DNA of 64,000 nt from Olleya sp. YS (GTDB lineage: Bacteria; Bacteroidota; Bacteroidia; Flavobacteriales; Flavobacteriaceae), in NCBI RefSeq assembly GCF_029760915.1, contig NZ_CP121685.1:2381001-2445000 (forward strand). Direction: 5' to 3'. Position numbers and translations under genes: made by a program. The stretch's first letter is position 1; each line of letters opens with the position of its first letter. The notes beneath the pieces are model-generated. The model was not told the DNA's origin. It worked only from the letters and a program-made list of their open reading frames with translations, and ran no database searches. Below are positions 1 through 64,000 of this stretch, in pieces.

Positions 1-14
1 TTTTAACAACTAAA

Positions 15-752
15 ATGCAAATTATGGCAGACTCTAAACCATCCAGTAGCAACGGAATATCTAGTGAAGTTGTAGATAAACTATCAAAAGAGATTAATAA
101 TATGTTATCTTTTGCAGTGTATAATGGTATTATTATCAATACCGAAATTAATAAACTTATACAAAATAGTACTGTTGATGATTTAATAAATGCACATAAT
201 CTATTGTGTAAAAATGTAGCTCCTGCAACACCAAAATCTATTGAGTTTACTAAAAAACTACATCAAGAAGGTGCAAATAAATCATTATTAAATAAATTAC
301 CATTAGTAAGAAACTTAATTATATTAGGTCTACTTTTTTTATCAATTTTTATACTAACTGGCTTGTCTACGCAAGTCAATAATGACTCTTTAGATAAGGG
401 AATTATGGATAATAATGGTTTATCATTATTATATAATCTTGGGTATTTAGCATCAATATCTGGGTTAGGCGTGTTATTTTTTTTACTTAAAAATGTCAGT
501 CAATCTGTTAAAAAAGGGAATTTACTACCAGAGGAATCTATTGAATATGCAGCTCAAATTATTTTAGGAATCATATCTGGTTTAATATTATCAGAAATAT
601 TATCTGTTTATATTACGAATCCAGATCAAGTAAATTTATTTAATAAAAGTGTATTAGCATTAATCGGTGGATTTTCTTCAGATGCTATATTTAGTGTATT
701 ACAAGGAGTAATAGATCGTATTAAATCTATTTTTATTCCATCTTCTAATTAA
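15..752 (+). CDS. Hypothetical four-helix membrane protein
   Basis: I do not recognise this 245-residue protein. The first 95 residues are polar and mostly helical. Four hydrophobic segments follow, at about residues 100-117, 138-158, 178-200 and 211-231, so it is probably an integral inner-membrane protein with a long cytoplasmic N-terminus. No catalytic motif is visible. An ATG at position 15 opens the frame, and a second in-frame ATG at 24 is equally possible. Only 14 bases lie upstream in the window, so promoter and operon partners cannot be judged. It converges with the lipoprotein gene ending at 757, with only four bases between the stops. Confidence 0.6.
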   Translation: MQIMADSKPSSSNGISSEVVDKLSKEINNMLSFAVYNGIIINTEINKLIQNSTVDDLINAHNLLCKNVAPATPKSIEFTKKLHQEGANKSLLNKLPLVRNLIILGLLFLSIFILTGLSTQVNNDSLDKGIMDNNGLSLLYNLGYLASISGLGVLFFLLKNVSQSVKKGNLLPEESIEYAAQIILGIISGLILSEILSVYITNPDQVNLFNKSVLALIGGFSSDAIFSVLQGVIDRIKSIFIPSSN

Positions 753-756
753 AAAA

Positions 757-1134
757 TTATTGTCTAATAAATTCTAGGTCAGAATAATCAGGAAGTAATA
801 AATTACCGGAAGCTGTAAATTCAAATGACGTTACAATAGTTTCATTTTCAATGTCAGAAATTGTTAGGATGTCATTGCTTATACTCCAGTTAAAATCTGT
901 TGTAGTGCCTATATCACCATTTAAAGTTGTTGTCAAAAAAATTCGGAAACCTTCATTGTTATCTTGAAAAATAAGTCTAAACTCGTTAAGTGGCTCTTCA
1001 GTAAAGTCACTTCGTAACCAGTCTCCAACTATTGGGTGTGTATCCATTGATACATTAGAATCATCATCATTATCACAAGACAATAGAGTAAAACAGAATA
1101 GACAAACTAAAAATAGTCTGATGCTATTAATCAT
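757..1134 (-). CDS. Small lipocalin-like lipoprotein
   Basis: A 125-residue protein with a lipoprotein signal: hydrophobic residues 4-18, then a lipobox LLSC with cysteine 20, followed by an acidic DNDDD stretch typical of Bacteroidota surface or periplasmic lipoproteins. The rest alternates short beta strands. It contains a GDW motif followed by a strand-rich region ending in FEFTASG, the pattern of small lipocalin-like (DUF4923/DUF5004-type) domains. Function is unknown; ligand binding in the envelope is a guess from the fold. A -7-like element TACATTTG lies at 1205-1212 on the minus strand, about 70 bases upstream of the ATG, so it probably has its own promoter. Confidence 0.65.
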   Translation of the reverse strand: MINSIRLFLVCLFCFTLLSCDNDDDSNVSMDTHPIVGDWLRSDFTEEPLNEFRLIFQDNNEGFRIFLTTTLNGDIGTTTDFNWSISNDILTISDIENETIVTSFEFTASGNLLLPDYSDLEFIRQ

Positions 1135-1204
1135 ATTTTTGGATTAATTTTTAAGACTCTTAATAATTAGAATTTTAGGGAATTACTAAGAGTAATTATT
1201 TGTG

Positions 1205-1212
1205 CAAATGTA
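1205..1212 (-). promoter_or_regulatory. -7 promoter element for the lipocalin-like lipoprotein
   Basis: On the minus strand the octamer TACATTTG matches the Bacteroidota -7 consensus TAnnTTTG and lies 70 bases upstream of the start codon at 1134. No TTG was found at the expected distance for the -33 box, so the call rests on the -7 box alone. Confidence 0.35.
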
Positions 1213-1243
1213 GTAAAAGTCTGTAAGATATTTTCAGAAACAA

Positions 1244-1276
1244 AAAAAGCAATTCTTTAAAATTGCTTTTTGTAAA
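1244..1276 (-). terminator. Intrinsic terminator downstream of dnaN
   Basis: The arms AAAAAGCAATT (1244-1254) and AATTGCTTTTT (1261-1271) form an 11-bp perfect hairpin with a six-base loop. Read on the minus strand the hairpin is followed by further T residues. It lies 20-47 bases past the dnaN stop, as expected for the end of the gldF-gldG-dnaN transcript. Confidence 0.75.
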
Positions 1277-1290
1277 AAATATATTTAATA

Positions 1291-2409
1291 TTAGCTGTTT
1301 AGCATGACTGGCATCACTAACATGGTTACAGTTTCGCCTTCATCTAAATCGTCTATTGGTGTTAAAATACCTGCTCTGTTGGGCATACTTAACTCTAATT
1401 GTACATCGTTAGAATTTAAATTGTTTAACATCTCTATTAAGAAACGCGAGTTGAAGCCTATTTGCATGTCGTCTCCTTGATAATCACAAGTTAAACGCTC
1501 TTCTGCTTTGTTAGAGTAGTCGATATCTTCAGCAGAAATATTTAATTCTGCACCAGCTATTTTTAATCTAATTTGATGGGTTGTTTTATTAGAGAAAATA
1601 CTAACACGACGTACAGAGTTTAAAAACTGAGTTCTATCTATAGTCAATTTATTAGGATTTTCTTTTGGTATTACTGCTTCGTAATTTGGATATTTTCCAT
1701 CAATTAAACGACAGATTAACACCGTATTTTCAAAAGTAAATTTTGCGTTGGAGTCGTTATATTCAATAGTCACTTCTTCTTCGCTTGCTGCTAAAATTCC
1801 TTTTAAAAGATTTAAAGGTTTTTTAGGCATAATAAACTCAGCTACCTGAGACGCTTTCACATCTTCACGACCGTATTTTACTAGCTTATGGGCATCTGTA
1901 GCTACAAAAGTTAACCCTTCTGTAGAAAACTGAAAAAATACACCACTCATAACAGGTCTTAAATCATCATTACCTGCAGCAAAGATGGTTTTGTTTATTG
2001 CAGTTGCTAAGATATGTCCAGGCATTTTTGTACTGCTAGGATCTTCTAAGCTTACTGCTTTAGGAAACTCGTTTCCGTCTGCATACGCTAAAGCGTATTT
2101 ACCATGGTTAGAGCTTATTTCTACTGTATTATTGTCTTCAATAACAAACGTTAAGGGTTGCTCTGGAAAGGTTTTTAAAGTATCTAACAATAAACGTGCA
2201 GGAATAGCAACACTACCTTCGTTATCACTTTCTACATCTAAAACTGCAGACATCGTTGTTTCTAAATCGCTTGCAGAAACGGTTAATTTATTTTGATTGA
2301 TGTCGAATAAAAAATTATCTAAAATGGGTAGTGTATTCGAGCTGTTTATAACACCTCCTAAAACTTGTAATTGTTTTAGTAAATAGGTACTTGATACAAT
2401 AAATTTCAT
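1291..2409 (-). CDS. dnaN: DNA polymerase III subunit beta (sliding clamp)
   Basis: The 372-residue product has the usual length of a bacterial beta clamp and reads as three clamp domains. The N-terminus MKFIVSSTYLLKQLQVLGGV, the central motif RPVMSGVFF and the C-terminal ending VMPVML are classic DnaN signatures. The protein forms a ring-shaped dimer that tethers DNA polymerase III, and other DNA-acting proteins, to DNA. It lies 84 bases downstream of gldG on the same strand and may be read from that transcript. A good -7 box at 2447-2454 suggests it also has its own promoter. A strong terminator follows the gene. Confidence 0.98.
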   Translation of the reverse strand: MKFIVSSTYLLKQLQVLGGVINSSNTLPILDNFLFDINQNKLTVSASDLETTMSAVLDVESDNEGSVAIPARLLLDTLKTFPEQPLTFVIEDNNTVEISSNHGKYALAYADGNEFPKAVSLEDPSSTKMPGHILATAINKTIFAAGNDDLRPVMSGVFFQFSTEGLTFVATDAHKLVKYGREDVKASQVAEFIMPKKPLNLLKGILAASEEEVTIEYNDSNAKFTFENTVLICRLIDGKYPNYEAVIPKENPNKLTIDRTQFLNSVRRVSIFSNKTTHQIRLKIAGAELNISAEDIDYSNKAEERLTCDYQGDDMQIGFNSRFLIEMLNNLNSNDVQLELSMPNRAGILTPIDDLDEGETVTMLVMPVMLNS

Positions 2410-2446
2410 TATTTATTTGCGTTATGTTCTGTTAATATTCGTATTA

Positions 2447-2454
2447 CAAATATA
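2447..2454 (-). promoter_or_regulatory. -7 promoter element for dnaN
   Basis: Minus-strand TATATTTG matches TAnnTTTG exactly, 38 bases upstream of the dnaN ATG. The -33 region has TTTCC rather than a clear TTG at the 19-base spacing, so strength is uncertain. It would let dnaN be expressed apart from the gld genes. Confidence 0.5.
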
Positions 2455-2493
2455 TTGTTAATGTCTCTAAATTGGAAACAAACTTATTAACAC

Positions 2494-4173
2494 TTACTTG
2501 GCGTATTTTTTCTTTCTAAAGTAGTTAAAAGAAAAACCAAAAACACCCAGTAAAAGCAATGGTAGTAAGATATTTATGAGTTGCCACTTTGTTTTTTCCT
2601 CAGTTATTTTTTCTGGATTTAAAAAGGCAACTGCTATTTCTTTAGATCTAATGTTTATAAGTCCAGTATCATCTAAAAGGTAATTGGCTACGTTTACTAA
2701 AAATTCTTTGTTACCAAATGTTTGTCCTGTGTATTTATCAAACCCTAACTCTTCTACACCTTGTCTTCCCACTTCATTTTTAATAACGTCTCCATCAGAT
2801 ATAACGACCATTTTAGTAGGCACACTTTCATCTTTATTGTCTGAGAGGGTAACAGGTTTAACCCTATTTTTATAGACAGAAGTAAATGTATTTTCTAATA
2901 ATACAGCAAGTATTTGCGGACCTTTATTAAATGTTTTTGGGTCTAGTTGGTCATTAACCATATCCAAGCTAATCTCTCTTGGTGTGCCTTCTAATTTGGT
3001 TAAAGGCGCACTTTGTAGTAAGATGGTTTTAGTCGTTCTATTTTTTAGTGTATCCATTGGATTAGCAAAGTCAAACTTTAAAAAGTCTAAATTATTAACT
3101 ATGGGATGATTAGAGTTTCCTTTTGCTAATGGCGAATACGTCCAAGGATAACTTTGGAATTGGCTATTACTACCTTCTCCAGACGCTAAGGTAATAGGTG
3201 CAGAGTACATAGAACTAACTATTAACGGATTAATACGTACACCATATTTAAAGAAAAAATCGGTTAAATTTAAATCCATTGGTACAGCTACGTTTTTACC
3301 TAGATCGTTATACAAACTATCTTTGCTCATAGCAACCTTTTCAAGTAACCATAAGCTTTTTCCACCATTCATGGTGTATTGGTCTAAAATGTATTTTTCT
3401 TCTTCTGTAAAGGCTTCTGTTGGTTTTGCGTTGATAATTAAATCGTAGCCTTTAAGTTTTTGCAAGGTGTTTTCGGCATCTTTAGACACACTATCTAAAG
3501 TAAAAGGTGCAATAAAATAGTAATCTCTAAGGGTTTTTATGTAATCTGCTATATATCTATTGTCTAGTTGTCCATTGCCTTTTAATACTGCTATTTTACG
3601 TCGTTTGGGGTTGACTAATTTGCTCAATCCATCTGCAAATGCATATTCTAGATGTTGTACAGAATTAGTAACTAATTGTTGTTGTGTAGCTCCAATTGTA
3701 TTTTTTACTAAAGGAATTTTAACAGTTGCATTATTATAACTTGCTAAAGCCCAAGGAAAAATAACTGCTTGACTAGATTTACCATTTTCTTTAACAGTTA
3801 GTTGCATAGGTGTTAATCCACGCGCATTTAATTGCTGAATATTTTGATCTCGTGTCGCATCATCTTCAATAGGATTTATAAAGTTGAAACTTATGTTGCT
3901 ATTGTAAGCCGAAAATTCTTCAAGTAATTGTTTCGTTTCGGTTTTTAATTTTCTGAATTCAGACGGAAAATCTTCACCTTCTAAAAACACATCTATGACT
4001 ACTGGAGAATCGGCTTTTTTAATAATATCTAAAGCAGATGGATTAAGTGTAAAGCGTTGGTCTGAGGTCAAATCAAAACGCTTATATACCTTGTTTGCAA
4101 GTATATTTATTAGGAGTAACCCAATAAGTAATAAGCCTATATGTTTGATGGTTTTATTCAAATTCTTTTTCAA
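2494..4173 (-). CDS. gldG: Gliding-motility ABC transporter substrate-binding-like protein GldG
   Basis: This 559-residue protein has one N-terminal membrane helix (about residues 11-28), a large extracytoplasmic domain and one C-terminal helix (about 532-552) followed by a basic tail. This is the known architecture of GldG, the auxiliary subunit of the GldA-GldF-GldG ABC transporter implicated in Bacteroidota gliding. The early segment KVYKRFDLTSDQRFTLNPSA and the DQYTMNGGKSLWLLEKV region are typical of the family. The ATPase GldA is not in this window. Its start overlaps the end of the preceding 161-residue gene by 20 bases, implying translational coupling. In organisms I know of, gldF and gldG are usually directly adjacent, so the gene between them is unusual. 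Confidence 0.93.
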   Translation of the reverse strand: MKKNLNKTIKHIGLLLIGLLLINILANKVYKRFDLTSDQRFTLNPSALDIIKKADSPVVIDVFLEGEDFPSEFRKLKTETKQLLEEFSAYNSNISFNFINPIEDDATRDQNIQQLNARGLTPMQLTVKENGKSSQAVIFPWALASYNNATVKIPLVKNTIGATQQQLVTNSVQHLEYAFADGLSKLVNPKRRKIAVLKGNGQLDNRYIADYIKTLRDYYFIAPFTLDSVSKDAENTLQKLKGYDLIINAKPTEAFTEEEKYILDQYTMNGGKSLWLLEKVAMSKDSLYNDLGKNVAVPMDLNLTDFFFKYGVRINPLIVSSMYSAPITLASGEGSNSQFQSYPWTYSPLAKGNSNHPIVNNLDFLKFDFANPMDTLKNRTTKTILLQSAPLTKLEGTPREISLDMVNDQLDPKTFNKGPQILAVLLENTFTSVYKNRVKPVTLSDNKDESVPTKMVVISDGDVIKNEVGRQGVEELGFDKYTGQTFGNKEFLVNVANYLLDDTGLINIRSKEIAVAFLNPEKITEEKTKWQLINILLPLLLLGVFGFSFNYFRKKKYAK

Positions 4174-4639
4174 GTTGATAGGTTTTTAATGCTGCTACTG
4201 TATCGTTTTTAAATTGTAATTCTAAACACTCTTGTTGGTTATTAAATGCACCAGGTTTAAAGCCTAAATTATAGTTCCATAGGTCATTAGAATTGGCTTT
4301 AATTGTTTCATCCCAACCAAACCATTCTGGTTCTCCAAGCTCTGCTTCAACCTCTTGTTTGGTTTTACCAATAAGTTGATTTTGTTGTTTTATTTGGTCT
4401 ACCATTTCATAACGTAACTCCGGAAACTCCTGCCAATCTTCTGCATTAAAATACTTTTGATGATGGTAGCTTGTAAAAATATTTAGCAATGGATAAAACA
4501 TCCAAAAATAGAGTAGAGGCGTAGCAATAATACTAATCAGTAAGCTTATCCATTTGTTATTACCTATGGTTTTTATAAACAACCAAGCTAATATAAAAAC
4601 AACAATAAACGATATAACTAAACCAGCTGTAATTATCAT
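4154..4639 (-). CDS. Membrane protein with SmpA-like C-terminal motif, between gldF and gldG
   Basis: A 161-residue protein with two hydrophobic segments (about residues 3-24 and 29-57) and then a soluble domain. Residues 89-106 read LIGKTKQEVEAELGEPEW, which resembles the start of SmpA/OmlA- and BLIP-like folds, where a 'G x t x x e V x x x l G x P' motif opens a small alpha/beta domain. The function is unknown. It starts one base after the gldF stop and its end overlaps the gldG start by 20 bases, so the three genes are almost certainly co-translated. This suggests a structural or assembly role linked to the GldFG complex. That role is inference from position only. Confidence 0.7.
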   Translation of the reverse strand: MIITAGLVISFIVVFILAWLFIKTIGNNKWISLLISIIATPLLYFWMFYPLLNIFTSYHHQKYFNAEDWQEFPELRYEMVDQIKQQNQLIGKTKQEVEAELGEPEWFGWDETIKANSNDLWNYNLGFKPGAFNNQQECLELQFKNDTVAALKTYQLEKEFE

Positions 4640-4640
4640 G

Positions 4641-5354
4641 TTACTGTGTTTTAATATTGAATTTAGTTAACGCTATAAACAGAATAGTCACACTTAAAAA
4701 ATAGATAATATCTCTGGTGTCTAACACACCACGACTCATGCTTTTGTAATGAGCATTCATTCCTAAATTATCGATAAAATTACTAGATGTTACGTCTGCA
4801 ATGCCTTCAAAACCAATGAAAAAGAATAGACATAAAAATACAGCTATTATAAAAGCCACTATTTGGTTATCTGAAATTGTTGACGCAAATACACCAATTG
4901 CAGTGTAAGCTGCTACTAAAAATAACAGACCAAAATACGATCCTAAAGTACTTCCAAAATCTAAATTACCTACAGGATCACCTAATTGATAAACGGTATA
5001 AACATAGAGTAGTGTTGGTATTAAAGCTATAATGATTAATACCAATGCTCCAAAATATTTACCTAAAACTAGCTGTAAGGTGCTAATGGGTTTGGTAAGT
5101 AACAGTTCTAAGGTACCTTGTTTTTTCTCGTCACTAAAACTTCGCATAGTTACCGCAGGAATCAAGAATATTAATATCCAAGGTGCTAATAAAAAAAACG
5201 TCGATACATCTGCAAAACCATTATCTAAAATATTGAATTCGCCTTTAAACACCCACAAAAACAGTCCATTTAATAGCAAGAATATGGCAATCACTAAATA
5301 ACCTATTGGCGAAGCGAAGAAGGAGTTGATTTCTTTTTTAAGTATGGCGAGCAT
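4641..5354 (-). CDS. gldF: Gliding-motility ABC transporter permease GldF
   Basis: A 237-residue polytopic protein with about six membrane helices and the ABC-2 permease signature: N-terminal KKEINSFFASPIGYLVI, then TMRSFSDEKKQGTLELLLTK, the coupling region typical of GldF and NosY-like permeases. GldF is the membrane subunit of the GldAFG transporter required for gliding in Flavobacterium johnsoniae. It is followed directly by the 161-residue gene and gldG. It is preceded, with a gap of five bases, by a small membrane protein gene read in the same direction, so a longer operon is likely. Confidence 0.93.
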   Translation of the reverse strand: MLAILKKEINSFFASPIGYLVIAIFLLLNGLFLWVFKGEFNILDNGFADVSTFFLLAPWILIFLIPAVTMRSFSDEKKQGTLELLLTKPISTLQLVLGKYFGALVLIIIALIPTLLYVYTVYQLGDPVGNLDFGSTLGSYFGLLFLVAAYTAIGVFASTISDNQIVAFIIAVFLCLFFFIGFEGIADVTSSNFIDNLGMNAHYKSMSRGVLDTRDIIYFLSVTILFIALTKFNIKTQ

Positions 5355-5359
5355 GTACT

Positions 5360-5824
5360 TTATTTATTATATGATTTTTTAAACTTATATAATTTGATGG
5401 CATAAAAAAACGCAAAAACAAGACCATAGATAGAAGCAAAAAAGCTAACAGTTTGTGGTGTAGGTTTTTTGCTACCAAATCTATTGAAACATACTCCAAC
5501 TATAAAAATAATAACATAAATTATAAAAGGTGTTTTCAGTTTATTTAAATTATAATTTTGCTCTTTGAGTTCTAAAATTGATGAAATATCATTTAATTTT
5601 TTTAATTCATCCTCTTTAAGTTTTATTTCTGTTTCAGAAATCATATACTCAACGTGTTCAAAAGCTAAATATATCTCGTTCTGCTCAACAAATTCATTTA
5701 CTATTTCTTTACCATTTTCAATTCCTGTTGAATCAATTTTTAAATGCAATTTTTCTTTAATTATAGTAGTATATATTGCTTCACTTAGTTCTACTATTAA
5801 ATCTTTTATTTTATTACTATTCAA
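5360..5824 (-). CDS. Hypothetical protein with two C-terminal membrane helices
   Basis: This 154-residue protein is not recognised. Residues 1-95 are charged and helical, rich in Glu and Lys, and could form a coiled coil. Two hydrophobic segments follow (about 99-114 and 126-143), then a short basic tail KLYKFKKSYNK. No enzyme motif is seen. It lies only five bases upstream of gldF on the same strand, so it is probably co-transcribed with the gliding genes. It looks more AT-rich than gldF, and there is no evidence that it takes part in gliding. Confidence 0.6.
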   Translation of the reverse strand: MNSNKIKDLIVELSEAIYTTIIKEKLHLKIDSTGIENGKEIVNEFVEQNEIYLAFEHVEYMISETEIKLKEDELKKLNDISSILELKEQNYNLNKLKTPFIIYVIIFIVGVCFNRFGSKKPTPQTVSFFASIYGLVFAFFYAIKLYKFKKSYNK

Positions 5825-5866
5825 TTTTCAAATGTTATTTCTAATTTATTGCCAACTGCTACTGGT

Positions 5867-6163
5867 TTACTGCAAACTAACCATCTTATCCACACTCCAA
5901 GCTTCAGGTTTAGCATTAAACAAAGGTTTGGTTTTAGCCCAAATACTTTTAAATAAGTCAGAGTTTCTGTAATTTTCTAAATCGCTTTCATCGTTCCAAT
6001 AGCTATACGTAAAAAACACATTGCTATTGTGTTTGTCTCTGTACAATTCTAGTAATTGATTGCCTTCAAACCCTCTAATTTTATGTTTTACCGTTTCAAA
6101 ATTAGCCAAAAAGGTGTCAATATGTGCGTCTTCAAAACTTAATTTTACAATTCTTACCAACAT
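5867..6163 (-). CDS. ABM-fold (antibiotic biosynthesis monooxygenase-like) protein
   Basis: The 98-residue length and the pattern of a short dimeric alpha+beta barrel fit the ABM superfamily: an initial strand MLVRIVKLSF, then FEGNQLLELYRD, then FFTYSYWNDESDLENYRNSD. Members include quinol monooxygenases, heme-degrading enzymes and many uncharacterised cytosolic proteins. The substrate cannot be inferred here. It sits 41 bases downstream of the SAM hydrolase-like gene on the same strand and probably shares its transcript. Confidence 0.8.
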   Translation of the reverse strand: MLVRIVKLSFEDAHIDTFLANFETVKHKIRGFEGNQLLELYRDKHNSNVFFTYSYWNDESDLENYRNSDLFKSIWAKTKPLFNAKPEAWSVDKMVSLQ

Positions 6164-6204
6164 AAATACTCCCTTTTGTAATTTCCGCTAAAGCGCAAAT
6201 CTTA

Positions 6205-7038
6205 TTACTTTAAAAAATTAATTGTCACTGTATCACGTAACGCTAATCCCATCAAGCTACTTGCGCTTCCTACAGTTTGATTATTACTTTTATAAATGGC
6301 AATCTCTAAACAGTTAGAGCTATTAAACACCACTAATCCTCGTCCTTCATCATTACGCTTGTCTTCTGGGATGTCAAAATTTATAATATCACTGTACTTA
6401 CTGTGTATTTTTTTAAACTTGTAATTTCGTGCAGACACCTCGTAATTGCGACCTTTTTGCAACTTTTCAAAAAAGTTTTTTCTAATGTTGGTTACGACAT
6501 TTCCGTAATTATCAATATAAATGATACTGCCTATAATTTGGGTTTGTTCTTCATTGACGTAAGGCACTAAATTTTTTATGGGTTTAATCTTATCAATAGC
6601 TTTACCAATAACTTCTAAGGTACCACCACGTGCAATGTGACAAGCTACTTTTACAAACACATCCAACACAGGGAAGCTCGTTTCTATTTTATCATGGATG
6701 TTAATCTCAACTAGTTTAGAAGGTGCAATTTCATTAGCAATCATGCTTATAATTCCATTATTGGCACACACAAAATAGTGATCGTCCAACTGTACAGCAA
6801 TATGTTTGTTTTCTGGGTTAATTTCAGAGTCTATGCCAATAACATGAATAGTTCCTTTTGGAAAACTACTGTAAGCATTTTGAATAATATAAGCAGCCTC
6901 AGCAATATTAAAAGGCGAAATAGAATGTGAGATATCAACAATTTTAACATCAGGCAATTCACTATAAATAGCACCTTTTATTGCGCCAGCAAAGTGATCT
7001 TTCTCTCCAAAGTCTGTCGTTAATGTTATTATTGGCAT
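6205..7038 (-). CDS. SAM hydrolase / SAM hydroxide adenosyltransferase family (DUF62) protein
   Basis: The 277-residue product begins ITLTTDFGEKDHFAGAIKGA and contains DISHSISPFNIAEAAYI, IHVIGIDSE and YIDNYGNVVTNI. These are hallmark segments of the DUF62 family, which hydrolyses S-adenosylmethionine to adenosine and methionine and includes the fluorinase and chlorinase. The plain bacterial members are thought to be hydroxide adenosyltransferases. The conserved Asp near the N-terminus (TTDFG) is present. The gene is divergent from the phoH-like gene across a 120-base gap and heads the minus-strand run leading into the ABM protein and possibly gldF. Confidence 0.9.
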   Translation of the reverse strand: MPIITLTTDFGEKDHFAGAIKGAIYSELPDVKIVDISHSISPFNIAEAAYIIQNAYSSFPKGTIHVIGIDSEINPENKHIAVQLDDHYFVCANNGIISMIANEIAPSKLVEINIHDKIETSFPVLDVFVKVACHIARGGTLEVIGKAIDKIKPIKNLVPYVNEEQTQIIGSIIYIDNYGNVVTNIRKNFFEKLQKGRNYEVSARNYKFKKIHSKYSDIINFDIPEDKRNDEGRGLVVFNSSNCLEIAIYKSNNQTVGSASSLMGLALRDTVTINFLK

Positions 7039-7158
7039 CTATTATTGTTGATATTTTTTTAACCGCAAACACATAAAAATTGTGTAAGTTTGTTAGGTTA
7101 GCATCACGAAAACAAAACTAATAAAATTGTACAGATTAATTTAATAAATGCAACGCTT

Positions 7159-8112
7159 TTGAACGAAATAATTATTGAACTTGAAGAGATTTCTCCAAAA
7201 GAATTTTTTGGAACTGGAAACGAAAACATTACACTACTAAAAAAATACTTCCCTAAACTTAAAATAGTTGCCAGAGGAAACAAAGTTAAAGCCTATGGTG
7301 ACGAAGAGCTTCTTGAAGAGTTTGATAGACGAATGACCATGTTGCTTAAGCATTTTTCTAAGTACAATACATTAGACGAAAACGTCATAGAGCGTGTGTT
7401 GACCAGTCAAAGTAGTGACGATTATTCAACTTCTGAAAAAAGTGGAGAAGTTTTAGTCCATGGTGCAAATGGTAAACCAATTAAAGCCATAACAGCCAAC
7501 CAACGCAAGATGGTCGAGCTGATGCGTAAAAACGATATGGTGTTTGCTATTGGTCCTGCAGGAACAGGTAAAACCTATACAGGAGTCGCATTAGCGGTTC
7601 AAGCTTTAAAAAATAAAGAAGTAAAACGAATTATTTTAACACGTCCAGCTGTAGAAGCAGGCGAAAATTTAGGATTTCTTCCTGGCGATTTAAAAGAAAA
7701 ACTAGACCCTTACATGCAACCGTTATATGATGCCTTGCGCGATATGATTCCTGCGGAAAAATTAGCACAATACATCGAAAATGGAACCATACAAATTGCA
7801 CCTTTAGCCTTTATGCGTGGACGTACGTTGGATCATGCGTTTGTGATTTTGGACGAAGGTCAAAATACGACACATGCGCAAATGAAGATGTTTTTAACCA
7901 GAATGGGTAAAAGCGCTAAATTTTTGCTTACTGGTGATCCTGGTCAAATCGATCTGCCACGTCGTACTATTTCTGGACTTAAAGAAGCCTTACTTATTTT
8001 AAAAGGTGTTGAAGGAGTAGGTATGATTTTCTTAGATGACAAAGATGTAATCCGTCATAAACTAGTTAAAAAGATTATTGCTGCTTATAAGAATATTGAG
8101 AACAGAGAGTAG
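7159..8112 (+). CDS. phoH: PhoH family ATPase
   Basis: A 317-residue cytosolic protein with an N-terminal KH-like region (residues 1-70) and a PhoH ATPase domain. The Walker A motif GPAGTGKT is at residues 132-139 and the Walker B segment HAFVILDEGQN at about 226. PhoH/YbeZ proteins are predicted RNA-associated ATPases, often linked to YbeY and ribosome maturation. The start is a TTG at 7159. The ATG at 7148 runs into a stop after four codons, and the family N-terminus MNEIIIELE matches the TTG start. Rare start codons recur in this window. Confidence 0.93.
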   Translation: MNEIIIELEEISPKEFFGTGNENITLLKKYFPKLKIVARGNKVKAYGDEELLEEFDRRMTMLLKHFSKYNTLDENVIERVLTSQSSDDYSTSEKSGEVLVHGANGKPIKAITANQRKMVELMRKNDMVFAIGPAGTGKTYTGVALAVQALKNKEVKRIILTRPAVEAGENLGFLPGDLKEKLDPYMQPLYDALRDMIPAEKLAQYIENGTIQIAPLAFMRGRTLDHAFVILDEGQNTTHAQMKMFLTRMGKSAKFLLTGDPGQIDLPRRTISGLKEALLILKGVEGVGMIFLDDKDVIRHKLVKKIIAAYKNIENRE

Positions 8113-8163
8113 TCTAGTAATCAGTAAGCAGTCACAGTAGACAGTATAAATAACAACTAAATG

Positions 8164-8188
8164 TCACACTGAGTTTGTCGAAGTGTAA
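8164..8188. repeat. Short REP-like inverted repeat
   Basis: The stretch ACACT (8166-8170), GAGTTTGTCGA, AGTGT (8182-8186) forms a short hairpin. The core, which reads TTCGACAAACTCAGTG in reverse complement, resembles a dispersed intergenic motif I recall from many Bacteroidota genomes. Only one copy was seen here. It lies between the phoH-like gene and purC, next to a degenerate run of CAGT/TAGT words at 8113-8145. Confidence 0.4.
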
Positions 8189-8224
8189 ACAAAACAACAA
8201 AACAGCTCATCAACAAATCAACTA

Positions 8225-9175
8225 ATGAGTAACACAATAATAGCATCCAATTTCAACTTCCCAAACCAAAAAAGTGTTTACAAAGGAAAAGTTAGAGAGG
8301 TTTATAATATAAATGATGAAGAACTAGTCATGATTGCAACAGATCGACTTAGTGCGTTTGATGTGGTAATGCCAAAAGGAATCCCTTACAAAGGACAAAT
8401 CCTTAATCAAATTGCCACCAGCATGATGAAAGCTACCGAAGATTTGGTACCAAATTGGTTAACAGCCACTCCAGATCCAAATGTTGCAGTTGGACATTTG
8501 TGTACACCTTTTAAAGTTGAAATGGTGATTCGTGGGTATTTGTCAGGTCATGCTGCACGCGAGTATAAAGCAGGTAAACGCACACTTTGTGGAGTTGAGA
8601 TGCCAAACGGTATGAAGGAAAATGATAAGTTTCCTGAGCCCATTATCACACCAGCTACAAAAGCTGAAATGGGAGATCATGACGAGGATATTTCACGAGA
8701 AGACATCCTGAAAAAAAGAATAGTTAGTGAAGAAGACTACTTGGTTTTAGAGGATTATACTCGTAAATTGTTTCAACGCGGAACAGAAATCGCAGCTTCA
8801 AGAGGATTAATTTTAGTAGACACTAAATATGAATTTGGAAAAACTAAAGACGGAAACATCGTATTGATTGACGAAATTCATACGCCAGATTCTTCACGTT
8901 ATTTTTATGCAGACGGTTACCAAGAGCGTCAAGATAATAACGAAGCTCAAAAACAATTGTCTAAAGAGTTTGTACGTCAATGGTTAATTGCTAATAATTT
9001 TCAAGGGTTAGAAGGGCAAACCGTACCAGAAATGAGTGATGATTATATCGAAACCGTATCTGAGCGCTACATTGAACTCTATGAAAATATTATGGGAGAA
9101 CCATTTGTAAAAGCTGATGTTAGTAACATCCAAAGTAGGATAGAGGCTAATGTGTTGAAGTATTTAAAAAGATAA
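8225..9175 (+). CDS. purC: Phosphoribosylaminoimidazolesuccinocarboxamide synthase
   Basis: SAICAR synthase, 316 residues. It joins aspartate to CAIR with ATP in de novo purine synthesis. Diagnostic segments are [21 protein letters not shown] near the start, [42 protein letters not shown] and [18 protein letters not shown]. The length fits the longer form common in Bacteroidota rather than the 240-residue E. coli form. It stands 112 bases downstream of the phoH-like gene, with a REP-like element in between, so the two may be separately transcribed. Confidence 0.97.
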
Positions 9176-9205
9176 TTTGATGAAGTTTACAGTCATGTTA
9201 GTTAT

Positions 9206-9886
9206 ATGAATAAAAGTTTGAGTCTCATAATTATTTCAATTCTGATCCTAGGTTGTAAAGACAATTCTTTTGATGGTTGGGAAAAAACTGATGATGGATA
9301 TTATCAAAAAACTATTGAACCATATAAAAACTATGGAAAAAGAATTAATAAAACTTTATATGATACTTTAAATGGAACTTTTGAAGTTTTCAATAAAAAT
9401 GGTACTATTAACCATAGAGGGGAATTTAAAGATGGAAAGATTTATGGTAATTTATACGAATACGATTCTAATCAAAAATTGAAAGAATATAGTTTTATCT
9501 GGGAAGATTGTGGGACCTGTAAGGATCTTCCAGCTGCACATTACATAATGAAATATGATTCTTTAGGTATGCAAGTTGATTATTCTGGTAAAGCTTTAAT
9601 TTATTGGAATTTTGATAACTATAAACTTAATAAAAACGATTCATTAGAAATAAATGTCGTTCTTGCTAAGCCTCCTTTTTTTGAAACTGAATTAAGCGTA
9701 TTTGAGAAAAATTCAAATAAAGAACTTTTTGTTCTTCCTAATCCAAAAAATCATAATAAAATAAAAATTGGGTTTAACTCTCTAGGGAATAAAAATTTAA
9801 GAATTCAATACAGATTAGCACAAGAAAGTAGCCCTTATGGAATGATTTCTACTGCTGACATCGATAATATTTTAGTATATGAATAA
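9206..9886 (+). CDS. Lipoprotein with MORN-like repeat segment
   Basis: A 226-residue protein with a lipoprotein signal peptide: hydrophobic residues 5-15 and lipobox LILGC with cysteine 17. Residues 55-95 read as toxin_YwqK or MORN-like repeats, for example GTFEVFNKNGTINHRGEF followed by KDGKIYGNLYEYDS. These are short beta-hairpin repeats common in Bacteroidota lipoproteins. The C-terminal half is beta-rich and not recognised. The function is unknown. It starts 30 bases after purC on the same strand but has no functional link to purine synthesis that I can see. Confidence 0.65.
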   Translation: MNKSLSLIIISILILGCKDNSFDGWEKTDDGYYQKTIEPYKNYGKRINKTLYDTLNGTFEVFNKNGTINHRGEFKDGKIYGNLYEYDSNQKLKEYSFIWEDCGTCKDLPAAHYIMKYDSLGMQVDYSGKALIYWNFDNYKLNKNDSLEINVVLAKPPFFETELSVFEKNSNKELFVLPNPKNHNKIKIGFNSLGNKNLRIQYRLAQESSPYGMISTADIDNILVYE

Positions 9887-9900
9887 CTTATACTAGTATT

Positions 9901-10995
9901 TTATTTATTACTTCGCAATCGCTCATATAACTGTCTAATCTTATTGTAAATAAAGGTGTTAGTTTTCACATAATAAAACGAAATCAAGCAGACAACTACC
10001 ATAAAAATGATAGCACCAATAATAGCTTGAGCTGGCTCTAAAGATTTTGAAAAAAAACGGTTGAGACCAATGCTAGTAAAACTACCGTAGATTATAATAA
10101 AATGTATGACATATATAGATAGTGTTTTTTGCCCTATTTTAGTTATAACAGCTTGTTTCAAATAACGTTCAAAAGTATAGAATAGTCCAAAAATAATAAG
10201 GACGTTCCCTAATCTACTAAATAGGTAATTATAATACGCACTATCTTTAAACAAAGGGATGTCAAACCAATTGTCAAGGCGTATTAAAATACTTGATGAA
10301 AATTTTAGCATAATAACACCAACAACAAAAAAACCAATAATTTTAATACGTTTATAGTAGTTTTTCATTCCGAACTTAGAAAATAGTACTGCAATAAAAC
10401 CACCAAAACACACATAACCAAACCAAGGGATAATAGTAAATACAGAACCATTCTGTTTGCTTAAATAATTAGCAAATAGTATAGGTGTATGTTCTAGTTT
10501 CAAATCTCGATATAAAGGTTCTGATACAAAAATGGTAAAACCAAGTACTAAAAATAATAGGGCTAATAGCCATTCATTTTTAAAGGAAATGGTGTAAATA
10601 GTAATTAATAGCAACAGTGACAAACCTATGCATTGCAACACATCAACTTCTAAAAAGTAAAGGTTTAACTCACCAAACATCAAGCTAATAAAAGAAAACC
10701 TTAGTGCGTATCCTATTAGTATTAAGGACAATCCACGTTCTACGCCTTTTTTTATTCTTGTGCTATCCGTTCCTTTTTCTTTAGCTTTTAATAACAAGTA
10801 CATAAACACTAAACCTGTAATAGTAAAAAATACTGGAGCAGTAATGCCTCTCATGTAGGACCAAACCATATACGCTGTATTTGATTTGTCCCTAAACATA
10901 GGATGTAACAGTGTATCAATAAAATGACCTTGCAACATCATTAATATTGCAAAAGCACGTACAGCATCTAGAAAATAAAGACGGGTTGGTTTCAA
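9901..10995 (-). CDS. DUF1624/acyltransferase-type polytopic membrane protein
   Basis: A 364-residue protein with about ten membrane helices. It opens with RLYFLDAVRAFAILMMLQGH, the signature of DUF1624 (heparan-alpha-glucosaminide N-acetyltransferase-like) and related acyltransferase-3 proteins, which carry acyl groups across the membrane to sugars. The histidine of the QGH motif is the likely catalytic residue by analogy. The start is TTG at 10995; the next ATG would cut the conserved motif, so TTG is preferred. A perfect -7 box lies at 11018-11025. The natural acceptor is unknown. Confidence 0.8.
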   Translation of the reverse strand: MKPTRLYFLDAVRAFAILMMLQGHFIDTLLHPMFRDKSNTAYMVWSYMRGITAPVFFTITGLVFMYLLLKAKEKGTDSTRIKKGVERGLSLILIGYALRFSFISLMFGELNLYFLEVDVLQCIGLSLLLLITIYTISFKNEWLLALLFLVLGFTIFVSEPLYRDLKLEHTPILFANYLSKQNGSVFTIIPWFGYVCFGGFIAVLFSKFGMKNYYKRIKIIGFFVVGVIMLKFSSSILIRLDNWFDIPLFKDSAYYNYLFSRLGNVLIIFGLFYTFERYLKQAVITKIGQKTLSIYVIHFIIIYGSFTSIGLNRFFSKSLEPAQAIIGAIIFMVVVCLISFYYVKTNTFIYNKIRQLYERLRSNK

Positions 10996-11017
10996 ATAAT
11001 TAATTAGTTAAGGGTTA

Positions 11018-11025
11018 CAAATATA
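11018..11025 (-). promoter_or_regulatory. -7 promoter element for the DUF1624 gene
   Basis: Minus-strand TATATTTG matches TAnnTTTG exactly and ends 22 bases upstream of the TTG start at 10995, so the 5' leader would be only about 15 bases. No TTG lies at the ideal -33 spacing. The short leader supports the TTG start. Confidence 0.5.
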
Positions 11026-11056
11026 GTCTTATATTTAACAGCATATATTATTAACA

Positions 11057-12445
11057 ATGTACAAAGAAATTAACGAATTTGTTGAAGCCTTCTCTTCATT
11101 AGTTTGGGGATTACCGCTTTTAATTTTATTAATTGGAGGTGGTACCTACTTGTTAATACGCTCTAAATTTTTACCTTTTAGATATTTAGGACATGCCATA
11201 CAAGTATTAAGAGGCAAATATGATAATGCGTCAGACTTAGGCGAAATCAGTCATTTTAAAGCCTTAACTACAGCATTATCCTCTACCATTGGTATGGGTA
11301 ATATTGCTGGTGTCGCGTTAGCAATTTCGGTTGGTGGTCCTGGAGCCATGTTTTGGATGTGGATAAGCGCAATTGTTGGTATGGCTACTAAATTTTTTAC
11401 TTCAACTTTAGCTATCATGTATCGTGGTAAAGATTCCGCAGGACAAGTCCAAGGTGGACCTATGTATTTTATTACTGAAGGTTTAGGAAAACAGTGGAAA
11501 TTTTTAGCAGTTATGTTTAGCTTTTTTGGGATGTTAGGCGCACTTCCAGTGGTTAACGTCAACCAATTAAAACAAGCTATAAATGATATTATTTTAATTC
11601 CGAATGGAGTGGAAGTGAGTTTTACCTCAAATCTTATTATAGCAGTTATTTTAGTTGTATTTACGTCCATAGTCATTTTAGGTGGTTTAAAGCGAATAAG
11701 CAATATTGCATCCAAAATGGTACCTTCAATGGTGATACTATACTTTGTTTTGGTATTGATTATTTTAGGAATTAATTATACCGAAATCCCAAAATACTTC
11801 ACCTTAATTTTTACAGATGCGTTTGAAGCTAATTATATAAAAGGCGATGCTGTTTTTGGAGGCATGCTTGGCACATTAATTATCTTGGGAATTAGGCGTG
11901 GTGCCTTTTCTAACGAAGCAGGTATTGGTACAGCACCTTTAGCGCATGGTGCAGCAAAAACTAACGAGCCTGTTAGAGAAGGTTTAGTCGCCATGTTAGG
12001 ACCAGTAATCGACACATTAATTGTGTGTACCTTAACTGCATTGGCTATTTTGGTTACTGGTGTTTGGGAAACCACATTTGACAATGGTGTTACGCTAACT
12101 GCTTCAGCTTTTCAGCAAGCTATTCCTGGTTATGGTCAGTATGTATTAATGCTTTGCGTTTTTATTTTTAGTGTGTCTTCACTATTTTCTTATGCGTATT
12201 ATGGTACTAAATGCATGTCGTTTTTGGTAGGTGTTAACAATCAACATTATTACAAATACATTTACATTACAAGTATTGTTTTAGCAGCAACCACACCTTT
12301 TGAAATGATGATTAATCTTATTGATGGTGTTTTCGCATTAATGGCTATACCAACAATGACTGCAACCATAATTTTAGCACCAAAAGTGGTTAAAGAAGCT
12401 AAAGCCTATTTTAATAGAATGAAACAAAAACAACAGCTAAAATAA
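11057..12445 (+). CDS. Sodium:alanine/glycine symporter (AGCS family)
   Basis: A 462-residue transporter with about ten or eleven membrane helices. Family signatures are strong: SSTIGMGNIAGVALAISVGG, GPMYFITEGLGKQWKF and RRGAFSNEAGIGTAPLAHGA. AGCS proteins import small neutral amino acids, chiefly alanine or glycine, with Na+ (sometimes H+). The gene is divergent from the DUF1624 gene with 61 bases between the starts. It is followed by a 420-base non-coding stretch and is probably monocistronic. Exact substrate is not deducible. Confidence 0.95.
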   Translation: MYKEINEFVEAFSSLVWGLPLLILLIGGGTYLLIRSKFLPFRYLGHAIQVLRGKYDNASDLGEISHFKALTTALSSTIGMGNIAGVALAISVGGPGAMFWMWISAIVGMATKFFTSTLAIMYRGKDSAGQVQGGPMYFITEGLGKQWKFLAVMFSFFGMLGALPVVNVNQLKQAINDIILIPNGVEVSFTSNLIIAVILVVFTSIVILGGLKRISNIASKMVPSMVILYFVLVLIILGINYTEIPKYFTLIFTDAFEANYIKGDAVFGGMLGTLIILGIRRGAFSNEAGIGTAPLAHGAAKTNEPVREGLVAMLGPVIDTLIVCTLTALAILVTGVWETTFDNGVTLTASAFQQAIPGYGQYVLMLCVFIFSVSSLFSYAYYGTKCMSFLVGVNNQHYYKYIYITSIVLAATTPFEMMINLIDGVFALMAIPTMTATIILAPKVVKEAKAYFNRMKQKQQLK

Positions 12446-12479
12446 CAATTAATGTATGTTTTTAAATGATGAATACTAA

Positions 12480-12670
12480 TGCGACTTGAAATTCCGACAC
12501 CGTCGGAAAACATCAAGGCGCAGAATAAATGAAGAAAAGTTCCGAGTACAGGAGAACTGCGTTCGACGGGGAATTTTCGAATTGGTTTTCAGTTTTAAAA
12601 ACTGAAAAATTCCTTGGCTTGATTATGATTTTTTGGTTCGTTTTTCATCAAGGAAAAATGAACAGAAGCT
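12480..12670. repeat. Structured non-coding element (probable dispersed repeat)
   Basis: This lies in the 422-base gap between the symporter and acs. It contains a stem TTCCGAC (12492-12498) / GTCGGAA (12502-12508). A second, perfect stem follows: TTTTCAGTTTT (12586-12596) / AAAACTGAAAA (12598-12608), nested inside GGAATTTT/AAAATTCC arms. CCTTG (12612-12616) can also pair with CAAGG (12649-12653). It is more GC-rich than its surroundings and has no open frame. I recall closely similar text in intergenic regions of other Flavobacteriaceae, which would make it a dispersed family. That recollection is unverified and only one copy occurs in this window. The rest of the gap (12671-12867) shows nothing recognisable. 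Confidence 0.5.
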
Positions 12671-12867
12671 AAATAAGATGGATTGCTAACTTTAGGATTG
12701 TTTAATATTCGATTCATATTTTATTTAACTCATCATTGCTGAGCAGTTATCATGAAAACAAATACCAAGTATTCATGTATAGAAAAACCAATTAGTGACA
12801 GTAAGTAAAATAAACAGAAATATTAATAATATTTATTACTTTTAATTGATTATTAATATATAAACTC

Positions 12868-14817
12868 ATGCAAAGATTTCAAATTAATTCTTATAAAGAA
12901 TATGAAAAAGCCTATCAAGCTAGTATAGACAACCCAGAAGCCTTTTGGGAAGAAATCGCAGAATCCTTTGTATGGAAAAAAAAGTGGTCTAAAGTCTTAG
13001 AGTGGGATTTTACTAAGCCTGAAGTCACTTGGTTTAAAAACGGAAAGCTTAATATTACAGAAAACTGTTTAGACCGTCATTTAAAAGATAGAGGTCATGA
13101 AACTGCACTTATTTTTGAACCTAACGATCCCAATGAAGGTGCGCAATACTTCACTTATAAAGCATTACACAGCAAAGTCTGTAAGTTTGCAAATGTTTTA
13201 AAAGCCAATAACGTAAAAAAAGGCGATCGTGTGTGTATTTACATGCCAATGGTACCAGAATTAACCGTTGCAGTTTTGGCGTGTGCCAGAATTGGAGCAG
13301 TACACTCGGTTGTATTTGCTGGGTTTTCTGCATCTGCATTATCTGCAAGAATAAATGATGCAGCATGTAAAGTATTATTAACAGCAGATGGTGGTTTTAG
13401 AGGTACTAAAATTACACCTTTAAAAGATATAGCAGACCAAGCGTTAGAATCCTGTCCAACCATAAAAACAACCATTGTTTTAAAACGTGTTAATAATGAG
13501 GTGACTTTATTAAAAAATCAAGTATGGTGGCATGATCAACTCAAATTAGTAGATGATAACTGTCCAGCAGAAATTATGGATGCAGAAGATATGTTATTCA
13601 TTTTGTACACTTCTGGCTCCACAGGACAACCTAAAGGTATGGTGCATACGTGTGGTGGTTATATGGTATATACAGCGTATACGTTTAGAAATGTATTTCA
13701 ATATAGATGCAGTAAAACCACTGATTTTGGTAGAGATTACACACGATCTAGCCCTCAAGATGTCTATTGGTGTACAGCAGATATTGGATGGATTACAGGT
13801 CACAGTTATATTGTGTATGGTCCATTAACCAATGGAGCAACAACTTTAATATTTGAAGGTGTGCCTAGTTATCCAGATTATGGACGTTTTTGGGACATAT
13901 GCGAAAAACATAAAGTCAATCAGTTTTACACTGCTCCAACAGCTATTAGAGCTTTAGCAAAACACGATACTAATTTTGCAGATGACTATAAGCTCAAACA
14001 TTTAAAAACATTAGGTACCGTTGGAGAACCTATTAATCTTGAAGCTTGGAATTGGTATAACGACTACGTCGGAAAAGGAAAATGTCCTATAGTGGACACG
14101 TGGTGGCAAACCGAAACTGGAGGTATCATGATTTCGTCTTTAGCTGGTGTTACTAAAGATAAGCCTACTTTTGCAACCTTACCGTTACCAGGTGTTCAGC
14201 CAGTATTGTTAGATACTGATGGAAACGAAATTGAAGGCAATCCTGCTGAGGGTATATTAGCAATTAAATTCCCTTGGCCATCTATAGCAAGAACCATTTA
14301 TGGCAATCATCAACGGTATAAAAATGTTTATTTTTCAGCCTATAAAAACAAATATTTTCCTGGTGATGGTGCATTGCGTGATGCGTCTGGTAACTACCGT
14401 ATTACTGGTCGCGTAGATGATGTTATCATCGTATCTGGTCATAACTTGGGGACTGCACCAATTGAAAATGCTATTAATGAGCATCCAATCGTTGCCGAAA
14501 GTGCTATAGTTGGCTTTCCGCATGACATTAAAGGGAATGCATTGTATGGATTTGTCACACTAAAAGATTCAGGACAAACTAGTAATCACGATGACTTACG
14601 TCTGCAGATTAATCAAATTATTACAGAGCACATTGGTCCTATTGCTAAGTTGGATAAGATTCAGTTTACTAACGGATTACCAAAAACAAGAAGCGGAAAA
14701 ATTATGCGTCGTATTTTACGTAAAATTGCAGCACAGGACACAGATAATCTTGGTGATACAAGTACATTGTTAAATCCAGACTGTGTGCAAGAGATTATGG
14801 ATAATGCAATATCATAA
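12868..14817 (+). CDS. acs: Acetyl-CoA synthetase (acetate-CoA ligase)
   Basis: A 649-residue AMP-forming synthetase of typical Acs length. It activates acetate to acetyl-AMP and then acetyl-CoA. Visible motifs are the adenylation P-loop YTSGSTGQPKGMVHT, the acetate and adenylate site VDTWWQTETGG, and the C-terminal TRSGKIMRRILRKIA. In that last motif lysine 611 is the catalytic lysine, which is acetylated for regulation in other bacteria. The N-terminal Acs domain (NPEAFWEEIAESFVW) is intact. The gene has long non-coding flanks on the 5' side and appears monocistronic. Confidence 0.95.
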   Translation: MQRFQINSYKEYEKAYQASIDNPEAFWEEIAESFVWKKKWSKVLEWDFTKPEVTWFKNGKLNITENCLDRHLKDRGHETALIFEPNDPNEGAQYFTYKALHSKVCKFANVLKANNVKKGDRVCIYMPMVPELTVAVLACARIGAVHSVVFAGFSASALSARINDAACKVLLTADGGFRGTKITPLKDIADQALESCPTIKTTIVLKRVNNEVTLLKNQVWWHDQLKLVDDNCPAEIMDAEDMLFILYTSGSTGQPKGMVHTCGGYMVYTAYTFRNVFQYRCSKTTDFGRDYTRSSPQDVYWCTADIGWITGHSYIVYGPLTNGATTLIFEGVPSYPDYGRFWDICEKHKVNQFYTAPTAIRALAKHDTNFADDYKLKHLKTLGTVGEPINLEAWNWYNDYVGKGKCPIVDTWWQTETGGIMISSLAGVTKDKPTFATLPLPGVQPVLLDTDGNEIEGNPAEGILAIKFPWPSIARTIYGNHQRYKNVYFSAYKNKYFPGDGALRDASGNYRITGRVDDVIIVSGHNLGTAPIENAINEHPIVAESAIVGFPHDIKGNALYGFVTLKDSGQTSNHDDLRLQINQIITEHIGPIAKLDKIQFTNGLPKTRSGKIMRRILRKIAAQDTDNLGDTSTLLNPDCVQEIMDNAIS

Positions 14818-14919
14818 TTCTTTTATTTCAGTAAAGTCTTAATCTTAACATCCTATTAATAATTACTAGCTGTTATAGTTTGTATCTTTAGTACATTCAA
14901 CCAAAAAAAAATAAAAACT

Positions 14920-15924
14920 ATGACAGTAAACGCATACGCAGCTAAAGAGGCTGGAGGACAATTAGAATCATTTAATTATGATTTAGGTGAGATTGGTAAT
15001 GAGCAAGTCGATATTAAAGTCCATTATTGTGGCTTATGTCACAGCGATTTAAGCATGATTAATAACGATTGGGGACAATCACAATATCCATTAGTACCAG
15101 GACATGAAATTGTGGGCGAAGTCTTAAAAGTAGGTAGCGAAGTCAAAGGACTTAAAACAGGCGATAAAGTAGGTATGGGTTGGTATAGTGCCTCTTGTAT
15201 GCATTGTAACCAATGTATGGATGGTAAGCAACATTTGTGTAGCACAGCAGAAGCGACCATAGTAGGGCGTCATGGTGGCTTTGCAGATACAGTACGTGGA
15301 CATTGGTCTTGGGCAACACTATTACCAAAAGGTATTGACATGGCAAAAGCAGGACCATTATTTTGTGGCGGAATTACTGTATTTAATCCAATAGTATTAT
15401 CTGGCGTGCAACCAACAGATAAAGTTGGTGTTATTGGTATTGGCGGACTAGGTCATATGGCACTTAAGTTTTTAAAAGCTTGGGGTTGCGAGGTGACAGC
15501 GTTTACCTCTAATAAAGATAAAGCAGATGCCCTAAAAAAAATGGGAGCACACCACGTAGTAGATTCTACAGATAGTGACGAGTTAGAAAATATTGCAGGC
15601 ACTTTAGACTTTATATTAAATACCACTAACGTCAAGTTAAATTGGGATGCCTTTTTAAACACCTTAGCACCACAAGGTAAGTTACATACTGTTGGTGCAG
15701 TATTAGAACCAATGGAAATCCCAGCATTTAGCATGATTGCAGGCGAAAAATCTGTAGGAGGTAGTCCATTAGGTAGTATCGCACTAACCAGAAAAATGTT
15801 AGAGTTTTGTGTACGTCATGATATTTATCCAACAGTGGAAGAATTTAAGATGGAGGACGTCAACAAAGCTATAACGCATTTGCATGATGGAAACGCTAGA
15901 TTTAGAGTGGTGTTGAAAGCTTAA
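14920..15924 (+). CDS. Zinc-dependent NAD(P) alcohol dehydrogenase, CAD/YahK type
   Basis: A 334-residue medium-chain dehydrogenase. Catalytic zinc ligands are visible as Cys40 (CGLCHSDL) and His62-Glu63 (PGHE), with Cys149 as the likely third ligand. Structural zinc is held by Cys93, Cys96, Cys99 and Cys107. The Rossmann motif GIGGLG is at 173-178. These fit the cinnamyl-alcohol-dehydrogenase group, which reduces a broad range of aldehydes, usually with NADPH. It follows acs by 102 bases, but no shared promoter is evident. Natural substrate unknown. Confidence 0.9.
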   Translation: MTVNAYAAKEAGGQLESFNYDLGEIGNEQVDIKVHYCGLCHSDLSMINNDWGQSQYPLVPGHEIVGEVLKVGSEVKGLKTGDKVGMGWYSASCMHCNQCMDGKQHLCSTAEATIVGRHGGFADTVRGHWSWATLLPKGIDMAKAGPLFCGGITVFNPIVLSGVQPTDKVGVIGIGGLGHMALKFLKAWGCEVTAFTSNKDKADALKKMGAHHVVDSTDSDELENIAGTLDFILNTTNVKLNWDAFLNTLAPQGKLHTVGAVLEPMEIPAFSMIAGEKSVGGSPLGSIALTRKMLEFCVRHDIYPTVEEFKMEDVNKAITHLHDGNARFRVVLKA

Positions 15925-15986
15925 TAATTATAACGCTTAAAATTGTAATACATAATTATATTAATAAAAAACTTTAGTAATCAATC

Positions 15987-16277
15987 TTACTCCTCACTAA
16001 AACTAATCCGATCACGAATCGTTCCATCTTGTCTGTGGATTATAACATCGGCTTTACGTTGTTTAGCAATCCTTTTGGCTTTGTTAATAGCTGTACTCTG
16101 TTTTCTGTGTTTAGAGGTAATGCGTTTGTTGCCTTCTCTGCGTACTGCCCAATTACCTTTATAAGGCACAACGTGTTGATGCCAAGTCCGTTTGGTTGAT
16201 TTCGAGCTTTTAAAAAACGCTTCAAGCAAATCAATAATGACTTGCAACCACGATTTTAGTTTAGAAGTATTGGACAT
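15987..16277 (-). CDS. DUF2188 domain protein
   Basis: A 96-residue, strongly basic protein. The C-terminal 65 residues match the DUF2188 pattern: HVVPYKGNWAVRREGNKRIT, then a helix rich in Lys and Arg, then ADVIIHRQDGTIRDRISF. The N-terminal 30 residues add an amphipathic helix. DUF2188 proteins are small and uncharacterised, and are seen in bacteria and phages. Basic charge suggests nucleic-acid contact, but nothing shows this directly. It stands alone between the alcohol dehydrogenase and metallophosphoesterase genes. Confidence 0.75.
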   Translation of the reverse strand: MSNTSKLKSWLQVIIDLLEAFFKSSKSTKRTWHQHVVPYKGNWAVRREGNKRITSKHRKQSTAINKAKRIAKQRKADVIIHRQDGTIRDRISFSEE

Positions 16278-16412
16278 AGTATATTAAGTTATACTGTGGT
16301 AAGATACTATTTTTTGCTCGTTCTAGATTGTGTCTAAAACTAGATAGCGTGACACATTTTATAGGATGATACTTTTAAACTATTGACAGTGATGTTGTTA
16401 AATATAAAAACA

Positions 16413-16446
16413 CGTATAAATACGCATAGCTAGCCTATTATTTTTG
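16413..16446 (+). promoter_or_regulatory. Promoter and small palindrome upstream of the metallophosphoesterase gene
   Basis: TATTTTTG at 16439-16446 matches the -7 consensus. Just upstream, CGTAT (16413-16417) and ATACG (16420-16424) form a palindrome with a two-base centre, placed about where an activator or repressor could act. No clear -33 TTG is present, which would fit a regulator-dependent promoter. No regulator is identified. Confidence 0.4.
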
Positions 16447-16475
16447 ACGATCTTGTGACTATTAAAACAGCTATT

Positions 16476-17936
16476 ATGACCACCTATGATTTTTCAGAAC
16501 AAGATTTGAAACAATTAGATCAAATCAATACACTTTATACTAGTCAAACCGCTAAACCAGATATTGTAGCATCAAAATTAAATATGCAACCCTTTTGGGA
16601 ATATTTAAAGACTTGCGAAGATTATCACACTAGCAAAACATTTTTAACCACAGGTTACACCCATGATATGGAAAACATGTTAGCCTTATATGTTATTAAT
16701 GACCTTATCGATAAAAAATATCTAACTACAGTCATACGCGATTATGGTTTGCCACCAACTTCGATTACAGAAAACCCATTTGCAGAAGATGGTATACTTA
16801 ACCATTTTGTTGCAGAAGATGGAACGCTTTATTTTATCTCTAAATATTGCCAATTAGATGTTATGTGGACAGCGGTTTTGGTTTATTATGCTTGGTACAA
16901 ACACATCCATCCACGTGGTGTACATCCTTTTATTGCACAAACTAAAATGCCACCACAGTTGGATTATCCTAAACAGGCTAGAGTCGCTATTTTAGGAGAT
17001 TGGGGAACTGGAGATTGGGATGATAAAGGTCAAGACTGTTGTCCAGCTCAATTGGTTATTGATGGTATAAATAGTTTAAAACCAGATTATATTGTTCATC
17101 TTGGAGACGTATATTATGCTGGAACCAGTAATGAAGAACGTGAGCATTTATTAGGCTTATTAAAAAACACCAAAAAAGCTAAACTGTACACCATGAATAG
17201 TAATCATGAAATGTACGATGGTGCTAATGGCTTATTTAAAGTAGCATTGAATAATCCTAAATTTGTAGAACAAAAAGGAAGTAGTTATTTTGCTTTTGAG
17301 ATTGGTAATTGGGTGTTAGTAGGTTTAGATAGTGCATATTATGACGATAGTGAATTGTATATGTCAGGCTCGTTATATAACGATAGAGGTGGACAGCAAC
17401 AAATTACATTTTTAAAAACAATAAAAGCATTAAACAAACCCATACTGTTAATGACGCATCATAATGGTATTGGGATTAAAGACCATAAATTTAATATCAA
17501 TACAAAGCTATTTAACCAAGTGGTTAAAGCTTTAGATGGTCAACTTCCAGATATGTGGTATTGGGGACATGTACACAATGGTTTGGTTTATAATACCGAT
17601 GCTTTAAAAGACGTATCTAAATTAGAAATTCCACAATCTACAACTCAGCAAACACCACGTTTACGTTGTTGTGGTCACGCCTCTATGCCTTTTGGTAATG
17701 GTTCTGGTTTTTATACAGAAGAAGGCGATAAACAAGTGATGCGAGAAGAATTATTATATTATTCTCACACACCTTTAGAGGCTAAGCATCCTACATTGTC
17801 TCAAAAAGAACGCGTGCTAAATGGATTTGCTATACTAGACATTAATGGGTCAGAGGTTGTTGAAACATTTTATGAAGTGTCCAATACTTATAACGGACAG
17901 CCTAAAGCAGTTTGGACCAGTAGTAGCAGCCAATAA
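16476..17936 (+). CDS. Calcineurin-like metallophosphoesterase
   Basis: All five metal-binding blocks of the calcineurin-like fold are present in order: ILGDWGTGDWDD, IVHLGDVYYAG, MNSNHEMYDG, LMTHHNG and YWGHVHNG. The domain spans about residues 165-390, after an N-terminal region of about 160 residues that I do not recognise. No signal peptide is present, so it is probably cytosolic. The open frame extends to a GTG at 16455, but the -7 box at 16439-16446 would place the transcription start near there. I therefore prefer the ATG at 16476, giving 486 residues. Substrate unknown. Confidence 0.85.
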   Translation: MTTYDFSEQDLKQLDQINTLYTSQTAKPDIVASKLNMQPFWEYLKTCEDYHTSKTFLTTGYTHDMENMLALYVINDLIDKKYLTTVIRDYGLPPTSITENPFAEDGILNHFVAEDGTLYFISKYCQLDVMWTAVLVYYAWYKHIHPRGVHPFIAQTKMPPQLDYPKQARVAILGDWGTGDWDDKGQDCCPAQLVIDGINSLKPDYIVHLGDVYYAGTSNEEREHLLGLLKNTKKAKLYTMNSNHEMYDGANGLFKVALNNPKFVEQKGSSYFAFEIGNWVLVGLDSAYYDDSELYMSGSLYNDRGGQQQITFLKTIKALNKPILLMTHHNGIGIKDHKFNINTKLFNQVVKALDGQLPDMWYWGHVHNGLVYNTDALKDVSKLEIPQSTTQQTPRLRCCGHASMPFGNGSGFYTEEGDKQVMREELLYYSHTPLEAKHPTLSQKERVLNGFAILDINGSEVVETFYEVSNTYNGQPKAVWTSSSSQ

Positions 17937-18000
17937 ACAAAGGTTGCAATTAGATTGATTGCTAGGATTTAGTGTTTAAAGCGATTTAAATGATTCGGTT

Positions 18001-19197
18001 TTAAGAACGTGACAAGCGTTTTAAAAATACAAAGACTAATAAGGCTAAACAACCAAAGACACTAAAACCAATAAATAGCGGTAATACAGAATCAGTTACA
18101 AAACTACCAATATAATTAGCTATTGGTACAGCCATAACTGTAGAGACAAATCCATTAATAGCAGCACCAATGCCTGCAATATGTCCTAAAGGCTGCATAG
18201 CTAAACTACGATAGTTTCCAAATAAAAACCCTACAGCAAAAAATTGTGTTAAAAAGAATAACATCAGTACAATTAAACTTGGATTAGTACCAGAATTAAA
18301 CAATAAGACATATAATAATGACACTGCAAAGTAGGCTATAGTGGCATAATACGCCATATTGTAAGCTCCAAAACGCATGACAAACCGACTATTAGTAAAT
18401 GTTGAAAAACCAACAGCTACAGCAGTACTAGCAAAAATATACGGAAACAAATCGCCTAACTGATATTGCTCTTGAAAAATCTGTTGCGATGTACTTAAAT
18501 ACACCATAAACGATCCTGTAATAAATCCTGAAGCTAACGTAAAAGCAACTGCATCTTTATAGCGAATAAATTCTTTTGCGCCAGTAATAAAAATACTAGG
18601 CGAAAACGCTAGACGCTTAGATTTTGGTAAGGTTTCTGGTTGTCGTCTCCAAAACCAAATAATAATACCTAAACCAATAATAACATTAAAGGTAAAAATA
18701 GCTTGCCAATTAAACAGTTGTAATAATGTCTGACCAACGGTAGGAGCAACAATAGGAACCAAAATAAAAAACATGACTACAATGCTAATCACTTTTGCCA
18801 TAAAGTCACCACTATAGCTGTCTCTAATCATAGCAAGCGATATAGTACGTGGAGAGGATAAACCTACACCTTGAAGAATACGTCCAATAACCATAACCTC
18901 AAAGCTTTTGGTAGTAATGCAAATGTAACTAGCAATAATAAATATTGAAAACCCAATGTATACCATAGATTTTCGTCCAAAACTATCCGATAAGGGTCCA
19001 AAAATAAGTTGTCCAAACCCTAAGCCTAGAAAAATCATGGTGATTAGCTTTTGATTTTCGGCTGGATCACTAACGTTTAACGCAGTCCCAATATCTGGAA
19101 GAGCAGGTAATAAAGCATCAATGGATAGTGCCACTATCGACATTAGTGATGCCATTAAAGCAACAAATTCTTTTTTAAACGTGGGTTGGTTTTGCAT
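18001..19197 (-). CDS. MFS drug-resistance-type exporter, Bcr/CflA family
   Basis: A 398-residue protein with twelve membrane helices and major-facilitator motif A between helices 2 and 3 (GPLSDSFGRKSMVYIG). The N-terminus MSIVALSIDALLPALPDIG and the ILQGVGLSSPRTISLAMIRD segment are typical of the Bcr/CflA group. That group includes drug/H+ antiporters and dipeptide or cysteine exporters. The substrate cannot be told. A -7 box (19202-19209) abuts the start, so the mRNA is close to leaderless. Confidence 0.88.
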   Translation of the reverse strand: MQNQPTFKKEFVALMASLMSIVALSIDALLPALPDIGTALNVSDPAENQKLITMIFLGLGFGQLIFGPLSDSFGRKSMVYIGFSIFIIASYICITTKSFEVMVIGRILQGVGLSSPRTISLAMIRDSYSGDFMAKVISIVVMFFILVPIVAPTVGQTLLQLFNWQAIFTFNVIIGLGIIIWFWRRQPETLPKSKRLAFSPSIFITGAKEFIRYKDAVAFTLASGFITGSFMVYLSTSQQIFQEQYQLGDLFPYIFASTAVAVGFSTFTNSRFVMRFGAYNMAYYATIAYFAVSLLYVLLFNSGTNPSLIVLMLFFLTQFFAVGFLFGNYRSLAMQPLGHIAGIGAAINGFVSTVMAVPIANYIGSFVTDSVLPLFIGFSVFGCLALLVFVFLKRLSRS

Positions 19198-19201
19198 GGT
19201 G

Positions 19202-19209
19202 CAAAAATA
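19202..19209 (-). promoter_or_regulatory. -7 promoter element for the MFS exporter
   Basis: Minus-strand TATTTTTG, an exact TAnnTTTG match, ends only four bases before the ATG at 19197. Transcription would start at or next to the start codon, giving a leaderless or near-leaderless message. Confidence 0.4.
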
Positions 19210-19324
19210 GGTTAAAATTAAGTGCGCCTTTAGCTTATAGTTATGGTTTATTGTTAAGCTTTTGTTATATAATTAAACCTAAAAGAGCACATATTAATAA
19301 CGGGTGAGATACAAGCAAGCATAT

Positions 19325-19332
19325 TATTTTTG
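19325..19332 (+). promoter_or_regulatory. -7 promoter element for the dikinase-like gene
   Basis: TATTTTTG matches TAnnTTTG and lies 35 bases upstream of the ATG at 19368. A second, weaker candidate TATCTTTA is at 19334-19341. No clear -33 TTG is seen. This would drive the two-gene unit 19368-23598. Confidence 0.4.
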
Positions 19333-19367
19333 GTATCTTTACCATAATACTAAACTATCCCTTATAC

Positions 19368-22274
19368 ATGAATAAATTTTATTTTGTAATTACGTTAATA
19401 AGTTGCTGCTTTTTAACACCAATACATGCTCAGGAAAAATCTACAGCAGGCATCCAATCGTTAATTGAAACCTATAAAAATGATATTAGAGGTCCTTACC
19501 ATCGTATAAAATGGTTTTGTGAAGATGGAACAATCAGAGATCCAAAAGACCCTTGTCCAGATAATGTAGAAGGAATCCAGCACGCAACTTTTAAAGAGTC
19601 CGCTTTAAATTTAAGGCAAACTAATCATTTGTTTTTTGGTGAAATTTTAGCAAGTAACACTATTCCAGATTTTTTGGATAGAGTCAATGACTACAGCAGA
19701 TTAAAGCAATATCAAGTTAATAAATATCTAGCTAGTATTGATGATGGTTGGGTATTACAAAAAGGACAATACTATAGAGGTGCTTTACAAAGTGAAGATG
19801 AAGAAGCTTGGGGAAAGACATTTTTTGAAACTATATTAAGAGACGACCAATTAGTACAATCTAAATACTATTTAATACGTCAAGCGCTAAAAGATCTTCC
19901 GCATAATGGAGATGATAATTTAGCGCAAACTATACGTAGTCAGTCCAAACTATTATCGGAAGCCATTCCAAAGTTTATGGATGCCAGAATAAAAATACAT
20001 GGTCAACCAGAAGCGTCAGATATTATAATGATTAAAGACTTTTTAAAAACAACTAATTCCAAAATTTCTGAATCTCAACAAAAAGATTTTAATGAGTTGT
20101 TAAAAAATATGGAGCAATTTTATGCACCATTAGATATTGTGTCTTTAGAAAAAGAGATACAATCATTAAAACTAACATCAGATATTAATGCGAGTTTTAA
20201 GGTTTTGATTGAAACAGCAAAACAGGAGCCTAACTCAGAACAAATAATAACGGATATTGCTAATGTTTTATATAATATAAGACAGGATATTTTGATGGTA
20301 AAAGGTGGAAGCACACGCTTAAAGTTACTGGATGTGTCTAACAAATTAGAAAATAAATTATTGATAGAAACACAGAATTGGAAAACCAATACGTTATCAG
20401 AAAACCTATATAAAATTAATGCATTAGCATGTGTGTCTTTAGGTACTGGTCTGATTGAAACTTGGGAATATACTGCAATAGAAAAACAACTCAACCAACA
20501 CTTGCTAGCTGACCAATTAACTATAAATCAGTTAAATGATATTTTAGTAAACGCTAGAAGTATTGTAGAATGGAGTGCATCAACCACAAAAGCAAATTAT
20601 CAAGATGTAGTAGATACTTATACAGCTTTTGAACCTCTTGCGTATGGATTTATTGATGATAGAGTACGTAGCAGTATAGCTTTGTCAATGGGTAATACGG
20701 TTAGTGATTTAGGTGTTTTAGTGGCTAAATTGTCCAACATAGAAAACAAAGTTATGTCTATTGATAATCAGTCATCAATTAGAGGGCTTAATCCAGGCTA
20801 CGCTTTTGGTAAATTGGTGATCATAGACGGTAATCCAGACCAAGTCGAAGTTAATACTAATAACATCTATATTTTTGAAAAGCCACCATCAGACTTAAAA
20901 CCTGTAGCAGGAATTATGACTGTTTCGGAAGGTAATTTGGTATCACACGTCCAGTTATTGGCTAGAAATCTAGGGATTCCTAATGCTGCATTATCATATG
21001 ATAATTTAAAAGATTTAAAATCTTTTGATGGGCAAGAGGTATTTTATGCAGTTTCTAACAAAGGTAACGTCATTCTAAAAGCAAAAAATGATATGTCAGC
21101 TTCAGAGCAAGCATTGTTTAGCAAAAAAGAGCGTACCAAAAATGTTATTGAAGTCCCAACCAAAGGTATTAGGTTAGACGTTAATACTGTAGTAAATATG
21201 CGCGATGTTGATGCTTCAGATTCTGGTAAATTATGTGGTCCTAAAGCTGCCAATTTAGGCGAGTTAAAAAAACAATTTCCAGAGCAGGTTGTAGAAGGAT
21301 TAATTATTCCGTTTGGGATTTTTAGATCACACATGAATCAAACTATGCCTAATCAAAATAAAAGCTATTGGACATATTTAAACGACACCTTTAAAGAGGC
21401 AAATGCCATGACATCTCAAGGTCAGTCTGAAGCAGACATTGAAGCGTTTCAACTTAAAGCTTTAGAGAAATTGCACAAAGCCATCTTAGAGATTCCGTTA
21501 GACGATAGTTTTTTAACAGATTTAAGACAACAATTTAAATTGGTATTTAAAAACTCCATTGGTAATGTTCCGGTATTTTTAAGAAGTGATACCAATATGG
21601 AAGATTTAAAAGAATTTACAGGAGCAGGTCTAAACTTAACGCTATTTAATATTAAAGATGAAGATAAAATTATTGAAGGCGTTAAGCGCGTTTGGGCATC
21701 TGCATATACTGAACGTAGTTTTAAATGGAGACAAAAATACCTGTCCAATCCAGAGAATGTGTTTCCTTCTATTTTGATTATTCCAAGTGTAGATGTTGAT
21801 TATTCTGGTGTGATGATTACAAAAGGTATCAATTCTGGTAACGATAATGACTTAACAGTCGCTTTTAGCCGAGGTGCTGGAGGTGCAGTAGATGGTCAAA
21901 TGGCAGAAACTAGGTTAATAACTAGTAATGATAACCAATTATTAGCTCCAGCTAGACAGTCTGACTATATACGTCTGCCTGTTTCAGGAGGTACTAAACA
22001 ATACCATACCTCTTTTGAAAGTCCAATTTTAAACCATAATAATATACAGGACATTAGGCAGTTAGCAACTACAATAAGGCAACTAATGTCTGGACATTCA
22101 GATAACAACAATCAAGCGTATGATGTAGAGTTTGGTTTTAAAGATGATAAATTGTGGTTGTTTCAAATACGACCGTTTGTAGAAAATAAGCAAGCTAAAA
22201 GCTCGGAGTATTTAGCATCTATTTCTACTAAAACCGATACCAACCAATTAATAAGTTTAAATACCAAATTATAA
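19368..22274 (+). CDS. Secreted phosphohistidine plus ATP-grasp dikinase-like protein (PEP synthase/GWD-related)
   Basis: A 968-residue protein with a clear signal peptide (residues 1-21, ending IHAQ). Residues about 25-465 are helical and unrecognised. Residues about 470-575 form a phosphohistidine 'mobile' domain with catalytic His527 in SEGNLVSHVQLLARNLGIP. Residues about 615-940 form a pyruvate-phosphate-dikinase-type ATP-binding domain: GPKAANLGEL (Lys626), VFLRSDTNMEDL (Arg739), RVWASAYTERSFKWR, and the closing DVEFGFKDDKLWLFQIRPF. This order, with no C-terminal PEP barrel, resembles plant glucan water dikinases rather than PEP synthase. An ATP-using enzyme exported from the cytoplasm is unexpected. 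It is followed after four bases by a serine hydrolase gene. Confidence 0.85.
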   Translation: MNKFYFVITLISCCFLTPIHAQEKSTAGIQSLIETYKNDIRGPYHRIKWFCEDGTIRDPKDPCPDNVEGIQHATFKESALNLRQTNHLFFGEILASNTIPDFLDRVNDYSRLKQYQVNKYLASIDDGWVLQKGQYYRGALQSEDEEAWGKTFFETILRDDQLVQSKYYLIRQALKDLPHNGDDNLAQTIRSQSKLLSEAIPKFMDARIKIHGQPEASDIIMIKDFLKTTNSKISESQQKDFNELLKNMEQFYAPLDIVSLEKEIQSLKLTSDINASFKVLIETAKQEPNSEQIITDIANVLYNIRQDILMVKGGSTRLKLLDVSNKLENKLLIETQNWKTNTLSENLYKINALACVSLGTGLIETWEYTAIEKQLNQHLLADQLTINQLNDILVNARSIVEWSASTTKANYQDVVDTYTAFEPLAYGFIDDRVRSSIALSMGNTVSDLGVLVAKLSNIENKVMSIDNQSSIRGLNPGYAFGKLVIIDGNPDQVEVNTNNIYIFEKPPSDLKPVAGIMTVSEGNLVSHVQLLARNLGIPNAALSYDNLKDLKSFDGQEVFYAVSNKGNVILKAKNDMSASEQALFSKKERTKNVIEVPTKGIRLDVNTVVNMRDVDASDSGKLCGPKAANLGELKKQFPEQVVEGLIIPFGIFRSHMNQTMPNQNKSYWTYLNDTFKEANAMTSQGQSEADIEAFQLKALEKLHKAILEIPLDDSFLTDLRQQFKLVFKNSIGNVPVFLRSDTNMEDLKEFTGAGLNLTLFNIKDEDKIIEGVKRVWASAYTERSFKWRQKYLSNPENVFPSILIIPSVDVDYSGVMITKGINSGNDNDLTVAFSRGAGGAVDGQMAETRLITSNDNQLLAPARQSDYIRLPVSGGTKQYHTSFESPILNHNNIQDIRQLATTIRQLMSGHSDNNNQAYDVEFGFKDDKLWLFQIRPFVENKQAKSSEYLASISTKTDTNQLISLNTKL

Positions 22275-22278
22275 TACG

Positions 22279-23598
22279 ATGAAGCAGTTATTTTACATAG
22301 GAATTCTAGTAGTTATTACTCTATCATTTAGTTTTACAACTAAACCATATCCTATAGACGGTTATGAGTCAACTGGAATTAAGCGTTTATATCAAATACG
22401 AAAAATGCAATTAGATAGTGTAAAGTATAACCGTATACCTTATGGTGCGTATTTGGGACTTAAAGACATAAAATTAAATCTTACTAGTGTTAATGATAGT
22501 ATTAATCAATTATTAGTTGAGGATAAGGATTTTGCAAAAGACATGAATAGATTATTTCCAGGATCTGGATATTCTGCTAGTATTATGGATATGTCCAATC
22601 CAGATAAATTACGGTATGCAGCTTATAATGAAAATGCAGGTTACCAACCAGGTAGTGTAGGTAAATTAGCAGTATTATTAGCAGTTATGGATCAAATGGC
22701 AAAAATATGTCCAGACTCTTGGGAAGATCGTACGATGTATCTAAGAGACATCCGTGTATCTGCTAGATATTGGGGAACTGGAGATCATCACACTATACCA
22801 ATTTATGATATTGAAAAAGATAAACTTACCAAACGTCAAGTTGTAGCTAGTGACGAGTTTTCGTTGTACGAATGGTTAGATCATATGGTTTCAGTAAGTA
22901 ACAATGGTGCAGCAAGTGTTATGTACAGAGAAGCAATGCTAATGGCTGCATTTGGTCAAGATTACATTAATTTAACCGAAACAGCAGCAGAACAATATTT
23001 TAAAGACACACCAAGAGACTCGTTAACCAATTTAGCCCACAGTGTTGTTAATGATCCCTTACGTCAATTAGGGATTTCTGAAGACGACTGGAGGTTAGGA
23101 GGTATGTTTACTAGAGAACCTGGTAAATATGTAGGCAGAAAAGGAGGAAGTATAGGTACACCTAAAGGCCTAATGAAGTTTTTAGTACAATTAGAACAAG
23201 GTAAAGTTGTTGACGAAAAATCAAGTTTGGAAATGAAACGTTTAATGTATTCTACAGACCGTAGAATCCGTTATGCAAGATCGTCTAGATTAGATAGTGC
23301 TGCTGTATATTTTAAATCGGGTAGTTTTTATAAATGTGATAGAAATAAAGATCCTAATTGTAGAGCGTACGCTGGTAATGTATTTAATTATATGAATTCT
23401 GTTATTATTGTAGAACATCCTAATAACGTTAAATATATTGTGTGTTTGATGACAAATGTGTTAAATAAAAATTCTGCAGGAGCACATATGTATTTAGCTA
23501 GTAAAATAGATGATATTATTAATAAAGATAACAATAGATTTAAAGAAGAAGTCAAAGAGACGGAATATAAAAGCGACTCCGATGAAACAGACGACTAG
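22279..23598 (+). CDS. Exported SxxK serine hydrolase (beta-lactamase/transpeptidase fold)
   Basis: A 439-residue protein with an N-terminal signal or anchor segment (residues 4-20). It has the three motifs of the penicillin-binding/class A beta-lactamase fold: SVGK at 126-129 (nucleophile Ser126, Lys129), SNN at 207-209, and KSG at 346-348. The ExxLN omega-loop of true class A beta-lactamases is not seen, and the domain carries large insertions, so antibiotic hydrolysis is not implied. It starts four bases after the dikinase-like gene, which indicates co-translation. A related gene lies at 26444-27457. The biological substrate is unknown. Confidence 0.85.
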   Translation: MKQLFYIGILVVITLSFSFTTKPYPIDGYESTGIKRLYQIRKMQLDSVKYNRIPYGAYLGLKDIKLNLTSVNDSINQLLVEDKDFAKDMNRLFPGSGYSASIMDMSNPDKLRYAAYNENAGYQPGSVGKLAVLLAVMDQMAKICPDSWEDRTMYLRDIRVSARYWGTGDHHTIPIYDIEKDKLTKRQVVASDEFSLYEWLDHMVSVSNNGAASVMYREAMLMAAFGQDYINLTETAAEQYFKDTPRDSLTNLAHSVVNDPLRQLGISEDDWRLGGMFTREPGKYVGRKGGSIGTPKGLMKFLVQLEQGKVVDEKSSLEMKRLMYSTDRRIRYARSSRLDSAAVYFKSGSFYKCDRNKDPNCRAYAGNVFNYMNSVIIVEHPNNVKYIVCLMTNVLNKNSAGAHMYLASKIDDIINKDNNRFKEEVKETEYKSDSDETDD

Positions 23599-23599
23599 C

Positions 23600-26434
23600 T
23601 TATAGTTTAAGTTTATCTAATGCTTCTAAAGCAAAGAATTTAATATCTGGATTTTTATGTTTTTTCAGTCTATTAAGTAGTGGTTTGTACTTAGTATCAT
23701 TTAATAAAATAATTAAGTGAAGGACTTCTAATTTGATTTTCTTGGCTCTATTTTTTGCTAACATTGTTAGACATGCACGCTCTTTCATGAGTTTTAATTT
23801 TAGTAACTGAGAAACATCAGCATCGTTATTACTAAGCACATAATATTCAATTAACGGTAAAATGGTTTGTTTTAGTTGGCTTTGTAATAAGTTATCTAAA
23901 AATTCTAATGCATTTACTCTTGCTTCTTTAACATCACTTAATAGTGCTGCATACGAGATTTCAATATCAGAGTCTTCATACACTATACTTAGCAAATTAA
24001 ATAAACATGCCATACTAGTTTCAGCCTGCTGTTCTAGTATTTCTATAATGCCTTGCCTTGCAATTAGTAATTCAATATCGTTATCATCGTGCACAGTATC
24101 TAACATTGTATTATTAATAATATGCTGTATGGATGCTATTGCACCAACGCTACGTTTATAATAGTTGCTTTCTTTTATAATTCTATTTTTTATATAACGC
24201 TTATTAAAATTAAGTCTAGCACCACTTTTTTCTAATTTAGCTAAAGATTTTGAAGCAGCTAAACGTATTATAATATCTTTACTATTTAATAATCGCATTA
24301 AAATAGTAACGGCTTTTTGTGTCTTAAAAGCTTCAATAATTTTAGGTAGATGTTTCGCCATCTTGTTATTTATAGCTTCATCTTTTTCTAATGAAATAAT
24401 ATGATCAATAATTTTTACCCCATAATTTTTAAGGGCTTTTACTACAGGTTTTCTATAAGATTTATCAGAGAGCAATTCTAATAATGTTGGAATAAACATT
24501 TGGTTAGAGGTTATCCCAGCAGCTTTTATAGCTTGTTTAACAATCTTAGGGTCTTTTGTATTTAAATGTACATTAATAAACGAAAAATATTTAGTCATAT
24601 TAGCTTCAGCAATGGTAATTAACAAGGTTCTAATGGCAGCTATTTGATTTTGATTTTCCGACAGAGAGAATGTCTTTACGCGTGCTTCAATTCTATTATA
24701 TAACCCAAATTGTAATGCTATTTTTTGATTGGCTGATGCTTCTTTAGATAAGCATAATAAAGCTGCATTAGAGATGCTTTCATTATCATGATCTAGATAT
24801 TGATTAAAAAATTGATGGTTTTGAATAGACGAATGGTTTAATATATATTCTAAAGCTGTAAATACTAAAGTGTCATCGTCAGAATGCACTAATGGCTCTA
24901 CTTTTTGCAATGCTGTACCTTTATCATAAAGATAAAATTGTTTGATAGCAGCTGTCTTTACTTCATTAGACGGATGATTAATCAAACCAATAATACTAGA
25001 TTTTAAAATGTGTAAATTACTATTACCCAAATGGTCTAAAAGGGATAATATGTCATTAGCATTACCTTCGTTTAAAATTCTTAAAGCAGATTTGACTGTG
25101 GTTTCGCGTTTATTTCTGGTATTGGTATCTTTATCCTTGTTATTAATTAATGTACGTTGAATATTCGTTCTAAAAGATTCAAAATAAGCTTCTCTTAATC
25201 TAAAAATTAAAATAATCCAAATTAAGACAAACAGCAATATAATAATGGTTATATAAGATGTGCTTAAGTCTAATTTTCGTATTAAAAAAATCAGCATAAA
25301 ACCAGCTATACCAGTTGCTATACTATCGACTGCAACATCAATGTATGACTTGGCTTGGTTTTTAATTAGCAATGGAATGGGCATAATAGATAACTCTGTT
25401 GCCGATTTATTTAAAGATTGTTTAAAGCTTCCATCAACACCTTTAATAATAATTAAAACCCAAAGCTCTGGAAAGGTTAAAAATAGCAAGCAACCTAATG
25501 CTATAACTAACGGTAAGATTAATAGGGTAGACGCTACACCAATCTGACTTAGCACACGATTAGTAATAAATAGTTGGATAGTTAGCGCTAGTACATTAAA
25601 TGTAGAAAACCAAAAGCCAAAAAATGAAGCAAGCTCATCCGGATCTGAAATGGCTCTGTTTGCAAAATCACTAAATTGAAAATCTACTAACTTAGCTACA
25701 ATAACGCTTATGCCAGTAATTAATGCCAAATAGGTAAGGTGTTTTGATTTAGTAATTAAACTAAACGAACTCTCTTGAAACGTACTGTCATCGTGCTTAC
25801 GTTGCATTCTTATGTACACGTTAAGCTTATGGATTCTAAGTGTCCAAATTTTTCTAATTATAGGAATACAGGTTATGGTTAAGATTGCTGCAATTATAAT
25901 GACAATTTTGTTGTTAAAACTAGATACGACAATGCTGGTTAAGTATCCGCCAAAAATTCCTCCAGCAATTGCACCTGCACCTATAAATCCAAATAACCGT
26001 TTGGCTTCTCTTGCATTAAAAACCATGTTGGCTAAGACCCAAAATTGAGACGTAGCCATAACCGCAAATAACGATACACCTAGATAGTATAAAAAAAGTA
26101 CCCAATCGCTTAATAAACTATATTCTAAAATAGCACTTAGTGCTAAAAAGCATAGACTAAAAAAAATCAGAGAAATGGTGGTTACCTTTAAAATAGAATA
26201 CCGTCTGATGGCTTTGTTGTAAAAGTAGGAAGTGATTACTGCAACTACAGCAACCAATAAGTAACCATAAGGGAGGTTATCTGCACCTAATTGGGATAAA
26301 AAAATTGCATTAATTGTTGGTTTAACAATTAACAGCACAGTTATGATAATAAATATGTATAACTGCATTAAAAAAGAGATGTATATTTCGCCATCTCTTA
26401 GTCCAAATGTTTTATTTAATAATTTGCTTAACAC
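23600..26434 (-). CDS. Nucleotide-translocase-like (NTT/Tlc) membrane protein fused to HEAT repeats
   Basis: A 944-residue protein in two parts. Residues 1-412 hold about twelve membrane helices and read like the ADP/ATP carrier (NTT/Tlc) branch of the major facilitators. Key segments are LLIVKPTINAIFLSQLGAD, KGVDGSFKQSLNKSATELS and AKSYIDVAVDSIATGIAGF. Residues about 430-944 are soluble helical HEAT-type repeats, for example LLNSKDIIIRLAASKSLAKL and KNPDIKFFALEALDKL. NTT proteins are best known for ATP/ADP exchange in intracellular bacteria and plastids; HEAT-fused homologues are known in free-living bacteria, but their role is unclear. It follows a serine hydrolase gene by nine bases and converges with the other serine hydrolase, with one base between stops. 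Confidence 0.82.
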   Translation of the reverse strand: MLSKLLNKTFGLRDGEIYISFLMQLYIFIIITVLLIVKPTINAIFLSQLGADNLPYGYLLVAVVAVITSYFYNKAIRRYSILKVTTISLIFFSLCFLALSAILEYSLLSDWVLFLYYLGVSLFAVMATSQFWVLANMVFNAREAKRLFGFIGAGAIAGGIFGGYLTSIVVSSFNNKIVIIIAAILTITCIPIIRKIWTLRIHKLNVYIRMQRKHDDSTFQESSFSLITKSKHLTYLALITGISVIVAKLVDFQFSDFANRAISDPDELASFFGFWFSTFNVLALTIQLFITNRVLSQIGVASTLLILPLVIALGCLLFLTFPELWVLIIIKGVDGSFKQSLNKSATELSIMPIPLLIKNQAKSYIDVAVDSIATGIAGFMLIFLIRKLDLSTSYITIIILLFVLIWIILIFRLREAYFESFRTNIQRTLINNKDKDTNTRNKRETTVKSALRILNEGNANDILSLLDHLGNSNLHILKSSIIGLINHPSNEVKTAAIKQFYLYDKGTALQKVEPLVHSDDDTLVFTALEYILNHSSIQNHQFFNQYLDHDNESISNAALLCLSKEASANQKIALQFGLYNRIEARVKTFSLSENQNQIAAIRTLLITIAEANMTKYFSFINVHLNTKDPKIVKQAIKAAGITSNQMFIPTLLELLSDKSYRKPVVKALKNYGVKIIDHIISLEKDEAINNKMAKHLPKIIEAFKTQKAVTILMRLLNSKDIIIRLAASKSLAKLEKSGARLNFNKRYIKNRIIKESNYYKRSVGAIASIQHIINNTMLDTVHDDNDIELLIARQGIIEILEQQAETSMACLFNLLSIVYEDSDIEISYAALLSDVKEARVNALEFLDNLLQSQLKQTILPLIEYYVLSNNDADVSQLLKLKLMKERACLTMLAKNRAKKIKLEVLHLIILLNDTKYKPLLNRLKKHKNPDIKFFALEALDKLKL

Positions 26435-26443
26435 AAAAGCAAG

Positions 26444-27457
26444 TTACTCTTCTTTTGATAATTTTTTTGATTTTTTTAAAACTTTTTCAATAGGTTTTAT
26501 CAAATTTCTAATGATTTGCTCTCCAAACGCATCATCGATTAAAGCAACAATAATATATTTTCTATTTGGACCCCAAACTAATGCAGAATCTGAGTGATAA
26601 TTTTTCCAAGATCCAGATTTTCTATAAATCTCTGCTTTTGGAGCAATTCTAATAAGTGTATTTACAAACTTATGATGTAGACCAGGCTTTCTCATTATTT
26701 TAAGCATTTCTCTAGACGCATCTGTACTTATTAAATTACCTAAAGCAAGTTGATAATAGAAACTACACACTTGCATAGTTGTAGCAGCATGACTTAACCC
26801 TTTTAAAGGTTCTGGGTGTCTCTTACCACCTGCTGCATAACGTTTTCCAACCCATAATCCTCCACCAACTTCTTCGTCATAAAATTTATGTTGTGGAGCA
26901 CGTAAAACAGCTTCAATTTTATCATAACCTAAACGGTCAATCATTCTGGTAGACGCTTGATTATTAGATTTACTAATCATTAAACGTAAGTCTTTTTTAA
27001 CTTCTTTTGTATATTCCAATTCCTTATTTTCTATTGCATCCATAGCTGCTAACAAAATGGCAATTTTAGGCAGACTGGCAGCATACATCATATGTGTATC
27101 ATTAATACCAGCATATTTAAAATTACTGACATCACTTAAATCGACAATAGCAACAGACATTAGTTTTTTAGCTACCAGTCCCTTCCAAACTGGATTAGCA
27201 TTAATTTCAGCATGTAAAAGTGAATCTAATTGCTTATTTTGAATATCTGAAATAGGTTTTATTTCATCGGTAATTAACAGTGGTAATTTTTTTATGGAAT
27301 CATTAGCTTTGGTAGGAATAGTTTTGAGTAAAACATCTGCAAGGTTTTCGGATTTCACAGAAGTTTGCATGTTGGACGTACCAGATGTGTTAAGTCCAAA
27401 AAATACTAATCCTACTATTACGGTAATAAGAATTAAACTGAATTTTAAAAGTTTCAA
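26444..27457 (-). CDS. Exported SxxK serine hydrolase, second copy
   Basis: A 337-residue protein with an N-terminal membrane anchor or signal (residues 4-21). The active-site motifs are SLPK at 128-131, SNN at 164-166 and KSG at 280-282, matching the beta-lactamase/transpeptidase fold. As in the neighbour at 22279-23598, no ExxLN loop is visible, so a housekeeping envelope role is more likely than drug resistance. It lies nine bases upstream of the NTT-HEAT transporter gene and 56 bases downstream of the carboxyltransferase gene, all on the minus strand. The two hydrolases share the SMYAASLPK/PGSVGK-type context but are quite diverged. Confidence 0.85.
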   Translation of the reverse strand: MKLLKFSLILITVIVGLVFFGLNTSGTSNMQTSVKSENLADVLLKTIPTKANDSIKKLPLLITDEIKPISDIQNKQLDSLLHAEINANPVWKGLVAKKLMSVAIVDLSDVSNFKYAGINDTHMMYAASLPKIAILLAAMDAIENKELEYTKEVKKDLRLMISKSNNQASTRMIDRLGYDKIEAVLRAPQHKFYDEEVGGGLWVGKRYAAGGKRHPEPLKGLSHAATTMQVCSFYYQLALGNLISTDASREMLKIMRKPGLHHKFVNTLIRIAPKAEIYRKSGSWKNYHSDSALVWGPNRKYIIVALIDDAFGEQIIRNLIKPIEKVLKKSKKLSKEE

Positions 27458-27513
27458 TAGTTTTGATTTAAAGTTGCATATATAAAGTACAAAAAGTATA
27501 CCAATAATAAAAA

Positions 27514-29055
27514 TTATAGAGGGATATTTCCATGTTTTCTATTTGGTAATATATCTTCTTTGTATTCTAGCATTGTAAATGCTTTAATTAGTTTACGTCT
27601 TGTGGTTTCGGGTAATATAACTTCATCAATAAATCCTCGTTCTGCAGCTTTGTATGGATTAGCAAATAGGTCTGCATATTCAGCTTCTTTTTCTAGTAAT
27701 TTTTCTTCAGGATTATCTGCTGCTTTAATTTCTTTTCTAAAAATAATTTCGCTTGCACCTTTGGCACCCATTACTGCGATTTCTGCACTAGGCCAAGCAT
27801 AATTTAAGTCGGCTCCAATGTGCTTGGAGTTCATCACATCATACGCTCCACCATAGGCTTTACGAGTAATAACGGTTACTTTAGGGACTGTCGCTTCACT
27901 TAAGGCGTATAATAATTTGGCACCATGTACAATAATTCCGTTCCATTCTTGATCAGTTCCTGGTAAAAATCCTGGAACATCCACCAATACTAATAACGGA
28001 ATATTAAACGCATCACAAAAACGAGTAAATCGTGCAGCTTTACGCGAACTATTTACATCCAAAACTCCAGCTAGGAATAAGGGTTGATTAGCAACTATAC
28101 CAATACTTTTCCCTCCAATTCTGGCAAAACCTACAATAATGTTTTCTGCATAGTTTTTATGAATTTCAAAAAAGCTGTCCTTATCAATTACGCCTTTAAT
28201 AACGTTATGCATATCATAAGGCTTGTTGGCATTATCTGGAATTATGGACGTTAACTCGTCTCTTATCTCTGTGTCAAGCTTATATGGTAAATCGGCAGGT
28301 TTTTCTAAGTTACTTTGCGGTAAATAACCTAATAAACGTTTAACGTCTTCCAAACACTCTATATCATTAGATGAGGTGACATGTGCTACACCAGATTTAG
28401 TTGAATGTGTACTTGCTCCACCTAATTCCTCGCTAGTTACTTCCTCATTAGTCACAGTTTTTACAACGTTTGGCCCAGTGACAAACATGTAACTGGTGTC
28501 TTCTACCATCATGGTAAAATCAGTCATTGCTGGACTATACACAGCTCCTCCAGCACATGGTCCCATAATAGCAGATAATTGCGGTATCACACCTGATGCT
28601 TTGACATTTCTATGAAAAATATCTGCATAACCACCCAACGATCTGACTCCTTCTTGAATACGAGCTCCTCCAGAGTCGTTAAGACCAATTAATGGTGCGC
28701 CAACTTTAAGTGCTAAATCCATGATTTTACAAATTTTTTCGGCATGTGTTTCTGACAATGCACCACCAAAAACAGTAAAATCTTGTGCAAAAACATATAC
28801 TAATCTACCATTGATAGTACCATAACCAGTAATAACACCATCACCATAAAACTTTTGGTCTTGCATCCCAAAATCTACAGTTCTGTGGGTGACTAAAGCA
28901 CCAATTTCTTCAAAAGAGCCTTCATCCATCAAATAATTAACACGCTCTCTAGCAGTTAATTTCTTTTTAGCGTGTTGTTTATCTATCCTAGCTTGTCCAC
29001 CACCTAATTTGGCTTGTTCTAGTTTATCGTTTAGTGTTTGTATTTTGGATTCCAT
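27514..29055 (-). CDS. Acyl-CoA carboxylase carboxyltransferase (beta) subunit
   Basis: This is the single-chain carboxyltransferase of biotin-dependent acyl-CoA carboxylases (propionyl-CoA/methylcrotonyl-CoA type). It is distinct from AccD, as it lacks a zinc finger and contains both crotonase-like halves. Signatures include [50 protein letters not shown] and [20 protein letters not shown]. The frame extends to an ATG at 29091, but the family N-terminus begins at MESKIQTL, so I use 29055 (513 residues). The genes for the biotin carboxylase and the biotin carrier lie just upstream. The acyl-CoA substrate, probably propionyl-CoA, is inferred. Confidence 0.92.
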
Positions 29056-29116
29056 TACTGGTTTTTTTATTTTTTTGTTTTGCAAAATCACAATTAACTG
29101 CGATGCCTACTATATA

Positions 29117-30565
29117 CTAATTTGGTATTCTAAGTAGTTTTTGGTCTTTAAGGTACTGTTTTACAGCAACTAAAGCAGCAATTTTTGCTTCGTGATCTGA
29201 AGCGTCTTTTAAAGCTTCTGGTGAATAATGTTTTTTGACAAAGTGTGTGTCAAAATCTCCTGAGGTAAAAGCTTCGTGTTGACAGACAAAAGTCCCAAAT
29301 GGCAAAGTGGTTTGTATGCCTTCCACTTGATAGTCACTTATTGCTTTAATCATTAGTTGAATGGCTTCTTCACGTGTTTTACCATAGGTAATTAATTTAG
29401 CCAGCATAGGATCATAGTATATTGGAACGTCCATACCTTGTTCAAAACCATTATCTACTCTAATTCCTTTGCCTTCAGGTATTTTATAGACTTCTAAATG
29501 ACCTACGCTTGGTAAAAAATCGTTTAAAGGGTCTTCTGCATACACACGTAATTCTAATGCGTGACCATTAATTTTTAAATCAGACTGTGTAATATCCAAA
29601 GCTTCACCACGAGCGACTTGAATTTGTAATTCTACTAAGTCAACTCCCGCAATAATTTCTGATACAGGATGCTCAACTTGTAGTCTGGTATTCATTTCTA
29701 AGAAATAGAAATTTTTATTTTCATCTAATAAAAACTCCACGGTTCCAGCACCAACATAATCACAAGCTTTAGCAACTTTAATGGCAGCTTCTCCCATTTG
29801 GTCTCTTAATTTTGGAGTTAAAACTACACTTGGTGCTTCTTCAACCACCTTTTGATGTCGACGTTGTATGCTACATTCACGTTCAAATAAATGAATGATA
29901 TTACCATGTGTATCTGCCATAACCTGTATTTCGATATGTCTAGGAGAGCCGACGTATTTTTCTATAAAGACAGAGCCATCACCAAACGCATTCACAGCTT
30001 CACTAATGGCACGATTCATTTGCGACTCGAATTCAGCTTCGGTCTCTACAATACGCATTCCTTTTCCGCCACCACCTGCTGAGGCTTTTATTAAAATAGG
30101 GAACCCAATATCTTTGGCTATCATTTTGGCTTCAGAAATATCTGTAATGGCTTCATCTGTACCAGGAACCATAGGTATATCGTAATCCTTAACTGCATCT
30201 TTTGCTGCTAATTTGCTTCCCATGACTCTAATAGCATGTGATTTTGGGCCAATAAAAATGATATTATTTTTTTCGCAAAGCTCTGCAAAGTCTGCATTTT
30301 CGCTTAAGAATCCATAACCAGGATGTATACCATCTACATTTAGACTTTTAGCAACATTAATAATTTTATCACCTAATAAATACGATTGATTGGATGGTGC
30401 TTCGCCTATTAATACAGCCTCATCTGCAAACTTTACATGAGGCGCGTTTCTATCTACAGTCGAGTATACTGCTACGGTTTTGATACCCATTTTTTGAGCT
30501 GTACGCATCACCCGTATTGCTATTTCACCACGATTGGCAACTAATATCTTTTTCATCTTATTCAA
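29117..30565 (-). CDS. accC: Biotin carboxylase subunit of acyl-CoA carboxylase
   Basis: An ATP-grasp biotin carboxylase of 482 residues. It carboxylates the carrier's biotin with bicarbonate and ATP. Visible motifs are the N-terminal KILVANRGEIAIRVMRTAQ, the glycine-rich ATP loop IKASAGGGGKGMRIV, RECSIQRRHQKVVEEAPS and LEMNTRLQVEHPVSE. The length is standard for AccC and PccA-type short subunits. Its ATG overlaps the end of the carrier-protein gene by eight bases, and the carboxyltransferase gene follows. The gene may serve the acyl-CoA carboxylase only, or also acetyl-CoA carboxylase. Confidence 0.95.
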   Translation of the reverse strand: MNKMKKILVANRGEIAIRVMRTAQKMGIKTVAVYSTVDRNAPHVKFADEAVLIGEAPSNQSYLLGDKIINVAKSLNVDGIHPGYGFLSENADFAELCEKNNIIFIGPKSHAIRVMGSKLAAKDAVKDYDIPMVPGTDEAITDISEAKMIAKDIGFPILIKASAGGGGKGMRIVETEAEFESQMNRAISEAVNAFGDGSVFIEKYVGSPRHIEIQVMADTHGNIIHLFERECSIQRRHQKVVEEAPSVVLTPKLRDQMGEAAIKVAKACDYVGAGTVEFLLDENKNFYFLEMNTRLQVEHPVSEIIAGVDLVELQIQVARGEALDITQSDLKINGHALELRVYAEDPLNDFLPSVGHLEVYKIPEGKGIRVDNGFEQGMDVPIYYDPMLAKLITYGKTREEAIQLMIKAISDYQVEGIQTTLPFGTFVCQHEAFTSGDFDTHFVKKHYSPEALKDASDHEAKIAALVAVKQYLKDQKLLRIPN

Positions 30566-31043
30566 ATTCTATTAATAATTCGCCTTTATCGACTGTATGT
30601 CCTTTTATACCAGTCACAGATTTGATAACGCCATCTCTAGGTGATACAATACTATTTTCCATTTTCATGGCTTCTAAGATTAATAATGGTGTATCTGTTT
30701 GCACCTCGTCACCAGATTTCACCATAATATCTAAGATTAATCCAGGCATTGGTGCTTTAATACTGTCCACTTTCTTAGAAGCGCCAACTTCAAATCCCAT
30801 AGATTTGATTAACGCATCAAGCGCATCTTCAATTTTAATAGCATAAATGTTGTTATTGACTGTAACGCTGTAGTTTTTAGAATTAAAATCACGTTTTGTA
30901 ATTTCTATAGTATATGGTTTATTGTCTTTTAAAAGATGAAAGGAATTATTTTTTGTTTCAACTATATCAAGACTTTTAATAGCATCTGAGTCAATTTCAA
31001 AACTATTAGAATCGTTGACTATTATGTTAAATTTTTGGCTCAT
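30558..31043 (-). CDS. Biotin carboxyl carrier protein
   Basis: A 161-residue protein whose last 70 residues form a biotinyl domain. The lysine that carries biotin is Lys127 in the canonical LEAMKMEN motif, preceded by APMPGLILDIMVKSGDEV. The N-terminal half is a linker and small beta domain, as in carrier subunits of propionyl-CoA-type carboxylases. It is the first gene of the three-gene carboxylase unit and overlaps the biotin carboxylase start by eight bases. A 78-base gap separates it from the PrsW-like gene upstream. Confidence 0.93.
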   Translation of the reverse strand: MSQKFNIIVNDSNSFEIDSDAIKSLDIVETKNNSFHLLKDNKPYTIEITKRDFNSKNYSVTVNNNIYAIKIEDALDALIKSMGFEVGASKKVDSIKAPMPGLILDIMVKSGDEVQTDTPLLILEAMKMENSIVSPRDGVIKSVTGIKGHTVDKGELLIEFE

Positions 31044-31121
31044 AAGGTTATTATCTTTTGAAGTATAAAGATAAACAACTATAACGTTGTAGAAAATATT
31101 TAGATTTTTTTTAAGAAGAAT

Positions 31122-31799
31122 TTAATCAGCTTTAAAAACGGAAGCTTGTTGATGGTATTTAATTGCTTTTTTAGATAGAAATATTCCAATACCTAAAGAA
31201 ATAAAAGCACCAACCCAAATACCAGGTACAAAGTCTATAAACAAGAAAAAGTCATAAGCACCATGGAACAGTATAGCAAAGAATAATCCTAACAAATTAA
31301 GATATAGTTTATTAGGTGCAAATTTGGCTTTTCCCATATAATAACCCATTAAAATACCAAAGGTAGCATGAGCAGGAATGGCTGTAAAAGCCCTAACTAA
31401 AGCAGTAGCTGGACCGCTTTGCAGAACATACATGATATTTTCTGTAGCTGCAAAACCCATAGACACCATAACTGCGTAGACAATACCATCAAAGGGTTCG
31501 TTAAATTCTTTGTGTTGTTGTGCAAAGAGTAAGACGATGAGGTATTTACTTAATTCTTCAGAAAAACCAACCACAAAAAAGGCTTGCTTAAACTGTTCCC
31601 AGACACTTAGTTTATCCACTAAAGGGACATATACATTGAAAACAGAGTAGAGTAGTGTGGTTATAATAATACTAACTATAGCACCTAGTAGAAAAGAAAT
31701 CACCAATAACCGTTTGGGTTCTTTTTCGTATTTATCTTTCATGTAAATATAAAAGATGATAATAAAAACTGGCGCCAAAGCCATTAGTATTAATTGCAT
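31122..31799 (-). CDS. PrsW-family intramembrane protease
   Basis: A 225-residue polytopic protein with about seven hydrophobic segments. The PrsW/CPBP-like signature is clear: GFSEELSKYL with Glu81-Glu82 and Lys85, the FDGIVYAVMVSMGFAATEN block, and histidines in AHATFGILMGYY and LFHGAYDFFL. PrsW proteins are glutamic intramembrane proteases, the best studied of which cleaves an anti-sigma factor in Bacillus. No anti-sigma gene is nearby, so the target is unknown. It starts nine bases after the NUDIX gene and is probably co-transcribed with it. Confidence 0.87.
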   Translation of the reverse strand: MQLILMALAPVFIIIFYIYMKDKYEKEPKRLLVISFLLGAIVSIIITTLLYSVFNVYVPLVDKLSVWEQFKQAFFVVGFSEELSKYLIVLLFAQQHKEFNEPFDGIVYAVMVSMGFAATENIMYVLQSGPATALVRAFTAIPAHATFGILMGYYMGKAKFAPNKLYLNLLGLFFAILFHGAYDFFLFIDFVPGIWVGAFISLGIGIFLSKKAIKYHQQASVFKAD

Positions 31800-31808
31800 A
31801 CTACTAAG

Positions 31809-32360
31809 TTATAGTTTTTTAGTGATAGATTGTAAAACAGCTTGATAATAGTTATAATTACTGGCTACAAAATGTCCATTAGTTTTGCTGTTCTCTAACA
31901 ATTTTTTAAATATAGAAATAGAAACTAGTTTCAAGTCTTCAACTTCATCTTTTTGAGGAGTTAATTTAGACAGTGGAACAGGTAATAGAGCGATGAACGT
32001 ATGATGAAACTCGTTATCAATAATCCCATTAGGATAGCTTTGAAAGCAGTCAAAAACACCAATGTTTTCTAAGTCAGATTCTTGAATAGTTAATCCAATT
32101 TCTTCTTCAATTTCTCTAACAGCACCAGATGTTATGGTTTCTCCAGCATCAATATGACCTGCAACACTAACGTCCCAAAGCAATGGACAAATAATTTTTG
32201 ACGCTGCACGTTGTTGTAATAAAATCTCACCTTTATCAGTATAAAACCAGATATGAGCAGTATTGTGGTAATACCCTTTTTTATGGATTACAGATTTTAA
32301 AGCAGATTGTCCAGTTGGCTTGCCAGTTTTGGTGACTATGTCAATATATTCCTCTTTCAC
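31809..32360 (-). CDS. NUDIX hydrolase (isopentenyl-diphosphate isomerase-like subgroup)
   Basis: A 183-residue NUDIX protein. The Nudix box is intact: GHIDAGETITSGAVREIEEE, then IGL. The N-terminal segment EEYIDIVTKTGKPTGQSALK, followed by HIWFYTDKGEILLQQRAASK, resembles the IDI-like cytosolic NUDIX group often annotated as YfcD. Such proteins hydrolyse nucleoside diphosphates linked to other groups, but the substrate is rarely known. It leads a two-gene unit with the PrsW-like protease. Confidence 0.9.
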   Translation of the reverse strand: MKEEYIDIVTKTGKPTGQSALKSVIHKKGYYHNTAHIWFYTDKGEILLQQRAASKIICPLLWDVSVAGHIDAGETITSGAVREIEEEIGLTIQESDLENIGVFDCFQSYPNGIIDNEFHHTFIALLPVPLSKLTPQKDEVEDLKLVSISIFKKLLENSKTNGHFVASNYNYYQAVLQSITKKL

Positions 32361-32466
32361 TACATCTAAATTACTGCTTTTTTAAATAATTTAAAGATAA
32401 ACTGTTAACCTTTTTTGAAACCAAACATTAAAAGGAAATAACTATTAATCTATAAATTAATTAATC

Positions 32467-34491
32467 ATGAAAAAACAACTATTTTTTACAACAGTCGCAC
32501 TACTATTTAGTGTATTTAGTTTTGGTCAAACCAATAATGAAACTTTAGGTACTGGAGCTGGATCTAGTATTACTTCTGGCGATAATAATGTCATTTTAGG
32601 CGATAATGCTGGTACAACTTTAACTTCGGGCTCTAACAATGTCTTTGTAGGGAGAGAAGCAGGTTTTAGTCAAACTAGTGCATTTGATAATATTTTTATA
32701 GGAAAAGATGCTGGTCGTAGTAATGTAACAGGCACTGATAATATTTTTATTGGTGTTGAGGCAGGTTTAAATAACACTGCAACCGATAATATTTTTATTG
32801 GTACAGAAGCAGGTGAACTAAACACTTCTGGAGCTGATAATGTATTTATTGGTGAAGAATCTGGAACTAATAATACCACTGGAAATGATAATGTATTTAT
32901 TGGTGAAGATGCTGGTTTTAATAATACGACTGCAAATGATAACACCTTTGTAGGTAACACAGCAGGACGACTTAACACAGAAGGTTTTAGAAACACATAT
33001 GTTGGTAACGAAGCTGGATACGACTCAAGTACTGGTTATAGAAACACATATGTTGGTGACTCTACAGGAATTGATAATAGTATTGGAAGACTAAATACAT
33101 TTATTGGTCAAGCAGCTGGATCTGCAAACGAATATTCTAATTACAATACATTTGTTGGTGCACAGTCTGGAGGTGATAATAACAGAACAAACTCGACAAC
33201 TAATGCTAATAGAAATACTTATGTTGGTGTTTTTTCTGGATTTTCAAATCGAGAGGGAGAGGATAATGTAGGTATGGGTGCTTTTGCTAACTATAATCAA
33301 GGTTTTGATATTTTAAATATTACCGGTAAAGATGGAGCTACAACTTCTAGTACTCCCAGATTTAGAAACACATTTATTGGTGCACAATCACATCCTAATA
33401 ATAATGATGTCATTGCAATAGGATATAGAAGTAGAGTGGACGGTCAGTTTGGTATTACAATTGGAAACGAATCTACTGCACAAGGAAATTATTCAGTTGC
33501 TATTGGACAAAACGTTACAGTTGCTCAACCTAATAGTATGGCTCTTGGTGGTGATACAGTATCCAATAGATTAAGTGTTGGTATAGGAACGGTTTCGGCT
33601 AACGGTAACGCTTCACTAACTTTGGCAGATACAGATAAAGGGTTTTTAGTTAATAGATTGACTACTGCACAAAGAACTGCTATGGTAACTGCTGGTGCAG
33701 ATGGTACACCTTTAGATGTAGATGAAGCAGGATTGTTAGTTTACGATACTGATGTAGAAAGTCTGTTTATTTGGAATGGTACAGCTTGGACAGCTTTTGG
33801 AAGTAATACAGATGCACAAGAACTAAGTTTAGCCTCAAACACTTTGAGTATTACAGGAAGTGCAGCTACTGTAGACTTATCACCTTACGTAAATACAGAT
33901 AATCAAGAGCTATCGTTATCTTCTAATACATTATCTATAACAGGAAGTGCATCAACAATAGATTTATCTGGATACGTTAGTTCGGACGATCAAAACTTAA
34001 CTGCTGCAACCTTATCTGGTGGTAATGTGTTAACTATTGAAATAGAAGGCGGAAGCTCAGTATTTGTAGATTTAAATCCTATTATTGAAGACTTAGAAAT
34101 GGAGAATGATAACCAACAACTCCAGATTAACGATTTACTGACACGTGTAACAACATTAGAGGGTTGTGCTTGTACTACATTATCTGTTGATGATTATACA
34201 GATGATTTAGATGAACAAAATAATAGAGCTAGTGGTCCTATTTTGTATCAAAATATTCCTAATCCGTTTAACGGAACAACATCTATAAAATATTTTGTAC
34301 CTAATAGTTATAATAAAGCAGCAATAGTCTTTAGTAATACGTCTGGACAAGTTATAGACAATGTGCCTTTAGAAAATTTGGGTGATCAAGAAATTTTCTT
34401 TAATAGTGATTCATTAGCATCAGGTATGTATTATTATACATTGTTTGTAGATGGTAGAAAAATAGATACAAAAAAAATGGTTATAGAATAA
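32467..34491 (+). CDS. T9SS-exported repeat protein with trimeric-adhesin-like head
   Basis: A 674-residue protein with a signal peptide (residues 1-20, ending SFG). Residues 41-267 are tandem repeats of about 17 residues with the core N-[VIT]-[FY]-[IV]-G-x-x-A-G. Residues 315-362 switch to the YadA-head pattern (VAIGQNVTVAQPNSMALGG). After that come segments repeating ELSLxSNTLSITGSA and a short coiled coil (about 553-575) ending near two cysteines. The last 75 residues form a T9SS type A sorting domain (YQNIPNPFNGTTSIKYF, then ASGMYYYTLFVDG and KKMVIE). It is probably a surface adhesin or stalk delivered by the type IX system. No partner gene is adjacent. Confidence 0.85.
   Translation: MKKQLFFTTVALLFSVFSFGQTNNETLGTGAGSSITSGDNNVILGDNAGTTLTSGSNNVFVGREAGFSQTSAFDNIFIGKDAGRSNVTGTDNIFIGVEAGLNNTATDNIFIGTEAGELNTSGADNVFIGEESGTNNTTGNDNVFIGEDAGFNNTTANDNTFVGNTAGRLNTEGFRNTYVGNEAGYDSSTGYRNTYVGDSTGIDNSIGRLNTFIGQAAGSANEYSNYNTFVGAQSGGDNNRTNSTTNANRNTYVGVFSGFSNREGEDNVGMGAFANYNQGFDILNITGKDGATTSSTPRFRNTFIGAQSHPNNNDVIAIGYRSRVDGQFGITIGNESTAQGNYSVAIGQNVTVAQPNSMALGGDTVSNRLSVGIGTVSANGNASLTLADTDKGFLVNRLTTAQRTAMVTAGADGTPLDVDEAGLLVYDTDVESLFIWNGTAWTAFGSNTDAQELSLASNTLSITGSAATVDLSPYVNTDNQELSLSSNTLSITGSASTIDLSGYVSSDDQNLTAATLSGGNVLTIEIEGGSSVFVDLNPIIEDLEMENDNQQLQINDLLTRVTTLEGCACTTLSVDDYTDDLDEQNNRASGPILYQNIPNPFNGTTSIKYFVPNSYNKAAIVFSNTSGQVIDNVPLENLGDQEIFFNSDSLASGMYYYTLFVDGRKIDTKKMVIE
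32587..33267 (+). repeat. Tandem 51-bp coding repeats (17-residue units)
   Basis: About twelve to thirteen in-frame units of mostly 17 residues, each opening with N(V/I/T)(F/Y)(I/V)G. Unit length varies slightly (one of 16, one of 23). DNA identity between units is moderate, highest between the units near 32700 and 32900. The pattern fits a beta-roll or beta-helix head. Repeat number may differ between strains. Confidence 0.85.
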
Positions 34492-34514
34492 TTATCTCTT
34501 AACTCCATTTTAAA

Positions 34515-34548
34515 AAAAAGCCTGAAACTATATAGTTTCAGGCTTTTT
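34515..34548. terminator. Bidirectional intrinsic terminator
   Basis: A perfect 16-bp hairpin, AAAAAGCCTGAAACTA (34515-34530) and TAGTTTCAGGCTTTTT (34533-34548), with a two-base loop and A/T tracts on both sides. It sits between the converging repeat-protein gene and M42 peptidase gene and can stop transcription from either side. Confidence 0.92.
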
Positions 34549-34583
34549 AAATACATCGTGTTTACTAAGATGTTTTTAGTGAT

Positions 34584-35672
34584 TTATTTAAAGTAGCTAA
34601 ATGTATCACCATCTTTAATTTTTAATAAGGTTTCGTAAATTAATTTAATCACATTTTCTACATCGTCTCTATGTACAGTTTCTACAGTGGTATGCATGTA
34701 ACGTAATGGTAACGATATTAATGCTGACGCCACACCACCATTGCTATACGCAAATGCATCTGTGTCTGTTCCAGTTGCTCTAGAACAAGCTGCACGTTGG
34801 AACGGGATTTTATTTTCGTCTGCTGTGTCTGTAATTAAATCGCGTAATTTTTGTTGTACTGCTGGTGCATAAGCTATTACAGGACCTTTACCGTTTTCTA
34901 CTTGACCTTGTACTTTCTGGTCAATCATTGGTGTGGTAGTGTCATGTGTGACATCTGTAACAATTGCAACGTTGGGTTTAATGGTATCGGTAATCATTTG
35001 TGCGCCACGTAAACCAATTTCTTCTTGTACAGCATTAACTATGTACAATCCAAAAGGCAATTTTTTCTTGTTATCTTTAAGTAAACGTGCCACTTCAGCA
35101 ATCATAAATCCACCCATTCGGTTATCTAAAGCACGACACACAAAGTTATCTTTGTTAAGGATGTGGAATTCGTCTGGATACGTAATCACACAACCAATAT
35201 GCACACCTAATTTTTCGACTTCTGCTTTGGTTTTGCAACCACAGTCTATAAAAATGTTGTTTGGTTTCGGTGGTTCTTCTTTAGATTTATTTCTGGTATG
35301 TATAGCTGGCCAACCAAAAACACCTTTAACAATGCCTTTTTTGGTGTGGATATTTACAATTTTACTAGGTGCAATTTGGTGGTCACTTCCTCCATTACGG
35401 ATCACGTAAATTAATCCGTTGTCCGAAATATAGTTGACGTACCAAGAGATTTCGTCAGCATGACCTTCAATAACCACTTTGTATTTTGCTTTTGGGTTAA
35501 TTACACCAACTGCTGTTCCATAGGTATCTGTAAAAAATTCATCCACATACGGTTTAAGATAATCCATCCATAGTTTTTGACCATCCCATTCGTAACCTGT
35601 TGGCGCTGCATTATTTAAATATTTTTCTAAAAAGTCCATCGACTTTTTGTTAAGTATACGTTTTGTTGCCAT
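34584..35672 (-). CDS. M42-family aminopeptidase
   Basis: A 362-residue metallopeptidase of the M42 (glutamyl aminopeptidase/endoglucanase-like) family. The dinuclear metal site is visible as IEGHADEISW (His), CRALDNRMGGF (Asp), VQEEIGLRGA (catalytic Glu pair), IVTDVTHD (Asp) and MHTTVETVHRDD (His). Such cytosolic enzymes remove N-terminal residues from peptides and form large tetrahedral dodecamers. The gene stands alone, bounded downstream by a strong terminator. Confidence 0.93.
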   Translation of the reverse strand: MATKRILNKKSMDFLEKYLNNAAPTGYEWDGQKLWMDYLKPYVDEFFTDTYGTAVGVINPKAKYKVVIEGHADEISWYVNYISDNGLIYVIRNGGSDHQIAPSKIVNIHTKKGIVKGVFGWPAIHTRNKSKEEPPKPNNIFIDCGCKTKAEVEKLGVHIGCVITYPDEFHILNKDNFVCRALDNRMGGFMIAEVARLLKDNKKKLPFGLYIVNAVQEEIGLRGAQMITDTIKPNVAIVTDVTHDTTTPMIDQKVQGQVENGKGPVIAYAPAVQQKLRDLITDTADENKIPFQRAACSRATGTDTDAFAYSNGGVASALISLPLRYMHTTVETVHRDDVENVIKLIYETLLKIKDGDTFSYFK

Positions 35673-35739
35673 TTAAAATAATTTTTGTCTAAAATAAGAA
35701 TATTCACACTTATTTAATAGTAAGCTACGCGTTAATTAT

Positions 35740-35747
35740 TAATTTTG
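35740..35747 (+). promoter_or_regulatory. -7 promoter element for the DUF4294 gene
   Basis: TAATTTTG matches TAnnTTTG and lies 45 bases upstream of the ATG at 35793. The -33 TTG is not evident at the expected spacing. It would serve the DUF4294-hemolysin III pair. Confidence 0.4.
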
Positions 35748-35792
35748 CGTTATTAAAGTCTGCTTTGGAATAGTTTTAGCAGATATGTAGCT

Positions 35793-36479
35793 ATGAAGTA
35801 TATTATTTTTTTGTTTTTATGTGTACCAGTGTTGTTGTTTTCGCAAGAAGATAACGAGGTTATGCAAGACTCGACTGAAGTCGAATACATTATTATTGAA
35901 GGCGACTCCATACCACACAAGTCTATTTATTTGGATGAGGTCATGCTATTAGATAAACTGACGTTTAAAAGTAAAGAAGACCGTAGACGCTATTATATTT
36001 TAAGACGAAAAACCATAAAGGTGTATCCTTATGCTAAGTTAGCTGCAGACCGTTTGAATGCCTTAAACACACGTCTAGCCACTTTAAAAAATAGACGTCA
36101 AAAGAAAAAATACGCTAAGAAAGTCCAAAAGTATATAGAAGAACAGTTTTCTGAAGAGTTAAAAAAACTCACAAAGACGGAAGGTCAGATTTTAGTGAAA
36201 CTCATTCACAGACAAACCGGAACCACTGCGTTTGATTTGATTAAAGAATTGCGTAATGGTTGGCGAGCCTTTTGGTATAATAGTACTGCCAAACTGTTTA
36301 ATATCTCTTTAAAGCGTGAGTATGATCCAGAACAGGTTGAAGAGGACTACTTAATTGAAGATATTCTAATTAGAGCGTGGCAAAACGGACAACTAAAATT
36401 AGTCAAATCGCCTTTAAATTTTGAATATTTTAAGTTAACCAATAAGTGGGACACTTCTGAAACTACTACTAACAACTAA
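35793..36479 (+). CDS. DUF4294 domain protein
   Basis: A 228-residue protein with a signal peptide (MKYIIFLFLCVPVLLFSQ). The body holds the DUF4294 pattern: FKSKEDRRRYYILRRKTIKV, VYPYAKLAADRLNALN, KYIEEQFSEELKKLTKTEGQ and LVKLIHRQTGTTAFDLIKEL. This family is confined largely to Bacteroidota and has no known function; export suggests a periplasmic role. Its stop codon overlaps the ATG of the next gene (TAATG), so the two are translationally coupled. Confidence 0.85.
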   Translation: MKYIIFLFLCVPVLLFSQEDNEVMQDSTEVEYIIIEGDSIPHKSIYLDEVMLLDKLTFKSKEDRRRYYILRRKTIKVYPYAKLAADRLNALNTRLATLKNRRQKKKYAKKVQKYIEEQFSEELKKLTKTEGQILVKLIHRQTGTTAFDLIKELRNGWRAFWYNSTAKLFNISLKREYDPEQVEEDYLIEDILIRAWQNGQLKLVKSPLNFEYFKLTNKWDTSETTTNN

Positions 36480-37105
36480 TGCGCAAACAAACCCCTTTTG
36501 AAGAACAACTAAACGCATTAAGTCATGGTTTAGGAGCCTTGTTTGGAATAGTCGCTTTGGTATTGCTTATTGTTTTTGAAACCAAAAAAACAGATTTTAG
36601 CCTATTTAGTGTCATTGTTTATGGAATCTCTATTATTATCTTATTTACAGCATCAACGCTATACCATATCATCTCTGACGAAAAAAAGAAGCACTATTTT
36701 AGAATCGTCGACCACGTTAGTATTTACTTACTTATTGCAGGAACGTACACACCAGTATTACTCATTACCTTAGAGCAAAGCTTGGGTTGGACCTTATTTT
36801 ATGTGGTTTGGGCAATTGCTTCGTTTGGTGTGGTGTTAAAACTGTTTTTTACTGGACGTTTTAATATCTTTTCTACGTTGTTGTATTTGGTCATGGGTTG
36901 GTTAATTGTATTTGATTTTACCACCTTATCTAACCTTATGGCACCCAACGGAATCCTACTACTCGTGGCTGGTGGTTTAGCCTATACGGTTGGTATTGTG
37001 TTTTATGCCATAGAGAAAATACCTTACAACCACGTCATTTGGCACTTGTTTGTCTTAGCTGGTGCGATTTGCCACTTTTTTATGGTGTTGTTTTTTGTGG
37101 TTTAG
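36479..37105 (+). CDS. Hemolysin III family (PAQR-like) membrane protein
   Basis: A 208-residue protein with seven membrane helices. PAQR/YqfA hallmarks are present: EEQLNALSHGLGALFG with His16, ASTLYHII, RIVDHVSIYLLIAGTYTPV, and the final HLFVLAGAICHFFMV. In related proteins the conserved His, Asp and Ser residues bind zinc and act as a hydrolase. The bacterial role is uncertain, and the hemolysin name is historical. Translationally coupled to the DUF4294 gene. Confidence 0.92.
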   Translation: MRKQTPFEEQLNALSHGLGALFGIVALVLLIVFETKKTDFSLFSVIVYGISIIILFTASTLYHIISDEKKKHYFRIVDHVSIYLLIAGTYTPVLLITLEQSLGWTLFYVVWAIASFGVVLKLFFTGRFNIFSTLLYLVMGWLIVFDFTTLSNLMAPNGILLLVAGGLAYTVGIVFYAIEKIPYNHVIWHLFVLAGAICHFFMVLFFVV

Positions 37106-37107
37106 AA

Positions 37108-37638
37108 TTAATTTTCTGTAAACTTATCAGTTTCACTAATACCGTAAGCTTTATTATACGCTTTACTATCTATGGTATTATTTTCAGTTGAGTCATAATC
37201 CATAACAATTTTCCACTCGCCATTTTCTTTTTTTAGTATGACATGAAATTGTCCATAGTATATTTGAGGATCTGCAGAATTAGGATTAATCATGAGTTTG
37301 TAAATTCCACGTTCTGAAGCTACAGAGTCATTGTTAATACGCTCAAAAAAGCGTAGAGAGATATTGTAAGAAATATTATTTTCTTTATCTGAATTAAATC
37401 TAGCTTTATAATTATTGATGTACGACTCGAAATCACTTATATTTTTTCCTCCAGAAATCCTTACTAAGTCTTTAGAATGAATTTGTTCCATGAGTGTATA
37501 ATCTAAAGTTTTAAACGCTTTATAAAATTTAAGCCAAACCGTATAATTTATAGCTTTTAAATTATCTAAAGATTGCGCGTGACTTTGACAAGTAAATGCA
37601 ATAAATAATACTACAGTAAATATTAATTTTTTAAACAT
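37108..37638 (-). CDS. Exported NTF2-like (DUF4440/SnoaL-type) protein
   Basis: A 176-residue protein with a signal peptide ending SHAQ (residues 1-22). The body suggests an NTF2-like fold, with an N-terminal helix pair (WLKFYKAFKTLDYTLMEQIH) followed by strands and the closing FHVILKKENGEWKIVMDYDS. The phrase 'k.nGeWkiv.D' is a frequent end strand in DUF4440 proteins. Function unknown. It converges with the hemolysin III gene, leaving two bases between stops. Confidence 0.65.
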   Translation of the reverse strand: MFKKLIFTVVLFIAFTCQSHAQSLDNLKAINYTVWLKFYKAFKTLDYTLMEQIHSKDLVRISGGKNISDFESYINNYKARFNSDKENNISYNISLRFFERINNDSVASERGIYKLMINPNSADPQIYYGQFHVILKKENGEWKIVMDYDSTENNTIDSKAYNKAYGISETDKFTEN

Positions 37639-37657
37639 AACAGGAATGTATTAAAAG

Positions 37658-37690
37658 TTAGTAAGCCCAAATGGTTATTAGGCTTACTAA
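37658..37690 (-). terminator. Hairpin between accessory genes, possible terminator
   Basis: The arms TTAGTAAGCC (37658-37667) and GGCTTACTAA (37681-37690) are perfectly complementary with a 13-base loop. On the minus strand the hairpin is followed by CTTTTAATAC, a weak T-tract. It lies about 95 bases past the end of the ABM-like gene at 37784, so it could end that transcript. Confidence 0.5.
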
Positions 37691-37769
37691 TTTAGTGAAT
37701 AAAAAATAGATAAAAGATTAGTGAGGTTTATTTGTAATTAGAAGAGAACAAGCAATTACTTTTAGCCAT

Positions 37770-37780
37770 TGTTGGCAACA
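37770..37780. repeat. Boundary inverted-repeat motif TGTTGGCAACA
   Basis: An 11-base near-palindrome four bases from the stop of the ABM-like gene. An inverted near-copy (TGTTGCCAACG) occurs at 38635-38645 beyond the other end of the two-gene block. The pair frames the block 37784-38618. Confidence 0.45.
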
Positions 37781-37783
37781 GTT

Positions 37784-38113
37784 TTATTTTAATATTAATT
37801 CTTCTTTCAGTGTAAAATGTTGAGCAGTTTCATCATATCTTGATAATACAAGTTTTGCATTTTCTGGTATGTATGCTTGCTCATAGTTTTCGCCAGCAAA
37901 CATTTTTACAGAATTCAATGAGTCAAATTGAAGCACCAGAAAAAACTCCATTTCATCATTCCTTTCCATTGTTGAAATACTGACTTTTTCCAAGCCTTCA
38001 ACACCTTTCCTTTTTACTTCAGGAAACACCTCATTGATAAGCATAGCCTCATAAATTGGGGCATTATCTATGGTTGTCCATCCTTTCCAAGTTCGGATAA
38101 TTTTATGATTCAC
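37784..38113 (-). CDS. Small ABM-like protein
   Basis: A 109-residue cytosolic protein. MNHKIIRTWKGWTTIDNAPI, then FPEVKRKGVEGLEKVSISTM, MEFFLVLQFDSLNSVKMFAG and a closing LVLSRYDETAQHFTLKEE fit the dimeric alpha+beta barrel (ABM-like) fold, with a 'W ... D A .. YE' start typical of uncharacterised members. No substrate can be proposed. It follows the NTF2-like gene at 38166 by 52 bases, and the pair is framed by inverted GTTGGCAAC/GTTGCCAAC motifs. Confidence 0.7.
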   Translation of the reverse strand: MNHKIIRTWKGWTTIDNAPIYEAMLINEVFPEVKRKGVEGLEKVSISTMERNDEMEFFLVLQFDSLNSVKMFAGENYEQAYIPENAKLVLSRYDETAQHFTLKEELILK

Positions 38114-38165
38114 TAGAGGTCGTTTTTTATTTTAACATTAAAGGATTTTCCAAAGAAAATATTCT

Positions 38166-38618
38166 TTATAATGGAATGCTGTTCCAAATTTCTAAATAAA
38201 CTTTCCACTCACCGTTCTCTTTTCTCCATACATTAACGTATTTACCCTTCCAAGATATTTTTTCGCCTTCAGGTGTGAGTGTTGTTCCTTCGTAAGTTCC
38301 ATAGGCATATGCATTTTCATTAACTACTTTTATTTCACTAGGAAATATTTTGTGACTAACAATCTTGACATTTTCAGGCATCGTAAAATGCTTTGAGATG
38401 TCATAGAACCCTTCAATAATTTCGCTGTCATTTGGAAACAGTTTTGCATCTGTAGTATAGCGCTCTACAATTCTGGTGATATTTCCATTGATAAAGTTCA
38501 TTGAGAACTCTTCTTTGCTTTTGAGAATGACGTTAATGTCTTCTTCACTACCGATAAAGGTTTGAGCAAAAGCTGTACTTGAAAAAGTCAGTAAAATAGC
38601 TATCAATATATTTTTCAT
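38166..38618 (-). CDS. Exported NTF2-like (SnoaL/DUF4440) protein
   Basis: A 150-residue protein with a signal peptide (MKNILIAILLTFSSTAFAQ). The fold markers are NVILKSKEEFSMNFINGNIT, YTTDAKLFPNDSEIIEGFYD, and the final strand YVNVWRKENGEWKVYLEIWN, all typical of SnoaL/DUF4440 ketosteroid-isomerase-like proteins. The catalytic role is unknown. It is a distant relative of the protein at 37108-37638, and both sit in the same accessory-looking stretch. Confidence 0.8.
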   Translation of the reverse strand: MKNILIAILLTFSSTAFAQTFIGSEEDINVILKSKEEFSMNFINGNITRIVERYTTDAKLFPNDSEIIEGFYDISKHFTMPENVKIVSHKIFPSEIKVVNENAYAYGTYEGTTLTPEGEKISWKGKYVNVWRKENGEWKVYLEIWNSIPL

Positions 38619-38634
38619 AAGGTTAGTTTTTAAT

Positions 38635-38764
38635 TGTTGCCAACGTCTCCGTATATGAAACGTAGCGTGTTAAAAGACGCTATAGTTTCGGGTTAAACAC
38701 GAGCCGAATTTTTAAATTTTACTATTTATTTTATTTTTGGGAAATTGTCAAATTTAAAAATTTG
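38635..38764. repeat. Structured intergenic element with several inverted repeats
   Basis: The element begins with TGTTGCCAACG (38635-38645). It continues with a stem GAAACGTAGCGT (38657-38668) / ACGCTATAGTTTC (38677-38689, one bulged base). It ends with a 16-base near-perfect palindrome CAAATTTAAAAATTTG (38749-38764). No reading frame is present. I recall similar text between genes in other Flavobacteriaceae, which suggests a dispersed element, but this was not checked. The remaining 38765-38910 is AT-rich with nothing recognised. Confidence 0.5.
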
Positions 38765-38910
38765 ATGACCTTATGTATGTCTTAATTTTGTTAAATCAAC
38801 TAGTAGGCTATGAGATAAATAAGTTTTTAGTATTTAGTTTTTTCTAATTCAAATTCACAAATTGAATACTCTTATTTTTATTTCGATCTCTTTTTGTCAT
38901 TATATTATTT

Positions 38911-39648
38911 CTAATCTTGATAAATTATTTTAATTTTTACATCCGCTATTCCAGATTCTATATTAACTTTCGATCTTCTGTAGCCAATATATACGTCTTC
39001 ATTGATGGATAAAGAAGTCTTTCCTTCATATTTAGAATGTGTGCTGCTGTTTAAATTGATATCATCTAAAATGTTAGTATCGATAGAAATTTTATTATCA
39101 TTCTCATCATAAAAAGAGTATTCAAGTGATTTAACTTGAAGAACTCTACCTAAAACTAAATTTTCATCACCTTCAATTGCATCTAAACAATTGCCTGTTA
39201 GCTCTTCCAATTTATTTTCTATTGAAATTTCCGATATAGCCCATTCTTTAGCCTGATTAAATGAAATTTTTACTTTTTGAACCCTATTATTATTTAAAGC
39301 ACCTACAATATTTACATTTCCACCAAAAATTTTTGCAAGGTTTACTTCTAAAGCATTTTTTTTGTTAATCGAATAAGATGTGTTTTGTAAAAAAGAATTA
39401 GTTTCTCTAGCTGATATATTTAAGCATTCGTCTTGGAAAGCCTTTATCAATTCTTGGTCATCATTATAAGTAATTATAGTCCCAGCTCCCCAATCAGTTC
39501 TTGGAATGATAAAAGGTGTGTATTTATATTCTTTTATAATTTTAACCAAAGGAGATTTATTTCCCAATAATGCTTTAGTGGGAGAACAACCTGTAAAAAA
39601 GAATATTAATAAAGAAATAGTAAATCCGATAAATTTAATTTTTTTCAT
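38911..39648 (-). CDS. Hypothetical lipoprotein
   Basis: A 245-residue protein with a lipoprotein signal (residues 1-20, lipobox FFTGC with cysteine 21). The body alternates strands and helices and shows no family motif I know. The C-terminal SIDTNILDDINLN and VYIGYRRSKVNIESGIADVK look like beta structure. It is AT-rich compared with the conserved neighbours and lies 34 bases downstream of the HExxH protein gene, probably in one operon with it. Both are exported, so an envelope partnership is possible but unproved. Confidence 0.6.
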   Translation of the reverse strand: MKKIKFIGFTISLLIFFFTGCSPTKALLGNKSPLVKIIKEYKYTPFIIPRTDWGAGTIITYNDDQELIKAFQDECLNISARETNSFLQNTSYSINKKNALEVNLAKIFGGNVNIVGALNNNRVQKVKISFNQAKEWAISEISIENKLEELTGNCLDAIEGDENLVLGRVLQVKSLEYSFYDENDNKISIDTNILDDINLNSSTHSKYEGKTSLSINEDVYIGYRRSKVNIESGIADVKIKIIYQD

Positions 39649-39682
39649 GATTTTTATTTTAAAAAGTTATTTAATTATAACA

Positions 39683-41248
39683 CTACTCGCTAAGCATTTC
39701 TTTAAATTTTTTGAATTCTTGAAAAGTATTTTCGTTTTCAATGCTTTCATTAATCCTTTTATTCATTTCAGCTACTCTGATGGGAACATCAGGATAACAT
39801 CTTCTATTTTCGTAATATGTTGATTCAAAAAAATAATTATCAAAAATTTGGTTAATGGGCTTGCCAATAAAATCATTGATTGCAGTAGACAAGCCATAAT
39901 CAATTTTTCCGGCAATTCTAGAGGTATACTCTCCTTGTAAAAACTTAAGATATACTTCAAGAGCAAATATATCTGCAAGATACTCTTCTTCCTCACATTT
40001 AGGATTTGAATTAGGTGTGATTTTTTTTCTTTCAGCATGATATATTTCATGGGAAATTAAAAAAACCATCATTTTAGTTAACTCACTTTCCATGTAACTT
40101 TGCAACATTAGATTATATAAAAAAAGTGAACTTGAAGCTTGTATACATGAAACTTGTATTTCTTCATTATCTAAACTATCAACTAAAATTTGAAAGTCAG
40201 GTGGTAATTTTGTCTTATTTACAGCATATAATAGTAGATCAACAATTGGATCTTCCATTCCTAACTCGTTGGATAAATAAAACCCATTTGAAAAGGGTAT
40301 ATTGTAATCTTGGTATTTATTAATTACATTGAGATTATTGTCAATTTTATTTTTTAATAAATTCACAATTTGTGAATCATAATCATCAAAATCTTCAGAC
40401 CAAATATCAGTTTTATCTAATAATTTTTTTGTCTCCAAGTTATTTAAATAATAAAACTTTGGCAGACTTTCTTTTTCAATCAAGTACAAATAATCAGTTA
40501 TAGTATTTCTTAGTCCAGTTTCATAATAAGTATCATTCAGATCATCAAAAAGATTGTAGGCTATGATGGGAGTTAAAAAGTCGTCATAATCATTAACTAT
40601 ATATTTAATTTCTTGCTCTTTTAAAAAACTGACTAATGATTTTTTTATAATATTTCTGAGAATTCCAGTATAGATTGTTAATTTACCATCTTTAGGTTCG
40701 TGCAAATCAACTCTTTCACTTTCAATTAGATTAATTTTCAGATTTAATTCTGTATTATATTTTTTATTGATAAAATATTGTACTGAATCCAAAATCTTAT
40801 CAAGTTTTATTGAAATATATTTTAATGATTTTTTTTTTGCTTTTTTCGCTTTAAGAACTGAAATATATTTAGTAAAATCATAGAGAACTCCTTGCGAGTT
40901 TCTTAATGAATCTATTACTAGATTTATATTTGAGGAATCAAATTCTGTAGTTTCAAACATAAATTTTGAAAAATAATTTTGATAATCTAAATCAAAATTC
41001 CTTATAGAAGATTTTTTATCATATTCTAAAGCCTCTAATTTTCTTTTTTTTTCTAAGTTTTTAAAACTAAAAAGGTTTTTTATTAGATAATAGGAAAAAA
41101 AATTTGAATTCATATCCTTTATATCTTTACTATAAGATCTTGTGTAAGAGCCTTTATAAGAAATTGGATAGCATTCTGGCTGGAACGATTGTGCAAATAG
41201 TACACCAGTATTTAAAATAAGTATTATTAAGATTTTAGTTGACTTCAT
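39683..41248 (-). CDS. Exported putative metalloprotease-like protein with HExxH motif
   Basis: The frame is open to a GTG at 41299, but the natural start is probably the ATG near 41248, which begins a clear signal peptide (MKSTKILIILILNTGVLFAQ). Late in the protein (counting from the GTG), residues 414-421 read LISHEIYH, an HExxH zinc motif. About 17 residues on, EEEEYLADIFA supplies a Glu and an Asp in the place gluzincin peptidases use. The remaining 400 residues are helical, Lys- and Asn-rich and unrecognised. It could be a peptidase or a degenerate relative. A lipoprotein gene follows and a 36-residue membrane peptide gene precedes it. Confidence 0.6.
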   Translation of the reverse strand: MKSTKILIILILNTGVLFAQSFQPECYPISYKGSYTRSYSKDIKDMNSNFFSYYLIKNLFSFKNLEKKRKLEALEYDKKSSIRNFDLDYQNYFSKFMFETTEFDSSNINLVIDSLRNSQGVLYDFTKYISVLKAKKAKKKSLKYISIKLDKILDSVQYFINKKYNTELNLKINLIESERVDLHEPKDGKLTIYTGILRNIIKKSLVSFLKEQEIKYIVNDYDDFLTPIIAYNLFDDLNDTYYETGLRNTITDYLYLIEKESLPKFYYLNNLETKKLLDKTDIWSEDFDDYDSQIVNLLKNKIDNNLNVINKYQDYNIPFSNGFYLSNELGMEDPIVDLLLYAVNKTKLPPDFQILVDSLDNEEIQVSCIQASSSLFLYNLMLQSYMESELTKMMVFLISHEIYHAERKKITPNSNPKCEEEEYLADIFALEVYLKFLQGEYTSRIAGKIDYGLSTAINDFIGKPINQIFDNYFFESTYYENRRCYPDVPIRVAEMNKRINESIENENTFQEFKKFKEMLSE

Positions 41249-41308
41249 ATAAATTATGCTTCCTAAATTTAGTTGTTTTTTAGAGTATATAAAAATCACT
41301 TTTAAATA

Positions 41309-41419
41309 TCATTTTTTACGTTCTGTCACAATGAATACAACTCCATAAATCACAACAAAAGTTATCCATGTCCCATCGTAATAACCAGTGATAACAACAC
41401 GAAGTTTTTTGTTATACAT
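41309..41419 (-). CDS. 36-residue membrane peptide
   Basis: A short ATG-started frame encoding 36 residues: a polar start MYNKKLRVVITGYYDG, then a hydrophobic stretch WITFVVIYGVVFIV and a charged tail TERKK. The composition and membrane-then-basic ending look like a genuine small protein or the C-terminal remnant of a larger membrane protein. No frame extends it upstream past the ATG. It lies on the same strand as the HExxH gene, about 60 bases upstream of that gene's likely ATG. Expression is unproved. Confidence 0.4.
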   Translation of the reverse strand: MYNKKLRVVITGYYDGTWITFVVIYGVVFIVTERKK

Positions 41420-41446
41420 TAAACCTACAAAATAAAAACACCAAAT

Positions 41447-41472
41447 AAAATACGTAGAACTACGTATTTTTT
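41447..41472 (+). promoter_or_regulatory. TACGTAG palindrome (operator or terminator)
   Basis: AAAATACGTAG (41447-41457), AA, CTACGTATTTT (41460-41470) is an 11-bp perfect inverted repeat with a two-base centre and a T run on the plus strand. No plus-strand gene ends nearby, which argues against a simple terminator. It lies about 30 bases upstream of the 36-residue frame, so a regulator site is possible. The core resembles the palindromes at 16413-16424 and 43602-43611. Confidence 0.4.
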
Positions 41473-41557
41473 AAACGGTTTTACTGGTCTTAACGATTAA
41501 AAACCAATAATATATGAGTTGTAAAACGCTATATAAGGAAGTAGATGTATAAATAAG

Positions 41558-41986
41558 TTATCCCTCAATCACCTCCTTATATTCCTCAAAAAAAGCCTCA
41601 AACAAACTCATGTGTGTGTTAAAAAACACCATAACCTCTTGCCAGGTATTTTTGTTGTGTATGGAGACTTTTTGTGGTAAGGTGACGTAAATTCTAGAAA
41701 TTTCTTTTCCGTTATCTAAAAGGTAGTCTTCGTCATAAATAGCTTCAGGAAGGTAATCGTCCAACAAAATAGATTTTAAAGCAGTTAACTTCTCCCAGTA
41801 CTTGATGCGATATTCTAAGTCGTCTTCTACATCTAAAGTCACCATTGCTTTTTTGTTATCGAAGTAAAACTTAAAACTCACGCCTTTTAGTTTTGTGTTG
41901 TACAAGATCCACTTTCTAGGAAAAGATTTCCCAAAACTGGTCCAAAATAGTTGCTTGAGTTGTTTAGATTCTTCCTTAGAAAACAT
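41558..41986 (-). CDS. DUF4268 domain protein
   Basis: A 142-residue cytosolic protein. The opening MFSKEESKQLKQLFWTSFGK, followed by KWILYNTKLKGVSFKFYFDN and later MSLFEAFFEEYKEVI, matches the DUF4268 family. This domain occurs alone in Bacteroidota and fused to restriction-like nuclease domains elsewhere. Here only the stand-alone form is present, so no nuclease role is claimed. The gene is monocistronic, with repeat-rich DNA upstream (41990-42157). Confidence 0.8.
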   Translation of the reverse strand: MFSKEESKQLKQLFWTSFGKSFPRKWILYNTKLKGVSFKFYFDNKKAMVTLDVEDDLEYRIKYWEKLTALKSILLDDYLPEAIYDEDYLLDNGKEISRIYVTLPQKVSIHNKNTWQEVMVFFNTHMSLFEAFFEEYKEVIEG

Positions 41987-42054
41987 GGTTGTTAGTAGTT
42001 AGTGTTTAGTAGGTAGTAATTAGTTTCAAAGATTTATTTTTATTTATTCATAAC

Positions 42055-42155
42055 GTCACTTCGAGTGAAATTTTGCAAAAATTTTGTATCGAGAAGCTTT
42101 ACAACATTCGCTTGTTCTCGATACTTCGCTTCGTTGTCGCTCAACTCGAACTGAC
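42055..42155. repeat. REP-like nested inverted repeat
   Basis: Outer arms GTCACTTCGAGTG (42055-42067) and AACTCGAACTGAC (42143-42155) pair at 11 of 13 positions. Inner arms GTATCGAGAA (42086-42095) and TTCTCGATAC (42115-42124) pair perfectly over 10 bp. The element has no frame, and its sequence style (CACTTCGAGT, TTCTCGATAC) recalls repetitive extragenic elements of Flavobacteriaceae. It lies between the ZIP transporter and DUF4268 genes. Confidence 0.6.
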
Positions 42156-42157
42156 GC

Positions 42158-42829
42158 TTAAATTAAATACGCAATTACAATTCCTAAAACGATAGTGGTT
42201 AGTTTGGCTAGGTTAAACTTATGACCTTCGCTACTTTCAAACAAAATAGTGGTACTAATATGTAAAAAGATACCAATTACCAACGCAGAGACCTCGTAAT
42301 AATAGTATTCAAAAAACTGAAATTGAGTCGATAAAAAGACACCTAAAGGCGTCATTAACGCAAACAACAGTAAAAATAATATGCTTTTGGTTTTACTTAA
42401 TTTTGAGGCTAAGAAAAACGTAGATAATATAATCGCAACAGGTAGTTTGTGGATGATAATTCCATAAATTAAATGCTCATGTGCTTCCATTGGGATACCT
42501 TCCAAAATACTATGGATACTCAAACTAATAAATAGTAACCACGGAAAATCTACACTACTCTTATCCAAATGTACATGACCATGTTCTGCTCCTTTAGAGA
42601 AAAACTCTAAAATAATTTGTAGTAAAATACCCATCATGATAAACAAACCAATAGGTTTGTCTTGACTGTTATACACTTCAGGTAAAAAGTCGAAAACCGT
42701 TATAGACAGTAAAAACGCACCACTAAAAGCGAGTAATAATTTAAGATTGCGGTTGTGTTTAGGCTTAAACACTAAGACTAACAAAAATCCTAAAACAACA
42801 GCTATAATGGGTAAAATAAAGTTTTGCAT
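42158..42829 (-). CDS. ZIP-family metal transporter
   Basis: A 223-residue polytopic protein with about eight helices. The helix 4-5 metal-binding motifs of ZIP carriers are visible as SIHSILEGIPMEAHEHLIYG and IIIHKLPVAIILSTF. A short His-containing loop (EHGHVHLDKS) precedes them. ZIP proteins import zinc or other divalent metals into the cytoplasm. It lies eight bases downstream of the methyltransferase gene on the same strand. No Zur-like site was recognised. Confidence 0.9.
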   Translation of the reverse strand: MQNFILPIIAVVLGFLLVLVFKPKHNRNLKLLLAFSGAFLLSITVFDFLPEVYNSQDKPIGLFIMMGILLQIILEFFSKGAEHGHVHLDKSSVDFPWLLFISLSIHSILEGIPMEAHEHLIYGIIIHKLPVAIILSTFFLASKLSKTKSILFLLLFALMTPLGVFLSTQFQFFEYYYYEVSALVIGIFLHISTTILFESSEGHKFNLAKLTTIVLGIVIAYLI

Positions 42830-42837
42830 GTGTTGTA

Positions 42838-43569
42838 TTACTTAAAAATCATGATTAATCGTTCTGAGGTTTTATTATGGAATTTGCTTAATTTATAATC
42901 ACCAAAAACATCCAACAAATACACATCAGCTTGCTTAAATAAACCTTCAAAGTCTTTTAAACTAAAGGCTCTAACACGCTCTTGAAACTGGTAGTTTTCG
43001 CCTTCAAAAGTAAAACTAATATCTTTAATAATATAACCGTTTTCCACACGTCGTTGTTGCAAAAAGTCGATACCATTTACGCTTTTAATGTCTTCTGGTA
43101 CTAGGTTTTCAATGACGTATTCGGTATTCATAAAATCAATCACACCAAACCCAGTGTTGTTTAAATTAGCTTTTATGGCTTTAATGGTGGCTAAATTATT
43201 GGCTTCATCATCAAAGTACCCAAAACTAGTAAATAAATTAAACACCGCATCAAAGGTTTCACCAAATGGCTTGCACATATTATGCACTTTAAAATGCAAG
43301 GTGTCGTTTTCAAATTGCTTAGCGTGTTGGATACTATTTTCAGACAAATCTGCACCAATCACATCGTAACCTATAGAGTTTAAATAGATCGCATGACGAC
43401 CTTTACCACAAGCCAAATCCAATATTTTTCCCTGTTCTGGAATATTTAAATACTCGGTCAAACTGAACATAAACCGTTCCGCCTCAGCATGATCTCTGTC
43501 TTTATAAAGTATGTGGTAAAATGGCGTGTCAAACCAAGACGCGTACCATTGTTTAGTCTGTTTAGTCAT
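42838..43569 (-). CDS. Class I SAM-dependent methyltransferase
   Basis: A 243-residue methyltransferase. The SAM-binding motif I reads ILDLACGKGRHAIYLNSIGY, followed by VIGADLSENSIQHA (acidic residue for the ribose) and FDAVFNLFTSFGYFDDEANN. The N-terminus KQWYASWFDTPFYHILYKDR is a pattern seen in a conserved Bacteroidota subgroup. The substrate is unknown. It leads a two-gene unit with the ZIP transporter. Confidence 0.9.
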   Translation of the reverse strand: MTKQTKQWYASWFDTPFYHILYKDRDHAEAERFMFSLTEYLNIPEQGKILDLACGKGRHAIYLNSIGYDVIGADLSENSIQHAKQFENDTLHFKVHNMCKPFGETFDAVFNLFTSFGYFDDEANNLATIKAIKANLNNTGFGVIDFMNTEYVIENLVPEDIKSVNGIDFLQQRRVENGYIIKDISFTFEGENYQFQERVRAFSLKDFEGLFKQADVYLLDVFGDYKLSKFHNKTSERLIMIFK

Positions 43570-43578
43570 AGTCTAATT

Positions 43579-43686
43579 TTGGGGTTTGCTACTTCGCTTA
43601 AGCTACGTAGCACCAGGCTTTACGCTATATCTTTTTTTGCCATATATGGCAGCAAAAAAAGGATGTCGCTGCAATCCTTAACCCAA
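43579..43686. repeat. Structured intergenic element with terminal inverted repeats
   Basis: Ends TTGGGGTT (43579-43586) and AACCCAA (43680-43686) are inverted copies. Inside are a 10-bp palindrome GCTACGTAGC (43602-43611) and a long hairpin CTTTTTTTGC (43631-43640) / GCAAAAAAAG (43652-43661) around the palindrome TGCCATATATGGCA (43638-43651). From memory, this type of text recurs between genes in many Flavobacteriaceae genomes. It is the only copy here. It lies between divergent genes and may be a non-autonomous mobile or RNA-like element. Confidence 0.55.
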
Positions 43687-43722
43687 TTATTTGCAAAGGT
43701 TATGTTTCCGACAAAAATAGAG

Positions 43723-43730
43723 TATTTTTG
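43723..43730 (+). promoter_or_regulatory. -7 promoter element for the THUMP methyltransferase operon
   Basis: TATTTTTG, an exact TAnnTTTG match, lies 20 bases upstream of the ATG at 43751. The upstream box is weak (TTT at the 19-base spacing). It would drive the three overlapping genes up to 47254. Confidence 0.5.
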
Positions 43731-43750
43731 CAAGGTATTAGACGAAAATA

Positions 43751-44914
43751 ATGGAAGAAAATTTCAAAATGGTAGCCAAAACTTTATTTGGTTTTGAAGA
43801 ATTATTAGCAAAAGAGCTCACACAATTAGGTGCACAAGAGGTTAAAATTGGTGTGCGTAACGTGACTTTTGTTGGTGACAAAGGGTTTATGTACAAAGCT
43901 AATTTGGGTTTGCGTACAGCAATAAAAATATTAAAACCTATTAAAACCTTTAGAGTGTCTACCGAAGACGATTTGTATAAGCAAGTCTACCAAATGAAAT
44001 GGGACAAATACCTCAAGTCCGATGGGTCTTTAGCAGTAGATGCGACCTTACATTCTAACCACTTTACACACTCTAAATACATTGCCTTAAAAACTAAAGA
44101 TGCTATTGTCGACAAGTTTAGAGACACCACTGGAGAGCGTCCAAATGTAGATTTGCGTTTTCCGGATTTAAAAATTAATGTGCACATCGATCGCTCTGTG
44201 TGTACTATATCATTGGATGCTTCAGGAGAATCTTTACACAGACGTGGTTATAAAATTGCTACTAATATTGCACCCATTAACGAGGTGTTAGCAGCAGGAT
44301 TAATCATGCTATCAGGTTGGGATGGACAGTCCGATTTTATGGATCCAATGTGCGGTAGTGGAACCATGTTAGCAGAAGCAGCAATGATAGCTTGTAACAT
44401 TCCACCAAACCTTATGCGTAAAGAGTTTGGTTTTGAACGTTGGAACGATTGGGATGTGGATTTATTTGAAAAAATTGAAGAATCCTTATTAAAAAAGACA
44501 CGCGATTTTCATCATAAAATTTATGGTTTTGATAAGTCGCCAAGTGCAGTAGCTAAAGCTAAAGAGAATATTAAAAATGCGCATTTAGACGAGTTTATCT
44601 CAGTTAAACACGAAGACTTTTTTAAAACGCAACGTCAGGACAATGACCATAAATTGCACATGGTGTTTAATCCACCTTATGGCGAGCGTCTAGATATAGA
44701 GATGGAAACTTTTTACAAGCAAATAGGAGATACACTTAAGCAGAATTACCCAAATACAGATGCTTGGTTTATTACGTCTAATTTAGAAGCTTTAAAACAC
44801 GTTGGGTTACGTCCTTCAAGAAAAATTAAATTATTTAATGCTAAATTAGAATCGCGTTTAGTTAAATACGAGATTTACGCTGGAAGCAAAAAAGGAAAGT
44901 ACATGGACAACTAA
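43751..44914 (+). CDS. THUMP-domain class I RNA methyltransferase (RlmL-like)
   Basis: A 387-residue protein. Residues about 5-160 form a THUMP RNA-binding region (KTLFGFEELLAKELTQLGAQ, then LHSNHFTHSKYIALKTKDAI). The catalytic domain has DPMCGSGTMLAEAAMIACN as SAM motif I and NPPYGERL as the amino-methylating NPPY motif. This matches the N2-guanine 23S rRNA methyltransferases related to the N-terminal half of RlmL. The exact target site is not proved. An in-frame ATG six codons on is an alternative start. The stop overlaps the next ATG (TAATGA). Confidence 0.93.
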   Translation: MEENFKMVAKTLFGFEELLAKELTQLGAQEVKIGVRNVTFVGDKGFMYKANLGLRTAIKILKPIKTFRVSTEDDLYKQVYQMKWDKYLKSDGSLAVDATLHSNHFTHSKYIALKTKDAIVDKFRDTTGERPNVDLRFPDLKINVHIDRSVCTISLDASGESLHRRGYKIATNIAPINEVLAAGLIMLSGWDGQSDFMDPMCGSGTMLAEAAMIACNIPPNLMRKEFGFERWNDWDVDLFEKIEESLLKKTRDFHHKIYGFDKSPSAVAKAKENIKNAHLDEFISVKHEDFFKTQRQDNDHKLHMVFNPPYGERLDIEMETFYKQIGDTLKQNYPNTDAWFITSNLEALKHVGLRPSRKIKLFNAKLESRLVKYEIYAGSKKGKYMDN

Positions 44915-46527
44915 TGAAACAAGGACTAGCCAAAAATATAATTTCGCTTGTAAAATTAGCAGGTATTGTTGGTATTCCGTTGTTATTATTGGTGTGTATT
45001 GGTTTTTTTAAAATCCCTGACACTTTAGATTATATAAAAGAAGTTCTAGGTTTTGGATTTTTTACGGTGTTCTTTTTTTGCATGGTAGTACTGTTTACCA
45101 AAACAAAACACAAACAAATTTCAGCATTTACTTCTGTTATATTGCTTTCTGTTTTAGTGTTTATAAAACTCAGTTTTTACCATAATTATCAGGTTAAACT
45201 TAGTGCTTCCGCCTTGTTTGTTATTTTTGAAACCGATACAACAGAAAGCGCTGACTTTTTATCTAATTATTTTGATGGATTTGTTATTACATCAGCTTTT
45301 TTATTTATAATTATTGTTCCTGTTGTTGCCTTTTATTTACTTAAAAAAGTGGATGTGCCTGGTCATTTTAAGTGGTTTAAAGGGATTGCTATTTTATCTA
45401 TAATTACTTCATTATTTATTATTCATAAGCGTTTTGAGCCTGAAAATATAATACTAACTAGTGTTAAAAGTTATTCAGATTATAGTAGACTTATCAAAGA
45501 CTTAAAAACCGATTTAGCCAAAACCTTATCAAATTATGTAACTGTAGAAAAAAAGGATGATACACCAGAAACTCATGTGGTTATTATTGGTGAATCTACG
45601 TCTAATTGGCATATGCAATTGTATGGTTATAACAGACCAACAAACCCAAGACTTTCAGAAATTAAGGATGAACTAATGATTTTTGATAGTGTGATTGCTC
45701 CGCATGTGCATACCATTGTGTCTTTGGATAAAATATTAACGTTTTCTGATATTAATTCACCTAACAAAAAAAATAATACATCAATAGTTCAATTGGCTAA
45801 TGCAGCAGGTTTTGATACCTATTGGATATCTAATCAACGTCCAGTTGGTATGCACGAGCGTATTTCGTCTATAATTGCCAACGCTGCAACCGAAAAACAT
45901 TTTGTATCTACAGATAATTCTGACGACATTATTTATGACGAAGCCCTGTTGCCTGTATTAGATACTGTACTTAAAAAGCCAACTAAAAAGAAAATGATTT
46001 TTCTGCATTTAATTGGTACACATGGTCGATTTGCAAATCGTTTTCCAGAACAATTCAACTATTTTAAAGACCATAAAGTTGATGCAAAATTTAAGCATGA
46101 CAAAGCGTTTACTTTGATTAACGATTATGATAACGCCATACGCTATAACGACTCAATTATAAGAGAAGTGATAGAACGTATAAGACATGAGCAAACTAAT
46201 AGTTTTGTAGTATATTTTTCAGATCATGGAGACGAGTTATTTGACACTTTAGATATGGTTGGACATAACGAGTATTGGGCAACTCGACCAATGTACGAGG
46301 TTCCTTTTATAGCTTGGTTTTCAGAAGACTATAAAGCAAAAAACAACACAGTGTTATTTGAAAACTACACTAGCAGAGCCTATATTTTAGAGGATTTTAT
46401 TTATTCTTTTTCGGATCTAGCCAACATCAGATTTAAACAAATGGATAGTACTAAAAGTATTTTTAGTTCACAATTTATCAGAAAACCTAGATTGATTAAA
46501 AACAGAGAGGATTATGACAAAAGGTAA
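44914..46527 (+). CDS. EptA-like membrane phosphoethanolamine transferase (sulfatase fold)
   Basis: A 537-residue protein with five N-terminal membrane helices (to about residue 170) and a periplasmic sulfatase-fold domain. The nucleophile is Thr229 in IIGESTSNWHMQLYGYNRPT. Later metal-binding blocks read FLHLIGTHGRF and VVYFSDHGDELFD. These match phosphoethanolamine transferases that modify lipid A or other envelope glycans. It is a broad family, so a link to polymyxin resistance should not be assumed. It overlaps the methyltransferase gene before it by one base and the next gene by 14 bases. Confidence 0.87.
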   Translation: MKQGLAKNIISLVKLAGIVGIPLLLLVCIGFFKIPDTLDYIKEVLGFGFFTVFFFCMVVLFTKTKHKQISAFTSVILLSVLVFIKLSFYHNYQVKLSASALFVIFETDTTESADFLSNYFDGFVITSAFLFIIIVPVVAFYLLKKVDVPGHFKWFKGIAILSIITSLFIIHKRFEPENIILTSVKSYSDYSRLIKDLKTDLAKTLSNYVTVEKKDDTPETHVVIIGESTSNWHMQLYGYNRPTNPRLSEIKDELMIFDSVIAPHVHTIVSLDKILTFSDINSPNKKNNTSIVQLANAAGFDTYWISNQRPVGMHERISSIIANAATEKHFVSTDNSDDIIYDEALLPVLDTVLKKPTKKKMIFLHLIGTHGRFANRFPEQFNYFKDHKVDAKFKHDKAFTLINDYDNAIRYNDSIIREVIERIRHEQTNSFVVYFSDHGDELFDTLDMVGHNEYWATRPMYEVPFIAWFSEDYKAKNNTVLFENYTSRAYILEDFIYSFSDLANIRFKQMDSTKSIFSSQFIRKPRLIKNREDYDKR

Positions 46528-47254
46528 ACAACGGTTACTATATCTTTTTCTCTTTTTAGGAGTGTTATCTATTATTTACAGATACTTACCATTTAATATT
46601 GAATATATTGGTTTTGAGGATAAAATTTATGCCCATAGAGTAAATTCTATTGAAAAACTAGAATCTGCATTGCACTATTTTAAAGGTATTGAATTGGATT
46701 TGGTATATGATGAAGTTAATAATGTCTTGGATGTTAATCATCCACCAGCGCAATCCATAGGGCTTGATTTTGAAACGTATTTATCAAAAATTAAAAACGA
46801 TAACCAACCAAAATTATGGTTAGATATAAAAAATTTGGATACGACTAATAACCAAAAGATTCATTTAAAACTAATGACGTTATTACAACCCAAAGATTAT
46901 AATTTAAGTGATGTGTTAGTAGAATCAGTACATCCTGAAGCATTAACAGTATTTTCAAAAGATTTCAAAATAAGCTATTATTTACCTATAAAACTACATG
47001 CTAAATCACCTGACAAACAAGACTCTATTATAAAGTTAATTAAGTCTAAACTTAATAAACTACCCAATTTAGGTTTGTCGTTGCAGTATGATGATTATAC
47101 ATTTATAACCCAACATTTTCCGTTAGCCACTAAAAATATATATGCTGTACCAAGTAGCCTTAAATTTAAACAAATTGAGATTAGAGAGCGACTAAAAGAT
47201 ACAACGGTTGCTATCTTAATTACTAGGTTTAGAGCCTTAAAGGGTAATCGATAG
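46514..47254 (+). CDS. FAM151/GDPD-like phosphodiesterase-superfamily membrane protein
   Basis: A 246-residue protein with one N-terminal membrane helix (about residues 8-22). The body reads IYAHRVNSIEKLESAL (His41, Asn44), FKGIELDLVYD (Glu60, Asp62), LDVNHPP (His76) and LWLDIKNL (Asp104). This order matches the PLC-like phosphodiesterase barrel. The HRVNS/NHPP style recalls the FAM151 (menorin) branch rather than typical GDPD enzymes. The remaining active-site residues look weaker, so activity is uncertain. It overlaps the EptA-like gene by 14 bases, which links it to envelope phospho-group chemistry. Confidence 0.7.
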   Translation: MTKGKQRLLYLFLFLGVLSIIYRYLPFNIEYIGFEDKIYAHRVNSIEKLESALHYFKGIELDLVYDEVNNVLDVNHPPAQSIGLDFETYLSKIKNDNQPKLWLDIKNLDTTNNQKIHLKLMTLLQPKDYNLSDVLVESVHPEALTVFSKDFKISYYLPIKLHAKSPDKQDSIIKLIKSKLNKLPNLGLSLQYDDYTFITQHFPLATKNIYAVPSSLKFKQIEIRERLKDTTVAILITRFRALKGNR

Positions 47255-47256
47255 TA

Positions 47257-47997
47257 TTACTCGTCTTCCTCTTCTTCAGTGTTGGAATTAGTTTTTTTAA
47301 AAATGGGAATTAGATACGAGATATTATAACCATATCCAACACCAATACGACCAGAATCAAATGTTTTGTAAAAACCAGGTACATATAGATTTTCGTAATT
47401 TACAGGTTGATCTTGAGTAATCATTCCTTTTAATTGCGCATTGACACCTATATATACATTGTGTATAACTTCTGCTTTAATCCCTAACATAAGTTCAAAC
47501 CAAATAGCTGATAACCCGCTAGTTTTTGTACTTTCTGTTGAAGTAAATTGTGGTTGCCAATATTGATTAGTATTGTACACCGTATAATTATTTCTGGTTT
47601 GACTAAATGTGCTAGCACCTAATCTAAACCCAGCAAAAATCATATTATCCATGCCATTCCAATTGTCGTACATGTTGTAATCAAAACCTGCTTTAAAATA
47701 ACTTCCACTAGCAGTCACACTTAAAAACTCGTTAGTTGTAGTTTTTTCTTCGGTACCAATTTCTCCTGCAATAAACCAGTTTCTGGTTAATCTGTAATCT
47801 GCATTTAATTCAAATCCAGAATACTCATCATCAAAAGCAGTTCTAATCAATTTACTAGCGTCTGCACCTAAACGTAATCCGTAACGAAGCTTAATGGTGT
47901 CGTTAGTAATCTCAGTATCTTGTGCTTGTAAGTTATAACTACAGCACCAAAAAAGACTAATGATAAAAGAAATAGTGCGTAATTGTTTCATCTTCAA
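47257..47997 (-). CDS. DUF6048-type outer-membrane beta-barrel protein
   Basis: A 246-residue exported protein (signal about residues 1-25, ending LQAQ). The body alternates short strands: LRYGLRLGADASKLIRTAFD, YRLTRNWFIAGEIG, MIFAGFRLGASTF, GRIGVGYGYNISYLIPIF. This fits a small barrel similar to DUF6048 proteins, followed by an acidic tail. Its start lies inside the end of the DUF6452 gene, a 41-base overlap, showing translational coupling. Together with rlmD this order seems conserved in the family, from memory. Function unknown. Confidence 0.7.
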   Translation of the reverse strand: MKMKQLRTISFIISLFWCCSYNLQAQDTEITNDTIKLRYGLRLGADASKLIRTAFDDEYSGFELNADYRLTRNWFIAGEIGTEEKTTTNEFLSVTASGSYFKAGFDYNMYDNWNGMDNMIFAGFRLGASTFSQTRNNYTVYNTNQYWQPQFTSTESTKTSGLSAIWFELMLGIKAEVIHNVYIGVNAQLKGMITQDQPVNYENLYVPGFYKTFDSGRIGVGYGYNISYLIPIFKKTNSNTEEEEDE

Positions 47998-48478
47998 TTG
48001 TTAAATTATCGAATGCAGCTTCTGTAAATATAATCCAGTTTCCGTCTGTTCCTCCATCTACAGAAACAACAACGTTATTAAAAATAGTTTTATATCCACA
48101 AGCTCTAGACACATAGACATCTTCACGTTGATAGCTTATGGTTACAATATCTTCATTACCATCATCAGTAAGATTTCCATCACTATCTAAAACCGCATTA
48201 CTAATTATTTTAAAAGTGGTACTATCTTGATCGGTTCTCAGTGGTAAAATTAACTCGTTAGTATCTACAAGACTGTAACCAGGTAATACGATGTTATTAT
48301 CTTCACCTATGACATATAAGTCAAAAACATTTTTTGGGCTGTCTTGTGTGGCGTTATCAAAAAACTCAATGATTAAACTAGGTGTCGTTGGTGTGGTTTC
48401 TGGACATAAATCGTCACGTTCACAAGTAAAAACACTTGCCAACATCACGAATAATAAAACTAATTTTATGTGTTTCAT
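47957..48478 (-). CDS. DUF6452-type lipoprotein
   Basis: A 173-residue protein with a lipoprotein signal (LASVFTC, cysteine 19) followed by ERDDLCPETTPTTPSLIIEF, which fits DUF6452. The middle is beta-rich (VLPGYSLVDTNELILPLRTD), and two cysteines (CPET and RACGYK) may form a disulfide. It probably sits on the periplasmic side of a membrane and may act with the overlapping DUF6048 barrel. It lies nine bases after rlmD. Confidence 0.7.
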   Translation of the reverse strand: MKHIKLVLLFVMLASVFTCERDDLCPETTPTTPSLIIEFFDNATQDSPKNVFDLYVIGEDNNIVLPGYSLVDTNELILPLRTDQDSTTFKIISNAVLDSDGNLTDDGNEDIVTISYQREDVYVSRACGYKTIFNNVVVSVDGGTDGNWIIFTEAAFDNLTIEDETITHYFFYH

Positions 48479-48487
48479 GTAAAGTGA

Positions 48488-49900
48488 CTATCGTTTTTCT
48501 AAAAGTACAATATTTTCAACATGATGGGTTTGCGGAAACATATCTACTGGTTGTACTTTAGTAATTTTGTATTGCTCTTTCATTAACGCTAAATCTCTAG
48601 CTTGTGTTGCACTATTGCAACTTACATAAACTACTTTTTCTGGCGCAATGTTTAATATTTGTTTAACAACGTCTTTATGCATGCCATCTCTTGGAGGATC
48701 GGTAATAATAACATCTGGTTGACCATGAGTGTTGATAAACTCTTGGTTAAATACGTTTTTCATGTCACCAACAAAAAATTCGCAATTTGTTATGTTATTA
48801 CGCTCTGCATTTTCTTTAGCAGCACTAATAGCATCAGGAACTGCTTCCACACCAACAACTTTTTTTGCTTTTTTAGAGACAAATTGTGCAATGGTTCCGG
48901 TTCCAGTATACAAATCGTAAACCAATTCGTTACCTTTTAAATCGGCGAATTCACGTGTTAGTTTATACAACTCGTAGGCTTGAGCAGAATTAGTTTGATA
49001 GAAAGACTTAGCGTTAATTTTAAATTTTAAGCCTTCCATCTCTTCAAAAATATGATCTTGACCTTTATAGCAAATGACGTCTTGATCGTAAATAGTATCA
49101 TTAGCTTTTTGGTTGATAATGTATTGTAACGAGGTTATTTCTGGAAAGGTTTCTGCAAGATAGTCAAGTAGTAATTCGCGTTGCTCTTTATTCTCTTTAA
49201 AAAACTGAATGACTACCATAATATCTCCAGTTGAGGAAGTACGAATCATCATAGTGCGCAATAAACCAGTTTGATGTCTTGTATTAAAAAATTCTAAGTT
49301 ATGTTTTACAGCAAAATCTTTTACTGCATTTCTAATGGCATTAGATGGATCTTCTTGTAAATGACATTTTTTGATATCTAGAATTTTATCCCACATACCA
49401 GGAATATGAAATCCTAACGCATTTTTATCGCCTAAATCTTTATCGGATTGGATTTCTTCTAATGTTAACCAACGTGCATCGCTAAACGAAAATTCCATTT
49501 TATTTCTGTAAAAATACTGTTCTGCAGAGCCTAAAATGGGTGTTATTTCAGGTAATTCTAAGTGTCCAATTCTAGATAAGTTATTAACCACCTCTTTTTG
49601 TTTGTAATACAATTGGTGCTCGTAACCCATATCTTGCCATTTACAACCACCACAAACACCAAAATGCTGACAAGCAGGTTGTGTACGTTTATCTGACAGT
49701 TTATGAAACACAGTTGCTTTACCTTCAAAATATGCTTTACGCTTTTTAAAAGTTTGTACATCTACTACATCACCAGGCACTGCGTTTGGTAAAAATATGA
49801 CGCGTCCATCAGGTGCTTTAGCAACCGTTTTACCCTTAGCTGCAGCATCTATAACCTCAACATTTGTAAACACTTGTTTTCTTGTATTCTTTCTTGCCAT
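48488..49900 (-). CDS. rlmD: 23S rRNA (uracil-1939-C5)-methyltransferase
   Basis: A 470-residue protein with an N-terminal TRAM domain (about residues 5-65) and an iron-sulfur cluster motif CQHFGVCGGCKWQD (Cys77, Cys83, Cys86). The catalytic domain has VYDLYTGTGTIAQFVSKKAK, ITDPPRDGMHKDVVKQ and the nucleophile cysteine in YVSCNSATQARDL. This pattern matches RlmD (RumA), which methylates U1939 in 23S rRNA; some Bacteroidota homologues may act on another uracil. It is the first gene of a three-gene unit with DUF6452 and DUF6048. Confidence 0.92.
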   Translation of the reverse strand: MARKNTRKQVFTNVEVIDAAAKGKTVAKAPDGRVIFLPNAVPGDVVDVQTFKKRKAYFEGKATVFHKLSDKRTQPACQHFGVCGGCKWQDMGYEHQLYYKQKEVVNNLSRIGHLELPEITPILGSAEQYFYRNKMEFSFSDARWLTLEEIQSDKDLGDKNALGFHIPGMWDKILDIKKCHLQEDPSNAIRNAVKDFAVKHNLEFFNTRHQTGLLRTMMIRTSSTGDIMVVIQFFKENKEQRELLLDYLAETFPEITSLQYIINQKANDTIYDQDVICYKGQDHIFEEMEGLKFKINAKSFYQTNSAQAYELYKLTREFADLKGNELVYDLYTGTGTIAQFVSKKAKKVVGVEAVPDAISAAKENAERNNITNCEFFVGDMKNVFNQEFINTHGQPDVIITDPPRDGMHKDVVKQILNIAPEKVVYVSCNSATQARDLALMKEQYKITKVQPVDMFPQTHHVENIVLLEKR

Positions 49901-49904
49901 GTGG

Positions 49905-49912
49905 CAAAAGTA
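49905..49912 (-). promoter_or_regulatory. -7 promoter element for rlmD
   Basis: Minus-strand TACTTTTG matches TAnnTTTG and ends four bases upstream of the ATG, implying a nearly leaderless message. No -33 TTG at the usual spacing. Confidence 0.4.
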
Positions 49913-50009
49913 AGGAAAGGATTTACGATTTGCGAGTTCTTAATTATGATTTTTAGTTTTTTTGAAACTATTTTTTTATTTCAACATTAATATTTAGTAA
50001 TTTGCAAGT

Positions 50010-50100
50010 TCTTAGGGATGATTTCTTTCCCACGCTGAATTTTCGATTCTCGCCTTCACTAAAGTTTAGCGAGATTAGACTTCGAAAGGATAAAGGTAGA
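50010..50100. other. Structured leader region upstream of rocD
   Basis: The 240-base gap before rocD contains nested inverted repeats: TTTCGA (50041-50046) / TCGAAA (50082-50087) enclosing TCTCGC (50048-50053) / GCGAGA (50069-50074). A GGGA/TCCC pair lies just upstream (50015-50031). It could be part of the mRNA leader or another dispersed element. I recognise no known riboswitch. Confidence 0.35.
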
Positions 50101-50140
50101 TAAGGAATGGCTTTTTTATTCACATTTAAAATTATTTAAA

Positions 50141-51421
50141 ATGGCTGTTTTAGACCAATTAACATCGCAACAAGCGATGGATTTAGAAAACAAGTATGGT
50201 GCACATAATTACCATCCACTACCAGTAGTATTGAGTAGAGGAGAAGGTGTGCATGTTTGGGATGTAGAGGGAAAACAATACTACGATTTCCTATCTGCTT
50301 ACTCTGCAGTAAACCAAGGACATTGTCACCCAAAAATTGTGGGAGCAATGGTTAATCAAGCGCAAACATTAACTTTAACATCTCGAGCATTTTACAACGA
50401 TATGTTAGGGAAGTTTGAAAAGTATGCGACAGAAACGTTTAATTTTGATAAACTGTTACCAATGAATACTGGTGCAGAAGCTGTAGAAACTGCCTTAAAA
50501 CTATGTAGAAAATGGGCTTATGAAGTTAAAGGTATCGACGAAAATGAAGCAGAGATCATTGTTTGTGAAAACAACTTTCATGGACGTACAACAACGATAA
50601 TTTCATTTTCAAACGATCCAGTAGCACGTAAAAACTTTGGTCCTTATACTAAAGGATTTATTAAAATTGAATATGATAACTTAAGCGCATTAGAAGATGC
50701 TTTAAATAGTAATAAAAATGTTGCAGGTTTCTTGGTAGAACCTATTCAGGGTGAAGCAGGTGTTTATGTTCCAAGTGATGATTATTTGTCTAAAGCAAAA
50801 GCACTTTGTGAGAAGCACAATGTTTTATTTATTGCAGACGAAGTGCAAACTGGAATTGCTAGAACAGGACGTTTATTAGCGACTTGTGGTAATTGTAGCT
50901 GTGCTGACAAACATTGTTCTGGTACGCCAGAAGTTAAACCTGATATTTTAATTTTGGGTAAAGCGTTATCTGGTGGTGCTTATCCTGTTAGTGCTGTGTT
51001 GGCAAATGATAATATTATGAATGTGATTAAACCAGGAAATCACGGAAGTACCTTTGGAGGTAATCCTGTTGCTGCAGCAATTGGAATAGCTGCTTTAGAA
51101 GTAATTAAAGATGAAAATTTAGCACAAAACGCATCGGATTTGGGTGAATTATTTAGAGATGAATTATCTAAATACATAGAACACTCAACTATAGTAAATG
51201 CGGTTAGAGGAAAAGGGTTGCTAAACGCTATTTTGATTAACGATACTGAAGATAGTGATACTGCTTGGAACATTTGTTTAGCATTACGCGATAATGGATT
51301 ATTAGCTAAGCCTACACATGGTAACATCATTCGTTTTGCACCACCTTTAGTAATGACTAAAGATCAATTATTAGATTGTATTTCAATAATTACGAAAACG
51401 TTACAACAATTTGAAAAATAA
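50141..51421 (+). CDS. rocD: Ornithine--oxo-acid aminotransferase
   Basis: A 426-residue PLP enzyme converting ornithine and 2-oxoglutarate to glutamate semialdehyde and glutamate. Motifs: [20 protein letters not shown] at the start, [27 protein letters not shown] (Asp233) and [19 protein letters not shown] with Schiff-base Lys274. Between these, residues 249-259 hold four cysteines ([11 protein letters not shown]) in place of the usual short DHENVKPD-type loop, possibly a metal or redox site. Such an insertion is not present in the well-studied enzymes. A terminator follows the gene. Confidence 0.94.
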
Positions 51422-51435
51422 AAGACAATTGTCTT
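51422..51435. repeat. 14-bp palindrome after rocD
   Basis: AAGACAATTGTCTT is a perfect palindrome starting at the rocD stop codon. It may be a small protein-binding site or just part of the 3' end; no evidence favours either. Confidence 0.3.
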
Positions 51436-51443
51436 AAAAAATT

Positions 51444-51476
51444 AAAAGGATGAAACTTAATGTTTCATCCTTTTTT
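51444..51476. terminator. Bidirectional intrinsic terminator after rocD
   Basis: AAAAGGATGAAAC (51444-51456) and GTTTCATCCTTTT (51462-51474) form a perfect 13-bp hairpin with a five-base loop, followed by more T residues. It lies between the converging rocD and T9SS-protein genes and has A/T tracts on both sides. Confidence 0.92.
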
Positions 51477-51497
51477 ATTAGAATAGTATTAAAGAAG

Positions 51498-53291
51498 TTA
51501 ATTTTTAACTACTATTTTTTTGCTTAAAATTTGACCATCTTCAGTTTTTATTTTTGCAATATAAACGCCATCACTAAAAGATGTGGTAGAAACAGTTATT
51601 CGTGTATCATTTTTATCAAGCCCTATATTTAGTACTTGTTTGCCTATTACATCGTAAAGTTTAATTGTTTGTATTGTTATAGCATTTGGGTTTTTAATAA
51701 CTAATTCTTGATTTAAATTGTCTTGTGAAACAGTTACAAATTCTTCTATAAAATCTTGATTACTTAATGTATTAGACTCTTGGAAAGTAATTTCAAAACG
51801 ATTAGTGTATTGTCCATTAGGTAAGTTAATTTCAAAATGTTGTTGTCTTAAATCAACGTATGTTTCATTATCCAAATCATGAATATAAATAGGCTGATTG
51901 CTATCAAAATTTTGAATATCAAAAATTCTGAATCTTACCAATTGCTGTTCGTCTAATTTTAAAACTAAAGGAATGGTTAAATTAATATCAAACGCATTGG
52001 CTTGAGTCACTAATGCTTCATTATTTTGTATCCAATTAGCATCAGAAAATAATGGTCCAAACACCTTGCTTTCTAAACCATAATCTTCACCAGAAGAAGC
52101 TGTATTGTGAAAATTGTGTAATAACTGACGTGTATACAGATTATTAAAATCTACATTTAATCTAAAGCGTTTAAAATCTGATGGTACAATTACTAACCCA
52201 TCAGAGTTATATTGTGTTGTGTTGGTTATATTTTCTTGGTTTTGTGAAGATCTAAAAAACTCACTATCCGTACCAGATTCTCTGTAAAATGCTCGATGAC
52301 TGTCTGATGTCAATACTGTACCAGACGCTGCGCCAGTAACCATAAACCCTTGACCAATTGGAATATATCGTCTAACTTGTTTACCTGAAGTAGAGCTAGA
52401 ACCAGTAGTGTTTAGAGTTCCATCCGTATTATAGGAGTCAAAAGTAGCAGGTACAAAAGAGGGTACAGTACCTGCAGCATTTATTGTAAAAGCAGCATAA
52501 CCACCTCTGTAATCGACTAACAAATGAGAACTTATAGATTGGTCTTGTTCCCAAAAATATAAACTAGCAGTATCTAATAACGGAATATTATTAGCATCAT
52601 GAATAAATAATGCTGAATCCAATGCAGATGGATAAGGGTTACCAATTAATGTGTCTTCACCCAAGACAATAGATGTATTAATGTTGCCCTCATTAGGCTT
52701 TCCTCTAAAATCATATTGTTGTCCAGAAGCAGGTGTAGAGCCAACAGTCCCTTTCATGGTAAAGCCATAACCAGCATCTACTGTTCCAGATTCTCCTACA
52801 TAATCCCATTCGCTGTAAGCAATGCCTGGATCATATTTCCAGATCCAATAGCTTTCAATATTTAGTGGACTACTTGTTCCGTTATATGCTGTTGTACTAT
52901 ATCCTGCTAAATTACTGTTAGTTAAATCTACCACATCATATAGGTTTAGATTGGGTGTAAACGTCCGATTCCCAACAGAATTAGCGGTAACATTTCCAAT
53001 AGGAGAACACCAATAATTATAAGCATAATTATGTACTGTTCCTTCTTGATATACACTTAAAAGACCTTGTCCTGAATTACCAGTATTTCCAATACCTTGA
53101 ACAAGCTGAGCTTCATCTCTTAAATAAAAACGAGTGGTGGCTTCAGTTAGATTGACATCATCTTCAACAAAAACAACTTCATCAGTTACAAATACGTAAG
53201 CACTATTTCTCACGGTGAGTTGAGCAAAACTAAAGTAGAATGCTAATAAGAAAAACCAAAAGGTAATTTTTGTTTTCATTGTATTAAACAA
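51498..53291 (-). CDS. T9SS type A sorting-domain protein
   Basis: A 597-residue exported protein. The signal peptide starts at the MKTKITFWFFLLAFYFSFAQ segment, so the natural ATG may be the second one, about five codons in. The body is beta-rich, with NSGQGLLSVYQEGTVHNYAYN and NYWCSPIG, and is found in many Bacteroidota surface proteins. The last 75 residues are a T9SS type A sorting domain (IKLYDVIGKQVLNIGLDKND, then FSDGVYIAKIKTEDGQ and KKIVVKN). The substrate or role is unknown. It follows the S74-chaperone protein gene by five bases on the same strand. Confidence 0.85.
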   Translation of the reverse strand: MFNTMKTKITFWFFLLAFYFSFAQLTVRNSAYVFVTDEVVFVEDDVNLTEATTRFYLRDEAQLVQGIGNTGNSGQGLLSVYQEGTVHNYAYNYWCSPIGNVTANSVGNRTFTPNLNLYDVVDLTNSNLAGYSTTAYNGTSSPLNIESYWIWKYDPGIAYSEWDYVGESGTVDAGYGFTMKGTVGSTPASGQQYDFRGKPNEGNINTSIVLGEDTLIGNPYPSALDSALFIHDANNIPLLDTASLYFWEQDQSISSHLLVDYRGGYAAFTINAAGTVPSFVPATFDSYNTDGTLNTTGSSSTSGKQVRRYIPIGQGFMVTGAASGTVLTSDSHRAFYRESGTDSEFFRSSQNQENITNTTQYNSDGLVIVPSDFKRFRLNVDFNNLYTRQLLHNFHNTASSGEDYGLESKVFGPLFSDANWIQNNEALVTQANAFDINLTIPLVLKLDEQQLVRFRIFDIQNFDSNQPIYIHDLDNETYVDLRQQHFEINLPNGQYTNRFEITFQESNTLSNQDFIEEFVTVSQDNLNQELVIKNPNAITIQTIKLYDVIGKQVLNIGLDKNDTRITVSTTSFSDGVYIAKIKTEDGQILSKKIVVKN

Positions 53292-53296
53292 ATTAT

Positions 53297-54316
53297 TTAA
53301 TCTTGATTAGTTTCAATAAGGGTATTGACTTTATGTTCTAACGACTCTAATTTTGTTTCAAGAGTTTCAATTTTGGAGTTTTGAGTTTCAATTATGGTTT
53401 GTTGCTCTTGAATGGCTCTAGTCAAAATAGGTATTAGTCTAGTATAGTCCATAACCAAAAATTCCTGAATATTTGATCTATTTACTTCATTAGGAATAAT
53501 TTCTTTTGACGCATTTAAGTTCAATTTTTTATTTCTAACAATTTCTGGTAAAATATCTTTTATTTCTTGGGCTATAAAACCATACTCCATTTCTGTATTC
53601 AATCCCATATTTGGGTACTTATCTAAGTTAAAGTTATACGTTACAGGATTTAACTGATTAATTATACTTAAACTATTCTGAAGTGTATTAATATTTGTTT
53701 TTAGTTTTCTATCAGACGCTGCTCCAAAAAAACCAGTGTAGCCTAAATCATTAATAAATAATCCTCCCCAACCAGTAACACCAGTTCCATTAAGTCTGCC
53801 ACCAAATACTCCAATACCATCTCTACCATTAGAAAACCCATACACTCCATTTGCTAAAGAAGTTAATGATGCATTTATTGCCAAACCAAAAACACCTGCT
53901 GGTATAAAAGCGGTTCCACTATAATTTGTAATACCTTCTATTGAGTTATAGCCATTAGTAGTACTAGAATTGAAACCAGATAATGCTACACCATCTATAC
54001 CAGAATTGGAGCTATCTGCAAGTGCATTGGCACCAATATTACCGTTGTTGACAATTTGAAATTGAGACGCTGGTGTGTTGGTGTTTACACCAATACTATT
54101 GGTACTTGCATCTACAAAAAACATATTAGCTTGTGTGTCGCTTTCAATTCTGAAGTCATTATCTCCTCCAGATTCATTAAAAATAGCGTCTTCATTAACC
54201 GTTAATTGTGCAGTAGGATTAGTTAAACCTATACCAACTTGAGATTTTGAGATTTGAGGGATATTTAAAATGATAATTAATATCAACCCTCTTGTAAAAA
54301 GATTAAATTTGTACAT
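53297..54316 (-). CDS. Tail-fibre-type protein with S74 intramolecular chaperone domain
   Basis: A 339-residue exported protein (signal about residues 1-25). The body contains glycine-rich, head-like repeats (GVYGFSNGRDGIGVFGGRLN). It ends in an S74 chaperone/auto-peptidase domain: SDRKLKTNINTL with Ser201 and nearby Lys, then YNFNLDKYPNMG and YGFIAQEIKDILPEIV. A C-terminal coiled coil (about 300-335) follows. S74 domains drive trimer folding in phage tail spikes and are also common in Bacteroidota surface proteins. No phage genes are nearby. It precedes the T9SS protein gene by five bases and probably works with it. Confidence 0.85.
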   Translation of the reverse strand: MYKFNLFTRGLILIIILNIPQISKSQVGIGLTNPTAQLTVNEDAIFNESGGDNDFRIESDTQANMFFVDASTNSIGVNTNTPASQFQIVNNGNIGANALADSSNSGIDGVALSGFNSSTTNGYNSIEGITNYSGTAFIPAGVFGLAINASLTSLANGVYGFSNGRDGIGVFGGRLNGTGVTGWGGLFINDLGYTGFFGAASDRKLKTNINTLQNSLSIINQLNPVTYNFNLDKYPNMGLNTEMEYGFIAQEIKDILPEIVRNKKLNLNASKEIIPNEVNRSNIQEFLVMDYTRLIPILTRAIQEQQTIIETQNSKIETLETKLESLEHKVNTLIETNQD

Positions 54317-54383
54317 AGCAATACATTTTAGGTTATTATTAAATTACATATTATTTGATGACTTTTAAATTTAATTGGACAAA

Positions 54384-54596
54384 ATGCTGAAAAATCCTAC
54401 TAAGTACTATTTTTTAATCCTAATTGGCGCAGTAATAGCTATTTACGCCAATGCTAACGAAGAGCAGAACCTTTTGGTTCTAATTTTGGGTATCATAACA
54501 TTAATGTTTGGTGTTTTTAAATTACAAGCTACCATACCAAGTAAAAAAGAAAAAGATAGCTTTGTAGAATCTGAACCTTTAGACGAAGAAGAATGA
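54384..54596 (+). CDS. Small two-helix membrane protein
   Basis: A short membrane protein. The frame opens with a TTG at 54375, but the ATG at 54384 (MLKNPTKYYFLI, 70 residues) is the more likely start. Two hydrophobic segments (about residues 8-22 and 28-45) precede an acidic tail. It overlaps the Smr-protein gene by four bases (ATGA), so the two are co-translated. The function is unknown. Confidence 0.7.
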   Translation: MLKNPTKYYFLILIGAVIAIYANANEEQNLLVLILGIITLMFGVFKLQATIPSKKEKDSFVESEPLDEEE

Positions 54597-55153
54597 CGTT
54601 AAAAATTGGAGATACCGTAGATGTTTTGGATGATGTTTTGTCAGGTACAATCATTTCAATAATTGGTAATACTATTACTATTGAAACCGATGAGGGGTTT
54701 GAATTAGAGTTTAAGGCATCAGAACTTATAAAAACAAAATCTGCAACTCTAATCGATAAGACTTTTGATTCTGCATCCATTCAACAGGTATTATCCGAGA
54801 AAACAGAAAAAAAGCGACACTCGACTACCAAAGTCAAGCCTAAAGAACGTTATCTGCCAACTATGGAAGTAGATTTACACTTGCACCATTTGGTAGATAA
54901 TGAAAGAGGTATGACTAATTACGATAAATTAACCATTCAATTAGACACTGCACGACAACAGTTAGAATTTGCCATACGCAAGCGTATCCAGAAAATAGTT
55001 TTTATTCACGGAGTAGGAGAAGGTGTTTTAAAAATGGAATTAGAAACACTTTTTAGCAGATATGACAATGTCAAATTTTATGAAGCCGATTATAAAAAAT
55101 ATGGATTTGGAGCAACAGAAGTCTATATTATGCAAAACCCAAAAACTAATTAA
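54593..55153 (+). CDS. Smr-domain protein
   Basis: A 186-residue protein with an N-terminal beta-rich region (GDTVDVLDDVLSGTIISIIG). From about residue 90 it is a Smr domain, with MEVDLHLHHLVDN (DLHLH) and IVFIHGVGEGVLKMELETLF (HGxGxG). Smr domains are nicking endonucleases, or cleave mRNA at stalled ribosomes when fused to other domains. This is a stand-alone form typical of Bacteroidota. Substrate unknown. Its ATG overlaps the previous stop and its stop overlaps the converging lipoprotein gene by four bases. Confidence 0.88.
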   Translation: MTLKIGDTVDVLDDVLSGTIISIIGNTITIETDEGFELEFKASELIKTKSATLIDKTFDSASIQQVLSEKTEKKRHSTTKVKPKERYLPTMEVDLHLHHLVDNERGMTNYDKLTIQLDTARQQLEFAIRKRIQKIVFIHGVGEGVLKMELETLFSRYDNVKFYEADYKKYGFGATEVYIMQNPKTN

Positions 55154-56103
55154 ATAAAAGGAGGTGTTACTGTCCTTTCATCATTTAAAATATCAACACC
55201 ATCTACTGTGGTTAATGTTCCAAAATCTGTTTCGTCGTATATAATCTCAGGAAACTGGATGTTTTCTAATAATAAATTTACAGTAAATTTTTGCTGGATG
55301 GTATGTTCTCTAAACGACGTTGGTGCAAAATCAAAAGTAAAAACAGGATTTAGATAATCGGGACCAAAATCGTTATCTGAAATATCATTAGTTGGATTGT
55401 TATCTTGAGAATTACCTTCTTCATTTCTAGTTGGTACGCTATCATTATCATCGTCATCATCTAGATAGTTTGGTATTCCGTCACCATCAGTGTCTTCAGG
55501 ATTAGTTAATGGATTATCGTCATCATCGTTACCATCAAAATCGGTTAATTCGGTTACGGTTAATACATTATCACCATCATCATCCACATCCAAAAAATTA
55601 GGTATTAAGTCTCCATCTGTATCATCATCATACAAATCCCCATTTCCGTTTATGTCTTCCATTTCAGCAGGAACTCCGTCATTATCATCTTCAACTAATT
55701 CCATAGTAAATTTTCCTGTTCCGCTAGTAGAGGTAAACTCTTGGGTTATTTGTATTCCGTTTGGTGGTACATCATTACAAAAAAAGTTTGAAGGATCACT
55801 AGTATAACTTCTATATTTCAATGCGCCAGCAACAGAAAACTCTGTAGTCTCATTAGCTTGTAATTGTTCGACTAAACTTCCATTAGAGATTGGTTCAGTT
55901 AAAATTAGATCAGCCATAGTAAAATTAGCGTTACTTAATTGCAACGATAAAGTTTCATTAGGATCTGTTTTCACTTTATATAAAACTAAATCACCACAAG
56001 CCTGAAAGGTGTCGTCAAACGTCAATTCAGTAGTAATAATATCACCATCATCACAAGATGTTAAGCTAAACACAAAGAGAAATAAAACAGAAAGTTTACG
56101 CAT
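55150..56103 (-). CDS. Lipoprotein with thrombospondin type 3-like calcium repeats
   Basis: A 317-residue protein with a lipoprotein signal (SLTSC, cysteine 17). The N-terminal part is beta-rich. From about residue 140 to 255 it is a run of Asp-rich TSP3-like repeats (DNDGVPAEMEDINGNGDLYD, DTDGDGIPNYLDDDDDNDS), which bind calcium. A short C-terminal region follows. It is likely a surface or outer-membrane-attached protein. No catalytic motif is visible. Confidence 0.8.
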   Translation of the reverse strand: MRKLSVLFLFVFSLTSCDDGDIITTELTFDDTFQACGDLVLYKVKTDPNETLSLQLSNANFTMADLILTEPISNGSLVEQLQANETTEFSVAGALKYRSYTSDPSNFFCNDVPPNGIQITQEFTSTSGTGKFTMELVEDDNDGVPAEMEDINGNGDLYDDDTDGDLIPNFLDVDDDGDNVLTVTELTDFDGNDDDDNPLTNPEDTDGDGIPNYLDDDDDNDSVPTRNEEGNSQDNNPTNDISDNDFGPDYLNPVFTFDFAPTSFREHTIQQKFTVNLLLENIQFPEIIYDETDFGTLTTVDGVDILNDERTVTPPFI

Positions 56104-56182
56104 TATTTTAAAGTTTAAAAGACAAAAATAATAGAATTGTCAAACTTATAACGCTGCTTATGGCAATTAATTTTATTTAAAC

Positions 56183-56190
56183 TATTTTTG
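56183..56190 (+). promoter_or_regulatory. -7 promoter element for the cysteine desulfurase gene
   Basis: TATTTTTG matches TAnnTTTG and lies 22 bases upstream of the ATG at 56213. The -33 box is not clear. Confidence 0.45.
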
Positions 56191-56212
56191 TGCCCATTAA
56201 TAGCAAAACACA

Positions 56213-57352
56213 ATGAAATCTGTTTATTTTGATAGTGCTGCAACCACGCAGTTAAGACCAGAAGTTATAGAAAAAATGACACGAGTGATGCACGACTGTT
56301 ACGGTAACGCATCATCTACCCATAGTTTTGGTCGTAATGCCAAAGCAATGGTTGAACAAGCTAGAAAAACGGTTGCAAGTTATTTAAATGTCTCCGCATC
56401 AGAAATTATTTTTACCTCAGGTGGGACGGAAGCCGATAATTTAGCGCTATTAAGTGCTGTAAGAGACTTGGGTGTCAAAAAAATTATCACTTCTAGAATA
56501 GAGCATCATGCAGTATTATATACTGTGCAGCAATTAGAGCGAGAGTACGGAATAGTTGTAAAGTATGTTGATTTAGATGACAATGGTCATGTCGATTATA
56601 ACCATTTGGAGGAACTACTACAATCTTCTAAAAAAACTTTAGTTAGTTTAATGCATGTTAATAACGAAATTGGAAACGTATTGGACATTAAACGTGTTGG
56701 CGAGTTATGTAAAGCAAATGATGCTATGTTCCATAGCGATACTGTACAATCTGTTGGTCATTATAAATTAGACTTACAAGAAATATCAATAGATTTTATG
56801 GCAGTAAGTGCACATAAATTTCATGGACCAAAAGGGGTTGGTTTTGCTTTTGTTAGAAAAAATTCCGGATTAAAACCTTTAATTTTTGGAGGAGAGCAGG
56901 AACGTGGTTACAGAGCTGGTACAGAAGCAGTACATAATATAGTAGGATTAGAAGAAGCTTTAAAATTAGCTTATGATAATTTAGAAGAAGAAAAGGCATA
57001 TATCATTGACCTAAAAAAATATTTTATACAACAATTACAAGCTAACTTCCCAGAAGTAACATTTAATGGTAGTTGTGCTAATTTTGAAAAAAGTAGTTAT
57101 ACCGTTTTAAATGTGTGTTTACCCATTGCACCAGAGAAAGCACCAATATTATTGTTTCAATTAGATTTAAAGGGTATAGCATGTTCTAAGGGTAGTGCTT
57201 GCCAGAGTGGTAGTGCTAAAGGTAGTCATGTGTTATCTCAGATTTTATGTTATGAGGATATGCAAAAACCATCTTTGCGTTTTTCATTTAGCAAATTCAA
57301 CACTAAAGATGAAGTTGATTATGTTATCGAGGTGTTAAAAGAATTTGTTTAG
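56213..57352 (+). CDS. Cysteine desulfurase family protein (NifS/IscS-like)
   Basis: A 379-residue PLP enzyme. Markers are MKSVYFDSAATTQLRPEV, YGNASSTHSFGRNAK, TSGGTEADNLALLSA, LMHVNNEIGNVLDI, SAHKFHGPKGVGF (PLP lysine) and SKGSACQSGSA (catalytic cysteine loop). It transfers sulfur from cysteine to acceptors for iron-sulfur or thio-cofactor synthesis. No scaffold gene is adjacent, so whether it serves iron-sulfur assembly or tRNA thiolation is open. An alpha/beta hydrolase gene follows by 39 bases. Confidence 0.93.
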   Translation: MKSVYFDSAATTQLRPEVIEKMTRVMHDCYGNASSTHSFGRNAKAMVEQARKTVASYLNVSASEIIFTSGGTEADNLALLSAVRDLGVKKIITSRIEHHAVLYTVQQLEREYGIVVKYVDLDDNGHVDYNHLEELLQSSKKTLVSLMHVNNEIGNVLDIKRVGELCKANDAMFHSDTVQSVGHYKLDLQEISIDFMAVSAHKFHGPKGVGFAFVRKNSGLKPLIFGGEQERGYRAGTEAVHNIVGLEEALKLAYDNLEEEKAYIIDLKKYFIQQLQANFPEVTFNGSCANFEKSSYTVLNVCLPIAPEKAPILLFQLDLKGIACSKGSACQSGSAKGSHVLSQILCYEDMQKPSLRFSFSKFNTKDEVDYVIEVLKEFV

Positions 57353-57391
57353 GGTTTTTATGTCGTATTTTTATACTTCATAAAAAAACTA

Positions 57392-58174
57392 TTGCTCAAC
57401 TATTCTACATACTTGCATCCTAAGTCCATCGAATGGGTCACTTTTGTTCATGGAGCAGGAGGAAGCAGCTCTATTTGGTATAAACAGATTAGAGATTTTA
57501 AATCTCAATTTAACGTGCTTATATTGGATTTGCGTGGTCACGGAAACAGTAAGCCTAAACTAAAAGACACCTTTAATTCCAAATACACTTTTGATTCGAT
57601 AACTAATGATATTTTAGAAGTCATTGATTATTTAAAAATTGAAACCTCTCACTTTGTAGGTATTTCGTTAGGTACTATTTTAATACGAAACTTAGCCGAA
57701 AAGCATCCCAAACGTGTAAAAAGCATGATACTTGGTGGTGCTATTATGAAATTAGATATGCGCTCTCAAATACTCATGAAGCTTGGTGTTGTTTTTAAAA
57801 GTGTTGTGCCTTATATGTATCTATATAAGTTTTTTGCATTTATTATTATGCCAAGAAAAAACCATAAATCGTCTAGATTACTTTTTGTAAACGAAGCTAA
57901 AAAACTGTATCAAAAGGAGTTTATAAGATGGTTTAAGTTGACTTCAGAAATTAATCCCTTACTTCGTTTTTTTAGAGCAAAGGACATTAAAATTCCAACC
58001 TTATACGTCATGGGAGCAGAAGATCATTTGTTTTTACCATCTATCAAAGCTATAGTTAAATCGCACACGACAGCTATTTTGTATGTTGTAGAACAATGTG
58101 GTCATGTGGTTAATGTAGAGCAACCTAAATTATTTAATACCACTACCATACAATTTATAAATACAAAACGATAA
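57392..58174 (+). CDS. Alpha/beta-fold hydrolase
   Basis: A 260-residue hydrolase. The oxyanion-hole segment is VTFVHGAGGSSSIWYKQI, the nucleophile elbow FVGISLGTILIRN (GxSxG), the acid in MGAEDHLFLP and the histidine in QCGHVVNVEQP. No signal peptide, so probably cytosolic. The start is TTG at 57392, as no in-frame ATG lies before the conserved strand. The substrate is unknown. It converges with the small Lacal_2735 gene with no gap. Confidence 0.87.
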   Translation: MLNYSTYLHPKSIEWVTFVHGAGGSSSIWYKQIRDFKSQFNVLILDLRGHGNSKPKLKDTFNSKYTFDSITNDILEVIDYLKIETSHFVGISLGTILIRNLAEKHPKRVKSMILGGAIMKLDMRSQILMKLGVVFKSVVPYMYLYKFFAFIIMPRKNHKSSRLLFVNEAKKLYQKEFIRWFKLTSEINPLLRFFRAKDIKIPTLYVMGAEDHLFLPSIKAIVKSHTTAILYVVEQCGHVVNVEQPKLFNTTTIQFINTKR

Positions 58175-58342
58175 TTATTGTTTTAAGATTTCTATTTGTT
58201 GAAGTATTGACTGTGCTTCAGCTTGTTTTTTATCACTTTCACTTCTGTTAGTAGTTGATAATTTATAAGATTCTTCTAATAGTTTTCTATATTGCTCTTG
58301 AAGCTTATCTAGCTGACTTTTCTTTTTAAATATTCCAAACAT
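58175..58342 (-). CDS. Lacal_2735-family small protein
   Basis: A small protein that reads MFGIFKKKSQLDKLQEQYRK, then a long charged helix ending AQSILQQIEILKQ. This matches the Lacal_2735 family of short flavobacterial proteins of unknown function. The frame extends to an ATG at 58360, but family members start at MFGIFKKK, so 58342 (55 residues) is preferred. The helix suggests oligomerisation. Confidence 0.85.
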   Translation of the reverse strand: MFGIFKKKSQLDKLQEQYRKLLEESYKLSTTNRSESDKKQAEAQSILQQIEILKQ

Positions 58343-58459
58343 AATCTTTTTTATTTTCAAAGATAACGCTTGTTATAACTAAGTTTTATAAGGATTTGTT
58401 AATTAACTAGACATTAACCAAATTTTGTGTTTATTATAAAAATTTAAGATTCTTTTAAA

Positions 58460-60925
58460 TTAAAAACGCATTGTAGTCCTTACATTAAATACACGAGGTG
58501 TTAAGTAATTTGGTATAGCATATTGACGTTTACTATACACGTCTCTAACCCAAGTATTTGTTATAGAGTTTTGTACATTAAACACATTAAAAATCTCGAA
58601 ACCAAAGGATAAATCTTTAAATGGTTTTTTCCATCCACTATCAAATTGCTTGTCTTTGTCTACTAACACAAACTGAAAACCAATATCTGCACGTTTATAA
58701 TCCGGAAGCCTACTTTGAAACACATAAGGGTCTGCATAACTTGGTGATCCACCAGGTAACCCTGTATTATACACTAAGTTTAAATACATTTTCATGCTTG
58801 GTATGTTTGGTACATAATCCTGAAACAACGCAGCAAATTTTAAACGTTGGTCTGTTGGACGTGCGATGTAACCTCTGTTATTAATATTTTCTTCAGTTTT
58901 TAAATACCCAAAACTAAACCAACTTTCTGTTCCAGGAACAAACTCTCCGTTTAACCTTAAATCCAATCCATAAGCAAATGCTTCTGCATTGTTATTGGCA
59001 CGATATCTAATTCGTACGTTTTCTAGGGTGTAAGGATTTACGTCTGTTAATTTTTTATAATACGCTTCACTAGTTAATTTAAAAGGTCTGTCCCACATTT
59101 TAAAACTATAATCGTTACCTAATACTAGATGCACAGATTTTTGTGCTTTTACACTAGGTTGCACGACTCCATTTTGGTCACGCAATTCTCTGTAAAAAGG
59201 TGGTTGATAGTATAATCCACCACTAATTCTAAATAGCATGTCTAAATCCCAATTGGGTTTGATGGCAAATTGTGCACGTGGACTAAATACAGATTGTGTC
59301 ACTTCTTGATTAGTAGCTTCATCGTTAACCGTCCAACTATGGTTTCTTACACCTGCATTATACCAAACATCATGATCACCAATAGTACTTCGTTTACTCC
59401 ATTGCAGATAGGCTTGTAATCTTGTAATGGTAGTATTATTTCTAGCTCTTACATTTTGGAAGGCTTCTAATGGTCCTTCATATGGTGTGTAAGGTTGATC
59501 ATTAAACGCATCCGAACTAGGTGGATTTATTGAAAATCCAGCAGAGTCAATAACTTCCCATTCTACTAATCGGTCACGAATATCCTCGTTAGTATATTTT
59601 ACAGAAAACTTAAATTCGTTTTCATTTTTTGTATATGTTCCTTTGGCTTCAATATTGGTTATTAAGGCATCTAAGTCGTTACGACCATGATTTAATTGGC
59701 TACCAATACCTTCTGCAAATTCTACTTCTCCTAAATTTTCATCTCCAATATTACTATTAACTTCTCCTAAAGCATATTGAGCTAAAATATCGAAATACTC
59801 TTCTTCAGTAGTGTGATAGGTCGATGTGACTAATGCAACAGATAAATCATCATTAACATCATAATTTGCACTTAAAGCTCCAAATAAGGTCTGGTAACGG
59901 TCTTTTTCTTGACCTTGGTATTGAACAACCAAAGCTAGTGGATTGTCTAAAGTTCCAAAGTTGGTTTGACGCGTTAGTGGTATATAATTGTATTTATTTA
60001 GAGACGCATTTCCTAAAAAGCTTATCTCTAACTTATCTGTAAACTGATAGGTTAAATAACTTTGTGCATCTACAAAAGTAGGGTTGAAGTTAGTTTCTGT
60101 TTCTTTAGCATTAACTAATAAACTATTATCTCTGTAACGTAAGCCAACAATACCAGTAAATTTAGAATCTTGGCTTGCAGTTTCTATCGCTACACTTGCG
60201 CCTAACAGACTAGCATCTACAGCAACTCCATTTTCAAAAGGTTTACGATAAGTAATATCTAAAACAGAAGATAATTTATCACCATATTTAGCTTGAAATC
60301 CTCCAGCAGAAAAATCGACATTTTGTACTAAATCTGAATTAACAAAGCTTAAGCCTTCTTGTTGTCCAGATCGGATTAGAAAAGGTCTGTAGACTTCAAT
60401 ACCATTGACATAAATTAAATTTTCGTCATAATTTCCTCCCCTTACAGAATATTGTGTACTTAGTTCATTATTACTACTAACACCAGGCAATGTTTTTAAT
60501 AAATTTTCAACACCAGCTTGCGCTCCAGGAATTTTAATTAATGTAGCAGGATCAATATTAACAATCCCTTCTACATCTTTTCTTTTTTTACCGTTAATAA
60601 TGATGGTTTCAATTTGTTCCACATTTTCTTTCATTATTGGATTAAACGTTAAGCTTTCACCATTTTTCAAGTTGAACGTTGCAATAATATTTTTATGCGA
60701 AACATGAGAAAACACGACTTTTATATCTGTGTTTGCTGGTATTTTTAATTCGTAGTAACCGTTTTGGTTGGTTTGTGTTCCAAGGTCATCACTTTTAATA
60801 TTGACAGCGTCTAAAGGTTGGTTAAATTCATTTAATATAACTCCTTTTAAAGTTCCTGTTTGGGCTAAACAAAATAAAGGGAATAAAAAAGCGAGTAGTT
60901 TAAAGGTATAGTTAGATTGTTTCAA
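58460..60925 (-). CDS. TonB-dependent receptor
   Basis: An 821-residue outer-membrane receptor. It has a signal peptide (residues 1-22), a carboxypeptidase-like regulatory domain (about 24-100, GTLKGVILNEFNQPLDAVNI), and a plug domain (about 115-220, GVENLLKTLPGVSSNNELST and SVRGGNYDENLIYVNGIEVY). A 22-strand barrel follows, ending in the aromatic residue of MRF. Such receptors import metal chelates, sugars or peptides with TonB energy. The ligand is unknown, and no SusD-like partner is present. It starts nine bases after the M23 peptidase gene. Confidence 0.93.
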   Translation of the reverse strand: MKQSNYTFKLLAFLFPLFCLAQTGTLKGVILNEFNQPLDAVNIKSDDLGTQTNQNGYYELKIPANTDIKVVFSHVSHKNIIATFNLKNGESLTFNPIMKENVEQIETIIINGKKRKDVEGIVNIDPATLIKIPGAQAGVENLLKTLPGVSSNNELSTQYSVRGGNYDENLIYVNGIEVYRPFLIRSGQQEGLSFVNSDLVQNVDFSAGGFQAKYGDKLSSVLDITYRKPFENGVAVDASLLGASVAIETASQDSKFTGIVGLRYRDNSLLVNAKETETNFNPTFVDAQSYLTYQFTDKLEISFLGNASLNKYNYIPLTRQTNFGTLDNPLALVVQYQGQEKDRYQTLFGALSANYDVNDDLSVALVTSTYHTTEEEYFDILAQYALGEVNSNIGDENLGEVEFAEGIGSQLNHGRNDLDALITNIEAKGTYTKNENEFKFSVKYTNEDIRDRLVEWEVIDSAGFSINPPSSDAFNDQPYTPYEGPLEAFQNVRARNNTTITRLQAYLQWSKRSTIGDHDVWYNAGVRNHSWTVNDEATNQEVTQSVFSPRAQFAIKPNWDLDMLFRISGGLYYQPPFYRELRDQNGVVQPSVKAQKSVHLVLGNDYSFKMWDRPFKLTSEAYYKKLTDVNPYTLENVRIRYRANNNAEAFAYGLDLRLNGEFVPGTESWFSFGYLKTEENINNRGYIARPTDQRLKFAALFQDYVPNIPSMKMYLNLVYNTGLPGGSPSYADPYVFQSRLPDYKRADIGFQFVLVDKDKQFDSGWKKPFKDLSFGFEIFNVFNVQNSITNTWVRDVYSKRQYAIPNYLTPRVFNVRTTMRF

Positions 60926-60934
60926 AGTGATAAT

Positions 60935-62623
60935 TTATTTTCTAAAAAAGCTTGCTTCAAATGTACTGCTATTTCCTACATTATCTGTCACAATGACTTT
61001 TAAATTATTCTTAGTATCAGTAACGACTTTATCATTAAAATCGTATGTTAAGGTCATTGTTTTATAATCGTATTCCATTAATATCCACTGGTCATTTATT
61101 GTGGCTCTATAATTAGAAATACCAGACTCTTTATCTTCTATTTTAATTTTTAAAAAGCGGTATTTACTTAACCATTGTCCATCTTTAAAACTAACAGGTG
61201 TAATCGTTGGTTTTGCGGTATCTCTTGCTAGACAATACGTTCCAAGATTTTTAGTTCTTGTGTATAATGTGTTTTTTTCGTGTTTAGTGGAAGAGTAACT
61301 TAAAAAATTATTCCAACCGACTAAACGAGCAATGTATAGTTGTTTTAAATCTTCAGTTGAATAGCTGCTTACATCATAAGATATTTTAAAGTACTTTTTG
61401 ACCGCTTTATTATTTTCGTCTAATTTTAAGGTATCACCATTAACTTTAAAATCTATAAAAAAATCGTCATAAAACGTTTGCTTAGGAAACTCTACTTTTA
61501 TATTTTGATCCTCTAGCACATTTACTTCACTAGTTTTGACGTAATATGGTGATGTAAATGTTTCGGCAATATCATTGGGTTGTTTGTCAACACCTTTGAT
61601 ATTAATGTCAATATTGGTCTGATTGCCTTCAAAATCTGTTATTTTAACTTTATAGACATTAGATAAAGTGTCATAAATAATTAAATAGCCATCATCAATG
61701 ATATTATCATAAATACTTAATGGATTATTACTATCTAAAAATAGTTTTTGCAAACGTTCTTTTTCGTCTTTAAAATGTTTATAATCAATTAATCGGTTGA
61801 GATGCTTAGTTTCGTTAAACGAAAACTTTCTAAAATCTATAGTAAAGTTTTGCATCCCATTGTAAAAGGTTTCAATTTTAAAAACGCCATTTTTATTGGC
61901 AGCCAAATCTTGTCTATCTATTGTATTAATTGCAAATCCTATTTTACCGTAAGCTGTTAAATCTTCAGTTTTATAATTCCCATTTTTAAGAGGAATGAGA
62001 CGTAGTTTTTGCTTAAGATTAGATCCATTGACGTGCGATAAATCATTAATTGGATACGCGTAAACGCTACTAACTAAAGGTTTTTTAGAGTCCTTAACTT
62101 TTAAACCAAATAACAAGGGATTAATGGGTCTTTCTTGATTGTCTCTGATTTCAAAATGGAGGTGAGGACCACCAGAACCACCAGTATTTCCAGAATAAGC
62201 AATGACTTCGCCTTTTGTAACAATTAGATCATTTAAATCAGGAAATAATTCAATTTCAAAACTTTCTTTTTCATATTGATGCTTTTTAACATAGGCTTCA
62301 ATCTTATCAGAAAATTTTTGTAGATGACCATGAACAGTTACATAACCATTTGGATGCGTTATATAAACCGCTTTTCCGTAACCGTAATGTGACACCTTGA
62401 TTCTACTAACATAACCACTAGCAGTCGCATAGACATTTAATCCTACGCGTTGTTTTGTTTTAATATCTAATCCAGAGTGGAAGTGATTACTTCTAAGCTC
62501 AGCAAAAGTACCAGATAATACTAGCTCTATATCTAAAGGAGATCTAAAATAATCTTGAGGATAAATGTCTTGGGCTTGACTAAAAAAAGTAAATAAAAAG
62601 AAAAAAATAAGTGTATATCGCAT
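60935..62623 (-). CDS. Exported M23-family metallopeptidase
   Basis: A 562-residue protein with a signal peptide ending FFSQA. Residues about 40-165 form the M23 (lysostaphin-like) domain: SNHFHSGLDIKTKQRVGL (His, Asp), VHGHLQKF, and GGPHLHFEIRDN (His-x-His). The remaining 390 residues are beta-rich and may bind the cell wall. M23 enzymes cut peptidoglycan cross-bridges. The gene sits just upstream of the TonB-dependent receptor gene on the same strand, which suggests that the pair acts together in envelope remodelling or transport. Confidence 0.92.
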   Translation of the reverse strand: MRYTLIFFFLFTFFSQAQDIYPQDYFRSPLDIELVLSGTFAELRSNHFHSGLDIKTKQRVGLNVYATASGYVSRIKVSHYGYGKAVYITHPNGYVTVHGHLQKFSDKIEAYVKKHQYEKESFEIELFPDLNDLIVTKGEVIAYSGNTGGSGGPHLHFEIRDNQERPINPLLFGLKVKDSKKPLVSSVYAYPINDLSHVNGSNLKQKLRLIPLKNGNYKTEDLTAYGKIGFAINTIDRQDLAANKNGVFKIETFYNGMQNFTIDFRKFSFNETKHLNRLIDYKHFKDEKERLQKLFLDSNNPLSIYDNIIDDGYLIIYDTLSNVYKVKITDFEGNQTNIDINIKGVDKQPNDIAETFTSPYYVKTSEVNVLEDQNIKVEFPKQTFYDDFFIDFKVNGDTLKLDENNKAVKKYFKISYDVSSYSTEDLKQLYIARLVGWNNFLSYSSTKHEKNTLYTRTKNLGTYCLARDTAKPTITPVSFKDGQWLSKYRFLKIKIEDKESGISNYRATINDQWILMEYDYKTMTLTYDFNDKVVTDTKNNLKVIVTDNVGNSSTFEASFFRK

Positions 62624-62745
62624 AAATCAATGGTTACTGCTAAAATAGAAATAAGCTTTTAAATACCAAAGTAAAATCAAAGACTAAGCCATACTGTTGA
62701 AAATGAGATATATTAAAATGTATTTAAAATTTTATGAAAAATTAA

Positions 62746-62775
62746 TTGTAAAGTATTATGGTTTGATTAACTTTG
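62746..62775 (+). promoter_or_regulatory. Full Bacteroidota promoter upstream of the ZapB-like gene
   Basis: TTG at 62746-62748, a 19-base spacer, and TAACTTTG at 62768-62775 make a near-ideal -33/-7 promoter (TTG, N19, TAnnTTTG). The ATG lies 25 bases downstream. It should drive the 62800 gene, zapA and possibly the RNA beyond. Confidence 0.8.
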
Positions 62776-62799
62776 TAAGATAAGTATTAGTATTAGTTC

Positions 62800-63090
62800 A
62801 TGAGTAAGATTGAAACCATTGTTGATGCTCTAGAAAATAAAATTAGTAAAGTCTTACATAGACAACAAGTTTTAAAACTAGAAAACGCAAAGCTTAAAGA
62901 AGCTCTAGAACAATCTCAATCTAAAATCGTTGCAAAGGATTTAGAATTAGAGACTTGGCACGAAAAGTATAACACTTTAAAAATGGCTAATACCATACTA
63001 GGCAGTGACAACGATAAACGAGAAACAAAGCTCAAAATAAATACATTAATTAGAGACATAGACCATTGCATAAGTCAGTTGTCAAGTTAA
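62800..63090 (+). CDS. ZapB-like coiled-coil protein next to zapA
   Basis: A 96-residue, nearly all-helical protein with heptad patterns (VLKLENAKLKEALEQSQ and similar). Its position 15 bases before zapA suggests a division-related, ZapB-like partner, although no sequence signature proves this. Its promoter is one of the best in the window. Confidence 0.7.
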   Translation: MSKIETIVDALENKISKVLHRQQVLKLENAKLKEALEQSQSKIVAKDLELETWHEKYNTLKMANTILGSDNDKRETKLKINTLIRDIDHCISQLSS

Positions 63091-63105
63091 TGTTACATAG
63101 TTTTT

Positions 63106-63399
63106 ATGGCAGACACGCTTAAAATAAAATTATCTATAGCAAATAGAGTCTACCCATTAACTATTGCACCTAGTCAAGAAGAAGGATTGCGTTTAGCAGC
63201 TAAGAAGATTGAGGCTATGATTACACAATTTGAGCAAAGCTATTCTGTTAGAGATAAGCAAGATGTATTAGCTATGTGTGCTTTACAATTTGCAAGTCAA
63301 GTAGAGCAGAAAGCGATAGATAATAACCAAGTGACAGAGCATGTTCAGGATAAGCTAGAAGCTTTGAATGATATGTTACAATCACATCTTAGTTTATAA
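63106..63399 (+). CDS. zapA: Cell division protein ZapA
   Basis: A 97-residue protein. MADTLKIKLSIANRVYPLTI is the ZapA head domain, and residues from about 60 form the C-terminal coiled coil (EQKAIDNNQVTEHVQDKLEA). ZapA binds FtsZ and stabilises the Z-ring. It is co-transcribed with the coiled-coil gene before it. The candidate 6S RNA follows, echoing the zapA-ssrS neighbourhood of proteobacteria. Confidence 0.9.
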   Translation: MADTLKIKLSIANRVYPLTIAPSQEEGLRLAAKKIEAMITQFEQSYSVRDKQDVLAMCALQFASQVEQKAIDNNQVTEHVQDKLEALNDMLQSHLSL

Positions 63400-63432
63400 T
63401 ACGTTCTTATAACATAACAATATTAGGTTACT

Positions 63433-63617
63433 GCCTACATTAATTATTTTTTTGATAAACTCAACGTTAATTCTTTAAAAAGGGTGAGTTTTAAGCTGTA
63501 AAAGCGTGCTGCTAATAGTAATTTATTGCTATTTAGGCAGATTATTGATCAGCTTGTTAGCCCTAAACTTGTTTTTAAGGAGTTTATACAAAACCAAAAT
63601 TAGTGTAGGCTTTTTTT
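63433..63617 (+). ncRNA. Candidate 6S RNA (6S-Flavo type)
   Basis: The 238-base gap between zapA and rny has no frame but folds well. The ends GCCTACATTAATT (63433-63445) and AATTAGTGTAGGC (63598-63610) form a 13-bp closing stem with one G-U pair, followed at once by seven T residues. Inside are AAACTCA/TGAGTTT and CTGCTAATAG (63509-63518) / CTATTTAGGCAG (63529-63540). A long RNA closed by a terminator-like stem, just after zapA, fits 6S RNA, which binds RNA polymerase and has a recognised flavobacterial form. The closing stem with T-run also acts as terminator. Confidence 0.7.
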
Positions 63618-63637
63618 ATATATATAAACAATCAAAA

Positions 63638-64000
63638 ATGGATAATACAATTTTAATAATTGCAGGTATTGCAATAGGAGCCATAATTGGATTTATAATA
63701 GCTAAAGTGTTAGAGCGCAATAACGCATCAAAGCTTATTAAAAGTGCAAAAAAATCTGCAGCTGGTATCATCAAAGAGGCTAATGTAGAAGGAGAGGGTA
63801 TCAAAAAAGACAAAATACTTCAAGCAAAAGAAAAGTTTTTAGAGCTTAAAGCAGAGCATGAAAAGGTCATTTTATCTCGTGATAAAAAAATGGCAGATGC
63901 CGAAAAAAGAATAAGAGATAAAGAATCTCAAATATCTAGTGAGTTATCTAAAAACAAAAAGCTAAACGTCGATATTGAAGACAAAGTAAAAGACTACAAT
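63638..64000 (+). CDS. rny: Ribonuclease Y, N-terminal part (cut by window end)
   Basis: The frame runs 121 codons to the window edge. It opens with a membrane helix ([20 protein letters not shown]), then the long charged coiled coil typical of RNase Y ([20 protein letters not shown] and [20 protein letters not shown]). RNase Y is a membrane-bound endonuclease that starts mRNA decay. The KH and HD catalytic domains would lie outside the window, so the call rests on the N-terminus only. Confidence 0.87.

Follow-up and report, generated by a model that had tools for sequence, protein, structure and literature searches.

An exported-looking dikinase, an NTT-HEAT carrier and two serine hydrolases encoded in one conserved block point to a possible, undescribed envelope pathway

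What would a dikinase-like protein that appears to be exported, a relative of nucleotide carriers and two serine hydrolases do side by side? The question is raised by four adjacent genes in a 64,000-nucleotide stretch of Olleya sp. YS (contig NZ_CP121685.1, positions 2,381,001 to 2,445,000), here called the window. The first gene, DIK (19368..22274, + strand), encodes an exported-looking phosphohistidine dikinase-like protein of 968 aa and is followed after 4 bases by BLA1 (22279..23598, + strand), encoding an exported-looking SxxK serine hydrolase of 439 aa. On the opposite strand lie NTT-HEAT (23600..26434, - strand; 944 aa), in which an NTT/TLC-related carrier domain is fused to HEAT repeats, and, 9 bases away, BLA2 (26444..27457, - strand; 337 aa, TTG start), a second SxxK serine hydrolase. 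All four assignments combine ORF calls, Pfam matches and alignments, joined for DIK and BLA1 by structural models; signal peptides were assessed from N-termini and hydropathy. By the ORF calls, BLA1 and NTT-HEAT converge with a single base (23599) between their stop codons, and in several relatives the 3' ends of these two genes overlap. The first-pass annotation had described two tight pairs, DIK-BLA1 converging with NTT-HEAT-BLA2, and its coordinates and gaps match the ORF calls; its domain calls are likewise borne out by Pfam matches to PPDK_N, Beta-lactamase2 (twice) and TLC with HEAT_2, the phosphohistidine domain falling below the Pfam cut-off.

The four genes stay together in many flavobacteria and in some more distant relatives. 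Of 119 relatives, 18 have full-length members of all four families, invariably in the block arrangement; the other 101 held only partial or weak matches, none full-length. This joint presence as a block rules out a chance neighbourhood. At E 0.001, DIK matched 35/119 relatives and 61/395 genomes of the phylum, full-length in 18 and 13, respectively; the partial matches (17/119 and 48/395 genomes) were taken as other dikinases and excluded. NTT matched 20 of the 119 relatives (weak G026 and G028 excluded) in a search with a single sequence, by which distant NTTs may be missed, and BLA2 matched 19 (weak G040 excluded). The survey of 395 genomes covered DIK and NTT. Its profile search matched NTT in 56 genomes, among which the block-type carriers stand apart as a high-scoring group of 11 at >=768 bits, the next score being 556 and the line having been set after the scores were viewed. 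Every one of the 11 genomes carries a full-length DIK. Two of the 13 DIK genomes lack the block-type NTT, each having a different NTT, and since DIK, BLA1 and BLA2 remain together there, the NTT may be peripheral. The block is present in further classes of the phylum with its gene order kept, and 68 of 80 named loci contain it entire; in the split-block genomes tested, the missing genes are mostly still present elsewhere in the genome. The first-pass annotation had named neighbourhood analysis as the check on its proposal, and both pairs prove to be linked and co-inherited well beyond this lineage.

The window's genus holds two versions of the block, with DIKs 57% identical, and the distances of the four genes co-vary as expected under whole-block transfer, in a comparison that includes duplicate contigs (L117 and L195, for example, belong to a single genome). 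Given these two versions, the co-variation can stem partly from block transfer instead of shared function. A plasmid search matched 40 records, of which none covered 80% of DIK. The four proteins had no PADLOC match at E 0.01, and a known anti-phage system was rejected. No description of the four-gene set was found with a few terms in titles and abstract starts of the open-licence literature.

Conservation of residues was read from alignments that omit near-duplicates and rows containing stops and comprise 26 of 30 DIK (A1), 22 of 26 full-length NTT (A2), 23 of 28 BLA2 (A3) and 23 of 29 BLA1 (A5) sequences; p-values computed in this analysis take no account of relatedness. DIK begins with a signal-like segment, followed by an invariant Cys pair (C51/C63), an all-helical domain (residues about 77-456), a swivel domain (about 466-580) containing H527, and an ATP-grasp domain (about 604-940), with a PPDK_N match at residues 622-948 (E 1.3e-30). 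The phosphohistidine domain is under the Pfam cut-off (PEP-utilizers, E 0.09 with the whole protein and 0.0058 when scanned alone) and is backed by the structural model and by H527, found in 26/26 aligned sequences. Equally conserved are K626, R739 and T758, the counterparts of the ATP-phosphate residues Lys22, Arg117 and Thr136 of rifampin phosphotransferase (RPH), the equivalence of K22 and K626 being placed by structural range only. Judged from its sequence, DIK looks exported and retains its ATP-binding residues. A structure search with the model gave RPH as the nearest solved fold for the ATP-grasp domain. That match lies within the ATP-grasp and swivel domains common to both proteins and scarcely covers the N-terminal helical domain, for which there was no Pfam match of note (best DUF643, E 1.3) and a sequence search found no solved relative (best E 0.16).

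Assignment of DIK to an ordinary PEP synthase was rejected on the scores (TIGR01418, 83.7 bits against a cut-off of 739.75; PRK06464.1, 96.3 against 598) and on the domain order, which differs in the model; the match to the phosphohistidine domain of glucan water dikinase (GWD) stayed weak (GWD1_pHisD, 15.7 bits, E 0.011, against a cut-off of 27). The segment ahead of the catalytic His reads TVSEGNLVSH, with one Gly and a displaced Ser, and does not match the T/SXXGGXXXH motif of phosphohistidine dikinases (PMC12167813). Because of this deviation, DIK, though it may act like a dikinase, is not placed in the PEPS, PPDK, RPH or HpeHI families.

Both hydrolases match Beta-lactamase2 (PF13354; BLA1 E 7.3e-13, BLA2 E 2.7e-20) and keep a complete set of motifs in 23/23 aligned rows each: S126-x-x-K129, S207-x-N209 and K346-S-G in BLA1, and S128-x-x-K131, S164-x-N166 and K280-S-G in BLA2. 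An acid in the putative omega-loop region (E/D216 of BLA2, 23/23; D/E270 of BLA1, 22/23) may correspond to Glu166 of beta-lactamases. The BLA1 model has a class A beta-lactamase/PBP-A fold, and the protein carries an invariant Cys pair (C353/C361); the window's BLA2 begins with a hydrophobic segment, anchor or signal, in which a cleavage site is not clear. Neither reached the NCBIfam bla_class_A cut-off of 200 bits (scores of 13.2 and 16.8).

The carrier domain of NTT-HEAT (residues 1 to about 430) matches the TLC ATP/ADP transporter family (PF03219; E 9.1e-11, 41.7 bits against a cut-off of 21), with HEAT_2 (E 2.5e-15) C-terminal to it; the TIGR00769 superfamily model was not reached (32.9 against 387.2 bits). 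Homologues of the domain include Arabidopsis NTT1 (E 5.6e-15) and a second ADP,ATP carrier (E 4.9e-13), which we take to be that of Chlamydia. In plant NTT1, the charged residues K155, E245, E385 and K527 are required for ATP/ADP exchange. They align with L60, S121, D251 and T374 of the window's protein, the placement of K155 depending on a weak stretch, and in 22/22 aligned block carriers the counterparts of K155, E245 and K527 are absent and E385 is Asp. The HEAT-less NTTs L257 and L260 of other genomes, compared by eye, have K, D or A, D and K near the same places (at the E245 place of L257 the acidic residue is missing or shifted one turn), so the gap in the block carriers is not simply misalignment. 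With three of the four exchange residues lost throughout, the earlier suggestion that this NTT homologue moves ATP for the dikinase is weakened and finds no support here. Seven charged residues, K38, D251, K338, E347, K358, K362 and D366, are invariant in all 22 block carriers.

It seems to us an evenly balanced proposition that the four genes constitute one co-inherited envelope pathway that joins phosphoryl transfer, acyl hydrolysis and a carrier for an anionic solute. The proposal builds on the gene content, linkage, co-inheritance, predicted folds and active-site residues observed here. From these we infer the localisation and activity of the block proteins, the acceptor, and the topology and substrate of the carrier: DIK would be exported from the cytoplasm, its ATP-grasp domain would phosphorylate H527 on the swivel with release of AMP and phosphate, as in RPH and HpeHI, and the swivel would hand the phosphoryl group to an acceptor bound by the N-terminal helical domain. 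As acyl-serine hydrolases, either DD-peptidases or of class A, BLA1 and BLA2 would act on the same envelope material, cutting or remodelling it, most probably in its peptide or acyl part. NTT-HEAT would be an inner-membrane carrier, HEAT repeats in the cytosol, for an anionic pathway solute, whether nucleotide, phosphorylated product or precursor. Against the envelope-pathway reading we counted that, to our knowledge, the periplasm is generally held to be without ATP, along with the missing NTT1 residues, the two DIK genomes without a block-type NTT and possible block transfer.

As a special case of the envelope-pathway reading, NTT-HEAT could swap cytosolic ATP for AMP or ADP across the inner membrane and feed a periplasmic dikinase. 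Its homology to two ATP/ADP carriers and its strict co-inheritance with an exported-looking DIK that keeps ATP-binding residues favour such an exchange, which we nevertheless consider rather unlikely: the key residues are gone, L257 and L260 retain similar ones, two DIK genomes lack a block-type carrier, and a second type of exported-looking dikinase is encoded where no NTT match was found (genomes G035 and G094 by single-sequence search, G320 and G134 by profile search). Transport may instead run inward. Characterised NTTs transport phosphorylated anions, and BLA1 and BLA2 could release from the envelope, or from external material, a small unit that is phosphorylated by DIK outside the cytoplasm and then taken up through NTT-HEAT. 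The charged residues left invariant in the block carriers and the pairing of DIK and NTT-HEAT with one hydrolase gene each are consistent with such scavenging; it leaves both the ATP source of DIK and the import substrate unaccounted for, and we think it unlikely.

The nearest fold being RPH, the class A/PBP-A fold of BLA1 and the seeming exchange of the block as a whole could suggest that an RPH-like kinase and two beta-lactamase-like enzymes inactivate antibiotics or toxic compounds outside the cytoplasm. This we hold to be very improbable, since no NCBIfam resistance model was matched at cut-off, the RPH match is restricted to common domains, and a gene order kept across classes of the phylum was judged unlike a typical mobile resistance cassette. 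Somewhat less remote, though still improbable, is that two unrelated gene pairs travel jointly with no common pathway; the co-varying distances fit such hitch-hiking, whereas the joint presence of the genes survives unlinking and the four families stand or fall together in the same 18 relatives.

The block points to an envelope pathway so far undescribed. In its boldest form, which we advance tentatively and doubt, a dedicated NTT-HEAT would carry out ATP or some other high-energy phosphate, the exported dikinase would use it to phosphorylate a molecule of the envelope, and the process would be coupled to two peptidoglycan-type hydrolases; if true, there would be an ATP economy beyond the inner membrane of a Gram-negative envelope. 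We know of no ATP supply on the far side of that membrane, and DIK, as far as its sequence tells, would place an enzyme with intact ATP-binding residues there. NTT-HEAT fusions, widespread yet uncharacterised, gain fixed genetic partners in one lineage and with them a testable role. Whatever molecule DIK phosphorylates, an exported dikinase conserved alongside two serine hydrolases would add a new element to envelope biology.

How does the block compare with known systems? In plant GWD, the phosphohistidine domain precedes a C-terminal ATP-grasp domain, an order found also in DIK; unlike GWD, DIK is bacterial and exported-looking, and Pfam found no starch-binding domain in it. Over the BLA1 model, identity to PBP-A of Thermosynechococcus (2j7v) is about 12%, and BLA1 has additional N-terminal and Cys-pair segments. 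The NTT-HEAT fusions of Major et al. (2017; PMC5381601), uncharacterised and accompanied in the available text by a table that includes Bacteroidetes NTTs, place the NTT domain ahead of the HEAT repeats as the block carrier does; the same text describes a cyclic-nucleotide-binding neighbour and no exported dikinase or hydrolase, in contrast to the partners of the block carrier. With RPH (PMC4844700) and the two-component phenol dikinase HpeHI (PMC12167813), DIK has in common the ATP-grasp fold and residues and a swivel with a phosphorylatable His. HpeH followed by HpeI gives the substrate-swivel-ATP-grasp order of DIK, whereas RPH starts with its ATP-grasp domain. DIK differs from both in an N-terminal helical domain with its own invariant residues and no sequence relative found, in its apparent export, and in the linkage of its gene to NTT-HEAT and two serine hydrolases.

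The four-gene block was found in the window at 19368-27457, exactly where the first-pass annotation had placed it, in a genome of 3.0 Mb on a single contig. By the ORF coordinates, the exported-looking phosphohistidine dikinase-like gene (DIK) and the first SxxK serine hydrolase gene (BLA1) lie on the plus strand, the HEAT-fused carrier (NTT-HEAT) and the second hydrolase (BLA2) on the minus strand, and the gaps are 4, 1, and 9 bases. Pfam searches returned PPDK_N for DIK, Beta-lactamase2 for both BLA1 and BLA2, and TLC plus HEAT for the carrier. The closest named contig in the best 80 of 402 stretches was from Olleya aquimaris (DIK identity 90%). Upstream of the block, a calcineurin-like phosphoesterase gene was observed at 16455-17936 (Pfam E 5.6e-7); it was absent from the families recurring with the block when neighbor families were counted across 109 loci.

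The block is real and occurs widely within the phylum. Full-length DIK, BLA1, NTT-HEAT, and BLA2 were each present in 18 of 119 relatives (a set that takes in the window's own genome), and the identical 18 genomes hold all four. NTT-HEAT was counted if full length with identity of at least 36%, and BLA2 at E 2.7e-97 or better; partial DIK matches in 17 more genomes, taken as other dikinases, were left out, as were weak NTT matches in G026 and G028 and a weak BLA2 match in G040. DIK-BLA1 converged with NTT-BLA2 in 18/18 (17 fetched loci and the window), with one additional gene between BLA1 and NTT in two, encoding a membrane protein that is presumably TerC-like (L118:7780-8766, L122:7794-8732). 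None of the four genes was found in G004, a 99% complete genome of the window's genus. Across 395 phylum genomes, DIK was matched in 61 (E 0.001) and was full length in 13, window included; the complete convergent block was present in 7 of the 12 others. In G179 the genes are divided between two contig edges, one bearing DIK-BLA1 and the last part of NTT, the other the remaining NTT with BLA2. All four are present in G181 (L109:9869-13982), where NTT-HEAT lies on the DIK-BLA1 strand and overlaps BLA1 (with the start as chosen by script), so that DIK-BLA1-NTT-HEAT is apparently one operon. In G297 and G313, DIK-BLA1 converges straight on BLA2 with no NTT between, and in G293, where DIK stands by itself at its locus, the four genes are at four separate places. 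The carrier profile matched 56 of the 395 genomes, 11 of them at 768 bits or more (the next score was 556 bits), and all 11 encode full-length DIK. Of the two remaining DIK genomes, G313 has an NTT-HEAT carrier of another type (530 bits) and G297 a carrier without HEAT repeats (146 bits). The two gene pairs are thus linked and co-inherited well past the window's lineage, the test that the first-pass annotation had set.

A scan of named genomes yielded 402 stretches encoding a DIK relative. Among the best 80 of these, 68 held the whole block, three lacked BLA2 nearby (two at contig ends), and nine held DIK-BLA1 only; of these nine, L188 and possibly L163 and L171 are contig-edge cases, while L165, L170, L172, and L202 had no NTT within about 9 kb past DIK. 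Missing genes were sought in 12 genomes: seven of the nine with DIK-BLA1 only (L162 and L207 were left out), one intact Leeuwenhoekiella control, and four phylum genomes. Full-length NTT and BLA2, adjoining each other, were recovered in 7/7 DIK-BLA1-only genomes searched, the BLA2 match in that of L188 containing one stop. That the genes are kept even where they are no longer linked is the most telling indication of a common function. Single in-frame stops were also observed within the BLA2 matches of L113 and L222 (G002, G510) and the NTT match of L236 (G234); these may stem from sequencing error, a displaced gene end, or decay of the gene.

Selection or joint transfer holds the block together. 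Across the 109 loci, which include some duplicates, the four families were counted 109, 107, 97, and 95 times; the next commonest neighbor, an MFS gene, occurred at 27 loci and at none of the 12 phylum loci, and no fifth member gene emerged. Pairwise protein distances of the four correlated at 0.75-0.91 (93 loci, duplicates included). At the 23 loci with a nearby carboxylase gene, again with duplicates, the families correlated mutually at 0.65-0.96, as compared to 0.24-0.44 with the carboxylase. Since the entire block exists in two divergent forms within the window's genus (L112 and L117; DIK 57% and NTT 37% identical), it seems to have been exchanged or replaced as one unit, and such exchange could by itself yield part of the distance correlation.

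It had been proposed that NTT-HEAT could supply ATP to, or recover nucleotide from, the periplasm for DIK. The carrier likely belongs to the NTT family: in profile searches its membrane domain matched 9j3j, ADP,ATP carrier protein 1, chloroplastic (E 5.6e-15), which we take to be Arabidopsis NTT1, and a second ADP,ATP carrier, 9j3n (E 4.9e-13), presumably that of Chlamydia. Its 15 hydrophobic fragments, read as about 12 helices, would place the HEAT repeats on the cytosolic side. ATP transport by Arabidopsis NTT1 is reported to depend critically on K155, E245, E385, and K527 (PMC10654386, PMC3306366). In the profile alignment, counted by hand, these correspond to chain residues 71 (K), 161 (E), 301 (E), and 443 (K), all shifted by 84. 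Opposite the four NTT1 residues, the window's carrier has L60 (placed in a weak alignment stretch), S121, D251, and T374; counterparts of K155, E245, and K527 are missing. Among 22 aligned block carriers, none had an acidic residue in 113-134 or a K or R in 371-385, and 18 had no K or R in 52-70. ATP/ADP exchange by the carrier, as judged from these residues, is not supported. In a wider alignment inspected by eye, two HEAT-less NTTs from other genomes (L257, L260) showed K, an acidic residue, D, and K near the key places, while the six included carriers of the other NTT-HEAT type, which scores about 350-556 bits against the profile of the block carrier, had no counterpart of E245 or K527. Near the other-type NTT-HEAT, a protein whose N-terminus is lipoprotein-like, with C-x-x-[ST]-[KR]-P-Y, was seen by eye at six of nine fetched loci (L253, L254, L256, L257, L260, L261), with no Pfam match in the two searched; at L253 an Omp85-domain protein also adjoins the carrier (E 8.1e-15).

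Other exported-looking dikinases bear on the same proposal. A second, shorter family of about 628 aa with a signal-like N-terminus was found at L020:937-2823 (plus), L084:892-2769 (plus), and L085:1498-3393 (minus). An 835-aa protein encoded at L022:529-3036 (plus) bears a sorting tail for type IX secretion (Por_Secre_tail E 5.3e-7). All four proteins retain the His and ATP-grasp motifs. Their genomes, G035, G320, G134, and G094, gave no NTT match (single-sequence search in G035 and G094, profile search in G320 and G134), so exported dikinases seem not to need NTT-HEAT. This apparent independence from the carrier counts against the ATP-supply reading. The block genomes G001, G005, G006, and G009 each gave an additional dikinase match (666-682 aa).

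We infer the working mechanism of the block, as distinct from its observed existence. The first-pass annotation knew of no described system with these four genes, and our limited searches of open-licence papers listed none; the parts of the block are themselves members of known superfamilies.
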